DNA of 64,000 nt from NCBI RefSeq assembly GCF_036240795.1, contig NZ_CP108454.1, forward strand, positions 5,826,001 to 5,890,000, given 5' to 3'. This DNA is from Streptomyces sp. NBC_01268. GTDB taxonomy: Bacteria > Actinomycetota > Actinomycetes > Streptomycetales > Streptomycetaceae. Shown here piece by piece: positions 1 to 64,000 of this stretch. Numbering within the stretch: position 1 is the first letter of the stretch; each line of letters opens with the position of its first letter. The position numbers and the translations under genes were made by a program. The notes under the pieces are model-generated. The model had not been told where the DNA came from. It made no database searches and saw only the letters and a program-made list of their open reading frames with translations.

Positions 1-1992
1 GTAGCCGGTGTCGATCGAGGCCTTGTCCTGGACGCGCAGCTTCCAGACGCCGTTGGCGACCTCGGAGGAGGCGTTGACGGTGTAGGTCTGGTTGATGTTG
101 TCGGCGCTGCCGCCGGCGCGGTTGTGCAGGTTGTAGACCGAGCCGTCGGGGGCGATGAGGTCGACGACGAGGTCACCGATGTAGGTGTGGACGATGTTCA
201 CGCCGACCGAGAGGCTGGCCGGGGCGTTGCCGGTCACACCGGAGACGGTCACGGACGAGGTCACCGCGGCGCCGTTGTCCGGGATGGACACGTCGGTGTC
301 GTTGGTGAAGACCGTGCCGCCGGGGTTGCCGCCACCGGGGCGGGTGCCGACGTTGATCGCGGCCCAGGCGTTCTCGACGGCCGTGACCTCGGGGCTGTTC
401 GCGCCGTAGAGGTCGGTGGCGGCCGCGACGGTGCCGGTGCGGGCGCCCGCGTAGTTGGTGTTGGAGCTGAACTTGGTGGTGAGCGCCTTGAACCAGATCA
501 GCGAGGCCTTGTCACGGCCGATGCCGGTGACGGGCAGACCGTCGGAGGTCGGCGAGTCGTAGTTCACGCCGTTGACGGTCTTGGCGCCGCTGCCCTCGGA
601 GAGCAGGTAGTAGAAGTGGTTCGCCGGACCCGAGGAGTAGTGGACGTCGATGCCGCCGAGGCCCGAGTACCACGCGTCCTTGGACGAGCCGTCCTTGCTC
701 GGCTTGTCCATGTAGCGCAGCGGGGTGCCGTTGCCGCGGATGTCGATCTTCTCGCCGACGAGGTAGTCGCCCTGGTCGGACGAGTTGTTGGCGTAGAACT
801 CGACGGCCGCCGCGAAGATGTCCGAGGTGGCCTCGTTGAGGCCGCCGGACTCGCCGCTGTAGACCAGGCCGGCCGTGTTGGAGGTGACGCCGTGCGTCAT
901 CTCGTGCGCGGCCACGTCGATGGAGGTCAGCGGCTTGGTGTTGCCGGACCCGTCGCCGTAGGTCATGCAGAAGCAGGAGTCCGACCAGAACGCGTTGACG
1001 TACGCGTTGCCGTAGTGGACCCGGGAGTACGCGCCGACGCCGTCACCGCGGATACCGCTGCGGCCGTGCACGTTCTTGTAGTAGTCCCACGTGAGCGCGG
1101 CGCCGTAGTGCGCGTCGGCACCCGCGGTGGCCCGGTTGGACGTGGTGCCGTTGCCCCAGGTGTCCGTGGTGTTGCTGAACAGCGTCCCGGTGCCCGACGT
1201 ACCGCCGTTGAGGTCGTACGTCTTGTGGTTGCCGCGCGTCGTGTCGGTCAGGGTGTACGACGGGGCGGTGCCGAGGGTGACCTGGCCGCTGTACTGCGTG
1301 TTGCCTATGCCGGTCTCGATGGCCTGCCACTCGTACAGCTTGGCGCCGCTCTTGGCGTCCGTGACGACGTGCAGCTCGTTGGGCGTGCCGTCGTGCTGGA
1401 GGCCGCCGACGACGGTCTCGTAGGCGAGGACGGGGGTGCCGTTGGCGGCCCAGACGACCTTGCGCGGGGCGCGGTCGGCCTTGGTCTTCTTCGCACCTTC
1501 GGCGTTCGCGCGGCCCAGCGCCTGGCGCTCGGCGGCGGCCGGCGCGAGGGTGGCGGCCGTGTCGACCTTGGTGATGTCCGCGCGGGTGGCCTTGGCGACG
1601 GACGTGGTGGCGCCCGCCTTGGTCTCCTCGACGATCAGGTCCCCACCGAGGACCGGGAGGCCCGCGAAGGTGCGCTCGTAGCGCGTGTGGGTCGAACCGT
1701 CACGGTCCTGGATGACGTCGCGGACGACCAGCTTCTCCTGGGCACCGAGGCCGAGGCGCTTGGCCGCGGCCGCGGTGTCCGCCTGGGCGGCACGGATCAG
1801 CGCCGCGCGCTGGGCCGGCGAGAGGTCGGCCGGCAGCTTGCCGGGGTTCGCCTTGGAGGCGGCCTGCGCCTTGGGGGCGGCGCCGAACTGGTCGGCGGTG
1901 GCGGAACCGGACTGGACGCCGACGGCGATCATGGCGGCGGCAGCGATCAGGGCGCCGGTCGCGGTGGCGCGACGGCTGGGCGTGGATCTCAC
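1..1992 (-). CDS. Secreted M4 (thermolysin-like) zinc metalloprotease with P-domain, C-terminus cut off
   Basis: Extracellular neutral protease. The GTG at 1990-1992 follows an AAGGAG ribosome site. It opens a signal peptide (basic start, then an alanine-rich hydrophobic stretch), a propeptide, and the M4 catalytic domain with the zinc motif HEMTH at about residues 363-367 in the context DVAAHEMTHGV. The last residues visible, towards base 1, read like a proprotein-convertase P-domain (VVDLIAPDGSVYNLHNRAG, then VNGVWKLRVQD-like text). This layout is common in Streptomyces secreted M4 proteases. The frame is open through base 1, so 664 codons are seen and the end lies outside the window. It is probably monocistronic, as about 200 bp separate it from the regulator upstream. 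Its natural substrate is unknown. Confidence 0.93.
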   Translation of the reverse strand, partial: MRSTPSRRATATGALIAAAAMIAVGVQSGSATADQFGAAPKAQAASKANPGKLPADLSPAQRAALIRAAQADTAAAAKRLGLGAQEKLVVRDVIQDRDGSTHTRYERTFAGLPVLGGDLIVEETKAGATTSVAKATRADITKVDTAATLAPAAAERQALGRANAEGAKKTKADRAPRKVVWAANGTPVLAYETVVGGLQHDGTPNELHVVTDAKSGAKLYEWQAIETGIGNTQYSGQVTLGTAPSYTLTDTTRGNHKTYDLNGGTSGTGTLFSNTTDTWGNGTTSNRATAGADAHYGAALTWDYYKNVHGRSGIRGDGVGAYSRVHYGNAYVNAFWSDSCFCMTYGDGSGNTKPLTSIDVAAHEMTHGVTSNTAGLVYSGESGGLNEATSDIFAAAVEFYANNSSDQGDYLVGEKIDIRGNGTPLRYMDKPSKDGSSKDAWYSGLGGIDVHYSSGPANHFYYLLSEGSGAKTVNGVNYDSPTSDGLPVTGIGRDKASLIWFKALTTKFSSNTNYAGARTGTVAAATDLYGANSPEVTAVENAWAAINVGTRPGGGNPGGTVFTNDTDVSIPDNGAAVTSSVTVSGVTGNAPASLSVGVNIVHTYIGDLVVDLIAPDGSVYNLHNRAGGSADNINQTYTVNASSEVANGVWKLRVQDKASIDTGY

Positions 1993-2196
1993 GCAGACTC
2001 CTTTTGCGAGGGGGGTACCGGGAGGGCTGGGTGATGCCGCCCGGGCTGAGCAAACAGAGCTGTGGAGCACGTTCGGGTGATGCGCTGAACGTTGGTGCGA
2101 AGAGCCGGGGGAAGAGTGGCAGTTGTTGCCGTCGCCTGTCAGGAGCGCGTCAACAAGTTGGCCGGAAATCGTCCGCTGGTTGAAGGGCTCTGTTCG

Positions 2197-3102
2197 TTAA
2201 GCGGACGTTTCACCGATCATGGTCGCGATGCCGTCCAGCGTTCTCCGAAGGCCGAATTCGAAGAGAGAGTCCAGGCTCAGAGTGAACCCTCCGTCCAGGG
2301 TCAGAGCATGCAGGAGGGGGTAGGAACCGGCGGACTGGATCGCATCGAACCGTGGCTCGTTCTGATCCATCCACTCGTCGTCCGAGATCCCCGAATCCTG
2401 CCGCGCCTGCGCCTCCAGGTCATTGGCCATTCCCACCCCTTGGACATAGGCGAAGATCGCCAGATGGGTGTGCAGCTTCTGCGCCGCCGTCATCGGAGTC
2501 GACCGCAGCACCCCCAGCACCCACTCCGTGTAGGCCATCGCGTGCGGCGCGGCGACCGGACGCATGAATCCCGCCATCGCGTGCGCCATCCACCCGTGCC
2601 GGGTGTACACCCCGCGCAGCCACCAGGCGGCCCGCTCCAGCCCCGTCCGCCAGTCGGCCGGCACCGGGCCCAGCGGCACCTCCGCGCAGACCGCGTCCGT
2701 CATCAGGCGCACCAGTTCGCCCCTGCCCGGGACGTGCCGGTACAGCGCCGTCGTCGACACCGACAGGGACGTCGCCAGCCGGCGCATGGTCAGCGCGCCG
2801 AACCCCTCCGCGTCGGCGAGACCGACCGCCGCCGTGACGATCCGCTCCCGCGACAGGCCCGCCGCCGGCCCCGCCCCCTCCGCGCCGGGCCCCACGACCA
2901 CCGTCCCGACCCCCGGCTCCGGGCGCACCAGACCCTCCTGGCGCAGCGCGGCGAGCGCCTTCGTCGCCGTCGCCATCGCGACTCCCCACTCGTGGGTGAT
3001 GGCCCGCGTCGACGGCACCCGCTCCCCCGGGGAGAGCTCCCCCGAGCGGATCCGGCGGCCGATCTCGGCGGCGATGGCGAGGTAGGGAGGTCGGCTGGTC
3101 AC
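2197..3102 (-). CDS. GntR-type HTH fused to TetR-family regulator
   Basis: Likely transcriptional repressor of 301 aa. Residues about 5-70 look like a GntR winged helix (AIAAEIGRRIRSGELSPGER, then PSTRAITHEWGVA and TKALAALRQEGLV). Residues about 85-132 are a TetR DNA-binding domain (RIVTAAVGLADAEGFGALTM, then STTALYRHVPGRGELV), followed by a TetR ligand/dimer domain. The frame continues upstream through the MFS gene, so the start is a judgement. I chose the GTG at 3100-3102 because the GntR domain begins immediately after it; no strong ribosome site is visible. It is divergent from an efflux pump with repeated GTGCAC operator-like sites between them, so it probably controls the pump and itself. 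Two DNA-binding domains in one chain is a known but minority architecture in actinobacteria. Confidence 0.85.
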   Translation of the reverse strand: MTSRPPYLAIAAEIGRRIRSGELSPGERVPSTRAITHEWGVAMATATKALAALRQEGLVRPEPGVGTVVVGPGAEGAGPAAGLSRERIVTAAVGLADAEGFGALTMRRLATSLSVSTTALYRHVPGRGELVRLMTDAVCAEVPLGPVPADWRTGLERAAWWLRGVYTRHGWMAHAMAGFMRPVAAPHAMAYTEWVLGVLRSTPMTAAQKLHTHLAIFAYVQGVGMANDLEAQARQDSGISDDEWMDQNEPRFDAIQSAGSYPLLHALTLDGGFTLSLDSLFEFGLRRTLDGIATMIGETSA

Positions 3103-3111
3103 GGGCGGCGA

Positions 3112-3185
3112 GTGTACTAGTGCACCCCGCGCGGCGTGCACCTCGCCCACCAGCAGCTTCTCCCGTCGTGACGGAGGTGCACTAG
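3112..3185. promoter_or_regulatory. Operator region between the GntR-TetR regulator and the MFS pump
   Basis: The near-perfect palindrome GTGTACTAGTGCAC lies at 3112-3125. A perfect 10-bp inverted pair, CTAGTGCACC at 3117-3126 and GGTGCACTAG at 3176-3185, brackets the intergenic space, with another GTGCACC at 3136-3142. The sites sit just upstream of both divergent starts, as expected for a self-regulating repressor. Binding is inferred. Confidence 0.6.
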
Positions 3186-3228
3186 GGCGAGGCTGGCCGG
3201 TTGTCCGCCGCGCTGGTTCCTTCCTCCC

Positions 3229-4722
3229 ATGACGCTCACCACCCCGCCCCGCGCCGCCGGCGAGCCGCTCGCCGGCCGCCGTGAATGGACCGCCCTCGCC
3301 GTCCTCATGCTGCCGTTGCTGCTCGTCTCCATGGACGTCTCCGTCCTCTACTTCGCCCTTCCCGCCATCGCCGCCGAACTCCGCCCCGGTGCCACCGCCC
3401 AGCTGTGGATCCTGGACGTGTACGGGTTCGTGCTCGCCGGACTCCTCATCACCATGGGCGCCCTCGCCGACCGCATCGGCCGCCGCCGGCTCCTCCTCGC
3501 CGGCGCCGCCCTCTTCGGCCTGGCCTCCTGCGCCGCCGCCCTCGCCGACAGCCCCGGCACCCTGATCGCCGCCCGCGCCCTCCTCGGCGTCGGCGGTGCC
3601 TGCCTGATGCCCGCCACCCTCGCGATGATCCGCACCCTCTTCCGCGACGAGGCCCAGCGGGCCAAGGCCGTCACCACCTGGACCGCGGTCATGGCCGGCG
3701 GCATCTCCCTCGGCCCGATCCTCAGCGGCGCGCTCCTCGAACACTTCTGGTGGGGCTCGGTGTTCCTCGTCAACCTGCCCGCCATGGCCCTGCTCCTGCT
3801 CCTCGGCCCCGCCCTCCTGCCGGCCGGCCGGGGCGCGCCCGCACCGGGCCGCTTCGACGGGGGGAGCGCGCTGCTCTCCCTCGGCGCCGTCCTGCCGACC
3901 GTCTACGGCGTCAAGGAGTTCGCCAAGGACGGCTGGTCCACCGGCGCCGCGCTCGCCGTCGCCGCGGGACTCTGCGTCGGCGCCGTCTTCCTGCGCCGCC
4001 AGGCCCGGCTCGCCCACCCCATGGTCGACCTCGCCCTGCTGCGCCGCCCCGCCTACGGCGGCTCCGTCCTCGTCAACCTGCTCGCCATGGCCGCGACCGT
4101 CGGGTTCGCCGTCTTCACCACCCAGTACCTCCAGTCCGTCCTCGGCCAGAGCCCCTTCGAGGCCGCCCTGTGGAGCGTCGTGCCCACCGTCGGCGTCATG
4201 GCCGCCGCCCCGGCCGCCGCGATGCTCGCCCGGCGCATCGACCGGGCCTACGTCATGGCCGGCGGCTTCCTCGTCGCCGCGGCCTGCTTCGGGTGGCTGG
4301 CCCTCATCGACCTCGGCACGCCGCTGTGGGTCGTGCTGACCGCGAGCGCCGGCTACGCCGCCGGACTCGTCTCCGCCATGACGCTCGGCAACGAACTCGC
4401 CCTCGGGGCGGCTCCCGTCGAGCGGGCCGGTGCCGCCGCCGCGGTCCTGGAATCCGGCCAGGAACTCGGCGGCGCCCTCGGCATGGCCGTCCTCGGCTCC
4501 GTCGGCACCGCCGTCTACACCGCCGCCATGCCCGCCTCCGCCCCCGCCGCCGCCCGCGAGACCCTCGGCGGTGCCCTGAGCGCCCCCGCGCCCGTCCTGG
4601 CCGCGGCCCGCGCCGCCTTCACCGAGGCGATGGGCGGCGCGGCGGTCGGTGCGGGGACGCTCATGCTGGTCGCCGCGGTGTGCTCGTACGGTCTGCTGCG
4701 CACCCGCCGGCCGGGCGCCTGA
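3229..4722 (+). CDS. MFS drug-efflux transporter, 14-TM DHA2 type
   Basis: Proton-driven multidrug exporter of the cytoplasmic membrane, 497 aa. It shows the major-facilitator motif A equivalent LADRIGRRRLLLAGA at about residues 80-95. A motif-C-like stretch (MAGGISLGPILSGALLEHFW) follows at about 155-175. There are about fourteen hydrophobic segments, and the length matches the DHA2 family (QacA/EmrB/SmvA-like). The ATG at 3229 directly follows the first acceptable start after the operator region. It is transcribed divergently from a GntR-TetR regulator, a standard pairing for inducible efflux pumps. The substrate cannot be read from the sequence. Confidence 0.93.
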   Translation: MTLTTPPRAAGEPLAGRREWTALAVLMLPLLLVSMDVSVLYFALPAIAAELRPGATAQLWILDVYGFVLAGLLITMGALADRIGRRRLLLAGAALFGLASCAAALADSPGTLIAARALLGVGGACLMPATLAMIRTLFRDEAQRAKAVTTWTAVMAGGISLGPILSGALLEHFWWGSVFLVNLPAMALLLLLGPALLPAGRGAPAPGRFDGGSALLSLGAVLPTVYGVKEFAKDGWSTGAALAVAAGLCVGAVFLRRQARLAHPMVDLALLRRPAYGGSVLVNLLAMAATVGFAVFTTQYLQSVLGQSPFEAALWSVVPTVGVMAAAPAAAMLARRIDRAYVMAGGFLVAAACFGWLALIDLGTPLWVVLTASAGYAAGLVSAMTLGNELALGAAPVERAGAAAAVLESGQELGGALGMAVLGSVGTAVYTAAMPASAPAAARETLGGALSAPAPVLAAARAAFTEAMGGAAVGAGTLMLVAAVCSYGLLRTRRPGA

Positions 4723-4753
4723 GGGGCGCGTCAGGGGGTCCCTCTCCGCGGTG

Positions 4754-7738
4754 TCACCTCAGGTACGGGCCGTCGGTTCCGATCTTCCCGGGGCCGTCGA
4801 GCACGTACACGCGGAGGTTGCCCTTGCCGGGCGCGGCGACGGACAGCCGACCGCCGGTGACGGTCTTCACGTCACCGGTGACGGCGTCGCGGTACGTGCC
4901 GTCGGGGATGCCGTCGTACGTGGCGCTCCCGCTGACCGTGACGAGCGCGAAGCTGTCCGTGCCGCCCTGCGTGGAGCGGCGCTTGAACGCCATGCCGCCG
5001 CCGACGCCCTCCGTGGAGTACTGGCCCATCTGCAGGGCGGGGACCGCCCGCCGGATGAGGTTGAGCCGCTGGAGGTGCTTGACCAGGGGCTTGTCCAGGG
5101 TGGTGGCGACCGCGCCGCTCGCCGAGGCGACCTTCGAGAAGTCGGCGGCCGTCACCTGTCCCGCGAGGTGGTCCCCGTAGTAGGCGCGGCCCGTCGTGGC
5201 CAGCGGACAGGTGGGCCCGCAGTCGATCTTCTTGCCGGCCTGGAACTCGATCTCGGAGCCGTAGTACAGCGTCGGGATCCCGCGGAAGGTCCACATCAGC
5301 GACATGTTCTCCGCCCAGGCGTCGGTGCCGCCCGCGTAGCGCTCGCTGCTCTTGTTGGGGCCGTAGTCGTGGCTGTCGACATAGACGACGTTGTACGTGG
5401 CGTCGTTGACGCTGTCGTCGGAGTCCTTGCCGTTGGAGAAGGCGTTCTGCGCGTCGCCGAAGTTCATGTGCATGCGCATGTCGATGATGTTCATGCCGGA
5501 GAACTTCGAACGGTCGGGCGTGTGGTAGCTGTTGCCCTGGAGGAAGGCGTTGTTGCTGGTGGGCTGGCCGGCCGGGCCCTGACCCTGCTCGTAGGCGTAC
5601 ATCTCCAGCGCCGCCTTGGTGTCGTCGGCGTCGTACTCCTTGCGCTCCTTCCAGGTGTAGAACTGCGCGGAGTGGTTGACCGAGCCGCGGTTCCACTTGT
5701 CGTTGACGAAGGCGGCCACCTCGCCGAAGACGAAGAAGTTCCTCGCCGCCTCGGAGCCGTGCCGCTGGGCCACCCGCTCCTGGATCGCGGGCAGGAAGCG
5801 GCGGTTCCAGGTGGTGCGCGGGATGTGGACGGCGGTGTCCACGCGGAAGCCGTCGACGCCCATGTCGATGTACTTGTCGTACGCCCCGATCAGGTAGTTC
5901 TGCACGGTCGGGTTCTCGGTGTCGAAGTCGGCCAGGTCCTCGTGCAGCCAGCACGAACGGGAGTCCTCGCCCTCCCAGTTGCCGATCCAGCACTGGTGGT
6001 AGAGCGCCTTCGGGAACATGCCGGAGGTCGGGGAGGGCCACTGGCAGTTGTAGACGGTGTAGCCCTCGGCGCTCTTCCCTCCGGTCGGCACGCCCCAGTT
6101 GACGCAGGTGTTGCCGGCCGGCGCGGCCGTCGACCACAGGTCGCCGTTGTAGTACGACTTGCCGCTCTTGGCGTCGACGGTCAGCCCGTCGTACTCGAAG
6201 CCCGGCTGCCTCTCGTCGTAGTACCAGCTCCACTGCGAGTCGCGGACGCCGTAGACGGTCGGCACGAAGAGGCCCTTGGCGCCCCAGCGGGAGGAGTGGT
6301 TGTAGACCACGTCCTGGTAGATCTTCATGCCCTTGGCGTGGGCGGCGTCGATGAGGTCCTGGTAGGAGGCGCCGGCGGACTCCAGGCGGGGGTCGACCTT
6401 GTAGAAGTCCCAGCCGTGGTAGCCGTGGTAGTCGTAGTCCGAGCGGTTGAGGACCACCGGGGTGATCCACACGGCGGAGAAGCCGAGCGCCTTGATGTAG
6501 TCCAGCTTCTCGACCAGGCCCTTGAAGTCCCCGCGGAACATCGGGTCGCCGTTGGCCGCGTTGCCGGACTTCACGTGCTGGCTGCCGCCCCGGTCGTTCG
6601 CTGGATCGCCGTCGTTGAAGCGGGCGGTGAGGACGAAGTAGATCGGGTCCTTGCGCGGGTCGGTGCCGAGCGGCTTGCCGGGGGCCGGTGCGGCCGGCTT
6701 GTCGCCGGTGGTCGCCTGCGCGGATGCCGAGGCCGCGGAGACGTTCCCGGCCGCGTCCACGGCCCGTACGGCGTAGGTGTACGTGGTCCGTTCGGCCAGG
6801 CCGGTGTCGGTGAGGACGGTCGAGCCGACGCTGGAGACGACGGTCCCGCCGCTGCCGCCGGTGCGGGTGACCTGGTACGCGGTGACCCCGGTGTCGTCCG
6901 TGGCCGGCTGCCAGCTCACGACCACGGACACGCCGTCGGCCTTCGCGGTGAGGCCGGTCGGCGCGGTGGGCGCCTGGACGTCCGGCGGCGCGGCGGCGCA
7001 CGGGTCCTGGGCGTTCGGCGTGACCGTCCGGTTCCTCACCGTGCTCGTGCCGGCCGGGATCGTGTAGTCGGCGCCGTTGTTGTTGTCCCAGACGCCGTTG
7101 CCGTTGTTGAAGGCGGCCTTCAGGGAGGCCGCCGTACCGAGGTCGACGGTCTGCTTCCACCAGCCGGGGCAGGCGGCCCGCATCCCGATGCCGGGGACGG
7201 GCGTCCAGGAGCCGCCGGCCGGCGCGTAGTGGAGGTTCGCGGTCGACCAGCCGAGCGCCTCGGACGAGTAGTACACCGTGGCGGAGGCGGGGGAGGGGGT
7301 GGTGCCGGCGCAGGGGTCGGAGTGGGCCACGACGCCGTCCTTGACGGTGATGTTCCCGGTGCCCAGCGCGTAGTTCGCGCCGTTGTTGTTGTCCCAGGTG
7401 CCGTTGCCGTCGTTGAAGGTGGCCTGCAGTCCGGCGGCGGATCCCAGGTCCACGGTCTTCTTGACCCAGTCGGTGCAGGCCGCCTCCATCGCCACCCCGG
7501 GGACGGTGGTCCAGGAGCCGCCGTCGGGGGCGTAGTGGAGGTCGTACCGCGACCAGTTCCTGGTCTTCGTGTAGTAGAAGACGGTCGCGGTGTTCGCGGT
7601 GGCCGTCTCGGCGGCGGGTGCCGTCCGGGCCGCGGGGGCCGCGGCAGGCGACGGGGACGGGGTCAGGCTCAGCAGCGCGCCGGCTACGGCGGCGGCTGTC
7701 AGGGGTCTGGCCGGTCGGCGGGTGGGGCTGCGTTCCAC
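4754..7738 (-). CDS. Secreted GH13 alpha-amylase with two CBM25-like modules and an FN3 domain
   Basis: Extracellular starch-degrading enzyme, 994 aa from the GTG at 7736-7738, which follows GAGGGAG. Domain order: signal peptide ending near AAAP; two tandem starch-binding modules at about 50-137 and 153-240, each with WDNNNGA and LHYAP-GGSW motifs typical of CBM25; a fibronectin type III domain at about 258-344; and a GH13 catalytic domain from about 362. Conserved GH13 regions are present: DVVYNH at 476-481, the nucleophile Asp at about 634 in DGFRVD, the acid/base Glu at about 673 in FGEVA, and the transition-state Asp at about 791 in VDSHD. A longer in-frame GTG/ATG option upstream adds 38 residues before the signal peptide and is unlikely. 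The gene is preceded by a palindromic LacI-family-like operator. Confidence 0.93.
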   Translation of the reverse strand: MERSPTRRPARPLTAAAVAGALLSLTPSPSPAAAPAARTAPAAETATANTATVFYYTKTRNWSRYDLHYAPDGGSWTTVPGVAMEAACTDWVKKTVDLGSAAGLQATFNDGNGTWDNNNGANYALGTGNITVKDGVVAHSDPCAGTTPSPASATVYYSSEALGWSTANLHYAPAGGSWTPVPGIGMRAACPGWWKQTVDLGTAASLKAAFNNGNGVWDNNNGADYTIPAGTSTVRNRTVTPNAQDPCAAAPPDVQAPTAPTGLTAKADGVSVVVSWQPATDDTGVTAYQVTRTGGSGGTVVSSVGSTVLTDTGLAERTTYTYAVRAVDAAGNVSAASASAQATTGDKPAAPAPGKPLGTDPRKDPIYFVLTARFNDGDPANDRGGSQHVKSGNAANGDPMFRGDFKGLVEKLDYIKALGFSAVWITPVVLNRSDYDYHGYHGWDFYKVDPRLESAGASYQDLIDAAHAKGMKIYQDVVYNHSSRWGAKGLFVPTVYGVRDSQWSWYYDERQPGFEYDGLTVDAKSGKSYYNGDLWSTAAPAGNTCVNWGVPTGGKSAEGYTVYNCQWPSPTSGMFPKALYHQCWIGNWEGEDSRSCWLHEDLADFDTENPTVQNYLIGAYDKYIDMGVDGFRVDTAVHIPRTTWNRRFLPAIQERVAQRHGSEAARNFFVFGEVAAFVNDKWNRGSVNHSAQFYTWKERKEYDADDTKAALEMYAYEQGQGPAGQPTSNNAFLQGNSYHTPDRSKFSGMNIIDMRMHMNFGDAQNAFSNGKDSDDSVNDATYNVVYVDSHDYGPNKSSERYAGGTDAWAENMSLMWTFRGIPTLYYGSEIEFQAGKKIDCGPTCPLATTGRAYYGDHLAGQVTAADFSKVASASGAVATTLDKPLVKHLQRLNLIRRAVPALQMGQYSTEGVGGGMAFKRRSTQGGTDSFALVTVSGSATYDGIPDGTYRDAVTGDVKTVTGGRLSVAAPGKGNLRVYVLDGPGKIGTDGPYLR

Positions 7739-7778
7739 GGGGACTCCCTCAAGGGGCAAGAAGCATCGGAAAGTTGCT

Positions 7779-7790
7779 GCAAGCGCTTGC
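7779..7790. promoter_or_regulatory. Palindromic LacI/MalR-like operator upstream of the amylase
   Basis: GCAAGCGCTTGC is a perfect 12-bp palindrome with a central CG, 41 bp before the amylase start. Its centre and TTGC/GCAA arms match the general form of LacI-family operators, and Streptomyces amylase promoters are known to carry CTTGCA-type repeats under MalR-type control. A repressor responding to maltodextrins is inferred. Confidence 0.6.
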
Positions 7791-7841
7791 GATGGCTGGA
7801 AGTTACCCGCGGTTGATTGAGCCGTAAAGGGAACGCGTGAA

Positions 7842-7883
7842 AGCGCCCGCATGCCGGATTCCGTGATCCGGCATACGGGCGCT
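7842..7883 (-). terminator. Hairpin terminator of the ABC exporter operon
   Basis: Arms 7842-7859 and 7866-7883 pair over 18 bp with one mismatch around a 6-nt loop. It lies 22 bp past the stop of the minus-strand ABC exporter gene and in front of the amylase promoter. There is no clear U tract, as is usual in this genus. Confidence 0.75.
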
Positions 7884-7904
7884 CGGGGTGCGGTCGGCCG
7901 CCTG

Positions 7905-9785
7905 TCAGCCCACCAGGCTGTCGCGCCAGGCCTTGTGCAGGCCCGCGTAGCGGCCCTCGCCGCCGACCAGTTGCTCCGGTGAGCCGTCCTCCACCACCCG
8001 GCCCGACTCCATCACCAGGACCCGGTCCGCCACCTCGACCGTCGACAGCCGGTGGGCGATGACCACCGCCGTGCGGCCCGCGAGGACCGTGTCCATCGCC
8101 CGCTGCACGGCCCGCTCGCCCGGCACGTCCAGCGAGCTGGTCGCCTCGTCCAGGATCAGCACCGCCGGGTCCGCCAGCAACGCCCGCGCGAAGGCGACCA
8201 GTTGGCGCTGACCCGCCGAGATGCGGCCGCCCCGCTTGCGTACGTCGGTGTCGTAGCCGTCCGGCAGCGCCGTGATGAACTCGTGCGCCCCGATCGCCTT
8301 CGCCGCCCGCTCGATCTCCTCGCGGCTCGCCTCCGGGCGGCCGATCGCGATGTTCTCCGCGACCGTCCCCGAGAACAGGAACGCCTCCTGCGTCACCATC
8401 ACCACGCCCCGCCGCAGCTCCGGCGTGGCCAGCTCGCGCAGATCGGCGCCGTCCAGGAGGACCCGGCCCTCCGTCGGGTCGTAGAAGCGCGCCAGCAGCT
8501 TCGCCAGCGTCGACTTGCCCGCACCGGTCGAACCCACGACGGCGACCGTCTGGCCCGCCGGGATCGTCAGGTCGAAGCGCGGCAGCACCTCGCCGCCCGT
8601 CCGGTACGCGAACCGCACCCCCTCGAAGACCACCTCACGGCCCGGCGCACCGGTCCGCGCCGGCAGCTCCCGGGGCGCGGTCGCCTCCGGGACGCCCGGG
8701 CGCTGGGCGAGCAGACCCGCGATCTTCGCGAGCGAGGCCGCCGCCGACTCGTACGAGTTGAGGAACATCCCGAGCCGGTCGATCGGGTCGTACAGGCGCC
8801 GCACGTACAGCACCGCCGCCGCCAGCACGCCCAGCTCCAGCGTGCCGCCCGCGACCCGGTACGCGCCCCACAGGCACATGCCGGCCACCGCCGTGTTCGC
8901 CACCAGCCGGGAACCCACCACGTAGCGGGCCATCTCCAGGAGCGCGTCGCCGTTGCTGCGCTCGTGGCTCGCGTTGAGGACCGCGAACTCCGCGTCGTTC
9001 GCCCGCTCGCGGCGGAACGCCCGCACCGGGCGGATCCCGTTCATCGTCTCCGCGAACTTCACGATCACCCTGGCGATGGCCGTGGACCGGACCGCGAACA
9101 CCGCCGCGGAGCGGCGCCGGTAGCTCCGTACGAGGAGGTACAGCGGGCCGAAGGACGCCACCGCCACCGCGCCCATGCCCAGGTCCAGCCAGAGCAGCAT
9201 CGCCGAGATCGAGAGGAAGGACAGGGCCACCCCGAGGAGTTCCTGCAGGCCCTCGGAGAGCAGCTCGCGCAGCGACTCCACGTCGGTCGTCGAGCGGGAG
9301 ATCAGCCGGCCCGACGTGTAGCGCTCGTGGAAGTCGACGCTGAGCTCCTGCGCGTGCCGGAAGATGCGGCCGCGCAGGTCCAGCAGGACGGCCTGGTTGA
9401 CCCGGGCGGCCGTCCGCACGAACGCGTACTGGAGCAGTGCGCCGGCCGCCGCGCAGGCCAGGTAGCCGAGGGCCACCGCGACGACGGGGGCGTGGTTCCC
9501 GGCGCGGAAGGCCGGCACGCCCTTGTCGATCGCGTACGCGACGAGCAGCGGGCCCGCCTGGAGGGCCAGTTGCTGGACCACGAGGACCAGTACCGCCGCC
9601 AGGACCCTCGCGCGGTGGGCGTGGAGGAGGGAGCGGAGCAGCCTTCCCGTCGCCCCGGGGGCGGTGGGCAGGTCGTCCTGGTCGAAGGGGTCCGCGGGGG
9701 GTGCGGGGGCCGGAGCCTCCGCACCCCTTTCCGCCGCGGGCCGGGTGCCGGTGCCGGTGGCCGGGTCGGTGTTGGTGTCCGTCAT
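7905..9785 (-). CDS. ABC exporter half-transporter, catalytic-site subunit
   Basis: Membrane/ATPase fusion protein, 626 aa, with an N-terminal six-helix exporter domain and a C-terminal nucleotide-binding domain. The Walker A motif GSTGAGKST is at about residue 416, the signature is RISAGQRQ, and Walker B is LILDEATSSLD with the catalytic Glu present. The start ATG at 9783-9785 follows GAGGAAT and overlaps the upstream gene stop as ATGA, so the two are translationally coupled. The partner has a degenerate Walker B. The canonical ATP site therefore combines this subunit's Walker motifs with the partner's LSGGQ signature, and the degenerate site uses this subunit's altered ISAGQ. Together they form a heterodimeric exporter, likely for drugs or lipophilic compounds. 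Confidence 0.92.
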   Translation of the reverse strand: MTDTNTDPATGTGTRPAAERGAEAPAPAPPADPFDQDDLPTAPGATGRLLRSLLHAHRARVLAAVLVLVVQQLALQAGPLLVAYAIDKGVPAFRAGNHAPVVAVALGYLACAAAGALLQYAFVRTAARVNQAVLLDLRGRIFRHAQELSVDFHERYTSGRLISRSTTDVESLRELLSEGLQELLGVALSFLSISAMLLWLDLGMGAVAVASFGPLYLLVRSYRRRSAAVFAVRSTAIARVIVKFAETMNGIRPVRAFRRERANDAEFAVLNASHERSNGDALLEMARYVVGSRLVANTAVAGMCLWGAYRVAGGTLELGVLAAAVLYVRRLYDPIDRLGMFLNSYESAAASLAKIAGLLAQRPGVPEATAPRELPARTGAPGREVVFEGVRFAYRTGGEVLPRFDLTIPAGQTVAVVGSTGAGKSTLAKLLARFYDPTEGRVLLDGADLRELATPELRRGVVMVTQEAFLFSGTVAENIAIGRPEASREEIERAAKAIGAHEFITALPDGYDTDVRKRGGRISAGQRQLVAFARALLADPAVLILDEATSSLDVPGERAVQRAMDTVLAGRTAVVIAHRLSTVEVADRVLVMESGRVVEDGSPEQLVGGEGRYAGLHKAWRDSLVG

Positions 9786-11581
9786 CGGGATTCCTCGGGG
9801 GTCTCGCCGGACATCAGCCATGCGTATTCGGCGTTCTCACGGAGCAGTTCGTGGTGGGTGCCCACGGCCGCCACCCTCCCGCCGGACAGCAGCGCCACCC
9901 GGTCGGCCAGCAGCACCGTCGACGGGCGGTGCGCCACCACCAGGGCGGTCGTGTCGCGCAGCACCTCCCGCAGCGCGGCCTCGACCTTCGCCTCCGTGTG
10001 CACGTCCAGCGCCGACAGCGGGTCGTCCAGGACCAGGAAGCGGGGGCGGCCGACCACCGCCCGCGCCAGGGCCAGGCGCTGTCGCTGGCCGCCGGAGAGG
10101 CTCAGGCCCTGCTCGCCGACCTGCGTGTCCGCGCCCTCGGGCAGCTTCGCCACGAAGGCCTCCGCCTGGGCCACGGCCAGGGCCCGGGCCAGTTCGGGGG
10201 CGGCCGCGTCCTCGTCGGCGCCCATCAGGACGTTCTCGCCGATGCTCGCGGAGAAGAGGGTCGGCTCCTCGAACGCCACCGACACCAGGGAGCGCAGTCG
10301 CTCCCGGGGCATCCGGGTGATGTCCTCGCCGTCCAGGAGGATGCGGCCGGCGGTCGGCTCGTGCAGCCGGGGGACGAGGGCCGTGAGGGTCGTCTTGCCG
10401 GAGCCGGTCGTGCCCACCAGGGCCAGCGTCTCGCCCGGGCGGACGTGCAGGTCCACGTCGGCGAGGAGGGGCGGGCTGTCCGGCGGCGCGTCCGGGTAGC
10501 GGAAGGACACCTTCTCGAAGCGGAGGCCGTCGGACGGGGCCGCCGTCGTCCGCGGCGCGGTGGTCTCCGCTTCCTCCGGGGCGTCCATCACCTCGAAGTA
10601 GCGCTCCGTCGCCGTCGCCGCCTCCTGGCTCATCGCCAGCAGGAAGCCGATCGACTCCACCGGCCAGCGCAGCGCCAGCGCCGTCGACAGGAACGCCACC
10701 AGGGTGCCCGCCGACAGCTGCCCGTCCGCCACCTGCACCGTGCCCAGCACCAGGGCCGCCCCCACGGCCAGTTCGGGCAGGAGCGTCATCACCGCCCAGA
10801 TCCAGGCCAGCAGCCGGGCCTTGGCCAGTTCCGTGCCGCGGAGCTGTTCCGCCAGGTTCCGGAACGCCTCCGCCTGACTGCGGTGGCGGCCGAAGCCCTT
10901 CACGATGCGGATGCCGAGGACGCTCTCCTCGACGACCGTGGTCAGGTCGCCCACCTGGTCCTGCGCCCGCCGGGTCACCACCGAGTACCGCCGCTCGAAG
11001 AGCCAGCAGAGCAGCACCATCGGCCCGACCGGGGCCAGCAGCACCAGGCCCAGCGTCCACTCCTGGGCGAACAGCACCGCGTAACCGACCAGGATCGTCA
11101 CCGCGTTGACCAGCAGGAAGGTCAGCGGGAAGGCCAGGAACAGGCGGACCATCATGAGGTCCGTCGTGCCCCGCGAGAGGAGCTGGCCCGACGCCCAGCG
11201 GTCGTGGAAGGCGATCGGCAGCCGCTGCACGTGCCCGTACAGGTCGGCGCGCATCGACGCCTCCACCCCCGCGAGGGGACGCGCCACCAGCCACCGCCGG
11301 ACGCCGAAGAGCACCGCCTCGGTGATCCCCAGCAACAGCAGGTACAGCGCGCCCAGCCACACCCCCGTCGCGTCGCCGTCCGTGACCGGGCCGTCGACCA
11401 GCCACTTCAGGACCAGCGGGATCACGAGGGACAGACAGGAGGCCACGATCGCGACGAACGCGGCCGTGAAGAGGCGGGCGCGCACCGGGCGTACGTACGG
11501 CCACAGGCGCAGCAGCGTGCGCACGGTCGAGCGTCCCCCGGCGGCGGGCGATTCCTTGATGGGTACATGTTCTGTGGGCAT
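9782..11581 (-). CDS. ABC exporter half-transporter, degenerate-site subunit
   Basis: First gene of the two-gene exporter operon, 599 aa, with an N-terminal transmembrane exporter domain and a C-terminal ATPase. Walker A is GTTGSGKTT at about residue 390, and the signature is the canonical LSGGQRQRLALARAV. Walker B reads FLVLDDPLSALD, with Asp in place of the catalytic Glu. An H-loop His is present in VVAHRPST. The Glu-to-Asp change is the hallmark of the non-hydrolysing half in heterodimeric exporters of the TM287/288 and BmrCD type. The start ATG at 11579-11581 has only a weak ribosome site. A 14-bp palindrome about 140 bp upstream may be a regulator site. Confidence 0.92.
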   Translation of the reverse strand: MPTEHVPIKESPAAGGRSTVRTLLRLWPYVRPVRARLFTAAFVAIVASCLSLVIPLVLKWLVDGPVTDGDATGVWLGALYLLLLGITEAVLFGVRRWLVARPLAGVEASMRADLYGHVQRLPIAFHDRWASGQLLSRGTTDLMMVRLFLAFPLTFLLVNAVTILVGYAVLFAQEWTLGLVLLAPVGPMVLLCWLFERRYSVVTRRAQDQVGDLTTVVEESVLGIRIVKGFGRHRSQAEAFRNLAEQLRGTELAKARLLAWIWAVMTLLPELAVGAALVLGTVQVADGQLSAGTLVAFLSTALALRWPVESIGFLLAMSQEAATATERYFEVMDAPEEAETTAPRTTAAPSDGLRFEKVSFRYPDAPPDSPPLLADVDLHVRPGETLALVGTTGSGKTTLTALVPRLHEPTAGRILLDGEDITRMPRERLRSLVSVAFEEPTLFSASIGENVLMGADEDAAAPELARALAVAQAEAFVAKLPEGADTQVGEQGLSLSGGQRQRLALARAVVGRPRFLVLDDPLSALDVHTEAKVEAALREVLRDTTALVVAHRPSTVLLADRVALLSGGRVAAVGTHHELLRENAEYAWLMSGETPEESR

Positions 11582-11716
11582 CAGGTCCGAGCCTACGGTT
11601 CACCCCTGACCGGACTCATGTGGTTTTCCGGCCACCGGCCAGGTCGGAGAGGTCGGGCGCCGACCGCTGCCGGTCGTGCCGGACGGTGCCGGTCGGTGCC
11701 GGTCGTAGGGCCGCAT

Positions 11717-11730
11717 CAACCGATCGGTTG
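11717..11730. promoter_or_regulatory. 14-bp perfect palindrome, TetR-type operator candidate
   Basis: CAACCGATCGGTTG is a perfect palindrome in the 209-bp space between the divergent ABC exporter and the response-regulator remnant. Size and symmetry suit a TetR- or MarR-family dimer. No such regulator gene is adjacent, so the partner is unknown. Confidence 0.45.
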
Positions 11731-11790
11731 ACCGGCGGTCGAGCGGGACGGCCGATACCGGCGGGCCGCGACTTTCACGAACCTTGGGGC

Positions 11791-12375
11791 ATGCCCGTGA
11801 TCGAGGTTCAGGACCTGCACAAGGCCTACGGCGAGCGGAAGGCCGCCGACGGCGTCGCCCTCGCCCTGAGCCTCGACCCGGACGTCGTCCTCATGGACCT
11901 GCGGATGCCCGGCGGAGGCGGCGTCGACGCCATCGGCGAACTCACCCGGCGCGGCGCCCGCGCCCGGATCCTCGTCCTCACCACGTACGACACGGACACC
12001 GACACCCTCCCCGCCATCGAAGCGGGCGCCACCGGCTACCTCCTCAAGGACACGCCCCGCGAGGAGCTGTTCGCCGCCGTCCGCGCCGCCGCCGCGGGCC
12101 GCACCCTGCTCTCCCCGGCCGTCGCCGGCCGACTCGTCACCCGCGTCCGCACCCCCGCCGCACCCGCCGACGAGCCCCTCTCCGCCCGCGAACACGAGAT
12201 CCTCGAACTCGTCGCCAAGGGCACCTCCAACCGCGAGATCGCCGCCGAGCTCTTCATCGGCGAGGCCACCGTCAAGACCCACCTCACGCACGTCTACGCC
12301 AAGCTGGGCGCCAAGGACCGCGCCGCGGCCGTCGCCGTCGCCTACCAGCGCGGCATCCTCGGCCGCACCGGCTGA
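11791..12375 (+). pseudogene. Chimeric remnant: ABC-ATPase N-terminus joined to a truncated LuxR-type response regulator
   Basis: The frame is open for 194 aa but the protein is a hybrid. Residues 1 to about 22 (MPVIEVQDLHKAYGERKAAD) are the start of an ABC-2 type ATP-binding protein, normally followed by DGVSF and, further on, a Walker A motif that is absent here. From about residue 27 (SLDPDVVLMDLRMPG) it is the second half of a NarL-type receiver domain, keeping the phospho-acceptor Asp at about 36. An intact LuxR HTH follows (LSAREHEILELVAKGTSNRE, about 128-190). The receiver's first strand with its acidic pair, and first helix, are missing. Streptomyces often carry ATPase, permease, histidine kinase and regulator in that order, so an in-frame deletion from the first gene into the last explains the joint. 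It may still make a DNA-binding protein, but phosphorylation control is probably lost. Confidence 0.82.
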
Positions 12376-12617
12376 CCGCTGCGCCCAGCGTCAACGAGCC
12401 CTGCGCCCCAGGCCAACGACACCCCACGCCCCGGCACGCAGACTGGAACCGCACGGGACGGTCCACGGGGGACGCCGGACCGTCACGTGCTCCTTCCCCC
12501 GCCGGCCACCGCCGTCGCGCCGTGGTGGCCGGTGCGGGGCCCGTCGCGGCGTCGCCGCGCCCACCCCGTAGGATCCCGCCCGATCGCCCACCGGGCGGGA
12601 GGACGAGGGTGGGGACC

Positions 12618-13867
12618 ATGAACGACTCCAGGACGCGCCGCCGCGCCGCCGCGCTGGTGCTGCCGCTGCTGCTGAGCACACTGGCCGCCTGTCAGTCCGG
12701 CGGCCGGGACGGGAAGTCCGCGGCCGCGACGCCCTCGCCCTCGCCCACACCGATCCCCGTCTTCTCGGTGCGGCTCGACGACCAGCTCTCCGCCGCGAGC
12801 CGCGCCACCACGGCGACCGGCTCCGCCGCCTTCACCTGGACGCTCCGCTACGGCTCCGCCAAGGGCACCGCGGTGGAACGCGTGACCGGCGTGCAGGACT
12901 ACGCCAAGGACACCGCGCGGGCCGAGCGGGTGGTCCGGATCCCGCGCCGCTTCCCGGCGGACGCGGCGCGCGAGCTGGGCGGGGAGCCCGCCGGCGCGCG
13001 CAAGCCGCAGACCTTCGCCGTCTCGGGCAACGAGGTCTCCTACCGCACCGCGGACGGCGACTGGCTGCGCTACTCCTCCGCCGCCCCCGGCGAGGTCGTC
13101 GACCTGATGGACGGCGCCCTCCAGCGGGCCGGCGAGACCGCGCCGTACGGCGGCACCCTCGCCGAGGTCGTGAGTGTCGCCGACGCGAGCAAAGCGCCGG
13201 TCAAGGGCGCCGACGGCAGCCGCACCTACCAGGTCGACGTCCCGCTCACCTACGCCTCCGTCGCGCTGCCACGGGCGCTCGACATCAGCCAGGACAGCGC
13301 GCGGCAGGCCCCCGGGCCGATCCGGACGACGGTCGTCCTCGACCGCGACGGGCGGCTCCTGCGGGCCACCGCCGACTACGCCCCCGCGCTCAAGCCGCTG
13401 CACGACGCACACCTCCTGAAGGGAGTGACCTCGCTGCGCGCCGAGTACACGCTCTCCGGCCACGGGAGGACGCCCGTGCCGCCGCCGCCCGCCGGCGGGA
13501 AGTCCCGTGACGCCGCGAAGGTCCTGACGGACGTGCACAAGGTGAAGCCGGGCGCCTGCGCCTCCCTCGACACGGGGCTCGGCACCCTGGCCCTCGTCCG
13601 GGTCGTGCCCTGCGGCGCGCGGGCCGACCTCCGCGTCTTCGGCCAGGTCAGGTTCAAGGAGACCGTCCAGGGCGACCCGGACGGCGTCGCCGTCCGGGAG
13701 GGCCAGGACCGGTGCAAGGCCGCGTACCGCTCGGCGCCGCGCTCCTGGACCGCCGACGGGCGGCCCGCCGACCGGTTCACGACCTACGGACAGGGCACCA
13801 CCTCCTCCGCGTACACCGGCCCCGACGTCGACGTCGAGGGCGACTACACCTGCCTCGTCGAGACGCC

Positions 13868-13871
<4 letters not shown>
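12618..13871 (+). CDS. Lipoprotein with C-terminal septum-formation-like domain
   Basis: Predicted 417-aa lipoprotein on the outer face of the membrane. The start ATG follows a G-rich ribosome site. The lipobox LSTLAAC places the acylated Cys near residue 25, followed by a Ser/Pro/Thr-rich linker. The middle of the protein resembles the LppX/LprG-like periplasmic fold, with repeated beta strands (TWTLRYGSAKGTAVERVTGV and SYRTADGDWLRY). The last 120 residues (VKPGACASLDTG, LVRVVPCGARADLRVFGQV and YTCLVETP) contain paired cysteines like the septum-formation/DUF4190-associated domain. The stop overlaps the stop of the convergent glgX inside a shared CTAG. Function is not established, and the family calls are by eye. 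Confidence 0.8.
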
Positions 13872-16072
<2,201 letters not shown>

Positions 16073-16243
16073 CGTCCCTGCCTCCCGCGGCTCTCCCCGT
16101 ACGAGAGGGCGGCGACGTCCCGGCCGCTGCCTTCGCACGTGGTCCTCCCACCTGTTCTGCCCGCACGGCAGTGCTCCCAACATGCCCCGCACGCACGTTT
16201 CCCCTGGAGGGTGGCCGTCGTTGGGCCGGTCGTGAGACATGTG

Positions 16244-17479
16244 ATGAAGCGGGCGGGGTACGCGCTCGCCGTGGCGGGACTGTTGGCGGGACTGTTGGCG
16301 GGCCTCGCGGGCTGCACCGGAGCCGGTGGCAGTGGCGGTGGTGGCGGCGGTGGCGGCGTGGACCTGGCCCTGCCGGGCAAGGCGCGGGCGCCGGGCGACG
16401 TGATCCGGGTCAGCCCCGAGGACGGCAGTCGGGGGGTGCCCGCCGACGGGCCCCTGGTGGTGAAGGTGGACAGCGGGCGCCTGGAGCGGGTGTCGGTGGT
16501 CCAGGTGGAGGACGCGCAGCGCACCCAGGTGGCGGGGGAGATCTCCACGGACGGGCTGAGCTGGCGGCCGGGCCCGGACACCCGGCTCGCGCTCGCCGCG
16601 AAGTACAGCGTGGACGCGGTCGCGCTCGACGCCCACGGGCGCCGGTCCGCCCGGCACACGACCTTCACCACCGTGGTGCCCGAGCGCCGCTTCATCGGCT
16701 ACTTCAAGCCGGAGAACCGGTCCACCGTCGGCACCGGCATGATCGTCTCCTTCTCCTTCAACCGGGAGATCGAGAACCGCGCGGAGGTCGAGCGGGCCAT
16801 CCGGATCACCTCGGACCCGCCGGTCGAGGTCGTCGGCCACTGGTTCGGCAAGGACCGGCTCGACTTCCGCCCCGCCGCGTACTGGCAGCCCGGTACCGAG
16901 GTCGCCGTCGACCTCGACCTGCGGGACGTCGAGGGCGCGCCCGGGGTGTACGGCATCCAGCGCAAGAAGGTCGGCTTCACGGTGGGCCGCTCGCAGGTCT
17001 CCCTGGTCGACGCCGAGCGGCACACGATGGAGATCCGCCGGGACGGCGAGCCGCTCACCACCCTGCCGATCACGGCCGGGGCGCCGAAGACCACCACGTA
17101 CAACGGCAAGATGGTGGTCACGGAGCTGTACGAGGTGACGCGGATGGACGGGCGGACGGTCGGCTTCGGCGGCGAGTACGACATCAAGGACGTGCCCCAC
17201 GCGATCCGGCTCACCGACTCGGGGACCTTCCTGCACGGCAACTACTGGGCCTCGGCGTCGACCTTCGGCTCGGCGAACGTCAGCCACGGCTGCGTCGGGC
17301 TGCGGGACGTGAAGGGCGGCGGCGCGGACACCCCGGCCGGCTGGTTCTTCGACCGGACCCTGATCGGCGACGTGGTCGAGGTGGTCAACTCGCGCGACAA
17401 GCAGGTCGCCGCGGACAACGGTCTGGGCGGCTGGAACATGGAGTGGAGCCGCTGGCGGACCGGTTCCGCGCTGCGCTGA
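16244..17479 (+). CDS. Lipoprotein L,D-transpeptidase (YkuD), first of a tandem pair
   Basis: Forms 3-3 cross-links in peptidoglycan outside the membrane. It has 411 aa from the ATG at 16244. Lipobox Cys24 (GLAGC) is followed by a Gly-rich linker, two Ig-like domains (about 50-145 and 148-248), and a YkuD catalytic domain. Catalytic His331 lies in LHGNYWAS, and SHGC places the nucleophile at Cys350. The C-terminal tail GWNMEWSRW resembles the Trp-rich tail of LdtMt2. In-frame GTGs at 16211 and 16241 are alternative starts; none has a convincing ribosome site. It lies 173 bp before a clear paralogue in the same direction. Streptomyces peptidoglycan is rich in 3-3 cross-links, which fits. Confidence 0.92.
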   Translation: MKRAGYALAVAGLLAGLLAGLAGCTGAGGSGGGGGGGGVDLALPGKARAPGDVIRVSPEDGSRGVPADGPLVVKVDSGRLERVSVVQVEDAQRTQVAGEISTDGLSWRPGPDTRLALAAKYSVDAVALDAHGRRSARHTTFTTVVPERRFIGYFKPENRSTVGTGMIVSFSFNREIENRAEVERAIRITSDPPVEVVGHWFGKDRLDFRPAAYWQPGTEVAVDLDLRDVEGAPGVYGIQRKKVGFTVGRSQVSLVDAERHTMEIRRDGEPLTTLPITAGAPKTTTYNGKMVVTELYEVTRMDGRTVGFGGEYDIKDVPHAIRLTDSGTFLHGNYWASASTFGSANVSHGCVGLRDVKGGGADTPAGWFFDRTLIGDVVEVVNSRDKQVAADNGLGGWNMEWSRWRTGSALR

Positions 17480-17652
17480 CCCCGACCGCCCCGGAGCGAC
17501 GGGCACACCCCGCGTGAACTGGGACTGAACGGTGACATTCGCGTAGAACTTTCGTGTCCGGCGGTGTGATTGTCTAACGCCGTGTGCGCGGGAGGATGCG
17601 CACGGGGGTGGGGCCCGAGCTGTGCCGGGTCGTGCGAGGGGAGAAGACCATA

Positions 17653-18897
17653 GTGAACGGGCAGCCGATATCCGGAGGGACCGCCGGACGACGGCGCCGA
17701 GGCGCCCGCCTGGGGGCGCTGGCGACGGGGACGCTGCTCCTCGTGCTGACCGCGTGCGGCGGCGGCGGCGCCACCGGCGGCGGCAAGGGGAGCCAGGACC
17801 CGGCGGGGACCGGCGGCAAGCAGGAGATCGCGGCTTCCGCCGCGGTCGTGACGATCGCCCCGAAGGACGGCGCCGACTCGGTCGCCACCAGCGGCGCGCT
17901 CAAGGTGACGGCCGATCAGGGCAAGCTGACCACCGTCACGGTCGCCGACACCAAGGGCACCGCGGTCGAGGGCAAGCTCTCCGCGGACGGCGCGAGCTGG
18001 GAGCCGCTCGGCCACCTGTCCGCCGGCACCCAGTACAAGGTGCACGCGGTCGCCAAGGACACCGAGGGCCGTGAGTCGGCGAAGGACACCACCTTCAGCA
18101 CCCTCGTCCCGAAGAACACCTTCCTCGGCCACTACACGCCGGAGGACGGTGCGACGGTCGGCGTCGGCATGCCGGTCTCGATCAACTTCACCCGGGGCAT
18201 CACCGACCCGGAGGCCGTCGAGCGCGCCATCAAGGTGACCGCGGAGCCGGCCGTGGAGATCGAGGGCCACTGGTTCGGCAACGACCGCCTCGACTTCCGT
18301 CCCGAGGAGTACTGGGCCGCGGGCACCAAGGTGACCGTCAAGCTGAACCTGGACGGCGTCGAGGGCCGCCCGGGCGTGTACGGCAAGCAGAAGAAGACCG
18401 TCACCTTCACCATCGGCCGCCGCCAGGTCTCCACGGTGGACGCCAGCGCCAAGACGATGAAGATCGAGCGCGACGGCCAGATCATCAAGACCCTGCCGAT
18501 CACCGCCGGCGCACCGTCCACGACCACGTACAACGGTGAGATGGTCATCAGCGAGAAGTACAAGGTGACGCGCATGAACGGCGCCACCGTGGGCTTCGGC
18601 GGCGAGTACGACATCAAGGACGTGCCGCACGCGATGCGCCTGTCCACCTCGGGCACCTTCGTGCACGGCAACTACTGGGCCTCGGCCTCGACGTTCGGCT
18701 CGGCCAACGTCAGCCACGGCTGCGTGGGTCTGCGGGACTCCCGCGGCGCCGGGGACAGCTCGACGCCGGCCGCCTGGTTCTTCGACCGTTCGATCATCGG
18801 TGACGTCGTCATCGTGAAGAACTCGCGCGACAAGCAGATCAAGCCGGACAACGGCCTCAACGGCTGGAACATGTCCTGGTCGGAGTGGAAGGCCTGA
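17653..18897 (+). CDS. Lipoprotein L,D-transpeptidase (YkuD), second of a tandem pair
   Basis: Paralogue of the preceding gene with the same layout, 414 aa. The GTG at 17653 follows GAGGGGAGAAG; an upstream GTG at 17584 would put 23 extra residues before the signal and is less likely. Lipobox Cys35 (LTAC) is followed by two Ig-like domains and YkuD with SHGC, catalytic His355 and Cys357. The catalytic domains of the pair are nearly word-for-word alike (NYWASASTFGSANVSHGC in both). The N-terminal Ig regions differ more, as expected after duplication and divergence. A perfect hairpin terminator follows 14 bp after the stop. It probably has its own promoter in the 173-bp gap. Confidence 0.93.
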   Translation: MNGQPISGGTAGRRRRGARLGALATGTLLLVLTACGGGGATGGGKGSQDPAGTGGKQEIAASAAVVTIAPKDGADSVATSGALKVTADQGKLTTVTVADTKGTAVEGKLSADGASWEPLGHLSAGTQYKVHAVAKDTEGRESAKDTTFSTLVPKNTFLGHYTPEDGATVGVGMPVSINFTRGITDPEAVERAIKVTAEPAVEIEGHWFGNDRLDFRPEEYWAAGTKVTVKLNLDGVEGRPGVYGKQKKTVTFTIGRRQVSTVDASAKTMKIERDGQIIKTLPITAGAPSTTTYNGEMVISEKYKVTRMNGATVGFGGEYDIKDVPHAMRLSTSGTFVHGNYWASASTFGSANVSHGCVGLRDSRGAGDSSTPAAWFFDRSIIGDVVIVKNSRDKQIKPDNGLNGWNMSWSEWKA

Positions 18898-18910
18898 CCT
18901 TCCCCGTCCG

Positions 18911-18959
18911 ACGACGCGGGCCCCGGTGCTGTGACCAACGGCACCGGGGCCCGCGTCGT
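18911..18959 (+). terminator. Perfect 19-bp-stem terminator
   Basis: Arms at 18911-18929 and 18941-18959 are perfectly complementary, with an 11-nt loop and a short TT after. It ends the L,D-transpeptidase transcript and insulates the enoyl-CoA hydratase gene that starts 24 bp later. Confidence 0.9.
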
Positions 18960-18982
18960 TAACGGCGGCTAACCTTCGGACC

Positions 18983-19750
18983 ATGACTGTGAACCTCGAA
19001 GTCGCCGAAGGCGTCGGCACGATCCGCCTCGACCGCCCCCCGATGAACGCCCTCGACATCGCCACCCAGGACCGGCTGCGCGAGCTGGCCGCGGAGGCGA
19101 CCGACCGCGACGACGTGCGGGCCGTGATCCTCTACGGCGGCGAGAAGGTGTTCGCGGCCGGTGCGGACATCAAGGAGATGCAGGTCATGGACCACGCGGC
19201 CATGGTCAAGCGGTCCCGCGCGCTGCAGGACTCCTTCACCGCGATCGCCCGCATCCCCAAGCCGGTCGTCGCGGCCGTCACGGGCTACGCGCTGGGCGGC
19301 GGCTGCGAGCTCGCGCTCTGCGCCGACTACCGGATCGCCGCGGACAACGCCAAGCTGGGCCAGCCCGAGATCCTGCTCGGCCTCATCCCCGGCGCCGGCG
19401 GCACCCAGCGGCTCTCCCGTCTGATCGGCCCGTCCCGGGCCAAGGACCTCATCTTCACCGGCCGCATGGTGAAGGCGGACGAGGCGCTCCGGCTGGGCCT
19501 GGTCGACCGGGTCGTGCCGGCCGCCGAGGTGTACGAGCAGGCGCACGCCTGGGCCGCCAAGCTGGCGCAGGGCCCGGCGCTCGCGCTGCGGGCGGCGAAG
19601 GAGTCGGTCGACCAGGGCCTGGAGGCGGACATCGACACCGGTCTCGCCATCGAACGCACCTGGTTCGCGGGCCTGTTCGCGACGGAGGACCGGGAGCGCG
19701 GCATGCGCAGCTTCGTCGAGGAGGGTCCGGGCAAGGCCAAGTTCGTCTGA
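18983..19750 (+). CDS. Enoyl-CoA hydratase/isomerase family protein
   Basis: Crotonase-fold enzyme of 255 aa, normal length, cytoplasmic. Motifs: FAAGADIKEM (CoA and oxyanion loop), ALGGGCELALCADYRIA with Glu, and PEILLGLIPGAGGTQRL containing the second catalytic Glu-type position. All are consistent with an active enoyl-CoA hydratase in fatty-acid beta-oxidation or a related acyl-CoA pathway. The ATG at 18983 follows CTTCGGACC, a weak ribosome site. It stands alone between a terminator and a regulatory inverted repeat, and the exact acyl substrate is unknown. Confidence 0.92.
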   Translation: MTVNLEVAEGVGTIRLDRPPMNALDIATQDRLRELAAEATDRDDVRAVILYGGEKVFAAGADIKEMQVMDHAAMVKRSRALQDSFTAIARIPKPVVAAVTGYALGGGCELALCADYRIAADNAKLGQPEILLGLIPGAGGTQRLSRLIGPSRAKDLIFTGRMVKADEALRLGLVDRVVPAAEVYEQAHAWAAKLAQGPALALRAAKESVDQGLEADIDTGLAIERTWFAGLFATEDRERGMRSFVEEGPGKAKFV

Positions 19751-19816
19751 GGCGCGGTGCCGGAGCGGCCGCGTCCGGCCGCGCTTTCGACTGCCTCTGG
19801 CACATGCCGAACGAAT

Positions 19817-19841
19817 CCCCCGGAATTATCGATTCCGGGGG
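19817..19841. promoter_or_regulatory. 10-bp inverted repeat upstream of the RsbW-like gene
   Basis: CCCCCGGAAT (19817-19826) and ATTCCGGGGG (19832-19841) are perfect inverted arms around a 5-bp spacer. They lie 55-79 bp before the ATPase start. It could be a regulator site or a weak terminator of the gene before; the AT-containing centre favours an operator. Confidence 0.45.
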
Positions 19842-19895
19842 GTCGATTCCCAGGGAACGGCCCCGCGCTCCGCTCCGTGCGGCCATGATGGGGGC

Positions 19896-20390
19896 ATGGC
19901 GGGCCTGGATGGTACGGATCAACCGCGGCAGCGCGGCGGTGCGACCGCCGCACGGGCCGCAGAGGACGAACAGGCCGCGGAAGCGCTGCAGTTGTACGGT
20001 AATCCGGCCGAGGAGGATGTCCGGCTGCCGTCCCGTCCCGAGTCCGCCGCGGTCGCCCGCCGGCTCACCCAGTGGGTCGTGCTGCGCCAGTGGGCGCTCG
20101 GCCCGCAGATCGCCGAGCACGCGGTGCTGCTCGTCTCCGAGCTGGTCGGCAACGCCGTGCGGCACACCGGGGCCCGGGTGTTCGCCCTGCGGATGCTGCG
20201 CCGCCGCGGTTGGATCCGGATCGAGGTGCGCGACCCCTCGCGCGGGCTGCCCTGTCTGATGCCGGTGCACGAGCTCGACACGAGCGGCCGGGGCCTCTTC
20301 CTCGTCGACAAGCTGTCCGACCGCTGGGGCGTCGACCTCGCCCCGCGGGGCAAGACCACCTGGTTCGAGATGCGGGTCTCCGACCGCTGA
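19896..20390 (+). CDS. RsbW-like HATPase_c_2 ATP-binding protein
   Basis: Small cytoplasmic protein of 164 aa with a GHKL ATPase fold. The N box is in LLVSELVGNAVRHTG (about residues 80-94), where Glu and Asn bind Mg-ATP. The G1 region is near VRDPSRGLP and the G2 region is GRGLFLVDKLSDRWGV. Streptomyces encode dozens of such orphan proteins, related to anti-sigma factor kinases such as RsbW and SpoIIAB; some bind sigma factors or anti-anti-sigma partners. No sigma or STAS gene is adjacent, so the partner is unknown. The first 40 residues are low-complexity and probably flexible. A strong terminator follows. Confidence 0.88.
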   Translation: MAGLDGTDQPRQRGGATAARAAEDEQAAEALQLYGNPAEEDVRLPSRPESAAVARRLTQWVVLRQWALGPQIAEHAVLLVSELVGNAVRHTGARVFALRMLRRRGWIRIEVRDPSRGLPCLMPVHELDTSGRGLFLVDKLSDRWGVDLAPRGKTTWFEMRVSDR

Positions 20391-20418
20391 CCCCGCCCCC
20401 CGGGCCCTGCCCGTGACG

Positions 20419-20465
20419 CACGAAAGCCCCCGTCCGCCATGGTGAGGCGCGTGGGGGCTTTCGTG
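20419..20465 (+). terminator. Terminator after the RsbW-like gene
   Basis: CACGAAAGCCCCC (20419-20431) and GGGGGCTTTCGTG (20453-20465) pair perfectly over 13 bp with a 21-nt loop, starting 28 bp after the stop codon. Confidence 0.85.
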
Positions 20466-20787
20466 TGATGCGCCGTGGATCGGGGGGGTGTATCCACGGC
20501 CGCTACGTCGACCTGGCCCGGGTCAATGGGGGTCGTGTCTCCGACTATGGCAGACAGGTGGCCTCTCCGCCAAAAGTCCCTACCGGGATAGATCAGGACA
20601 TACATGGACAGTTTACCGATGAATCGTTGGTGACATGGAGCACCGTCCTTATAAACGATGAATAAGTATGGCGTTCATCGGGTGTTTCCTCGCCTTGTCC
20701 GCATAATGGACGGCGTATCCAGCGCGACAAACGTCCTGAATTGGCCCAATCGCCGTGATTCCGGCATAGCGGGCCTTAAATGGTGCC
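20466..20787. promoter_or_regulatory. AT-richer 322-bp intergenic region upstream of the NodB-like/beta-propeller pair
   Basis: No convincing gene lies here; base composition is visibly lower in GC than the flanks. It holds an 8-bp inverted repeat around CCGTGGAT/ATCCACGG near 20472-20500. There are two direct copies of CGATGAAT (20627-20634 and 20656-20663), and TTCATCGG at 20674-20681 is inverted relative to CCGATGAA at 20626-20633. These look like regulator sites in a promoter region for the downstream genes. Short open frames here have no coding character or ribosome site. Confidence 0.5.
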
Positions 20788-21543
20788 GTGACGCCCACCG
20801 ACCGCCGCGGTGCCCTCAGGGCCGGCGCGGCCACCGCCCTCGCGGGAGCCCTCGCCACCGCCTGCGGAACGGAGCCACGCCCCGCACCGCCCAAGGGACC
20901 CGCCCCCGCACCCGCAGCCCCGTCCCCCCGCCGCTACCCCGGCCGCCCGGACGAGATCGCCAACGGACCCCGGGACCGGCCCCGGGTCGCCCTCACCTTC
21001 CACGGACAGGGCGACCCCGCCCTCGCCCGCGCCGTCCTCGGCCACGCCGAACGGGCCGGCGCCCGCGTCACCGTCCTCGCCGTCGGCGACTGGCTCGACC
21101 GGCACCCCGAGATGGCCCGCCGCGTCCTCGACGGCGGCCACGACCTCGGCAACCACACCCAGCGCCACCTCGACGTCACCACCATGACCGAGGCCCGCGC
21201 CTTCGACGAGATCCAGTCCTGCGCCACCCGGCTGCGCCGCCTCACCGGCTCCATCGGCACCTGGTTCCGGCCCTCCCGCACCCAGCACGCCGGGCAGACC
21301 GTCCGCCGGGCCGCCCGGCGCGCCGGATACCCGCACGTCCTCTCGTACGACGTCGACTCCCTCGACTACACCTCGCCGGGCCCCGCCGCCGTCGTCGCCA
21401 ACGTCACCGGCGGGATCCGCAACGGATCGGTGGTCAGCCTCCACTTCGGCTACGCCGACACGGTCGCCGCGCTGCCCCTCCTCCTCGCCGACCTCGACCG
21501 CCGCGGCCTGCGCGCGGTGACCACCACGGAGCTGCTGACCTGA
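20788..21543 (+). CDS. NodB-homology polysaccharide deacetylase-like lipoprotein lacking motif-1 aspartates
   Basis: Exported 251-aa protein starting at the GTG at 20788. The N-terminus combines DRRGALRAG with a hydrophobic run and the lipobox LATAC (Cys26), suggesting a Tat- or Sec-exported lipoprotein. The NodB fold is recognisable: beta strand VALTF, metal-binding His pair in GNHTQRH (His123, His127), WFRPSRTQHAG, and LSYDVDSLDYT. Motif 1, normally TFDDGP with the catalytic base and metal-binding Asp, reads TFHGQGDP (residues 70-77), so both Asp positions are changed. It may have altered chemistry or act as a binding protein. It overlaps the next gene by one base (TGATG) and is co-transcribed with it. 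Confidence 0.85.
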   Translation: MTPTDRRGALRAGAATALAGALATACGTEPRPAPPKGPAPAPAAPSPRRYPGRPDEIANGPRDRPRVALTFHGQGDPALARAVLGHAERAGARVTVLAVGDWLDRHPEMARRVLDGGHDLGNHTQRHLDVTTMTEARAFDEIQSCATRLRRLTGSIGTWFRPSRTQHAGQTVRRAARRAGYPHVLSYDVDSLDYTSPGPAAVVANVTGGIRNGSVVSLHFGYADTVAALPLLLADLDRRGLRAVTTTELLT

Positions 21544-22739
21544 TGCCGACCCACGCCCCCCGCCCGACCCCGCGCACCAAGGGCCTGCTCGCCGCCGCCC
21601 TGCTCCTCGCCCTGGCCGGCTGCGGCAGTCCCCACCCCGCCGAGCACGGCGGCGGCGTCAAGAAGGCCGCCGTGCTCCCCGCCGTACCGAAACCGGCCGC
21701 CGCCCCCGCCGGGCTGCCCGGCATGCCACCGTTGCTCAAGCCCGACGACGTCTACGCCGCCGACCGGCCGAACCAGCTCTCCCCGGTCGTCAAGGGCTTC
21801 CCCTCCCGGGTGTACGTCCCCAACACCAGCTCCAACACGGTCTCGGTCATCGACCCCGCCACGTACAAGGTCGTCGAGACCATCCCGGTCGGCAACCAGC
21901 CGCAGCACGTCGTCCCGTCCTGGGACATGAAGACCCTCTGGGTCAACAACAACCGCGGCCACACGCTCACGCCCATCGACCCGGCCACCGGCGTCGCCGG
22001 CAAGCCCGTCGAGGTGCACGACCCGTACAACCTCTACTTCACCCCGAACGGCAAGTACGCCGTCGTCATGGCCTCGCTCGACCGCGAACTCGTCTTCCGC
22101 GACCCGCACACCATGGAACGCCGCAAGACCGTCCCCGTCTCCTGTTACGGCGTCAACCACGCCGACTTCTCCGCCGACGGGCGCTACTTCGTCGTCTCCT
22201 GCGAGTTCTCCGGCGAACTCCTCAAGGTCGACACCGAGAAGATGCAGGTCGTCGGCCAGCAGAAGCTGCCCTTCCAGGGCGCCATGCCGCAGGACGTGAA
22301 GATCTCCCCGGACGGCAGGACCTTCTACATCGCCGACATGATGGCCCACGGCATGTGGGTCCTCGACGGCGAGAAGTTCACCACCCCGACGCTGCTGCCC
22401 ACCGGCAAGGGCTGCCACGGCCTCTACGTCTCCCGCGACTCCAAGGAGATGTACGTCTCCAACCGCGGCGAAGGCTCCGTCTCCGTCTTCGACTTCACGC
22501 AGAACCGCCTCACCAAGAAGTGGTGGCTCCCCCACGGTGGATCACCCGACATGGGAGGGGTCTCCGCCGACGGCAAGGTGCTCTGGCTCTCCGGACGTTA
22601 CGACTCCGAGGTGTACGCGATCGACACGAGCACCGGGAAGCAGCTCGCCCGCATCCCCGTCGGCGGCGGCCCGCACGGCCTGGCCGTCTACCCGCAGCCC
22701 GGCCGCTACTCCCTCGGCCACACCGGCGTCTTCCGCTGA
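21543..22739 (+). CDS. YVTN/YncE-type beta-propeller lipoprotein
   Basis: Extracytoplasmic 398-aa lipoprotein; the ATG shares an A with the preceding stop. The lipobox LALAGC puts the lipidated Cys near residue 27. A Pro/Ala-rich linker leads to a seven-bladed propeller. Repeated blade motifs include RVYVPNTSSNTVSVIDPATY, KTLWVNNN, KYAVVM, GRYFVVSC, GRTFYIAD, KEMYVSNRGEGSVSVFD and KVLWLSGRYDSEVYAIDTST. Such propellers are binding or structural proteins at the cell surface; the ligand is unknown. Tight coupling with the NodB-like lipoprotein suggests a joint envelope or wall-polysaccharide role. Confidence 0.88.
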   Translation: MPTHAPRPTPRTKGLLAAALLLALAGCGSPHPAEHGGGVKKAAVLPAVPKPAAAPAGLPGMPPLLKPDDVYAADRPNQLSPVVKGFPSRVYVPNTSSNTVSVIDPATYKVVETIPVGNQPQHVVPSWDMKTLWVNNNRGHTLTPIDPATGVAGKPVEVHDPYNLYFTPNGKYAVVMASLDRELVFRDPHTMERRKTVPVSCYGVNHADFSADGRYFVVSCEFSGELLKVDTEKMQVVGQQKLPFQGAMPQDVKISPDGRTFYIADMMAHGMWVLDGEKFTTPTLLPTGKGCHGLYVSRDSKEMYVSNRGEGSVSVFDFTQNRLTKKWWLPHGGSPDMGGVSADGKVLWLSGRYDSEVYAIDTSTGKQLARIPVGGGPHGLAVYPQPGRYSLGHTGVFR

Positions 22740-22754
22740 CGCCACGCGCCCGGC

Positions 22755-22794
22755 GGGCCCTCGCACGACCCGCCGGGCCCTCGCACGACCCGCC
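22755..22794. repeat. Two perfect 20-bp tandem copies after the beta-propeller gene
   Basis: The 20-mer starting GGGCCCTCGCACGACC is repeated exactly at 22755-22774 and 22775-22794, with a flanking partial copy. Its GGCGGG/CCCGCC parts can fold, so it may serve as a bidirectional terminator between the convergent beta-propeller and GNAT genes. Confidence 0.7.
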
Positions 22795-22807
22795 GGGCTC
22801 CCGCGCC

Positions 22808-23446
22808 CTAGCCCGCGACGAGCAGCACCTCCGCGCCCACCGGACGGTAGCCCGCCGCCTGGAAGGTGCGGACGCTGCGCGCGTTGCCCGGGGTGTTCTG
22901 CGCCCACACCACGGCGTCCGGGGTCAGCTGCCGGGCCGCCGTCGCGAGCGCCCGGCCCAGCCCCCGGTGGCGCACGTCCTCGTCCACCTCGACCGCGACC
23001 TCCATGCGGCCCGCCACGCCCCGGCCCAGGATCAGCACGCCGCCGTCCGCCGCCCACACCCGGACCTCGTCGCGGTACTTCAGCGCCCGCGCCACCCGCG
23101 GATGCTCCTGGTCCTCGATCTCCCGCAGCTCGATCTCCGGCTCGCCCGGCAGCGCGTCCGCGACCGTCATCATGTCGACCGTGGTCACGTACCGGCCCGT
23201 GCGCGCCGTCAGCGCCGAGAGGAACCCCGGGGTCATGCTCGCCACCAGCGGGTCCGTCGACGCGGCCGCCAGCTCCGCCCGGATCCACTCGGGGTCCTCG
23301 TCCAGGAAGACCACGGAGTGGGCCGTGAACGACAGCACCCCCGCATCTCTCGGGTTCGGCTGCGGAACGATCGTCGTCGACCCGTCCGCGGGCGGGAACT
23401 CCCCGTGCGCCGCCGCTGCCAGTATGCGTGCCACTTCGCTGTTCAT
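22808..23446 (-). CDS. GNAT-family N-acetyltransferase
   Basis: Cytoplasmic acetyl-CoA-dependent transferase of 212 aa. The ATG at 23444-23446 follows GATGGGGG; an in-frame start six codons upstream has poorer spacing. The C-terminal half carries the GNAT core: strand GRMEVAVEVDEDVRHRGLGR with the acetyl-CoA loop RHRGLGRAL (Q/R-x-x-G-x-G/A type), then NTPGNARSVRTFQAAGYRPV. The N-terminal 110 residues are a less conserved lobe. The substrate cannot be predicted. It is divergent from the EF-hand gene with a 72-bp promoter region between. Confidence 0.87.
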   Translation of the reverse strand: MNSEVARILAAAAHGEFPPADGSTTIVPQPNPRDAGVLSFTAHSVVFLDEDPEWIRAELAAASTDPLVASMTPGFLSALTARTGRYVTTVDMMTVADALPGEPEIELREIEDQEHPRVARALKYRDEVRVWAADGGVLILGRGVAGRMEVAVEVDEDVRHRGLGRALATAARQLTPDAVVWAQNTPGNARSVRTFQAAGYRPVGAEVLLVAG

Positions 23447-23518
23447 ACCCCCATCATCGGGCACCGCGGCGCCCGATAATCTGACCCCCTACATCAGGCA
23501 CCTCGAAGGGGCGGAAGC

Positions 23519-23734
23519 ATGGCGGACATCGATTCGGCGCGCACGGCATTCAACAAGTTCGACGTGGACGGTGACGGCTTCATCACCGCCGCCGAGTACA
23601 AGAGCGTCATGGCGCAGCTGGGTGACTTCAACGTCACCGAGTCCGTCGCCGAGGCGCTGATCAACCGCCAGGACACCAACGGCGACCACAAGCTGTCCTG
23701 GGACGAGTTCTGGAACAACCTCAACAAGGCCTGA
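23519..23734 (+). CDS. Small two-EF-hand calcium-binding protein
   Basis: Calmodulin-like protein of 71 aa, cytoplasmic (no signal). It has two full EF-hand loops: DVDGDGFITAAE at about residues 15-26 and DTNGDHKLSWDE at about 51-62. Loop positions 1, 3, 5 and 12 carry acidic or Asn ligands. This resembles the Cab proteins of S. coelicolor, where calcium influences germination and aerial growth; I recall a Cab protein at the equivalent place but could not check. It is a single gene with a GC-rich hairpin after it. Confidence 0.92.
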   Translation: MADIDSARTAFNKFDVDGDGFITAAEYKSVMAQLGDFNVTESVAEALINRQDTNGDHKLSWDEFWNNLNKA

Positions 23735-23747
23735 GCCTCGCGGGGGA

Positions 23748-23800
23748 GGACGGGCGGCACCGTACGGCCGAGCGCGCGTACGCCGAGCGGCCGCCCGTCC
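23748..23800 (+). terminator. Hairpin after the EF-hand gene
   Basis: GGACGGGCGGC (23748-23758) pairs with GCCGCCCGTCC (23790-23800), and the inner CGTACGGC/GCGTACG segment can extend the stem. It starts 14 bp after the stop codon. Confidence 0.7.
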
Positions 23801-23872
23801 GACCCCCACCCCCGCTTTCGTGACGCTCCGTGCACGACGAGCGGATTTGCGTGGCGGGGAGGAAGATGGGGA

Positions 23873-25486
23873 GTGATCCACCCACCCCCCCTCATCCTCA
23901 TGTTCACTGCCGTGCGACTGGCGCGTCGATCTCTGATGGCGGTGCTTCTGAGCGCAGCGATCAGTGTGGGCCCGCTCGCCTTCACACCCCTCGCCGCGGC
24001 CGCCCCGGAGCGGCTGCTCAAGGTCGAGGCACTCGCCCTGAACCCGGGGTCGGGCCCGCCCGGCACCAGCGTGACGGTGACCGGCACGGGCTTCGAGCAC
24101 TGCGACGCCGCCCACCTCGGCCTGGAGGGCGGACCCGCCACCACGGCGTACGTGCAGCAGGCCACCCACACCCTCCACGGCGTCGTGCAGATCCCGCAGG
24201 GCACCGCCGTCGGCGGCCACGAGATCGTGGCCGACTGCTCCCCGGACGCCGACTACGCCACCAGCACCTTCACGGTCACCGGCGCCACGCCCCCGACCAC
24301 GCCCCCGACCACGCCTCCGTCGCCGAACGAGGCCATCCCGGCCGTCACGCTCGACCGCTCCGAGGGCCCGCCCGGGGCGACCTTCAACGTCAGCGGCTCG
24401 GGCTTCGGCAAGTGCTACGCCGAGGACGTCGAGCTGTACGTGGACCAGGCGAAGGCACTGGACTACCGCATCGACGTCGGCGCGGAGACGGGGACCTTCA
24501 CCCAGGAGCTGAAGGTCCCCGCCGACGCCAAGCCGGGCACCTACCAGATCCGGGCCGTGTGCGTCGGCTACCCGGGCACATCGGCGAGCGCGCCGTTCAA
24601 GGTGACGGGCACGGGCACGGAGGCGCACCCGTCGCTCACCCTCGACCCGGCCCAGGGCGAGAAAGGGACGCCCGTGCGGGCCGTGGGCACCGGCTTCACC
24701 TGCCCCGACGTCGAGATCGGCTGGGACGACGGCGGGGCGGCGCTGGGCACCGCGTCCGTAGCGGAGGGCGGCGGCTTCAGCACCGGGATCAAGGCCCCGG
24801 ACGATGCCAAGCCCGGAGCCCACACCGTACGGGCCGTCTGCACAGCCGATCCGAAGCAGTACGCGGACGCCTCCTTCACCGTGAAGGACACCGCGCCGGG
24901 GACCACCGGTGACCAGAACGGTGGGAACCAGAACGGCGGTGACCAGAACGGCGGTGACCAGAACGGCGGTGACCAGAACGGTGGGAACCAGAACGGCGGT
25001 GACCAGAACGGTGGGAACCAGAACGGCGGTGACCAGAACGGCGGGAACCAGAACGGCGGCGACCAGAACGGCGGGAACCAGAACGGCGGCGACCAGAACG
25101 GCGGCGACCAGAACGGCGGGAACCAGAACGGCGGCGACCAGAACGGTGGGAACCAGAACGGTGGCACCACCGACGGTAGCGGCACCACCGGCTCCACCAC
25201 GGGCGGCGACACCGGCGGCTCCACCACTCCCGTCGGGTGGATCGCCGGGCCCGCCTCCCTCGGCGGCGCGCTCGCGCTCGCCGTGGCCGCCGGCGCCTAC
25301 TTCGGGCGGCTGCACCGCGGCCCCCGCTGGGTCCGCGGGCACGTGAAGGCCACGCTCCGCCCGGTCACCGGCAGTGCCGAGCTGGCCGAGACGCGGGCGC
25401 CCGGCGAGCCGCCCACCCACTCGACGCGGCTGGACCCGCACCCGGACCCCGGCCGGCAGAACCTCGACGAGGAGGAGGAACGATGA
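23873..25486 (+). CDS. Surface protein with three IPT/TIG-like domains, QNGG repeat linker and C-terminal membrane anchor
   Basis: Exported 537-aa protein. The GTG at 23873 follows GGAGGAAG; an ATG nine codons later is the alternative. A signal peptide ends near AAAAPE. Three Ig-like IPT/TIG repeats follow, at about 45-140, 160-245 and 253-345, each opening with L-P-GPPGTSV-VTGTGF-type text and carrying paired Cys. Then comes a 17-unit QNGG(D/N) linker and a Gly/Thr-rich stretch. A single membrane helix (WIAGPASLGGALALAVAAGAY) precedes a basic cytoplasmic tail of about 70 residues. The layout suits a protein that spans the wall from the membrane, the repeats acting as a spacer. It overlaps the next gene by ATGA after a GGAGGAGGA site, so both products are probably made together. 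Confidence 0.88.
   Translation: MIHPPPLILMFTAVRLARRSLMAVLLSAAISVGPLAFTPLAAAAPERLLKVEALALNPGSGPPGTSVTVTGTGFEHCDAAHLGLEGGPATTAYVQQATHTLHGVVQIPQGTAVGGHEIVADCSPDADYATSTFTVTGATPPTTPPTTPPSPNEAIPAVTLDRSEGPPGATFNVSGSGFGKCYAEDVELYVDQAKALDYRIDVGAETGTFTQELKVPADAKPGTYQIRAVCVGYPGTSASAPFKVTGTGTEAHPSLTLDPAQGEKGTPVRAVGTGFTCPDVEIGWDDGGAALGTASVAEGGGFSTGIKAPDDAKPGAHTVRAVCTADPKQYADASFTVKDTAPGTTGDQNGGNQNGGDQNGGDQNGGDQNGGNQNGGDQNGGNQNGGDQNGGNQNGGDQNGGNQNGGDQNGGDQNGGNQNGGDQNGGNQNGGTTDGSGTTGSTTGGDTGGSTTPVGWIAGPASLGGALALAVAAGAYFGRLHRGPRWVRGHVKATLRPVTGSAELAETRAPGEPPTHSTRLDPHPDPGRQNLDEEEER
24914..25165 (+). repeat. In-frame 15-bp tandem repeat (17 QNGG units)
   Basis: A 15-bp unit such as CAGAACGGCGGTGAC repeats 17 times (the last without its fifth codon), with only silent changes and a GAC/AAC alternation. 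It encodes the QNGGD/QNGGN linker of the surface protein. Near-identity of units suggests recent expansion, so length is likely to vary between strains. Confidence 0.95.
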
Positions 25487-26127
25487 GTACCACCGCGCCC
25501 ATGGCGGCCCCCACCGCGGCCCCCGCGACCGTCCGATCGTTCCTGCTCGGGCCCGAGGACGCCCTCGACGGCCCGCTGCGCGCCCACGGCACGGCGGGCC
25601 CGCTGCTCGCACCGGTGCGGGGCAGGACGCCCGCCGCCGACCGGGCCGTCGAGCACGAGCTGGCCGGCGTCGTGGACGACTTCCTCGGCCTCGACGTGCT
25701 CGACCTCGTGGCCGGCGGCTGGCGCGGCCACGCGGCGCTGCGGGCCGCCGCCCGGCGCACCCGGGAGCTGCCGGGCAGCGAGGAGGTCGTGGCGCTGGCG
25801 ACCCACCGGGTCACCTCGACGCACCGGCCGTACGTCGACGTCTACGTGGACGGTGCGAAGCTGGGCACCCTCCAGGTCGAGCTCAACCTGGTCTTCTGGG
25901 TGTCCGGGTTCGTCTGCGTGGTCCGGGACGCGTGCCTGACCGGGGTGAACGCGGGGACCTGCTCGGTCGACGCGAGCCTCGCCGTGCAGGGGGCCGTCCT
26001 GGTCGAGCGCAAGGGCGGCCCGCTGGACCTGCCGGGCGCCTTCGCGCTGCGCGGCCCGGTGCCGCTGCTCGCGGAGGAGCCGGACCCGTACCGGGCCCGG
26101 ACCGTCCCCCGGGTCAGCGGCCGGTGA
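25483..26127 (+). CDS. Conserved protein of unknown function coupled to the IPT/TIG surface protein
   Basis: No family recognised. It has 214 aa, no signal peptide and no convincing membrane segment, so it is probably cytoplasmic. It starts with ATGA overlap on the surface-protein gene behind a strong GGAGGAGGAACG site. The N-terminal half is charged and helical (VEHELAGVVDDFLGLDVLDL, then [12 protein letters not shown]). The C-terminal half is beta-rich: YVDVYVDGAKLGTLQVELNL, a hydrophobic VFWVSGFVCVV, and two Cys in RDACLTGVNAGTCSVDASL. The coupling suggests that it works with the cytoplasmic tail of the surface protein. Its stop abuts the stop of the convergent serine dehydratase gene. Confidence 0.8.
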   Translation: MSTTAPMAAPTAAPATVRSFLLGPEDALDGPLRAHGTAGPLLAPVRGRTPAADRAVEHELAGVVDDFLGLDVLDLVAGGWRGHAALRAAARRTRELPGSEEVVALATHRVTSTHRPYVDVYVDGAKLGTLQVELNLVFWVSGFVCVVRDACLTGVNAGTCSVDASLAVQGAVLVERKGGPLDLPGAFALRGPVPLLAEEPDPYRARTVPRVSGR

Positions 26128-27513
<1,386 letters not shown>

Positions 27514-27589
27514 GGGGGAACTCCTTGTGGGGGCTGGACGCCGTTGTCTGCCGGGGTGACGCAGAAACGAAGAGCGGTGGAGAAAGGGG

Positions 27590-27631
27590 CCGGGGCACCG
27601 CGCTCACTGTCCAGTGTGCGCGGTGCCCCGG
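27590..27631 (-). terminator. Hairpin between glyA and sdaA
   Basis: CCGGGGCACCGCGC (27590-27603) pairs perfectly with GCGCGGTGCCCCGG (27618-27631), and CACTG/CAGTG extends the stem inside. A second 9-bp inverted pair, GTTTCGTAC (27634-27642) and GTACGAAAC (27675-27683), begins at the glyA stop. Together they probably end or attenuate the gcvT-gcvH-glyA transcript. Confidence 0.82.
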
Positions 27632-27682
27632 AGGTTTCGTACGAACGGGCGCAAACGAACCCGGTAACAAAAGGGTACGAAA

Positions 27683-28942
27683 CTACTTCAGGCCGGGGTA
27701 CAGCGGGTGCTTGTCGGCGAGCGCCGTCACCCGGGCCTTGAGCGCCTCGGCGTCGAAGCCGGGCTTCAGCGTCTCGGCGATGATGTCGGCGACCTCGGCG
27801 AAGTCCTCGGCCTGGAAGCCGCGGGTCGCGAGGGCCGGCGTGCCGATGCGCAGGCCGGAGGTGACCATCGGCGGGCGCGGGTCGTTCGGAACGGCGTTCC
27901 GGTTGACCGTGATGCCGACCTCGTGGAGACGGTCCTCGGCCTGCTGGCCGTCGAGCTCCGAGTCGCGCAGGTCGACGAGGAGCAGGTGCACGTCGGTGCC
28001 GCCGGACAGGACGGAGACACCGTGGGCGGTGACGTCGTCCTGGACCAGGCGCTCGGCGATGATGCGGGCGCCGTCCAGGGTGCGCTGCTGGCGCTCCTTG
28101 AACTCCTCCGAGGCCGCGACCTTGAAGGAGACGGCCTTGGCCGCGATCACGTGCTCCAGGGGGCCGCCCTGGAAGCCGGGGAAGACCGAGGAGTTCAGCT
28201 TCTTGGCGAACTCCTTCTTCGCCAGGATGATGCCGCCGCGCGGGCCGCCGAGCGTCTTGTGCGTGGTCGAGGTGACCACGTCCGCGTACTCGACCGGGTT
28301 CGGGTGCAGACCCGCGGCGACCAGACCCGCGAAGTGGGCCATGTCGACCCACAGGTAGGCCTCGACCTCGTCGGCGATCCGGCGGAACTCGGCGAAGTCC
28401 AGCTGGCGCGGGTAGGCGGACCAGCCCGCGATGATCACCTTGGGGCGGTGCTCCTTGGCGAGGCGCTCGACCTCGGCCATGTCGACCAGACCGGCCTCGT
28501 CGACGTGGTACGCGACCACGTTGAACTGCTTGCCGGAGAAGTTCAGGCGCATGCCGTGGGTCAGGTGACCGCCGTGCGCCAGGTCCAGGCCGAGGATCGT
28601 GTCGCCCGGCTGGGCGATCGCGAAGAGGGCGGCCTGGTTGGCGGAGGCACCGGAGTGGGGCTGCACGTTGGCGTACTCGGCGCCGAACAGGTCCTTGATC
28701 CGGTCGATGGCGATCTGCTCGGCCACGTCGACGTGCTCGCAGCCGCCGTAGTAGCGGCGGCCGGGGTAGCCCTCGGCGTACTTGTTGGTGAGGACCGAGC
28801 CCTGGGCCTCCATGACCGCGACCGGAGCGAAGTTCTCCGAGGCGATCATCTCGAGGGTGGACTGCTGGCGGCGGAGCTCGGCGTCGACGGCGGCGGCGAC
28901 GTCGGGGTCCAGCTCGTGGAGAGGGGTGTTCAGAAGCGACAT
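27683..28942 (-). CDS. glyA: Serine hydroxymethyltransferase
   Basis: PLP enzyme interconverting glycine plus 5,10-methylene-THF with serine; cytoplasmic; 419 aa, normal length. The PLP-binding Lys229 is in [13 protein letters not shown]. Other family marks are ASENF near residues 34-38, [13 protein letters not shown], and [10 protein letters not shown]. It is 25 bp downstream of gcvH in the same operon. Here it uses the one-carbon unit released by the glycine cleavage system to make serine, which the next gene degrades. A second SHMT for biosynthesis probably exists elsewhere; this is inference. Confidence 0.97.
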
Positions 28943-28967
28943 GAATCGATCCCTTGGGGGTCTCGGT

Positions 28968-29345
28968 TTAGCCGGCGGTGAAGGCGGTGTACTCGTCGGC
29001 GCTGAGCAGGTCGTCCGGCTCGCCCGCGAGGCGCACCTTGAACAGCCAGCCGCCCTCGAACGGAGCGGAGTTCACGAGCGCCGGGTCGTCGACGACGTCC
29101 TGGTTGGCCTCGACGACCTCGCCGGTCACCGGGGCGTACAGGTCGCTGACGGACTTGGTGGACTCCAGCTCGCCGCAGGTCTCGCCCGCGGTCACCGTGT
29201 CGCCGACCTCGGGGAGCTGCACGTAGACGATGTCACCGAGCGCGTTGGCGGCGTGCTCCGTGATGCCGATCGTGGCGACGCCGTCCTCGACGGCCGACAG
29301 CCACTCGTGCTCCTTGCTGTAGCGCAGCTGCTGGGGGTTGCTCAT
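28968..29345 (-). CDS. gcvH: Glycine cleavage system H protein
   Basis: Lipoyl carrier that shuttles the aminomethyl group between the P and T proteins. It has 125 aa from the ATG at 29343-29345, which follows CAGGAGA; the frame is open 38 codons further upstream but without family similarity. The lipoylation site is Lys64 in [13 protein letters not shown]. The downstream GWLFKVRL and LLSADEY are typical of the family. It lies between gcvT and glyA. The P protein and dihydrolipoamide dehydrogenase are not in the window. Confidence 0.97.
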
Positions 29346-29474
29346 GACCTGATTCTCCTGGATCGAGGGAGTACTGATGAACGTGGGTCTTGCGTGATGA
29401 GACACGAAGTGAGACATCCGAGTGAGGGAAACGTCACTCCTCGGACCCGAATGCGTCACTCGGGTCCCTTCATG

Positions 29475-30599
29475 TCACTTCTGGCGCTTGTAGAACGGCA
29501 GCGCCACGGTCTCGTACGGCTCGTGCGCGCCGCGGATGTCGACGCCGACGCCCTCGGTGCCGGGCGCGGCGAACTCCGCGTCCACGTACGCCATGGCGAT
29601 CGGCTTGCCCAGGGTCGGCGACGGGGCGCCGGAGGTGACCTCACCGATGACCTGCCCGTTCGCGACGACGGCGAAGCCGGCGCGCGGGACCCGGCGGCCC
29701 TCGGCGATCAGGCCGACCAGCTTGCGCGGCGGGGCGGACTCGGCGCGCTCGGCGGCCTTCTCCAGCGCCTCGCGGCCGACGAAACGGCCCTCGTTGGTGG
29801 TCTTCTCGAACTTGACGACCCGGCCGAGGCCCGCGTCGAAGGGGGTCAGCGCGGTGGTCAGCTCGTGGCCGTAGAGCGGCATGCCCGCCTCCAGGCGGAG
29901 CGTGTCCCGGCAGGACAGGCCGCAGGGGATCAGGCCGACGCCCGCTCCCGCCTCGGTCAGCGCCTTCCACACGCCCTCGGCGTGCTCGGGCTTCAGGAAC
30001 AGCTCGAAGCCGTCCTCGCCGGTGTAGCCGGTGCGGGCGATCAGCGCGGGGACGCCGGCGACGGTTCCGGGCAGGCCGGCGTAGTACTTCAGGCCGTCCA
30101 GGTCGGCGTCGGTGAGGGACTTCAGGATGCCGGGGGACTCCGGGCCCTGGACGGCGAGCAGCGCGTAGGCCTCGCGGTCGTCGCGGACCTCGGCGTCGAA
30201 GCCCTCGGCGCGGGCCACGAGCGCGTCCAGGACGATCTGGGCGTTGGAGGCGTTGGCGACGACCATGTACTCGGTCTCGCCCAGGCGGTAGACGATCAGG
30301 TCGTCGAGGATGCCGCCGTCCTCCTGGCAGATCATCGTGTAGCGGGCGCGGCCGTTGCCCACCGTGGAGATGTTGCCGACCAGGGCGTAGTCCAGAAGGT
30401 CGACGGCCTGCGGGCCCGTGACGGTGATCTCGCCCATGTGGGAGAGGTCGAAGAGGCCGGCCTGGTGACGGACGGCGTTGTGCTCGTCGCGCTCGCTGCC
30501 GTAGCGCAGCGGCATGTCCCAGCCGGCGAAGTCGGTCATGGTCGCGCCGAGCGAACGATGCAGCGCATCGAGGGCGGTCAGGCGGGGGGCAGTGCTCAT
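29475..30599 (-). CDS. gcvT: Glycine cleavage system T protein (aminomethyltransferase)
   Basis: Transfers the one-carbon unit from the H-bound aminomethyl group to tetrahydrofolate, releasing ammonia. It has 374 aa from the ATG at 30597-30599 after CGGGAG. The GCV_T folate domain shows FAGWDMPLRY and FDLSHMGEI near the start. Further on are YTGEDGFELF, and RDTLRLEAGMPLYGHEL with the substrate-binding Asp/Arg residues. It is the first gene of the operon and lies about 55 bp downstream of a tandem glycine riboswitch. A short hairpin (GGACCCGA/TCGGGTCC, 29443-29467) lies between it and gcvH. Confidence 0.97.
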   Translation of the reverse strand: MSTAPRLTALDALHRSLGATMTDFAGWDMPLRYGSERDEHNAVRHQAGLFDLSHMGEITVTGPQAVDLLDYALVGNISTVGNGRARYTMICQEDGGILDDLIVYRLGETEYMVVANASNAQIVLDALVARAEGFDAEVRDDREAYALLAVQGPESPGILKSLTDADLDGLKYYAGLPGTVAGVPALIARTGYTGEDGFELFLKPEHAEGVWKALTEAGAGVGLIPCGLSCRDTLRLEAGMPLYGHELTTALTPFDAGLGRVVKFEKTTNEGRFVGREALEKAAERAESAPPRKLVGLIAEGRRVPRAGFAVVANGQVIGEVTSGAPSPTLGKPIAMAYVDAEFAAPGTEGVGVDIRGAHEPYETVALPFYKRQK

Positions 30600-30654
30600 C
30601 GGGTGGCTCCCGGGTCCCAGGGCGTGCGGGGCACGACATGCATGACGGAGGACG

Positions 30655-30860
30655 GTCCTCCCCATCTGTCATGGAACCTGAGAGGTTCACCGAGGGCATC
30701 CTCGGCTTGCACCTTGGGTGGGGTCGCGACAGGCGCGGCCCGCTTTTCAGATCTGCCTCATCCACGCGGTACGGGGCCTGAGAGATTCAAGGGAGGAACT
30801 TGCTCCTTCGGCGCCCGGGCGCACCCTGTGACTGCGGTGCGTGACCGGAACTCTCCCGCG
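30655..30860 (-). ncRNA. Tandem glycine riboswitch upstream of gcvT
   Basis: Read on the minus strand, the leader contains two glycine-aptamer cores. Aptamer 1 runs from GGGAGAG (30860 side) through GCGCCGAAGGAGCAA to TTGAATCTCTCAGGC. Aptamer 2 has ACCCAAGGTGCAAGCC, GAACCTCTCAGGTTCC and CATGACAGATGGGGAGG, which is the typical 3-prime end. The linker includes AGATCTGAAAAGCG. Glycine binding is expected to turn the operon on, letting the cell burn excess glycine. No separate terminator is obvious between the aptamers and gcvT, so control could be at transcription or translation. Confidence 0.95.
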
Positions 30861-31022
30861 CGGATTCGAGCGGCCGGTATGTGGTTGTGGACGCTCGTGC
30901 GAGCGCCTGCGCGCACATCATTGCACGGCGGTTCGGCCCGGCAAATCGCTTGCGTCTCATTACCCTTTCTTTACACTTCGTGGGCAAGGGTCTCCGCAGG
31001 GCCTACCAGGGGGAGCGACGCG

Positions 31023-31721
31023 ATGCAGATGCCGCCGAGGATGCCGATGCGGCCGGTCCAGCGCGCCGGCGCCTACGCCACCGGTGCGGGCATACCCGTG
31101 CAGCACGCCGGAGCCCGCGCCCGCGCCCGGACCCGCCGGGGCCGACTGCTGCGCGACCTGCGCGACCGCGGCGGCCGGGGCCCCCGCGCCCTGGCCTTCG
31201 CCATGGGCGACGTCGTGGTCGTCTCCGGACTCCCCGGCAGCGGCAAGTCGACGCTCATGGGGCGCACGGCCGAGGGCCGCGCCATCGACTCCCAGCACAC
31301 CCGCGAGCGCTGGGAGGCCCGGCTGCCCCGCTACCTGCCGTACGCCGTCTACCGCCCGCTCGCCCGCCTCGCGCACTACGCGGGGCTCCGCCGCGTCCTG
31401 CGCTCCGGCGCGAGCGTCGTCGTCCACGACTGCGGCACCCAGTCCTGGGTGCGCGGCTGGCTCGCCCGCGAGGCCAGGCGCCGCGGCACCGCCCTGCACC
31501 TGATCCTGCTCGACGTCGAGCCCGCGACCGCCCGCGAAGGGCAGCTGGCCCGCGGCCGCGGCGTCTCGGGCTACGCCTTCGCCCGCCACCGCCGCGCCGT
31601 CGGCCGGCTCGTGCGCACCGCCGAGGCCGGCCGGCTGCCACCGGGCTGCGCCTCGGTCACCCTGCTCGACCGGGACGCGGCCGACGCCCTGCGGAAGATC
31701 GGCTTCCGCGACGTGGCGTGA
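31023..31721 (+). CDS. P-loop kinase-like ATPase (AAA/zeta-type fold)
   Basis: Cytoplasmic 232-aa protein. The ATG at 31023 follows GGGGGAGCGA, an excellent ribosome site. After a basic N-terminal 55 residues comes VVVVSGLPGSGKSTLM (Walker A at about 69-76). A Walker-B-like VVVHDCG and a lid-type region with several Arg (EGQLARGRGVSGYAFARHRR) follow. This matches small P-loop kinases that phosphorylate metabolites, nucleic acids or antibiotics. The substrate is unknown. It is transcribed divergently from the glycine riboswitch with about 160 bp between, so a regulatory link is possible but not shown. Confidence 0.82.
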   Translation: MQMPPRMPMRPVQRAGAYATGAGIPVQHAGARARARTRRGRLLRDLRDRGGRGPRALAFAMGDVVVVSGLPGSGKSTLMGRTAEGRAIDSQHTRERWEARLPRYLPYAVYRPLARLAHYAGLRRVLRSGASVVVHDCGTQSWVRGWLAREARRRGTALHLILLDVEPATAREGQLARGRGVSGYAFARHRRAVGRLVRTAEAGRLPPGCASVTLLDRDAADALRKIGFRDVA

Positions 31722-31822
31722 AGCACTCCACGGTCTTTCCGCACCTTTTTCGGTCACGGCGGCGCCGACGCGCCGTTAAGGTGCTGAACCGCACCATGTG
31801 CCGAGAGGGAGAAGACGAGACC

Positions 31823-32560
31823 GTGGACGTGACGTGGCCGGGCAATGAGCTCGAAGAGGTACTGGCCGCCTCGCTCGGCAACCCCTCGGCCGGCGGCCGC
31901 CTGGTCGAGGTGCTCGGGCGCAGCCCCGTATGGGTCCCGCTGCCCAACGGCGGAAGCCCCGACAGCAGCGACCTCGACCTGCCCACCCTGGAGATAGACG
32001 GCTACGCCTTCGTTCCCGTCTTCAGCTCCGAGCAGCAGTTCCTCGCCTGCGTCGGCGACCACATGTCCTTCACCGTCGCCCCCGCCCGCGACTTCGCCCG
32101 CGGCCTGCCCCCGCAGCTCGGCATCGCCGTGAACCCCGGCGGCACCGTCGGCGTCCCGCTGCCGCCGCCCGCCGTCGCCGAACTGTGCCGGGCCGGCCGC
32201 ACCCCCCTCGACGGGCCCGCCAGCGGCGGCCGCGTCCGCCTCTTCGAGCCCGACTGGCAGGACGACCCCGTCGACTTCCTCGCCGCCGCGTCCGCCGAGT
32301 TCGAGGCCACCGGCACCGTCGCCACCGCCCGCCGCGTCCTCGCCAGCGTCGAGGGCACCGAACCCGCCCTCTTCATCGGCGTCCAGCTGCTCACCCCCGA
32401 CGCCGACCGCAACGGGCCGCTCGACGCCCTCGGCCGCGCCCTCGGCCGGGTCGAGGCGGCCTGGCCGGTCAACCTCATCCTGCTCGACGTGGCACAGGAC
32501 CCGGTCGGCGACTGGATGCTGGCGAAGGTGCGCCCCTTCTACCAGCGCGCCGCCGTGTGA
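31823..32560 (+). CDS. SseB-family protein, first of a pair
   Basis: Cytoplasmic 245-aa protein of the SseB (enhanced serine sensitivity) family. The N-terminal SseB domain includes NPSAGGRLVEVLGRSPVWVP, YAFVPVFSSEQQF, and GLPPQLGIAVNPGG. A C-terminal extension ends with LILLDVAQDPVGDWMLAKV and PFYQRA, matching the SseB C-terminal domain. I chose the GTG at 31823 behind GAGAGGGAGAAGACGAGA; an ATG at 31797 lacks a ribosome site. In E. coli, SseB overexpression makes cells serine-sensitive, but its molecular role is unclear. The nearby glycine/serine catabolic operon makes the pairing notable. Confidence 0.85.
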   Translation: MDVTWPGNELEEVLAASLGNPSAGGRLVEVLGRSPVWVPLPNGGSPDSSDLDLPTLEIDGYAFVPVFSSEQQFLACVGDHMSFTVAPARDFARGLPPQLGIAVNPGGTVGVPLPPPAVAELCRAGRTPLDGPASGGRVRLFEPDWQDDPVDFLAAASAEFEATGTVATARRVLASVEGTEPALFIGVQLLTPDADRNGPLDALGRALGRVEAAWPVNLILLDVAQDPVGDWMLAKVRPFYQRAAV

Positions 32561-32636
32561 GCGCCCCCCTGTTTAAGCTGAACTGATTCAAGCCGATCCA
32601 CACCGCGATACGGACGACGAGGGGCGGGACCCAAAG

Positions 32637-33428
32637 GTGAGCGCGTCAGGCACCGCTGCGACCGGAATGGTCGAGCACACGCTGCGCCAGGTGACACCCG
32701 GGCGCCCCGACGCCTACGAGCAGCTGCTGCACGCCCTCGCCACCGCCGACGTCTGGATGCTGCTCTGGCAGGGCTCGCCCGGCTCGCCCGACGCCCAGTA
32801 CGGGAACATGGAGGTCGACGGCTTCGGGTACGCGCCCTGCGTCACCTCCGCCCAGGAGCTCGCCGCCTCCGGCTGGAACCGCGCCCACGAGCTCGCCTCC
32901 GGCCTGGAGATCGCCCGCGCCCTCTATCCCGACCGCTGGGGCATCTGGCTGAATCCGCACGCCCCCGGCGGCGGCGTCGGCATCCCCTGGGCCGATCTGC
33001 GCCGCATCGCCACCGGCCTGGACCGGATGCCCGCCGGACCCCTGCGCCTGACCGAACCCGCCGTGGAGATCCCGCAGTTCTACGCCCTGCTCACGCAGAA
33101 CGCCCACCGCACCCCGGCCGTGCGCTCGCTTCGCCGCGCCTGGGTGCAGCCCGCGCTGGGCTCCCCGTACCTCGCGATCGGTCTGGACCTGTACGACTCC
33201 TCGCCGGCCTCCGTCGAGGCGGTGCGCACGATGATGCGCCAGACCGTCGCGTCCGTCCCCGAGGGGCTGCCCGTCTCCACCGTCGCGATGTCCGACGCGT
33301 ACGACCCGGTCGCGATGTGGCTGCACGCCCACGCCCGGCCCTTCTACGACCGCGACGCGCACGCCGCTCCCGCGGCCCCGCCCGCCCCCGGCTACGGCTA
33401 CCCGCCGGCCGCGCCCCGCCCGTACTGA
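32637..33428 (+). CDS. SseB-family paralogue with Pro-rich tail
   Basis: 263-aa cytoplasmic protein from the GTG at 32637, 76 bp after the first SseB gene and in the same direction. It shares the family pattern: PDAYEQLLHALATADVWML, GFGYAPCVTSAQEL, GIWLNPHAPGGGVGIPWADL. The C-terminal domain (VQPALGSPYLAIGLDLYD, then ARPFYDRDAH) parallels the ARPFYQR ending of its neighbour. The last 25 residues are Pro/Ala/Tyr-rich and probably disordered. The two genes are diverged duplicates that probably act together; function is unknown. Confidence 0.82.
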   Translation: MSASGTAATGMVEHTLRQVTPGRPDAYEQLLHALATADVWMLLWQGSPGSPDAQYGNMEVDGFGYAPCVTSAQELAASGWNRAHELASGLEIARALYPDRWGIWLNPHAPGGGVGIPWADLRRIATGLDRMPAGPLRLTEPAVEIPQFYALLTQNAHRTPAVRSLRRAWVQPALGSPYLAIGLDLYDSSPASVEAVRTMMRQTVASVPEGLPVSTVAMSDAYDPVAMWLHAHARPFYDRDAHAAPAAPPAPGYGYPPAAPRPY

Positions 33429-33766
33429 CCCGTCCCGGACGGGTACGTCCGTTCCGTCGCTTCCGTCGCCCCAATTCACTCCTGCCCGACAGGAGTTGAG
33501 CGGGATGTCCGGTCTGGCCGAATAGCGGCCGAGTTGGTCCGCTCACGCGATCACGACGTCCGGATAACGGAAGACAACGCACCGCATCACGTTTACGCAA
33601 ACATTCCTCTTGGGGTCTGGCGGGTGATCGCGGACACATTGAAGACTCCCCGGAACACCAGGCGTTCGGCTCCCCCCGAGCCGGTGCCCAGCAGTTGTTC
33701 CACCGAGCCGCTACCCGCGGCGGGCAAGGGCCGGCGACCCGGCGGCCGAGAGGGGTCCTCACCACG
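33429..33766. promoter_or_regulatory. 338-bp region with two hairpins and the promoter of the peptide importer
   Basis: No gene is supported. Just after the SseB stop, ACCCGTCC and GGACGGGT (33428-33444) can pair, and ACTCCTG/CAGGAGT (33478-33496) forms a second hairpin, a likely terminator pair. Further on, GTTTACGCAAAC at 33591-33602 is a near-palindrome that could be an operator for the ABC operon. The rest shows nothing I can name. Confidence 0.5.
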
Positions 33767-34768
33767 ATGACGGCACCACTGCACGAGACGAATGCGGCTG
33801 AGCAGGCCGCGGCCGTCGACGCCGTGCCCGACGCGCCGGCCAAGGCGATCGAGGGACGTTCCCCCTGGAAGATCGCCTGGACCCGGCTGAAGCGCGACAA
33901 ACTCGCCCTCGCGGGCGCCTTCGTGGTCGTCTTCCTGATCCTGGTCGCGATCTTCGCGCCGGTCATCGTCGGCCTCCTCGGCCACCCGCCGGACGAGTTC
34001 CACGAGGACCAGATCGACCCGCTCTTCGGCACCCCGATCGGCTCCTGGGGCGGCGTGAGCTCCGACTTCCTCTTCGGCGTCGAGCCGGTCAACGGCCGCG
34101 ACGTCTTCAGCCGCATCGTCTACGGCGCCCGGATCTCGCTGCTCGTGGCCTTCGCCGCCGCGCTCTTCGCGGTCCTGCTCGGCACCGTCCTCGGTGTCGT
34201 CGCCGGCTACTTCGGCGGCTGGATCGATGCGGCCCTCAGCCGGGTCATGGACGTCATGCTCGCCTTCCCGCAGCTGCTGTTCACGATCGCCCTGGTCTCC
34301 GTGCTGCCGAACCAGCTCCTCGGACTCGACGGATCGGGCGTCCGCATCGTCGCCCTGGTCGTCGTGATCGGCTTCTTCGGCTGGCCCTACGTGGGCCGCA
34401 TCGTCCGCGGCCAGACGCTCAGCCTGCGCAACCGCGAGTACGTCGAGGCCGCCCAGAGCCTGGGCGCCGGCCGGCTGTACATCCTGCGCCGGGAGCTGCT
34501 GCCCAACCTGATCGCACCGATCATGGTCTATACCACTCTCATGATCCCCACCAACATCCTCACCGAAGCGGCGCTCAGCTTCCTCGGTGCGGGTGTGAAG
34601 CCTCCCACCGCTTCCTGGGGGCAGATGCTGTCGACGGCCATCACCACCTACGAGGCCGACCCGCTCTTCATGGTGATCCCCGGCCTCGCGATCTTCATCA
34701 CCGTGCTGGCGTTCAACCTCTTCGGCGACGGCGTGCGCGACGCGCTCGACCCGAAGAGCTCCCGCTGA
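33767..34768 (+). CDS. Peptide ABC importer permease (DppC/OppC type)
   Basis: Integral membrane permease of 333 aa. An N-terminal OppC_N domain ([28 protein letters not shown]) is followed by the binding-protein-dependent transport domain. The coupling-helix EAA motif is [20 protein letters not shown] at about 218-237. [16 protein letters not shown] is typical of DppC. It is the first gene of the five-gene operon, giving the order C-A-B-D-F. The ATG at 33767 has a loose G-rich ribosome site about 13 bp upstream. It works as a heterodimer with the DppB-type permease two genes on. Confidence 0.94.
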
Positions 34769-34879
34769 CCGTACGCCGTTCACCGCAAGACCAGCCCCTG
34801 CCGCTGTCGACAGGAGGCACATCCCCCAACGGCGGACCACCGTGACAACGGCCGCCACTACTTCGGAGGTTGCTCGACC

Positions 34880-36655
34880 ATGACTCTGAACAGCTCCCAG
34901 AGGCGCAGAATCGCCGCAGGCGCGCTGCTCGCCGCGGCCACGATGGTCGCGACCACCGCGTGTGGCGGCGGCAAGGGCGGCGACAGCGGCGGCAAGGGCG
35001 GCAAGGCGGGTGCGCCCGGCTTCAACGCCGCGGTCAACCAGGTCGCCAGCCCCTCCGACAAGAAGGGCGGCGAGCTGAAGTTCATCGGCTCGCAGGAGGC
35101 CGACTCGTGGGACCCGCAGCGCGGCTACTACGGCTTCGTGTGGGACTTCCAGCGCTACTACACGCGCCAGCTGGTCTCGTTCAAGTCCGAGCCGGGCGCC
35201 GCCTCCACCGAGCTGGTCCCGGACCTCGCCACCGACGCGGGCAAGGTCTCGGCCGACGGCCTCACCTACACGTTCACGCTGAAGGACGGCGTGAAGTGGG
35301 AGGACGGCAAGCCGATCACCTCCAAGGACGTCAAGTACGGCATCGAGCGCATCTGGGCCCAGGACGTCATCTCCGGCGGCCCGATCTACCTCCAGCAGGT
35401 CCTCGACCCCAAGAAGACCTACGCGGGCCCGTACAAGGACACCGCCGCGGACAAGCTGGGCCTCAAGGCGATCGAGACCCCGGACGACAAGACCATCGTC
35501 TTCAAGCTGCCGGTCGCCAACGGTGACTTCCTGCAGATGCTGGCGATGCCCGCCGCCTCCCCGGTCCGCCAGGACAAGGACACCAAGGCCAAGTACGGCC
35601 TGAACGTCTTCTCCTCCGGCCCGTACAAGTGGCAGTCGTACGCGCCGAACAAGTCCATGAAGCTCGTGCGCAACGAGAACTGGGACGCCAAGTCGGACAC
35701 CATCCGCAAGGCCCTCCCGGACACCATCAGCGTCACGTTCACCACGAACGCCGACGACATGGACAACCGCCTGATCGAGGGCGAGTACGACCTCGACATC
35801 AACGCGACCGGTGTCGGCGCCGCCGCCCGCCAGAAGGTTCTCCAGCAGAACAAGGCGAACGCGGACAACCCGCAGACCGGCTTCATCCGTTACGCGGTCT
35901 TCCCGCAGACGGTCATCACCAACGTCGAGTGCCGCAAGGCCATCATCTACGCGGCCGACTCGAAGTCCCTCCAGACCGCCCGTGGCGGCCCGCAGGCCGG
36001 TGGCGACATCGCCTCCAACATGCTGCCGCCGGCGATCAAGGGTGCCGACCCGAAGTACGACCCGTACGGCAAGCTGGGCGGTGCCCCGGACGTCGCCAAG
36101 GCGAAGGACGCGCTGAAGAAGTGCGGTAAGCCGAACGGCTTCAAGACCACGATCGCGGTCCGCAACAACAAGAAGATCGAGATCGCGACCGCCGAGTCCC
36201 TCCAGCAGTCGCTGAAGGCCGTCGGCATCGACGCCCAGATCGACCAGTTCGACGGCGCCCAGACCTCCGGCATCATCGGTTCGCCGAAGGTGGTCAAGGA
36301 GAAGGGCTACGGCATCATCATCATGGGCTGGGGCGCCGACTTCCCGACCGGCCAGGGCTTCCTGCAGCCGCTCGTCGACGGCCGCTTCATCCTGCAGTCC
36401 GGCAACAACAACTTCTCCGAGCTGAACGACCCGGCCGTCAACGGCCTGTTCGACCAGGCGCTGAAGGAGACCGACCCGACCAAGGCCGGCGAGATCTACA
36501 AGCAGATCAACACCAAGGTCTCCGAGGCCGCGGTCTACCTGCCCTTCACCCACGAGAAGAACATCATCTGGCGCGGTTCGCGCCTGACCAACGTCTACAC
36601 GGCCGACGCCTACAACGGCCGCTACGACTACGCGTCGCTCGGCGTCGTCAAGTAA
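34880..36655 (+). CDS. Peptide ABC importer substrate-binding lipoprotein (SBP family 5)
   Basis: Extracytoplasmic lipoprotein of 591 aa that captures oligopeptides. The ATG at 34880 follows CGGAGG. The signal ends at lipobox VATTAC (Cys28) and is followed by a Gly/Lys-rich linker. The SBP_bac_5 fold shows GGELKFIGSQEADSWDPQ, the family motif VKYGIERIW, YAVFPQTVITNVECRKAIIYA, and the closing EAAVYLPFTHEKN. It lies between the two permease genes. Because the 38-bp palindrome sits right after it, its part of the mRNA may be stabilised and made in excess of the membrane parts. The ligand is unknown, though family members import peptides or dipeptides. Confidence 0.94.
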   Translation: MTLNSSQRRRIAAGALLAAATMVATTACGGGKGGDSGGKGGKAGAPGFNAAVNQVASPSDKKGGELKFIGSQEADSWDPQRGYYGFVWDFQRYYTRQLVSFKSEPGAASTELVPDLATDAGKVSADGLTYTFTLKDGVKWEDGKPITSKDVKYGIERIWAQDVISGGPIYLQQVLDPKKTYAGPYKDTAADKLGLKAIETPDDKTIVFKLPVANGDFLQMLAMPAASPVRQDKDTKAKYGLNVFSSGPYKWQSYAPNKSMKLVRNENWDAKSDTIRKALPDTISVTFTTNADDMDNRLIEGEYDLDINATGVGAAARQKVLQQNKANADNPQTGFIRYAVFPQTVITNVECRKAIIYAADSKSLQTARGGPQAGGDIASNMLPPAIKGADPKYDPYGKLGGAPDVAKAKDALKKCGKPNGFKTTIAVRNNKKIEIATAESLQQSLKAVGIDAQIDQFDGAQTSGIIGSPKVVKEKGYGIIIMGWGADFPTGQGFLQPLVDGRFILQSGNNNFSELNDPAVNGLFDQALKETDPTKAGEIYKQINTKVSEAAVYLPFTHEKNIIWRGSRLTNVYTADAYNGRYDYASLGVVK

Positions 36656-36738
36656 GTCGCCTCCAGCCGAGTCTGAAAACCAACTCGCTCCAACGGCGCA
36701 CCCGCCGCTAGGTCCGAAGGGCAGGTGAGGGCCGTGCG

Positions 36739-36776
36739 CGGCGGCCGGGGAACCCGATCGGGTTCCCCGGCCGCCG
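36739..36776 (+). repeat. Perfect 38-bp palindrome just before the DppB-type permease
   Basis: Two 19-bp arms meet with no spacer at a central CCCGATCGGG. The palindrome ends 13 bp before the permease ATG and begins 83 bp after the binding-protein stop. There is no U tract. It is likely an mRNA stability or attenuation hairpin within the operon and could also limit access to the downstream start, which lacks a clear ribosome site. Confidence 0.9.
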
Positions 36777-36789
36777 ACCGGCCGACCGC

Positions 36790-37788
36790 ATGCTTGCATA
36801 CATAATCCGACGGCTCTTCGCCGTCGTCATGATGCTGCTCGTCGTCACCCTGGTGACGCTCAGCATCTTCTTCCTCATCCCCAAGCTGACCGGCAGTGAC
36901 CCTGCCGCGATGTTCGTCGGCAAGCAGGCGGATCCGGCTGCCATCGAAGGCGTCCGTCAGAAGCTGGGCCTCGGCGATCCGATCCTGGTGCAGTTCTGGC
37001 ACTTCGTCTCCGGGATCTTCGTCGGCCGCGACTACGTGGGCGGCGGCGACTCCATCCACTGCGCGGCGCCCTGCTTCGGCTACTCGTTCAAGACCGAGCA
37101 GGACGTCTGGTCCATGCTGGTCGACGCCTTCCCGATCACCCTGTCCATGGTCATCGGCGCGGCCGTGCTGTGGCTGGTCCTCGGCGTCTCCACGGGCGTC
37201 CTCTCCGCGCTCAAGCGGGGCACGATCGTCGACCGCGCGGCGATGATCACCGCGCTCGCCGGCGTCTCGCTCCCCATCTTCTTCACGGCCATGCTGGCGA
37301 TGCTCGTCTTCCGCACCCAGCTCGGCTGGCTCGACGCCACGTACGTGCCGATCGGCGACTCCATCGGCGGCTGGTTCGGCGGCCTGATCCTCCCGTGGGT
37401 CACGCTCGCCTTCCTGTACGCGGCGATGTACGCGCGCCTCACCCGCGCCACCATGCTGGAGGTCCTCGGCGAGGACTACATCCGCACCGCGCGGGCCAAG
37501 GGCCTGCCGGAGCCGGTGGTGCTCGGCAAGCACGCGATGCGCTCCACCATGACCCCCATCCTGACCATCTTCGGCATGGACCTCGGCGCCCTCGTCGGCG
37601 GCGCGATCCTGACCGAGACCGCGTTCAACCTCCAGGGCCTCGGCTGGATGGCCATCAAGGGCGTGAGCGACCGCGACCTGCCGCTGATCATGGCCGTCAC
37701 GCTCATCACCGCCGCCTGTGTCGTCCTCGCGAACCTCGTGGTGGACCTTATGTACGCAGTGATCGACCCCCGAGTGAGGCTGGCATGA
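36790..37788 (+). CDS. Peptide ABC importer permease (DppB/OppB type)
   Basis: Membrane permease of 332 aa. The first helix (AYIIRRLFAVVMMLLVVTLVT) and the following FFLIPKLTGSDPA are classic DppB N-termini. The EAA coupling motif is DYIRTARAKGLPEPVVLGKHAM at about 235-256. The sequence FNLQGLGWMAIKG is conserved near the C-terminus. The ATG at 36790 sits 13 bp after a perfect palindrome and has no obvious Shine-Dalgarno sequence, so translation may depend on the local RNA structure. It overlaps the next gene by ATGA. Confidence 0.93.
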   Translation: MLAYIIRRLFAVVMMLLVVTLVTLSIFFLIPKLTGSDPAAMFVGKQADPAAIEGVRQKLGLGDPILVQFWHFVSGIFVGRDYVGGGDSIHCAAPCFGYSFKTEQDVWSMLVDAFPITLSMVIGAAVLWLVLGVSTGVLSALKRGTIVDRAAMITALAGVSLPIFFTAMLAMLVFRTQLGWLDATYVPIGDSIGGWFGGLILPWVTLAFLYAAMYARLTRATMLEVLGEDYIRTARAKGLPEPVVLGKHAMRSTMTPILTIFGMDLGALVGGAILTETAFNLQGLGWMAIKGVSDRDLPLIMAVTLITAACVVLANLVVDLMYAVIDPRVRLA

Positions 37789-38884
37789 CCGACAAGCTGG
37801 CACGGACCGGCGCCGCCGTCGGCGAGCCGGTCGCCACCGGGAACGCGCCCTCCGACGCGTTCCTCGACGTCCGCGACCTGAAGATCCACTTCCCGACCGA
37901 CGACGGCCTGGTGAAGTCGGTCGACGGCCTCACCTTCCAGCTGGAGAAGGGCAAGACCCTCGGCATCGTGGGCGAGTCCGGCTCCGGCAAGTCGGTCACC
38001 TCGCTCGGCATCATGGGCCTGCACACCGTCGGCCAGTACGGCCGGCAGAAGGCCCGCATCTCCGGCGAGATCTGGCTCAACGGCCGGGAGCTGCTCACCG
38101 CCGACGCGGACACCGTGCGGAAGATGCGCGGCCGCGAGATGGCGATGATCTTCCAGGACCCGCTGTCCGCGATGCACCCGTACTACACGGTCGGCCACCA
38201 GATCGTGGAGGCCTACCGGGTCCACCACAACGTCGACAAGAAGACCGCCCGCAGGCGGGCCGTCGAACTCCTCGACCGGGTGGGCATCCCCGAGCCGGCC
38301 AAGCGCTTCGACAACTACCCGCACGAGTTCTCCGGCGGTATGCGCCAGCGCGCGATGATCGCGATGGCGCTGGTCAACAACCCCGAGCTGCTCATCGCGG
38401 ACGAGCCGACCACCGCGCTCGACGTGACCGTCCAGGCGCAGATCCTCGACCTGATGCGGGACCTGCAGAAGGAGTTCGGCTCCGCGGTCATCATCATCAC
38501 GCACGACCTCGGCGTGGTCGCCGAGATCGCTGACGACATCCTCGTGATGTACGGCGGACGGTGCGTGGAGCGCGGCTCGGCCGAGGACGTCTTCTACGAG
38601 CCGAAGCACCCCTACACCTGGGGCCTGCTGGGCTCCATGCCGCGCATCGACCGGGAGCAGACCGAACGGCTCATCCCGGTCAAGGGCAACCCGCCCAGCC
38701 TCATCAACGTCCCCAGCGGCTGCGCCTTCAACCCGCGCTGCCCGTACGCGGACGTCCCCAAGGGCGGCATCACCCGGACCGTGCGCCCCGAGCTGACGGA
38801 GACCGGTTCCCGACACTTCTCGGCCTGCCACATGTCGCAGGAGGAGCGGAACCGGATCTGGACCGAAGAGATTGCGCCGAAGCT

Positions 38885-38888
<4 letters not shown>
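37785..38888 (+). CDS. Peptide ABC importer ATPase (DppD/OppD type)
   Basis: Cytoplasmic ATPase subunit, 367 aa, translationally coupled to the permease (ATGA). Walker A is GESGSGKSV near residue 65, the signature is [16 protein letters not shown], and Walker B is [13 protein letters not shown]; the H-loop is IITHDLGVV. The C-terminal oligopeptide-transporter extension has a Cys cluster ([11 protein letters not shown] and FSACH), a feature that binds an iron-sulfur cluster in some DppD proteins. It pairs with the DppF-type ATPase to power import. Confidence 0.95.
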
Positions 38889-40003
<1,115 letters not shown>

Positions 40004-40009
40004 AGCCGT

Positions 40010-40051
40010 CACGAGGCCCCCACGGCCCGCCCGGGCCGTGGGGGCCTCGTG
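40010..40051 (+). terminator. 20-bp-stem terminator of the peptide importer operon
   Basis: Arms 40010-40029 and 40032-40051 are perfectly complementary with a two-base loop, six bases after the stop codon. It is among the strongest hairpins in the window. Confidence 0.92.
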
Positions 40052-40093
40052 CCCATGTCAGGCCCGCCCGGGAACAAGCGGCACAATTGGGCG

Positions 40094-40771
40094 GTGCTCC
40101 ACGATCTGTTCAATCCCTCCGTCCAGCACGCCCTGGACCTCATCGGCATCTTCGTCTTCGCGATCTCCGGCGCCCTCCTGGCCGTACGCAAGAACTTCGA
40201 CGTCTTCGGCATCGCGGTCCTCGCCGAGGCGACGGCGCTGGGCGGCGGCATCGTCCGCGACCTGATCATCGGCGCGGTGCCCCCGGCGGCCTTCACGGAC
40301 CTCGGCTACTTCCTGATGCCCCTGGTCGCGAGCGGCCTGGTCTTCTTCCTGCACCCCGAGGTGGAGCGCACCCAGACCGCGGTTAACGTCTTCGACGCGG
40401 CGGGCCTCGGACTCTTCTGTGTCACGGGCACCACCAAGGCGTACGACTACGGCCTCGGCCTGACCTCCTCCGCGGCGCTCGGCCTGGTGACGGCCGTCGG
40501 CGGCGGTGTGCTGCGCGACGTGCTGGCCAACGAGGTGCCGTCGCTGCTGCGCTGGGACCGCGACCTGTACGCCGTGCCGGCGATGGTGGGCGCCACGATG
40601 GTGGTGCTCTGCATCCGCTTCGACGCGCTCAACGTGTTCACGAGCAGCGCGGCCGTGCTCACCGCGTTCGTGCTGCGCCTCCTGGCGATGCGCTATCACT
40701 GGCGGGCGCCGCGCGCCTGGAACCGGCGCTCCTCCGCCCGCGAGGAACCCGAAAAAGCTACCGCTCAGTAG
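40094..40771 (+). CDS. TRIC-type cation channel family membrane protein (UPF0126)
   Basis: Membrane protein of 225 aa with seven hydrophobic segments arranged as two internal three-helix repeats plus one. Each repeat has the family glycine motif: AEATALGGGIVRDLIIG and VTAVGGGVLRDVLANEVP. Prokaryotic TRIC homologues form trimeric monovalent-cation channels. The start is judged to be the GTG at 40094 because the protein then begins VLHDLFNP with the first helix close behind. Upstream ATGs at 40049 and 40055 overlap or abut the preceding terminator. It probably has its own promoter. Confidence 0.88.
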   Translation: MLHDLFNPSVQHALDLIGIFVFAISGALLAVRKNFDVFGIAVLAEATALGGGIVRDLIIGAVPPAAFTDLGYFLMPLVASGLVFFLHPEVERTQTAVNVFDAAGLGLFCVTGTTKAYDYGLGLTSSAALGLVTAVGGGVLRDVLANEVPSLLRWDRDLYAVPAMVGATMVVLCIRFDALNVFTSSAAVLTAFVLRLLAMRYHWRAPRAWNRRSSAREEPEKATAQ

Positions 40772-40773
40772 CT
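40756..40773. promoter_or_regulatory. Inverted repeat before the thioesterase gene
   Basis: AGCTAC and GTAGCT flank CGCTCA, making an 18-bp dyad that covers the end of the channel gene and ends 21 bp before the thioesterase ATG. The length and position suit a TetR-type operator; binding is not shown. Confidence 0.45.
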
Positions 40774-40794
40774 AAATCCTGTACGGTCGCCGCC

Positions 40795-41634
40795 ATGAGC
40801 ACGAGCATCGAGGCGACGAGCGAGTTCGACCGCGACACGGCCGTCACCCTGCGCGCCCCGGGCGTCTACGACGCCGAACTCTCCGCGGGCTGGACGATCA
40901 TCCAGGCGGTCAACGGCGGCTACCTGCTCGCCCTCCTCGGTCGCGCCCTCGGCGACCACCTGCCCCACCCGGACCCGTTCACGATCTCGGCGCACTACCT
41001 GACGCCGTCCGTGCCGGGCCCGGCGGTCATCCGCACCGAGACGGTCCGCACCGGCCGCACCCTCTCCACCGGCCAGGCCTCCCTCTTCCAGTACGCGGAG
41101 GACGGCACCGAGGTCGAGCGCATCCGCGTGCTGGCCTCCTACGGCGACCTGGACCAGCTCCCCGCCGAGGTCCGCACCACGGCGACCCCGCCGGCCATGG
41201 CCCCCATCGACCAGTGCTTCGGCGCCTCGGACGGCCCGACCCCCCAGATCCCCGGCTCCTCGGCGATCACGGAGCGCCTGGACATCCGCCTGGACCCGGC
41301 CTGCGTGGGCTGGGCGATCGGCGCGCCCTCCGGCAAGGGCGAGATGCGCGCCTGGTTCGGCCTGGCCGACGCCCGCGACCCGGACCCGCTCTCCCTCCTC
41401 CTCACGGTCGACGCGCTGCCGCCGACCTCCTTCGAGCTGGGCCTCAAGGGCTGGACCCCCACGGTGGAGCTCACGACCCACGTCCGCTGCCGCCCGGCCC
41501 CCGGCCCGCTGCGCGTCTCCATCACCACCCGCAACCTGGCGGGCGGCTTCCTGGAGGAGGACGCGGAGGTCTGGGACTCGGCCGACCGCCTGGTGGCCCA
41601 GTCCCGCCAGCTGGCGAGGGCCCCCCGGGGCTGA
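40795..41634 (+). CDS. TesB-like double-hotdog acyl-CoA thioesterase family protein
   Basis: Cytoplasmic 279-aa protein with two hotdog domains. The first includes WTIIQAVNGGYLLALLGRAL (the hydrophobic hot-dog helix) and ISAHYLTPSVPGPAVIRTE. The second includes GEMRAWFGLADARDPDPLSLLLTVDALPP and VELTTHVRCRP, ending with DSADRLVAQSRQLA, a classic last strand. It belongs to the thioesterase group that hydrolyses acyl-CoA; the chain length is unknown. The ATG at 40795 lies 24 bp after the channel gene stop, with an operator-like dyad across the junction. Confidence 0.88.
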   Translation: MSTSIEATSEFDRDTAVTLRAPGVYDAELSAGWTIIQAVNGGYLLALLGRALGDHLPHPDPFTISAHYLTPSVPGPAVIRTETVRTGRTLSTGQASLFQYAEDGTEVERIRVLASYGDLDQLPAEVRTTATPPAMAPIDQCFGASDGPTPQIPGSSAITERLDIRLDPACVGWAIGAPSGKGEMRAWFGLADARDPDPLSLLLTVDALPPTSFELGLKGWTPTVELTTHVRCRPAPGPLRVSITTRNLAGGFLEEDAEVWDSADRLVAQSRQLARAPRG

Positions 41635-41940
41635 CCGGACACCCGACGACGGCGGGGAGGGCGGCGGGGCCGGAGCGGGGGTGGGGGTGTCCGGACGTGG
41701 CGGCGCCCGTGACGAGCGAAGCGAAGTGAAGGTCGCGGTCCGGACACCCCCACCCCCGCGGAGGTTCCGGCGCCCGTGGAGGCACGGGTCTCGGGGCGAA
41801 GGCCCCCTGAGGGGAAGCCCCGGACGGGATCAAGGGCGAAGGCGAGGCCACGCCGAGCGGAAGCCGAGCGGCGGGATAAGAGCGCCACAAACAGGCCACA
41901 CGACGGCCCGCCCCACCCGGCCTCGTAGAATCGACCCACC
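41635..41940. other. 306-bp intergenic region with a long inverted repeat
   Basis: No gene supported. It contains the 22-bp perfect inverted repeat described separately, then GC-rich short dyads (for example GGCGCCCGTG with CACGGG, and GGGGCGAAGGCCCCCTGAGGGG). Its last 60 bp, which include GGATAAGAGC and CTCGTAGAATCG, probably hold the promoter of the cysteine desulfurase gene. Confidence 0.6.
41675..41759. repeat. 22-bp perfect inverted repeat with 41-nt loop
   Basis: Arms 41675-41696 (starting GCGGGGGTGGGGGTG) and 41738-41759 (starting GTCCGGACACCCCCAC) are exactly complementary. The loop contains a short GCGAAGCGAAG direct repeat. It starts 41 bp after the thioesterase stop, so it may be its terminator, but length and symmetry also fit a dispersed extragenic element. 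Confidence 0.85.
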
Positions 41941-43104
41941 ATGGCTTACCTCGACCACGCGGCGACCACGCCCATGCTCCCCGAGGCGATCGAGGCGATG
42001 ACCGCCCAGCTCGCCGTCACGGGCAACGCCTCCTCGCTGCACGCCGCAGGCCGGCGCGCCCGGCGGACCGTCGAGGAGGCCCGCGAGACGCTCGCGAGCG
42101 CGCTCGGCGCCCGCCCCAGCGAGGTCGTCTTCACCTCGGGCGGCACCGAGGCCGACAACCTCGCCGTCAAGGGCCTCTACTGGGCCCGCCGCGCCGCCGA
42201 CCCGCGCCGCACCCGCGTCCTGTCGAGCCCGGTCGAGCACCACGCCGTGCTGGACGCCGTCGACTGGCTGGCCACCCACGAGGGCGCCACGGTCGAGTAC
42301 CTCCCGGTGGACCGGTACGGCCGGGTGCACCCCGAGGCCCTGCGCGAGGCCGTCGCCCGCGACCCCGGCTCCGTCGCGCTCGCCACCGTGATGTGGGCGA
42401 ACAACGAGATCGGCACGGTCATGCCGGTCCGCGAACTGGCGGACGTGGCGGCCGAGTTCGGCGTGCCGCTGCACGCCGACGCGGTCCAGGCCTTCGGTCA
42501 GGTCCCGGTCGACTTCGCCGCCTCCGGCCTCGCCGCGATGACGGTCTCGGGCCACAAGATCGGCGGCCCGTACGGCATCGGCGCCCTGCTCCTGGGCCGT
42601 GAGTACACCCCGGTCCCGGTCCTGCACGGCGGCGGCCAGGAGCGCCACGTCCGCTCCGGCACCCTCGACGTACCGGCCATCGCGGCCTTCGCCGTGGCCG
42701 GACGCCTCGCGGCGGAGGGCCGCGAGGAGTTCGCCCGCACGGTGGGCGCCCTGCGCGACGAGCTGGTCACGGCGGTCCGGACGGCCGTCCCGGACGCGCT
42801 GCTCGGCGGCGACCCGGACGACCGCCTCCCGGCCAACGCGCACTTCACCTTCCCCGGCTGCGAGGGCGACTCCCTGCTCCTCCTCCTGGACGCCGCCGGC
42901 ATCGAGTGCTCGACGGGCTCGGCCTGCACGGCGGGCATCGCGCAGCCGAGCCACGTGCTGCTCGCGACGGGCACGGACCCGGACCTGGCCCGCGGCACCC
43001 TCCGCTTCACGCTCGGCCACACCTCCACCAAGGAGGACGTGACGGCGGTGGCGGAGGCGATCGGCCCGGCCGTGGAACGCGCGAGGACCGCCGGCCTCAG
43101 CTGA
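41941..43104 (+). CDS. iscS: Cysteine desulfurase (IscS/NifS family)
   Basis: PLP enzyme that takes sulfur from L-cysteine, giving alanine and an enzyme persulfide; cytoplasmic, 387 aa. PLP-binding Lys206 is in [10 protein letters not shown], substrate and PLP contacts are in [13 protein letters not shown] and ANNEIGTV, and the persulfide Cys329 is in STGSACTAG. The most likely partner is MnmA, whose gene lies 800 bp downstream. The same iscS-mnmA-ligA-gatCAB order is known in Mycobacterium. No isc or suf scaffold gene is adjacent. The stop overlaps the end of the convergent amidase gene by 8 bp. Confidence 0.95.
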
Positions 43105-43846
43105 CCGGGGCGGGCGTCCGGTCGAGCCGCGCCCGCTCCTTCCGCACGAGCCCCAGGTACCGCTCCCAGTCCCAGTGCGGGCCGGGGTCGGTGTGGTCGG
43201 TCCCGGGCACCTCGACGTGCCCGATGACGTGCTTCCGGTCGACGGGTATCCCGTACCGCCGGCAGATGTCGGCCGTCAGCCGCGCCGACGCCGCGTACAT
43301 CGCCGCCGTGAAGTCCTCGGGCCGGTCGACGAAGCCCTCGTGCTCGATGCCGATGCTGCGCTCGTTCATGTCCCGGTTGCCCGCGTGGTAGGCGACGTCG
43401 AGCTCGCGGACCATCTGCGCGATGTGCCCGTCCTTGCGCACCACGTAGTGCGCGGCGGCGGCGTGCGAGGGGTCCTTGAAGACCTTCACCGCCGAGGCGT
43501 AGCTGCCCTGCACGACATGGATCACGACCCGGTCGACGGCGTAGTCGCCCGGCCGGTCGGCCCGCCGCCAGTTGTAGTCGGACGCCGCGGTCCACTCGGC
43601 GCCCTTGTGATCGAGCTCGCCCTCGGTCCGCCGCCGCTCGGTCCCCGGCAGCCGCCACCACAGCCGGGCCAGCTCGTCCCGGGCGAGCACGGCGGTGCCG
43701 GCGACGGCGACCCCGCCCCCGATCAGGAACGCCCGCCGCGAGGTCCCGCCCTTCCCGCTCTTCCGACCCTTCCCACCCGTCCCGCCCTTCACGCTCTTCG
43801 CACCCTTGCCACTCGTCCCGCTGTTCCGATTCCCCTGCTTCCCCAT
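43097..43846 (-). CDS. Tat-exported N-acetylmuramoyl-L-alanine amidase (Amidase_2)
   Basis: Cuts the amide bond between MurNAc and L-Ala in peptidoglycan, outside the membrane. It has 249 aa. The first 35 residues are a Lys/Gly-rich tract, followed by a twin-arginine signal ([16 protein letters not shown]). The Amidase_2 domain shows the zinc His in [12 protein letters not shown]. It continues with [29 protein letters not shown] and [21 protein letters not shown] with the second His and the catalytic region. The ATG at 43844-43846 has a distant GGAG. The convergent 8-bp overlap with iscS means the last codons of both genes share DNA. Confidence 0.9.
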
Positions 43847-43906
43847 ATGACCGAGAACGCTTACTCCGGCGACCACGGTTCCCCGGCCCCGTACCCTGGT
43901 AGGGCT

Positions 43907-45040
43907 ATGACTCAGACCCCGCAGCAGCGCCCCCTCCGTGTCCTCGCCGCCATGTCCGGCGGGGTCGACTCCGCCGTCGCCGCCGCCCGCGCCGTCGAGG
44001 CGGGCCACGACGTCACCGGCGTGCACCTCGCCCTGTCCGCGAACCCGCAGTCGTTCCGCACCGGTGCGCGGGGCTGTTGCACCATCGAGGACTCCCGCGA
44101 CGCCCGCCGCGCGGCGGACGTCATCGGCATCCCCTTCTACGTGTGGGACCTGGCCGAGCGCTTCCGCGAGGACGTCGTGGACGACTTCGTCGCCGAGTAC
44201 GAGGCGGGCCGCACGCCCAACCCGTGCCTGCGCTGCAACGAGAAGATCAAGTTCGCGGCGCTCCTCGACAAGGCCCTCGCCCTCGGCTTCGACGCCGTGT
44301 GCACCGGCCACTACGCGACGGTGCTGGTGCGCGAGGACGGCACGCGCGAGCTGCACCGGGCCTCGGACATGGCCAAGGACCAGTCGTACGTCCTGGGCGT
44401 CCTCGACGAGAAGCAACTGGCGCACGCCATGTTCCCGCTCGGCGACACCCTGACCACCAAGGACGAGATCCGCGCGGAGGCGGAGCGGCGCGGCCTGGCC
44501 GTCGCGAAGAAGCCCGACAGCCACGACATCTGCTTCATCGCGGACGGCGACACGCAGGGCTTCCTCGCGGCCCGCCTGGGCAAGGCGGAGGGCGACATCG
44601 TCGACGAGTCGGGGGCCAGGATCGGCACCCACGAGGGCGCGTACGGCTTCACGATCGGCCAGCGCAAGGGCCTGCGCATCGGGCACCCCGCCGCGGACGG
44701 CAAGCCCCGCTACGTCCTCGACATCTCCCCGGTGAACAACACGGTCACCGTCGGCCCCGCCGAGTCCCTGGACGTCACGGGCCTCACCGCGATCAAGCCC
44801 CGCTGGTGCGGCACGCCCCCCGAGGGCCCCGGCCGCTACACCGCCCAGCTCCGCGCGCACGGCGGCGAGACGCCGGTGAACGCGGAGATGCGGGACGGCG
44901 AGCTGACGGTCGCCTTCGACCAGCCGGTCCGGGGCGTGGCCCCCGGCCAGGCGATCGTCCTGTACGACGACACCCGCGTGGTGGGCTCGGCGACGATCGC
45001 GACGACGGTCCGGGCGACCGCGGCACGACAGACGGCCTGA
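43907..45040 (+). CDS. mnmA: tRNA-specific 2-thiouridylase MnmA
   Basis: Adds sulfur to wobble uridine-34 of tRNA-Lys, -Glu and -Gln using ATP and a persulfide relay; cytoplasmic; 377 aa, normal length. The ATP-pyrophosphatase loop is [13 protein letters not shown] near residues 14-26. Catalytic cysteines are in [12 protein letters not shown] and [12 protein letters not shown], and DQSYVL and GQRKGL are family motifs. The ATG at 43907 follows TGGTAGGGCT. It sits just after the divergent amidase gene, with cysteine desulfurase as the likely sulfur donor. Confidence 0.97.
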
Positions 45041-45091
45041 CCGCCGGGCCGCCGCGCCGATCGGTCCGATCAGCGCGACCGGTCCGGTGGT

Positions 45092-45724
45092 TCAGCCCCC
45101 CACAGCGGCCCCGTCGCGCCCGTCGCCCCCTACGGCCCCGTCGACGCCGAGGACCTCCTCCAGGAACTCCGCCAGCACCGGCGCGAGCACATGCGGCGCC
45201 ACCTCGTCCGTCTGCCCCGTGAGCGTGCGGTGCCGGCCGCGGGGGACGGCCGCGGCGACCGTACGGGCCGCCCGGCGCGTCCCGGCGGGGCTGGAGCCGC
45301 CGTCGATCACGAGGACGCGGGCCAGGACCCGGCCGAGTCCGTCGGCGGCCCCGTCGGTGTACGGCGGCTCGTACACCGACACCGCCCCGACCGGCACCCC
45401 GGCCGCCGCGGCGGCGAGCGCCAGCCCCCCGCCGGAGGCCGTGCCGTGCACGGCCGCGGCCCCGCCCACCGCGTCCACGACCAGCGCGAGGTCCCCGATC
45501 TCGCGCTCGACCGGACCCGCCCCGCCCCTCCGCTCGTAGACGACGACCGGGAAGCGCCGGGCGAGCAGCCCGGCCAGCACCCGCTCGCCGCCGCCCTCCC
45601 CGGGGCCCCCGCCCACCAGGATCACCGGCGGCCCGTCTCCGTACCGCTCGTAGGGGATCCGCGTCCCGTCCTGCGCCGTGACCAGGCCCGGGGCCCGGCC
45701 CGCCGTGAAGCACACCTCGTCCAT
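45092..45724 (-). pseudogene. Shortened alpha/beta-hydrolase without catalytic Ser and His, probably non-functional
   Basis: A 210-aa alpha/beta-hydrolase-fold protein, about 50-70 residues shorter than relatives. The oxyanion strand PPVILVGGGPGEGG and VVVYERRGGAG are intact. The nucleophile elbow reads GTASG (residues 94-98), with Ala96 where GxSxG needs Ser. After VYEPPYTDGAADGLG (about 117-131) the cap domain is missing and the chain runs straight into RVLARVLVIDGGSSP. The position expected for the catalytic His (GQTH in relatives as I remember them) is GQTDEV, with Asp173. The frame is open, so it could still be a folded non-enzyme; decay is more likely. It converges on mnmA and diverges from the LOG-like gene. 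Confidence 0.72.
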
Positions 45725-45821
45725 GGAAGCTCAGACCGGGACGGCTCCCGGAACTCATCGCTCCCCGGCGGAACTTCCGGGAAAAATCTCGAAGCCGTCG
45801 CGAAGGCCTACCGTGGGGCCC

Positions 45822-46364
45822 ATGAACATCTGCGTCTTCCTCTCCGCCGCCGACCTCGACGAGCGCTACACGGCCCCCGCCCGCGACTTCGCCACCCGCC
45901 TCGGCAAGGCCGGTCACACCCTGGTCTGGGGCGGCTCCGACACGGGCCTGATGAAGGTCGTCGCGGACGGTGTCGAGGAGGCGGGCGGGCGCCTGGTCGG
46001 CGTCTCGGTCGACTTCCTCGCCGCGAAGGCCCGCCCCCGCGCGGACGAGATGGTCGTCACGAAGGACCTCGCCGAGCGCAAGGCGCTGCTGCTCGCCAAG
46101 TGCGACGCGATCGTCGTCATGGTCGGGGGCACCGGCACCCTCGACGAGGCCACCGAGATCCTGGAGCTGAAGAAGCACGGCAAGCACACCAAGCCGGTCG
46201 TGCTGCTCAACACCGCGGGCTTCTACGACGGCCTCAAGGCGCAGTTCCGCCGCATGGAGGAGGAGAACTTCCTTCCTCTGCCGCTCGCCGACCTGGTCTT
46301 CTTCGCGGAGGACGGGGCGGCCGCACTGGGGTATCTGGAGGAGGCCGTGGGCTCGCGCGGATGA
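45822..46364 (+). CDS. LOG-family nucleotide-monophosphate phosphoribohydrolase-like protein
   Basis: Rossmann-fold protein of 180 aa, cytoplasmic. The LOG pattern is visible: WGGSDTGLMKVVADG near residues 36-50 and VVMVGGTGTLDEATEILELKK near 99-120. The classical motif PGGxGTxxE here is VGGTGTLDE, losing the Pro but keeping the Gly-Thr loop and catalytic-type Glu. LOG enzymes release free bases from nucleoside 5-prime monophosphates (cytokinin activation or purine salvage); actual substrate unknown. The ATG at 45822 is 98 bp past the divergent hydrolase start; longer frames upstream lack support. Confidence 0.83.
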   Translation: MNICVFLSAADLDERYTAPARDFATRLGKAGHTLVWGGSDTGLMKVVADGVEEAGGRLVGVSVDFLAAKARPRADEMVVTKDLAERKALLLAKCDAIVVMVGGTGTLDEATEILELKKHGKHTKPVVLLNTAGFYDGLKAQFRRMEEENFLPLPLADLVFFAEDGAAALGYLEEAVGSRG

Positions 46365-46380
46365 TGCGAGCATGGGCCCC

Positions 46381-47070
46381 ATGGCAACTCATGTGATCAC
46401 CGGAGCGGGCTCCGGCATCGGCGCCGCCGTCGCGCGGCGGCTGCACGCGCGCGGGGACGAGCTCGTGCTGCACGCGCGGGACGCGGGGCGGGCGAAGGAG
46501 CTGGCGGCCGAGTTCCCTGGGGCCCGGACGCTCGTCGGGGACCTCGCGGACCCGGACCGGCTGTCCTGGGCGTTCTCGCACCAGACCCTGCCCGAGCGCG
46601 TCGACACCCTGCTGCACATCGCGGGCGTCGTCGACCTGGGACCGGTCGGTGAGCTCACCCCCAAGACCTGGCACCACCAGCTCAACGTCAACCTGGTCGC
46701 CCCCGCCGAGCTGACCCGCCACTTCCTGCCCCAACTGCGGGTCACCAAGGGCCACGTCGTCTTCGTGAACTCGGGCGCCGGCCTCAACGCGCACGCCGAG
46801 TGGAGCGCGTACGCCGCCTCCAAGCACGGCCTCAGGGCGCTCGCGGACTCCCTGCGCCACGAGGAGCACGACAACGGGGTCCGGGTCACCTCCGTGTACC
46901 CGGGGCGCACGGCCAGCCCCATGCAGGCGAAGGTGCACCAGCAGGAGGGCAAGGAGTACGACGCCGACCGCTGGATCGACCCCGAGTCGGTGGCGACCAC
47001 CATCGTCATGGCGATCGACCTGCCGCGCGACGCCGAGGTCAACGACCTGTCGGTCCGCCCGGGGCGCTGA
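46381..47070 (+). CDS. Short-chain dehydrogenase/reductase
   Basis: Classical SDR of 229 aa, NAD(P)-dependent, cytoplasmic. The cofactor glycine motif is TGAGSGIGAAVARRL at about 6-20. LLHIAGVVDLG corresponds to the NNAG motif, catalytic Ser lies in VVFVNSGAGLN, and YAASKHGLRAL has the catalytic Tyr and Lys. PGRTASPMQ follows. I chose the ATG at 46381 (MATHVITG); another ATG lies three codons upstream. It starts 16 bp after the LOG-like gene, and its stop is 4 bp before the STAND gene, so the three are probably co-transcribed. Substrate unknown. Confidence 0.9.
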   Translation: MATHVITGAGSGIGAAVARRLHARGDELVLHARDAGRAKELAAEFPGARTLVGDLADPDRLSWAFSHQTLPERVDTLLHIAGVVDLGPVGELTPKTWHHQLNVNLVAPAELTRHFLPQLRVTKGHVVFVNSGAGLNAHAEWSAYAASKHGLRALADSLRHEEHDNGVRVTSVYPGRTASPMQAKVHQQEGKEYDADRWIDPESVATTIVMAIDLPRDAEVNDLSVRPGR

Positions 47071-47074
47071 GCCG

Positions 47075-49386
47075 ATGACGGGGGGCGGGACGGCGGGGAG
47101 CGACCCGACCGCCGGGGGCGGTGCGGTGGCGCACGACCCGGCCACAGGGGGTGGTGCGGTGGCGCACGACCCGGCCACAGGGGGTGGTGCGGTGGCGCAC
47201 GACCCGGCCACAGGGGGTGGTGCGGTGGCGCACGACCCGGCCACAGGGGGTGGTGCCGTGGCGCACGACCCGGCCACAGGGGGCGGTGCCGTGGCGCACG
47301 ACCCGGCCACAAGGGGCGGTGCCGTGGCGCACGACCCGACCACAAGGGGCGGTGCGGTGGCGCACAACTCGGTCACCGGCGGGACGCACGGCACCGTCGT
47401 CCAGGCCGGGCACATCGAGCACCTCGTCGTGCAGCAGGGCCCGCCCCCGGCCGACGAGGTCACCGTCGCCCCGCCCTGGGGACGCCGGGGCACCCCGCTC
47501 CGAGGACGGGACGAACTGCTCGCCCGGCTCCGGACGGCCCACGGCACGCACGTGCTGTACGGCCTCGGGGGCGTCGGCAAGACCAGCCTCGCCCTGGAGG
47601 CCGCGCGTGGCTTCGCGGCCGGGGGTGCGCCCGTGTGGTGGGTCGCCGCCCAGGACTCGGGCCGGCTCGCGGGCGGGTTGCGCGCGGTCGCCCGCCGGGT
47701 GGGCCTGCGGGAGGACGAACTCGCCGCGGGGCAGACCGCCGACCTGCTGTGGGAGCGCCTCGGCGCCCTGCCGGGCCCTTGGCTGCTCGTCGTCGACAAC
47801 GCGGACGAGCTCGCCCTGCTCGACGGACCGGGCTCCCTGGCCGCCGGTACGGGCTGGGTGCGGATCCCGGCGGGCGCGGGCGGGCTCGTGCTCGTCACCA
47901 CCCGGGACGGAGACCTGGCCGCCTGGGGCGCGGGGCCCGCGCTGCACCCGCTGGGCGCGCTGCCGGGGGAGGAGGGCGCCCGGGTCCTCGCGGACCGGGC
48001 GGGGGAGGAGGCCGGTCCCATGGCGGACGCCGAGCCGCTCGCCGTGCGCCTGGGCGGCCTGCCTCTCGCCCTGGACAGCGCGGGGCGCTATCTCGCCTCC
48101 GTCACCGAACGCCCCGCCTTCCTCCGTACACCCGGCGAACCCGCCACGTACGGGGCCTATCTCGCCGCCCTCGGCACCGGCGACCTAGCGGTCGACGGCG
48201 ACGGCACCCTGGCCCGCATATGGGCCATGTCCCTGCGGCTGCTGCGCGACCGGGGCCACGCCCACGCCGAGGAGCTGCTGCGGGTCCTGGCCGGGTTCGC
48301 CGACGCGCCCGTACCGCTGCGGGTGTTCGCGCCGGAGCGGCTCACGATCCCGCCCGGCGAGCTGTGGAGCTGCCTCCAGGCCCTGGACCTGCTGGGCCTC
48401 GTGTCCCTGCGCGCGGACGGCGAGCCGGTGGTGATGCTGCACCCGCTGGTGCGGGACGCGTACCGGGGCGAGCGGGAGCGGCTGTCGGCGGAGCTGGCGG
48501 TGCGCGTCGAGGACCCCAAGGCGCTGGTGCCGCTGTGGCCGCTGCTCGTCCCGCACCTACTGGACGACCTCGGGCCGGGCGTGGACGAGACGGGCTGGAC
48601 GGGCGCCGTCCGCGCGGTGCGGTCGCTGAGCGCGCGGGGCCTGGTCCTGGAGGCCGTCGAACGGGGTCTCGCCGTCCACGAGGGCGCGGCGCGCCACCTG
48701 CCGGCGGGCCATCGCACCGTGCTCGCGGCGGGCTGCGAGTACGGGGACGCCCTGCTGGCCTCCGGGCGCGAGGACGAGGCCCTGCACGTGCTCGACCGGC
48801 TCATCGAGGAGTCGGCCGCGGCGGCCGGGTCCGACGAGCTGCTCGTGGTGCGGGCCCGGAACCTGCGGGGCGTGGCCCTGCACCAGTGCGGCGATCTCGA
48901 AGCCGCCCGGGCCGAGTTCACCGCCCTGATCGAGGGCGAGTCCCGACTCCTGGGGGACGACGACCAGCAGGCCCTGGCGGCCCGCGCCAACCTGGCCATG
49001 ATCCTCGCGCAGCTCCACCGGACCGAGGACGCCCTGGCGGAGATGGACATCGTGCTGGCCGCGGGGACCCGGCTGCTCGGTCCCGACGACCGGGACACGC
49101 TCACGACCCGGATGAACCGGGCGTGGATCCTGCGGGAGCTCGGCGAAGCGGAGACCGCCCGCGAGGAGGCGGAAGCCGTCGTCGAGGCCCGGGGCCGGCG
49201 CTTCGGCCCCGACCATCCGGACACCCTCGCCGCCCGCTTCAACCTCGCCACCATGCTCGACCCCGCGACCGCCCACGCCGAACTCGCCGCCGTCCTGGAC
49301 GCCCGTACCCGCGTCCTCGGCCTCGACAACCCCGTCACCGTCGCCACCCGCGAGGCCCTGGAGCGTACGCGACGTACGCTTCCCGG

Positions 49387-49390
<4 letters not shown>
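47075..49390 (+). CDS. STAND/NB-ARC NTPase with C-terminal TPR-type repeats and repetitive N-terminus
   Basis: 771-aa signal-transduction ATPase, no export signal. Residues 14-101 are eight copies of an 11-residue repeat (GGGAVAHDPAT), followed by GTVVQAGHIEHLVVQQ, which resembles a short recruitment motif. The NB-ARC core follows. Its motifs are RGRDELLARL, Walker A GLGGVGKTS (163-171), Walker B WLLVVDNADE (about 236-245), sensor-like VLVTTRDGD (about 272-280), and GLPLAL (327-332). From about residue 510 come kinesin-light-chain-like TPRs (RTVLAAGCEYGDALLASGRE, ARANLAMILAQLHR, RMNRAWILRELGE, HPDTLAARFNLA). No catalytic effector domain is seen, so output may be through a partner. The ATG is 4 bp after the SDR stop, and the next gene overlaps by GTGA. 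STAND proteins act in regulation, programmed death or phage defence; which applies here is unknown. Confidence 0.85.
47114..47377 (+). repeat. 33-bp minisatellite, 8 copies, at the start of the STAND gene
   Basis: Eight in-frame 33-bp units run from 47114 to 47377. Units 1-6 encode GGGAVAHDPAT with at most one or two silent changes between neighbours, while units 7 and 8 have drifted (RGGAVAHDPTT and RGGAVAHNSVT). The high identity implies recent expansion by slippage or recombination. The unit length is a multiple of three, so copy-number change would not break the frame. Confidence 0.97.
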
Positions 49391-52628
<3,238 letters not shown>

Positions 52629-52901
52629 TCCCCCGACAGGCCGCGGAGGCTCACCCGTTCGGCGCATACCAGATCGTTACGGGTGGCCGGGTCGCATTCG
52701 GGCAAGAGATGGAGAGCGCTGCCCGTCGGAGCCCTCCGCGGCCTAGTGTGGTGACCGTGCGTCCGTCGCGCACGGCTGTGTGAGGGCCCTGCCGGACGCG
52801 GGAGCAGGACACGCGGTACGACGAGCGACGGCACGACGGCCCAGTGGCATGACGACGGCCCCCGCGTTGCGACGGCACCGCCGGTTGTGAGAGGGACGGG
52901 A

Positions 52902-55031
52902 ATGAAACCGACCGAGAGTGCCGCCCCGGTCGCACGGCCCCAGGGCCGTGCGGCGTTCGTGGGCATCACCTCCGGGCTGCCCGGAGCGCTGGTGGGCATC
53001 GCCGCCGTCGTGCTCGCCGCCGGGCTGTACCGGACGCTCAGCTCCGGCCAGGGCCTCTTCCCCGGCGGAGGCGCCGGCTGGTCCCTCGCCGTCCTCACCG
53101 GGCTCATCGTCGGCCATCTGGTCGCGCTCGGCCGCGACCGCTGGTGGGGCGGCACCGGCTCCGGCGCCGCCCTCACCCTGGCCGTCCTGCTGCTCTACGG
53201 CTGGGTGCCCGCCTGTCTCGTCTCCCTCTCCGTCGTCGTGCTCGTCGCCGCCGCCCGCCGGCACCGCTGGCGGCACGGCCTGCTGCACGGCGCCGTGGAC
53301 GTGATCGGCGCCTGCGCCGCCGCCCTCGTCCTCGCCACCTTCGGCGACGTCCCGACCGTCGCCGACCCCTGGCGGCCCCTCGACTGGGGGATCGCCGACG
53401 TGCCGGAAGTGGTGCTCGCCGCCGTCGCCTACCTCGTGGTGACCCGACTGCTGCTGTGGTACGCGCTCGCCCCCCAGGGCGGCACCCTGCCCACCGCGGC
53501 CCGCACCGCCCTGGTCCGCCAGGGCCTGGTCGCCGTCGCGCTGCTCGGCATCGCCCCCCTCATCTGCGTGGTCGCCGTCGCCCACCCCGCGCTGCTGCCG
53601 CTCTTCGTCGTCCCGCTGATCGCCCTCGACTCCACCCTGTGGATCGCCCGCGCCCGCGCCGAGGAACAGCTGCGCGACCCGCTCACCGGACTGCCCAACC
53701 GCCAGTGGCTCCTGGAGCGCACCTGGACCGCCCTGGAGGAGGCCGAGGGCGAGGGCGTCCGCTCCGCGCTCGTCCTCATCGACCTCGACCGCTTCCGCTC
53801 GGTCAACGACACCCTCGGGCACCTCGCCGGCGACCGGCTGCTCCTCCAGATCGCCGAACGGCTCCGCCTCGCCCTGCCCCGCGGCGCCGAGGCCGCCCGG
53901 CTCGGCGGCGACGAGTTCGCCGTCCTGCTGCCCACCGCCGACTCCACCACCAGCGCCCAGCGCGTCGCCCGCCACCTCGTCGCCGAACTCTCCTCGCCGC
54001 TCGACCTCGACGGGCTCACCCTCGTCCTGGAGGCCAGCGCCGGCGTCGCCGTCTTCCCCGAGCACGCCCTCGACGCCGAGGGCCTCCTGCGCCGTGCCGA
54101 CGTGGCGATGTACCAGGCCAAGCGGGACCGCACCGGCGTCGAGGTGTACGAGTCGAAGCGCGACTCCAACACCCCCGACCGCCTCGGCCTCCTCGGCGAC
54201 CTGCGCCGCGCCCTCGACGCCGGCGACGTCGAACTGCACTACCAGCCCAAGGTCCGCTTCGACGGCCAGGTCGCCGGCCTGGAGGCCCTGGTCCGCTGGG
54301 TCCACCCCGAGCGCGGCAAGGTCCCGCCGGACGAGTTCATCGCCATCGCCGAGTCCTCCGGCCTCATGCCCCACCTCACCGAGTACGTCCTGGAGACCGC
54401 CCTCGCCCAGGTGGCCCGCTGGCGCGCCCAGGGCCTCAACGTGCCGGTCGCCGTCAACGTCTCCCCGCGCGACGTGCACACCCCCGGTTTCGCGGGCGCC
54501 GTCGCCGCCCGGCTCGCCCGGCACGGCGTACCCGCCGGGGCGCTCCAGCTGGAGATAACGGAGCACGTCCTCCTGGAGGACCCGCAGCGGGCCGCCGACA
54601 CCATGGCCGGGCTCACCGGGCACGGCGTCAAGATGTCGCTCGACGACTTCGGTACGGGCTACTCCTCCCTCGTACACCTGCGCCGCCTCCCGGTGAGCGA
54701 GCTGAAGATCGACCGTTCCTTCGTCGCCCGGCTCGCCGTCGACAACGAGGACGCCGAGATCGTCCGCTGCACCGTCGACCTCGCCCACTCCCTGGGCCTG
54801 CTCGTCGTCGCCGAGGGCGTCGAGGACGACGAGACCTGGGAGCGGCTGCGCGACCTGGGCTGCGACGCGGTCCAGGGCTGGCTGGTCGCCGCCGCCATGC
54901 CGCCCGGCGAGGCCACCGCCTGGCTCCGCGCCCGCGGCGAGCACGGCTGGCGCCGCCCCTCGGAGATCGCGGCGGCGGCCGCGGCCGCCGCCGTGGAGGC
55001 CGACCACCCGTCGGGCCACGTGGTGCAGTGA
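52902..55031 (+). CDS. rmdB: Membrane GGDEF-EAL protein, RmdB-like c-di-GMP enzyme
   Basis: 709-aa membrane protein with an N-terminal region of about six to eight helices (residues 20-245), then GGDEF and EAL domains. The GGDEF motif is intact at 335-339 (ARLGGDEFAVLL). The EAL signature starts at 461 (EALVRWVHPERG), and NVSPRDVHTP, LEITEHVLLED, LDDFGTGYSSL and VVAEGVEDD supply metal and catalytic residues, so phosphodiesterase activity is plausible. No RxxD inhibitory site is seen five residues before GGDEF (PRGA stands there). In S. coelicolor, RmdB lies just after ligA and is a c-di-GMP phosphodiesterase affecting development; the position and domain order match. The ATG at 52902 follows GAGAGGGACGG. 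A UUCG hairpin terminates it. Confidence 0.9.
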   Translation: MKPTESAAPVARPQGRAAFVGITSGLPGALVGIAAVVLAAGLYRTLSSGQGLFPGGGAGWSLAVLTGLIVGHLVALGRDRWWGGTGSGAALTLAVLLLYGWVPACLVSLSVVVLVAAARRHRWRHGLLHGAVDVIGACAAALVLATFGDVPTVADPWRPLDWGIADVPEVVLAAVAYLVVTRLLLWYALAPQGGTLPTAARTALVRQGLVAVALLGIAPLICVVAVAHPALLPLFVVPLIALDSTLWIARARAEEQLRDPLTGLPNRQWLLERTWTALEEAEGEGVRSALVLIDLDRFRSVNDTLGHLAGDRLLLQIAERLRLALPRGAEAARLGGDEFAVLLPTADSTTSAQRVARHLVAELSSPLDLDGLTLVLEASAGVAVFPEHALDAEGLLRRADVAMYQAKRDRTGVEVYESKRDSNTPDRLGLLGDLRRALDAGDVELHYQPKVRFDGQVAGLEALVRWVHPERGKVPPDEFIAIAESSGLMPHLTEYVLETALAQVARWRAQGLNVPVAVNVSPRDVHTPGFAGAVAARLARHGVPAGALQLEITEHVLLEDPQRAADTMAGLTGHGVKMSLDDFGTGYSSLVHLRRLPVSELKIDRSFVARLAVDNEDAEIVRCTVDLAHSLGLLVVAEGVEDDETWERLRDLGCDAVQGWLVAAAMPPGEATAWLRARGEHGWRRPSEIAAAAAAAAVEADHPSGHVVQ

Positions 55032-55100
55032 CGTCACTTTCCCCGTGGCGAGGGGGTGATCCGAGCGGGGAAACCGCCCCCTTCGCCGGGCGGCGCCGCT

Positions 55101-55116
55101 CCCCGCTTCGGCGGGG
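55101..55116 (+). terminator. UUCG-loop hairpin after the GGDEF-EAL gene
   Basis: CCCCGC, loop TTCG, then GCGGGG: a six-bp GC stem capped by the very stable UUCG tetraloop, 70 bp after the stop and 83 bp before gatC. A neighbouring GGCGCC-rich stretch may add to it. Confidence 0.65.
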
Positions 55117-55198
55117 ATGCCCCTCCATGTTCGTGAGGGCGGCCCGCGCCCCATAGGATTGCGGTACATCCACAAGACTCACCCCTGAGGATCTCTGC

Positions 55199-55495
55199 AT
55201 GCCTGGCATCACGCGCGAGGAGGTCGCCCACCTCGCACGGCTGGCGCGTCTGGAACTCGCCGACGGAGAGCTCGACCACTTCGCCGGTCAGCTCGACGAC
55301 ATCATCGGCGCGGTCGCCCGCGTCTCCGAGGTCGCCGACCAAGACGTACCGCCGACCTCCCACCCGCTGCCGCTGACCAACGTCATGCGCGCGGACGAGG
55401 TCCGTCCGTCGCTCACCCCCGAGCAGGCGCTCTCCGGCGCCCCGGCCCAGGAGCAGCAGCGTTTCAAGGTGCCGCAGATCCTGGGGGAGGACTAA
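55199..55495 (+). CDS. gatC: Asp/Glu-tRNA(Asn/Gln) amidotransferase subunit C
   Basis: Small subunit (98 aa) that stabilises GatA in the GatCAB complex, which converts misacylated Glu-tRNA-Gln or Asp-tRNA-Asn to the correct forms. Family features are [17 protein letters not shown] at the start, [19 protein letters not shown] in the middle and LRxDEV-like [11 protein letters not shown] near the end. The ATG at 55199 follows CTGAGGA. It is the first gene of the gatC-gatA-orf-gatB operon. Confidence 0.97.
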
Positions 55496-55501
55496 GAAGT
55501 C

Positions 55502-57001
55502 ATGACGGACAACATCATCATCAAGCTCACCGCCGCCGAGATCGCGGCGAAGATCGCCTCCGGCGAGCTCACCGCCGTCCAGGTCACCGAGGCCCACCTG
55601 GCCCGGATCGAGGCCGTCGACGAGAAGGTCCACGCCTTCCTGCACGTCGACCGCGAGGGTGCGCTGGCGCAGGCCCGTGCCGTGGACGAGAAGCGTGCCC
55701 GCGGCGAGAAGCTGGGCCCGCTCGCCGGTGTCCCGCTCGCGCTGAAGGACATCTTCACCACCCAGGGCATCCCGACCACGGTCGGCTCCAAGATGCTCGA
55801 AGGGTGGATCCCGCCCTACGACGCGACCCTCGTCAAGCGGCTGAAGGCCGCCGACGTGGTCATCCTGGGCAAGACCAACATGGACGAGTTCGCGATGGGC
55901 TCCTCGACGGAGAACAGCGCGTACGGCCCGACCGGCAACCCGTGGGACCTCACCCGGATCCCCGGCGGCTCCGGCGGCGGCTCCTCGGCCGCGCTCGCCG
56001 CGTACGAGGCCCCGCTCGCCATCGGCACGGACACCGGCGGCTCCATCCGCCAGCCCGCCGCCGTCACCGGCACGGTCGGCGTCAAGCCGACCTACGGCGC
56101 GGTCTCCCGCTACGGCATGGTGGCCTTCTCGTCCTCCCTGGACCAGGGCGGCCCCTGTGCCCGTACGGTCCTCGACGCGGCCCTGCTGCACGAGGCCATC
56201 GCCGGGCACGACCCGCTCGACTCGACCTCCATCGACGCGCCGGTCCCGCCGGTCGTCGAGGCGGCCCGCAACGGCTCGGTCGCCGGGATGCGCGTCGGCG
56301 TCGTCAAGCAGTTCCGCGGCGAGGGCTACCAGGCCGGTGTCGTGCAGCGCTTCGACGAGTCCGTCGAACTGCTGAAGTCGCTGGGCGCCGAGATCGTGGA
56401 GCTGGACTGCCCCACGTTCGACCTCGCGCTCTCCGCGTACTACCTGATCGCTCCGTCGGAGTGCTCCTCCAACCTGGCCCGTTTCGACGGTCTGCGCTAC
56501 GGCCTGCGCACCGGCGACGACGGCACCCGGTCCGCCGAGGACGTCACCGCGCTCACCCGCGAGGCCGGTTTCGGCCCCGAGGTGAAGCGCCGCATCATCC
56601 TCGGTACGTACGCGCTGAGCTCGGGCTACTACGACGCCTGGTTCGGCTCGGCCCAGAAGGTCCGCACGCTCATCACCCGCGAGTTCGAGGCGGCGTTCGA
56701 GCAGGTCGACGTGATCGTCTCCCCGACGACCCCGACCACCGCCTTCGCGATCGGCGAGCGCGCCGACGACCCGATGGCGATGTACCTCGCGGACCTGTGC
56801 ACCATCCCGACCAACCTGGCGGGCAACTCCGCCATGTCGCTGCCCTGCGGCCTCGCGCCGGAGGACGGCCTGCCGGTCGGCCTGCAGATCATCGCCCCCG
56901 CCCTGAAGGACGACCGGCTCTACAAGGTCGGTGCCGCCGTCGAGGCCGCCTTCGTGGAAAAGTGGGGCCACCCGCTGCTCGAGGAGGCTCCGTCGCTGTG
57001 A
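55502..57001 (+). CDS. gatA: Asp/Glu-tRNA(Asn/Gln) amidotransferase subunit A
   Basis: Amidase-signature subunit of 499 aa that releases ammonia from glutamine or asparagine and channels it to GatB. The Ser-cisSer-Lys triad is visible: Lys in [10 protein letters not shown] near residue 82, and the two serines in [13 protein letters not shown] and [13 protein letters not shown] near residues 155-185. It starts 6 bp after gatC and overlaps the next small ORF by GTGA at its stop. Length and motifs are normal. Confidence 0.98.
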
Positions 57002-57243
57002 GTACCAGTGCACTGCAGAAGGCCAAGGGCTTCAAGAAGTCCAGGACCGGCACGTACCTGTCGATGGGCACCACCGCTTTCGGCGCCCTGAGCGTGGCGA
57101 AGCAGGTCAAGAAGGCGCGCGCCGAGCACGACACGCTGAAGCTGGTCGACGCCGTCGTGTCCGCCGCCGCCATCGTCACCGGCCTCGCGATCCTGTACCG
57201 CGAGCTGAAGCGCCTCGGCGACGACGACGTCCTGCTGGGCTGA
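56998..57243 (+). CDS. Small unknown protein encoded between gatA and gatB
   Basis: 81-aa ORF starting at a GTG that overlaps the gatA stop (GTGA) and ending 15 bp before gatB, so it is translated as part of the operon. No family recognised. It starts with a basic segment ([17 protein letters not shown]) and has a first semi-hydrophobic stretch ([14 protein letters not shown]) and a Lys/Arg-rich middle. A hydrophobic helix ([19 protein letters not shown]) and a charged end ([11 protein letters not shown]) follow. One or two membrane-associated helices are possible. Codon usage matches its neighbours, and the translational overlap argues that it is real. Confidence 0.8.
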
Positions 57244-57258
57244 GAGGGAAGTTCCACC

Positions 57259-58770
57259 GTGACTGTCACTGAACTGCTGTCGTACGAAGCGGCGCTCGCC
57301 ACGTACGACCCCGTCATGGGCCTTGAGGTCCATGTCGAGCTGGGCACCAAGACCAAGATGTTCTGCGGATGCTCGACCGAGCTCGGCCAGGACGCCAACA
57401 CGCAGACCTGCCCGACCTGCCTCGGTCTGCCGGGCGCGCTGCCGGTCGTCAACGCGATCGGCGTCGAGTCCGCCATCAAGATCGGTCTCGCGCTGAACTG
57501 CGAGATCGCCGAGTGGTGCCGCTTCGCCCGGAAGAACTACTTCTATCCGGACATGCCGAAGAACTTCCAGACCTCCCAGTACGACGAGCCCATCGCCTTC
57601 GACGGCTACCTGGACGTCCAGCTGGAGGACGGCGAGATCTTCCGCGTGGAGATCGAGCGCGCCCACATGGAGGAGGACACCGGCAAGTCCACCCACATCG
57701 GTGGCGCGACCGGCCGCATCCACGGCGCCTCGCACTCGCTGCTCGACTACAACCGGGCCGGCATCCCGCTCATCGAGATCGTCACCAAGCCGATCGTCGG
57801 TGCGGGCGAGCGTGCTCCCGAGGTCGCCAAGGCGTACGTCGCGGAGCTGCGCGAGCTGATCCGTGCCCTGGGCGTCTCCGAGGCGCGCATGGACAAGGGC
57901 CAGATGCGCTGCGACGTCAACCTGTCGCTGATGCCGAAGGGTTCGAGCACCTTCGGTACGCGTTCGGAGACGAAGAACGTCAACTCGCTGCGCTCCGTGG
58001 AGCGGGCGGCGCGCTTCGAGGTCCAGCGCCACGCGGCCGTCCTGCAGTCCGGCGGCTCGATCCTGCAGGAGACCCGTCACTTCCACGAGGACGACGGCAG
58101 CACCACCTCCGGCCGGATCAAGGACAACGCCGAGGACTACCGCTACTTCCCCGAGCCGGACCTGGTCCCGGTCGCCCCGGCCCGTGCCTGGGTCGAGGAG
58201 CTCCGGGCGGCTCTGCCGGAGCTGCCGCGGGTGCGCCGCAACCGGCTGCGCGAGGAGTGGGGCGTGTCCGAGCTGGACATGCAGGCCATCCTCAACGCGG
58301 GCGCGGTCGACCCGATCGTCGCCACGACCGAGGCGGGCGCCGACGCGGCGTCGGCGCGGAAGTGGTGGATGGGCGAGCTGGCCCGCAACGCCAACGAGCA
58401 GGGTGTCGCGCTCGACGAGCTCCCGATCACCCCGGCGGACGTCGCCCGCGTGTCGGCCCTGGTCGCCTCCGGCGACCTGAACGACAAGCTGGCCCGCCAG
58501 GTCATCGAGGGCGTCCTCGCCGGCGAGGGCACCCCGGACGAGGTCGTCGAGAAGCGCGGCCTGAAGGTCGTCTCGGACGACGGCGCGCTCGGCACGGCCG
58601 TCGACGAGGCCATCGCGGGCAACGCGGCCATCGCCGACAAGATCCGCGGCGGCAAGGTCGCGGCGGTCGGCGCACTGGTCGGCGCGGTCATGAAGGCCAC
58701 GCGCGGTCAGGCCGACGCGGCGCGCGTGAAGGACCTGATCCTGGAGAAGCTGGGCGTCAGCGAGGGCTGA
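57259..58770 (+). CDS. gatB: Asp/Glu-tRNA(Asn/Gln) amidotransferase subunit B
   Basis: 503-aa subunit that binds misacylated tRNA and activates the side chain with ATP. The GTG at 57259 follows GAGAGGGAAG. Features: [20 protein letters not shown], four zinc-type Cys in FCGCSTE and TCPTCLG, the conserved [34 protein letters not shown], and a C-terminal YqeY-like helical domain after about residue 350. Last gene of the gat operon, with a hairpin after it. Confidence 0.98.
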
Positions 58771-58794
58771 TCCGGCTTTCCCGTACGGGCACGT

Positions 58795-58836
58795 GGGCGC
58801 CCCGCACCGGAGCTTCGGCTTCCGGGCGGGGCGCCC
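58795..58836 (+). terminator. Terminator of the gat operon
   Basis: GGGCGCCCCGC (58795-58805) pairs with GCGGGGCGCCC (58826-58836). The inner CCGGAGC TTCG GCTTCCGG extends the stem with a bulge and a TTCG loop. It starts 25 bp after the gatB stop. Confidence 0.85.
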
Positions 58837-58926
58837 TGTCGTGTGCGGAGGCCGTGTGGATACGATCGCGCAGATCAGCAGGTGATCTTCCTGCCGCCTT
58901 CACATCCGAACCGTACGGGGGAACGC

Positions 58927-60336
58927 ATGTCCGCCTCTCGCAGAGCCCTGGCACTCGTGGCCACGGGTTGTCTGTCCCTGATAGGCCTCCAGGCCGGTCC
59001 GCTCGCGGCGGAGGCCGCCGCGGCCACCGACAGCGGCCAGTTCCAGGGAGTCAACTGGGCCGACCCGCGGGACAACTACGCGAGCGACGAGCTGGTCCTG
59101 TCGGGTCTGTCGAAGACCGACGACTTCCCGACCACCTACGCCAAGTCCGCCGCGATCGTCGGCCAGTTCCAGAGCAAGTTCGGCGTGAACACGGTCCGGA
59201 TGCCCGTCAACCCGGCCACCGTCAACGGCTCGTACTGGCAGTCGTACACGGGAGCCATCGACGCCGCCGTGCACAAGGGCGCCAAGGTCCTGCTCGGCTA
59301 CTGGGAGGCCCCGGAGACGAAGGACGGGCGGATCGACGACCAGGCGTCGTACGACGCCATGTGGTCGACGATCATCGCCAAGTACGGCGACTCCCGCCAG
59401 GTCTACTTCGAGCCGATGAACGAGCCGTTCGGCTACTCGGCCGCGCAGTGGACCGACGTGGCCGCGCGCTGGCTGACCGACCACGGCCAGAACATCGCGC
59501 GCGAGCGCGTCTTCGTCGGCGGCTCCGGCTACAGCGAGGACGTGCGCCCGGTGTGCGCCGACTCCCGCCTGGCCGGCACCCACCTCTCCCTGCACCACTA
59601 CGGCTTCTGGCACGGCGACTGGAAGGACCGCGCCCAGTGGGCGGCCGACCTGCGCACCAAGGTCGGCGGCTGCGCCTCCCGTACGGTCCTCACCGAGTTC
59701 GGCGCCAACCTGGCCAGCGGCCTCGACTACAACGGCCCGACGAACGGCTCCCACGAGATCGCCTACCTCCAGGGCGACACGGACACCCTGCGCGAGCTCG
59801 GCATGGGCTCGGTCTACTGGCCGGGGCTGCGCAACGGCGACTGGTACAGCCTCACCGAGCTCCAGGGCACCGGTACGGACCTGACGCTGCGCACCACCAA
59901 CCAGTCCGCCGCCGACCGGCTCGCCTGGGCCTGGTTCGGCACCGGCCGTCCGTCCGTCGCGAACGGCGTGCTGCGCGGTGTCGGTTCCGGCCACTGCCTG
60001 GACGTGCCCGGCGCCTCGAAGGAGGCCGGCAGCTCGCTGATCGTCTGGTGGTGCACCGCCGGCTCGGCCAACCAGCAGTGGGCGTACACCCCCGAGAAGG
60101 AGCTGCGCGTCTACGGGAACATGTGCCTGGACGCGGACCACGGCACGCGCGCACTGATCATCTGGTACTGCAACGGCGGTGACAACCAGAAGTGGAACCT
60201 CAACGCCGACGGCACGGTGACCAACCAGTTCAACGGGATGAACCTGGACGTCTCCGGCGAGGCCACCGCCCCGGGCAGCTCGGTCGCCCTCTGGTACGGC
60301 AACAGCGGCTCGAACCAGAAGTGGCAGCGGTCCTGA
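58927..60336 (+). CDS. Secreted GH5-family glycoside hydrolase with ricin-type lectin domain
   Basis: Extracellular polysaccharide hydrolase of 469 aa. The ATG at 58927 follows GGGGGAACGC. A signal peptide ends near AAEAAAATD. The catalytic domain of the cellulase (GH5) type shows GVNWADP at the start. It has the acid/base Glu166 in YFEPMNEPFG and the nucleophile Glu257 in VLTEFGAN, with HHYGFW between. From about residue 345 a beta-trefoil ricin B domain carries QxW-type repeats (NQQWAY, NQKWNL, NQKWQRS). Linkage specificity (glucan, mannan or other) cannot be told from the motifs. Confidence 0.92.
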   Translation: MSASRRALALVATGCLSLIGLQAGPLAAEAAAATDSGQFQGVNWADPRDNYASDELVLSGLSKTDDFPTTYAKSAAIVGQFQSKFGVNTVRMPVNPATVNGSYWQSYTGAIDAAVHKGAKVLLGYWEAPETKDGRIDDQASYDAMWSTIIAKYGDSRQVYFEPMNEPFGYSAAQWTDVAARWLTDHGQNIARERVFVGGSGYSEDVRPVCADSRLAGTHLSLHHYGFWHGDWKDRAQWAADLRTKVGGCASRTVLTEFGANLASGLDYNGPTNGSHEIAYLQGDTDTLRELGMGSVYWPGLRNGDWYSLTELQGTGTDLTLRTTNQSAADRLAWAWFGTGRPSVANGVLRGVGSGHCLDVPGASKEAGSSLIVWWCTAGSANQQWAYTPEKELRVYGNMCLDADHGTRALIIWYCNGGDNQKWNLNADGTVTNQFNGMNLDVSGEATAPGSSVALWYGNSGSNQKWQRS

Positions 60337-60360
60337 CCTGACGCGCGGGCGCTCCGGCGC

Positions 60361-61557
60361 TCAGTGAACGAACGCGGGCTTCTCCGCGGGCCTGAGCCCG
60401 CGGCGGAGCCCGCGTCTCATGAGGCGGCCCATCGGACGCTCGACCCAGCGGTGGATGCCGTAGGAGAGCAGCAGCACGGCGGTGGTGGTGACGGCCAGGT
60501 TGCCCCAGTGGCCGAGCGTCGGGACGTGGTGGGTGAGGCCCTTGGCGAGCGGGATGCCGATGCTCACGTGCAGCAGGTAGAACGGGTAGGTGAGCGCGCC
60601 GGCGGTGACGAGCCAGCGGTGGCGCACGTGCCGCAGCGGGCCGAGCGTGGCCAGCATCAGCACGCCGAGGAACGCGGTGAGGAGCAGGGCGCTCAGCGTC
60701 CAGGAGACCGTGTTCCCGGTGCCGGACGTGGCGAGGTGCCAGTTCACCCGGATCTGGAGCACGCTGAGCTGGTAGGCCCAGGCGAGGCCCATCACGGTCC
60801 ACAGCATCAGGTTCTGCCCGAAGCGGCACATCAGGTAGAGCACGATCCCGGCGACGAAGAGGCCCGCGTAGGTGCTCAGGACGAACTGGTCGAGCAGGGT
60901 GATCCGCTGGGAGTGGGTGACGAAGGCGGCGACCAGCCACACGGTGCAGAAGCCCAGCATCCGCTCGTACGTGGCGCCGAACTTCAGCACGAGGACCATG
61001 AGCAGGTAGAAGCGGGCCTCGACGTCGAGGGTCCAGGCGACGCCGTTGAGCAGGTCGGTCCTGAGCGGTCCGGGGAACATCGTCAGGTTCGCGACGAGCG
61101 CCCGGGGGTGGAGCATGGTCCCCGGGTCCTCGGTCTGCAGGGGGATCAGCGCGACCCGTACGCAGATCAGCAGCAGCACGAACCAGTACGCCGGGAACAG
61201 CCGGGAGATCCGCGAGACGGCGAACTCGCCCGGGGTGCGGCCCCAGGCGCTCATGCAGATGACGAATCCGCTGATGAGGAAGAACATCTCGACGCCGAGC
61301 CAGCCGTACATCGCGGCCCGGTGCACGAGGTACGCGAAGACCTTCGGCGACTCGCCCCAGGTGGCCGTCCTCGGCGTGCCGAGGAAGTGGAACGCCGCGA
61401 CCGTGAGCGCGGCGACCAGGCGCAGTCCGTCGACCACGGCCAGCCGGGGCGGCCCGGCCGGAGCTCCGACGGGGGGCCCGGCAGGGCGTGCGGACCCGCG
61501 GGACGGGGTCTGTTCGTCCGGGACCACGGGTCGTTCACTCGTACGTGTGGCGTTCAT
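60361..61557 (-). CDS. Membrane acyltransferase, OafA/YrhL (Acyltransferase_3) family
   Basis: Integral membrane O-acyltransferase of 398 aa with about ten helices. The ATG at 61555-61557 follows GGTGAGGA; the frame is open 23 codons further but without a better site. Family motifs are RLAVVDGLRLVAALTVAAFHF (the catalytic-type His at its end), GVEMFFLISGFVI, and SRISRLFPAYW. Members acetylate cell-surface sugars, peptidoglycan or secondary metabolites. It is convergent with the GH5 gene (24 bp gap) and divergent from phospholipase C. Acceptor unknown. Confidence 0.9.
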   Translation of the reverse strand: MNATRTSERPVVPDEQTPSRGSARPAGPPVGAPAGPPRLAVVDGLRLVAALTVAAFHFLGTPRTATWGESPKVFAYLVHRAAMYGWLGVEMFFLISGFVICMSAWGRTPGEFAVSRISRLFPAYWFVLLLICVRVALIPLQTEDPGTMLHPRALVANLTMFPGPLRTDLLNGVAWTLDVEARFYLLMVLVLKFGATYERMLGFCTVWLVAAFVTHSQRITLLDQFVLSTYAGLFVAGIVLYLMCRFGQNLMLWTVMGLAWAYQLSVLQIRVNWHLATSGTGNTVSWTLSALLLTAFLGVLMLATLGPLRHVRHRWLVTAGALTYPFYLLHVSIGIPLAKGLTHHVPTLGHWGNLAVTTTAVLLLSYGIHRWVERPMGRLMRRGLRRGLRPAEKPAFVH

Positions 61558-61793
61558 GTGTTCCTCACCGATCGGTTGCCCCCGTACGACCCGTGGCCCC
61601 GGCGGATGGTTGTCCGAGTGCCGCAAGTGGCTGAAAATCGCTTGGACTCATGCGGTGTTCCGTTGGACGTTCACCGTCCTGCCCTCGCCGGGCCTTCTCT
61701 CCGTCATCCGGTCTCATTACCGTCCTCGGCGTACCAACCCAATGGATCGAAGAGGAACCATTGGTCGTCAGGTCCTCGACTGGGAGGTCGGTC

Positions 61794-63914
61794 TTGTCCA
61801 CGGAGATGAACCGGGAGCTGTCCCGCAGGAGGCTTCTCGCGCTGGGTGGCGGTGCTCTCGGCGTCGCCGCCGCGGGATCGCTGCTGCCGCCTTCGCTGCA
61901 GGCCGCGATGGCCGCCGAGCCGGCGCCCGGGGGGCTGTCGGCGGTGCGGCACGTCGTGATCCTGATGCAGGAGAACCGGTCCTTCGACCACTACTTCGGC
62001 ACCCTGCGCGGTGTCCGCGGATTCGGCGACCGCAATGCCATTGAACTGCCCTCCGGCAAGCCCGTCTTCGAGCAGCCCGCCGCGGCCGGACAGACCGTGC
62101 TGCCGTTCCCCGTCCGCGGGGCCGCCGAGACGCAGAAGAAGGACCTCCAGTACATCGGCGACCTCGACCACTCCTGGGGCGGCGGCGGGAAGGCCTGGCG
62201 CGGGGGGTGGATGGACGGTTGGGTTTCGGCCAAGACCGCGGCCACCATGGCGTACTACGACCGGCGCGACATCCCGCTGCACTACGAACTCGCCGACACC
62301 TTCACCATCTGCGACGCCTACCACTCCTCGATCCACACCTCCACCAGCCCCAACCGCAACCACCTCTGGTCCGGCTGGACCGGCCACGAGGCCGACGGCA
62401 GCCGCGCCGTCACCAACGCCGCCTACGCGGAGGGCACCCACCCCGGCTACGGCTGGTCCACCTACGCCGAGCGGCTCGAAGCCGCCGGGCGCAGCTGGAA
62501 GACGTACACCGAGTGGGAGAACTTCACCGACAACAACATCGAGTTCTTCACCAGCTTCAAGAAGATCGCCCGCAAGGCGCTCGCCGGCACCGGCGGCCAC
62601 ACCTTCATGGAGTCCTTCTACGCCGCCGTCCGCGACACCGACGACCTCGCCGAGCGGACCCGCCTGCTCGGACTCCTGGAGGAGGGCGTCGCGACCCTCA
62701 CCGACGCCGAGCGCTCCCTCTTCGAGCGCGGTCTCCGCCGGGTCGAGTCCGGCACCCTCGCCGACGCCTTCCGCGCCGACGTCGCCGCCGGGACGCTCCC
62801 CGAGGTCTCCTACCTCGTGCCCTCCGCGGTCGACTCCGAGCACCCCGGCTCCTCCTCGCCGGTGGCCTCGGCCTCCCTCGTCTACAAGGTCCTCGACGCG
62901 CTCGGCGCCCACCCCGAGGTCTGGCGCCACACCGTCGTGCTGATCAACTACGACGAGAACGACGGCTTCTTCGACCACGTGCCCCCGCCCGTCCCGGCCG
63001 CCGACGACCCCGCCGGCGACGCCGAGCGATGGAACGGCCAGCCCACCGGCCTCGGCATCCGGGTCCCGCTGCTGGTCGTCTCCCCGTGGTCGGTCGGCGG
63101 CTTCGCCTGCTCCGAGACCTTCGACCACACCTCCGTGATCCGCTTCCTGGAACGGCTGACCGGGGTCCGGGAGCCCAACATCACCCCCTGGCGCCGGAGC
63201 GTCACCGGCGACCTCACCTCCGCCTTCGACTTCCGGCGCACCCGCAGGCAGCCGCCCGTCGAGCAGCCCGGGCCCGTCCCGCCCTTCACCGGCCGCTGGC
63301 GCCCCCAGCCGCCGGCGGTGCAGTCCATGCCCGTCCAGGAGCCCGGCACGCGCCCGGCGCGCCCGCTGCCGTACCAGCCGGACGCCTCGGCCACGGTGGG
63401 CGAGGGCACCGTCACCGTCGCACTGCGGAACACCGGCAGGGCCGGCGCGCACTTCGCGCTCTACCCGTACGCGGGCGAGTTCGCCGTCCCGCAGCACCGG
63501 GACGTCAGGGGCACGGCGCAGTGGGCGGTCCCCCTCGCGGGGGACCGGTACCGCTTCACGATCACCGGCCCCAACGGCTTCCGCCGCGAGTTCGAGGGCC
63601 CCGCCGCCGGGCGCGCCCAGCTCGCCTCCCGCGTCGACCACCACGACCGTGACCTGCACCTCACCGTCCGCAACGACTCCGCGGCCCCGGTCTCCTTCAC
63701 CGTCCGGCCGCTCGGGTACGTGGACCCCGAGGACCTCCGCGGCGGCAGCCGCTGGACCCGCACCGTCACGGTCAAGCCCGGCCGGACCCGTACGGTCGTG
63801 CACTCCGCCGCCGACGCCCAGGGCTGGTACGACGTCGAGGTGACCGGACCCGACGGCTTCCGCCGGCGCCTCATGGGCCACATAGAGAACGGGCGCCCCA
63901 GCGTCTCGGGGTAG
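61794..63914 (+). CDS. Tat-exported phosphocholine-type phospholipase C
   Basis: Secreted phospholipase C of 706 aa, related to Pseudomonas PlcH/PlcN and mycobacterial Plc. I chose the TTG at 61794 because GGGAGG lies six bases before it; an ATG at 61806 has its ribosome site too close. The twin-arginine signal is LSRRRLLALGGGALGVAAAG. The phosphoesterase domain shows VVILMQENRSFDHYFGTLRGV, HTSTSPNRNHLWSG, VVLINYDENDGFFDHVPPP and the late FDHTSVIRFLE. Two C-terminal beta domains (DUF756 type) follow from about residue 530. It hydrolyses phospholipids, perhaps to scavenge phosphate; regulation by PhoP is plausible but no convincing PHO box was found. Confidence 0.9.
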   Translation: MSTEMNRELSRRRLLALGGGALGVAAAGSLLPPSLQAAMAAEPAPGGLSAVRHVVILMQENRSFDHYFGTLRGVRGFGDRNAIELPSGKPVFEQPAAAGQTVLPFPVRGAAETQKKDLQYIGDLDHSWGGGGKAWRGGWMDGWVSAKTAATMAYYDRRDIPLHYELADTFTICDAYHSSIHTSTSPNRNHLWSGWTGHEADGSRAVTNAAYAEGTHPGYGWSTYAERLEAAGRSWKTYTEWENFTDNNIEFFTSFKKIARKALAGTGGHTFMESFYAAVRDTDDLAERTRLLGLLEEGVATLTDAERSLFERGLRRVESGTLADAFRADVAAGTLPEVSYLVPSAVDSEHPGSSSPVASASLVYKVLDALGAHPEVWRHTVVLINYDENDGFFDHVPPPVPAADDPAGDAERWNGQPTGLGIRVPLLVVSPWSVGGFACSETFDHTSVIRFLERLTGVREPNITPWRRSVTGDLTSAFDFRRTRRQPPVEQPGPVPPFTGRWRPQPPAVQSMPVQEPGTRPARPLPYQPDASATVGEGTVTVALRNTGRAGAHFALYPYAGEFAVPQHRDVRGTAQWAVPLAGDRYRFTITGPNGFRREFEGPAAGRAQLASRVDHHDRDLHLTVRNDSAAPVSFTVRPLGYVDPEDLRGGSRWTRTVTVKPGRTRTVVHSAADAQGWYDVEVTGPDGFRRRLMGHIENGRPSVSG

Positions 63915-63957
63915 CGGGGGCCGGGAGACCGCCCCGGGCACGGCCGACCGTCCATGA

Positions 63958-63983
63958 GGGGTCGGGACCTCGGTCCCGACCCC
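63958..63983 (+). terminator. 12-bp-stem terminator after phospholipase C
   Basis: GGGGTCGGGACC (63958-63969) and GGTCCCGACCCC (63972-63983) are perfect complements with a TC loop, 43 bp after the stop and followed by TTCC. Confidence 0.88.
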
Positions 63984-64000
63984 TTCCGGGCAGGCTGTGA

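Follow-up and report, generated by a model that had tools for sequence, protein, structure and literature searches.

A probable remnant of a four-gene signalling operon in Streptomyces: an in-frame chimera of ATPase and response regulator

Overview

The 64,000-nucleotide stretch of the Streptomyces sp. NBC_01268 genome analysed here (the window) contains an open frame of 194 codons in which the start of an ABC-2 ATPase gene runs in frame into a response regulator (RR) that has lost the beginning of its receiver domain and keeps its helix-turn-helix (HTH). This chimera is probably the decaying remnant of a dispensable operon, held in frame by chance. Relatives carry an intact ancestor at the same place, and comparison with them shows that one deletion, about 3.1 kb long, joined the ATPase gene to the RR gene at short GC-rich matches. 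It removed most of an ATPase/permease/kinase/RR operon and left the chimera behind the original upstream region with its palindrome. In the proposed history, an accessory signalling operon has been eroded repeatedly in Streptomyces and the open frame is accidental. New here, beyond a first-pass annotation of the same DNA, are nine other internal deletions, a probable operator palindrome and an excess of changes at near-invariant RR sites. Within one genus, a single locus thus ranges from the intact operon through ten different internal deletions and scraps to absence. It is a test case for the loss of a sensor system, for whether an output domain left stranded maintains or upsets regulation and for whether an accidental in-frame chimera can take on a role.

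The ancestral operon and its neighbours

The nearest named relatives of the window locus belong nearly all to Streptomyces, and their operon has the order ABC-2 ATPase, permease, histidine kinase (HK), NarL-type RR. The first-pass annotation had described this order as common in the genus, and all four genes are indeed present on 78 of 80 named loci; the two misses are L107, a 5.7-kb contig that has neither ATPase nor permease, and L146, which has a deletion of its own. On locus L174 (genome G017) the ATPase lies at 7263-8168, the permease at 8165-8918, the kinase at 8919-10271 and the RR at 10264-10914, with the Pfam domains ABC_tran, ABC2_membrane, HisKA_3/HATPase_c and Response_reg/GerE, respectively. 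The L174 operon is at a different genomic place, not between the exporter and glgX, the two genes that flank the window locus (Table 1) and that are found together with all four operon genes on 63 of the 80 named loci. The right neighbour in the window is identified as GlgX by NCBIfam TIGR02100 (948 bits, 13871-15799). Alignment with the corresponding region of relatives, as had been proposed, recovered the four-gene cluster and defined the junction. Intact operons such as those of L174, L233 and L175 have the ATPase start, the RR body and the upstream palindrome in common with the window, which, unlike them, has no permease, no HK, no receiver start and little of the ATPase. The two-component pair suggested for the equivalent place in S. 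coelicolor may be SCO5454/5455.

Between the RR remnant and glgX the window holds a lipoprotein-like gene of 417 aa (12618-13871) that has no Pfam match and no relative on the 80 named loci; a relative with 46% identity occupies the same place in genome G248. On L175-L178, four of the seven loci compared, the glgX region follows directly after the RR.

The chimeric reading frame and its junction

Codons 1-22 of the chimera, MPVIEVQDLHKAYGERKAADGV, line up with the N-termini of ATPases, for example that of L174, MPMIEIQDLHKAYGDRKAVDGV, and the frame continues into the RR, from about RR codon 42, without a stop. The Pfam model PF00072 (Response_reg) covers residues 18-98 and enters at profile position 31 of 111, PF00196 (GerE) is complete, and PF00005 (ABC_tran, with the Walker motifs and signature) has no match in the 194 residues. 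The best NCBIfam model, NF007935, begins at position 40 of 216 and scores 137 bits where its cut-off is 250. Reading frame, Pfam and the alignment of N-termini agree on what had been proposed, an ATPase start fused in frame to a headless RR with an intact HTH, with the difference that the RR text begins at codon 18-23 instead of about codon 27.

The RR has lost about its first 41 residues, and the stretch that holds the acidic pair in relatives is replaced in the alignment, so that the chimera does not have the complete receiver of the NarL/FixJ family. The loss of the acidic pair had been noted correctly, but other receiver landmarks remain: D36 and K86, the phosphoacceptor Asp and the conserved Lys of the receiver, fall in invariant columns of the RR alignment. 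If the chimera is translated, normal Mg-dependent phosphorylation by any kinase should fail, as the first strand and the acidic pair are absent.

Comparison of L174 with the window by blastn gives two pieces, 11712-11864 and 11848-12366, which overlap at 11848-11864 of the window and are separated by about 3.0 kb in L174. Measured from the ATPase start to the DPD codons of the RR in L174, L233 and L234, the deletion amounts to about 3.06-3.18 kb. One deletion of several kilobases between short GC-rich matches, as first suggested, explains the junction, which is to be placed somewhat to the left of the proposed 11850-11874 (Table 1). Two routes fit the aligned sequences: either the genes joined at GGCGTC and one base was substituted, or they joined at AGGCCG and 9 bp were lost. 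The position of A19 is V in 84 of 85 ATPase N-termini and L in one, and A in the remnant of genome G236; RRs often read AADGV near the junction, where the chimera has three codons fewer than they do.

An assembly collapse that hides a whole operon in the living strain is hardly credible. No other strain of the species turned up for comparison, but the locus lies in one contig of 8.5 Mb, the junction ends have only short strings in common, and nine other genomes have separate deletions at the operon.

Table 1. Features of the chimeric locus, its related palindrome locus and the other deletion alleles (window positions unless a locus or genome is named; numbers after gene names in allele rows are codons)
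Feature	Position	Strand	Basis or remark
Divergent ABC exporter half-transporter, left syntenic neighbour	9782..11581	-	Pfam; on 73/80 named loci
Perfect 16-bp palindrome TCAACCGATCGGTTGA, probable operator of ancestral operon	11716..11731	.	75 bp before ATG
Second conserved block TCGAGCG..GG..GAT, 3' of palindrome, possible promoter element	11739..11756	+	86 aligned upstream regions
Chimeric ORF, 194 aa, ATPase start + headless NarL-type RR	11791..12375	+
ATPase-derived codons 1-22; codons 18-22 from either parent	11791..11856	+	85 ATPase N-termini compared
Junction zone; exact base not resolvable	11840..11856	.	short strings AGGCCG and GGCGTC common to ATPase and RR genes
RR-derived part: receiver from alpha2/beta3 on, D36 and K86, linker, HTH	11857..12372	+
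LuxR/GerE HTH, residues 129-184	12175..12342	+	Pfam E 4.5e-20; confidently modelled
glgX glycogen debranching gene (start approximate), right syntenic neighbour	13868..16000	-	on 65/80 named loci
HbpS-like/SenS-like/SenR-like locus	L202:1914-4504, 4.5 Mb		only other exact palindrome copy in genome
Deletion allele, G013	ATPase 26 to end of HK		out of frame; RR intact
Deletion allele, G123	ATPase 152 to RR 27		out of frame; same contig as L146, S. cahuitamycinicus 13K301
Deletion allele, G184	palindrome region to RR 52
Deletion allele, G244	palindrome region to HK 322		RR intact
Deletion allele, G121	permease 59 to RR 104		out of frame
Deletion allele, G175	permease 209 to RR 130		out of frame
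Deletion allele, G194	permease 97 to RR 45		out of frame; further frameshift
Deletion allele, G068	permease kept, then RR 166-214 only
Deletion allele, G236	ATPase 1-41 + RR from about 132		one frame, split by insert with stop

Distribution in the genus

A search of 392 genomes of the genus found the RR at E 1e-70 in 183, the HK at 1e-70 in 186 and the ATPase at 1e-85 in 193, the weakest of the ATPase matches looking like paralogues. Among the matches listed, the fusion is matched end to end (query 1-194) in the window's genome only, and any other fusion would rank at the top of the listing. It is thus no orphan RR conserved across species (one of 392 genomes among the matches listed). The first-pass annotation had named two observations that would speak against its view: the same fusion in many distant strains, of which none appeared among these matches, and a normal receiver gene with the same N-terminal text, of which there is none among 22 aligned normal RRs. 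The window's genome has no close second copy of the HK or the ATPase, the best paralogues being 45% and 46% identical, respectively. A cognate kinase for the chimera is absent both nearby and elsewhere in the genome, and the four-gene neighbourhood is gone.

Recurrent deletions of the operon

The lists of genomes with RR, HK and ATPase were compared by eye. At the thresholds used, an RR without an HK occurs in the window's genome, G013, G123, G184 and G244, and an ATPase accompanied by neither RR nor HK in G068, G121, G175 and G194; the G236 allele was found via the palindrome search. These nine other genomes each have their own internal deletion of the operon with different end points (Table 1), and in G117 an HTH scrap is all that remains. 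At these thresholds G399, which is 55% complete, has an HK without RR or ATPase, and G136, G154 and G266 have RR and HK without ATPase, perhaps at contig ends. The join in G236 is split by a MITE-like insert (L240:1677-1862, 177 bp net) with 36-nt inverted-repeat arms that are 86% complementary and a 9-bp flanking repeat, CCTAGGCCC.

Gene-to-gene joins are in frame in two of seven cases (the window and G236) and out of frame in G013 (into the HK), G123, G175, G121 and G194. This is about chance level, and there is therefore no excess of open joins. The right end of the deletion lies at or before RR codon 166 in all ten alleles, so that the recognition helix survives in every one of them. A bias towards keeping the RR was considered and rejected: it was suggested by the five of 183 genomes with RR and no HK, but that set had been selected on RR presence. 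The reverse comparison gave the four ATPase-bearing genomes with partial RRs (G068, G121, G175 and G194), which means that the end points are spread.

The complementary picture comes from an exporter search in the 80 genomes lacking the operon at thresholds, 56 of which have the exporter and 30 of which had the locus read. Exporter and glgX are separated by 53-411 bp, with no operon gene between them, at 19 of the 30 loci; ten, one of them that of G117, have no glgX within 1.5 kb, and the remaining one is L214 (G194), the deletion allele with an ATPase. Absence of the operon where exporter and glgX adjoin may reflect loss or original absence. A lone exact palindrome is present on L218, among these 19 loci.

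Constraint on the response regulator part

The analysis of constraint used 110 RR sequences, compared over 160 codons with 91 near-invariant sites. Three short sequences and another 12 whose extracted range contained a stop had been dropped; L199, which is rich in errors (8 private changes, in a genome 88% complete), was kept in the near-invariant count and left out of the pN/pS and HTH tests. The window RR has four changes at the 91 near-invariant sites, the most of the 109 sequences other than L199, while 94 of the 110 have none. Its mean pN/pS is 0.264 against a median of 0.216, which ranks it 8 of 109, the top five coming from another family, and comparison with its eight nearest relatives gives a dN/dS of 0.22-0.26. 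At near-invariant HTH sites within the last 49 codons, eight truncated alleles deviate in 4 of 256 cells and 111 intact ones in 8 of 3552 (Fisher p 0.006, not corrected for kinship, with sites defined on the intact set and thus mildly unfair to the truncated alleles); five of the eight show no deviation. The excess at near-invariant sites is small and may point towards relaxed constraint, with dN/dS still low.

Predicted structure

In the AlphaFold2 model the HTH blocks have pLDDT 86-92, while residues 1-20 average 44-49 and the pTM is 0.47. Ahead of alpha2 the model has a strand (residues 3-6) and a short helix (9-13), and Foldseek superposes the DesR receiver alone with an rmsd of 1.8-2.9 over 93-99 columns. 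These features could be taken to mean that the ATPase N-terminus stands in for strand beta1, so that a smaller receiver still folds and comes under new regulation. Such a replacement is very improbable given the low confidence of residues 1-20 and of the overall model and the absence of the acidic pair. The input alignment, moreover, consists of full-length receivers and pulls the model towards a complete one, and the full-length Foldseek matches, to NarL-family regulators, stay below TM 0.5 with an rmsd above 11.

The upstream palindrome

In relatives, the pattern TCRRCCGATCGGYYGA is located 74-108 bp (mostly 75-76) upstream of the ATPase start, exact in 64 of 85 cases, with one mismatch in 18 and two in three. 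It is exact in eight of the ten deletion alleles and has one mismatch in G244 and G175. The 8.5-Mb genome of the window contains the pattern twice and the reversed control not at all; across the genus the site occurs in 245 of 392 genomes, with a control count of 0 in each row. A consensus scan for sigma-70 promoters and terminators at the locus gave no match. Thirty palindrome loci were read, one per genome, of which 13 adjoin the operon, 11 a senSR-type pair and six neither (L239, L241, L246, L251, L254 and L258); these six may mark further target genes.

The other copy in the window's genome has an HbpS-like gene (PF03928, E 7.2e-31) on one side and a HisKA_3 kinase/NarL RR pair on the other. 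The RR of this senSR-like pair is one of the two closest paralogues of the chimera RR (56%); the equally close one, in a pair at 6.73 Mb (56%), has no palindrome site. This distribution supports the palindrome as a binding site common to the operon RR and its senSR-like cousin, and it makes the palindrome a candidate site for the regulator, which it may connect with the HbpS-SenS-SenR redox switch. If the chimera is translated, its intact HTH could bind its own upstream palindrome and the one at hbpS/senS, at best weakly and blind to any signal.

The kept operator raises the question of whether the chimera works as a kinase-independent regulator, its HTH freed by truncation of the receiver to bind its own promoter and the hbpS/senS site, with repeated loss of the kinase half being adaptive in several lineages. 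Freedom from the kinase had already been suggested. A working regulator would suit the survival of recognition helix and palindrome (with at most one mismatch) in ten of ten deletion alleles, the zero chance control, the only other exact site lying beside the senSR-like paralogue and the confidently modelled HTH. Such a regulator is nevertheless unlikely, since in-frame joins stay at chance level, the ATPase or permease frame does not enter the RR in G123, G175, G121 and G194, truncated copies have more changes at near-invariant sites, and 19 of the 30 operon-less loci have exporter and glgX close together. In addition, the alleles were found via RR, ATPase or palindrome remnants, and the flanking genes alone may set the limits of the deletions. 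The wider proposal that Streptomyces repeatedly convert the operon into headless, kinase-free HTH regulators with the operator kept, an adaptive rewiring seen so far in ten genomes, is judged unlikely; if true, headless regulators could also occupy the hbpS/senSR switch. Decay of a dispensable operon is favoured by the pattern across relatives: the intact operon in them, the lack of a close HK or ATPase copy, the separate deletions elsewhere, the chance-level share of open joins and the signs of relaxed constraint support it, while the open frame, the low dN/dS, the perfect palindrome, the retention of operator and recognition helix and the five truncated alleles with an unchanged HTH count against it. 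A deletion of recent date would leave this picture whether or not the chimera has a function.

Relation to known systems

Like the HbpS-SenS-SenR system of S. coelicolor (SCO4274-4276), the window's genome has an HK-RR pair beside an HbpS-like gene, here with the palindrome, and this pair is intact, unlike the window operon. The palindrome was expected to match the published SenR site, but it bears no resemblance to the predicted SenR sites, of the CGGGCCGCGTCCCG type, in the available text of PMC4991794. By layout, the ancestral operon can be likened to AbrA1/A2 (SCO1744/45), which PMC9739842 describes as forming one self-regulated operon with the ABC genes SCO1742/43: both combine a two-component system with an ABC transporter, and AbrA1/A2 is intact. 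No paper on the fusion or erosion of such operons was present among the literature matches listed. The atypical or orphan RRs BldM, WhiI and RedZ resemble the chimera in having no adjoining kinase. BldM and WhiI are established regulators, as is RedZ (PMC11043171); unlike these three, the chimera has lost its receiver start and occurs, among the matches listed, in one genome only.
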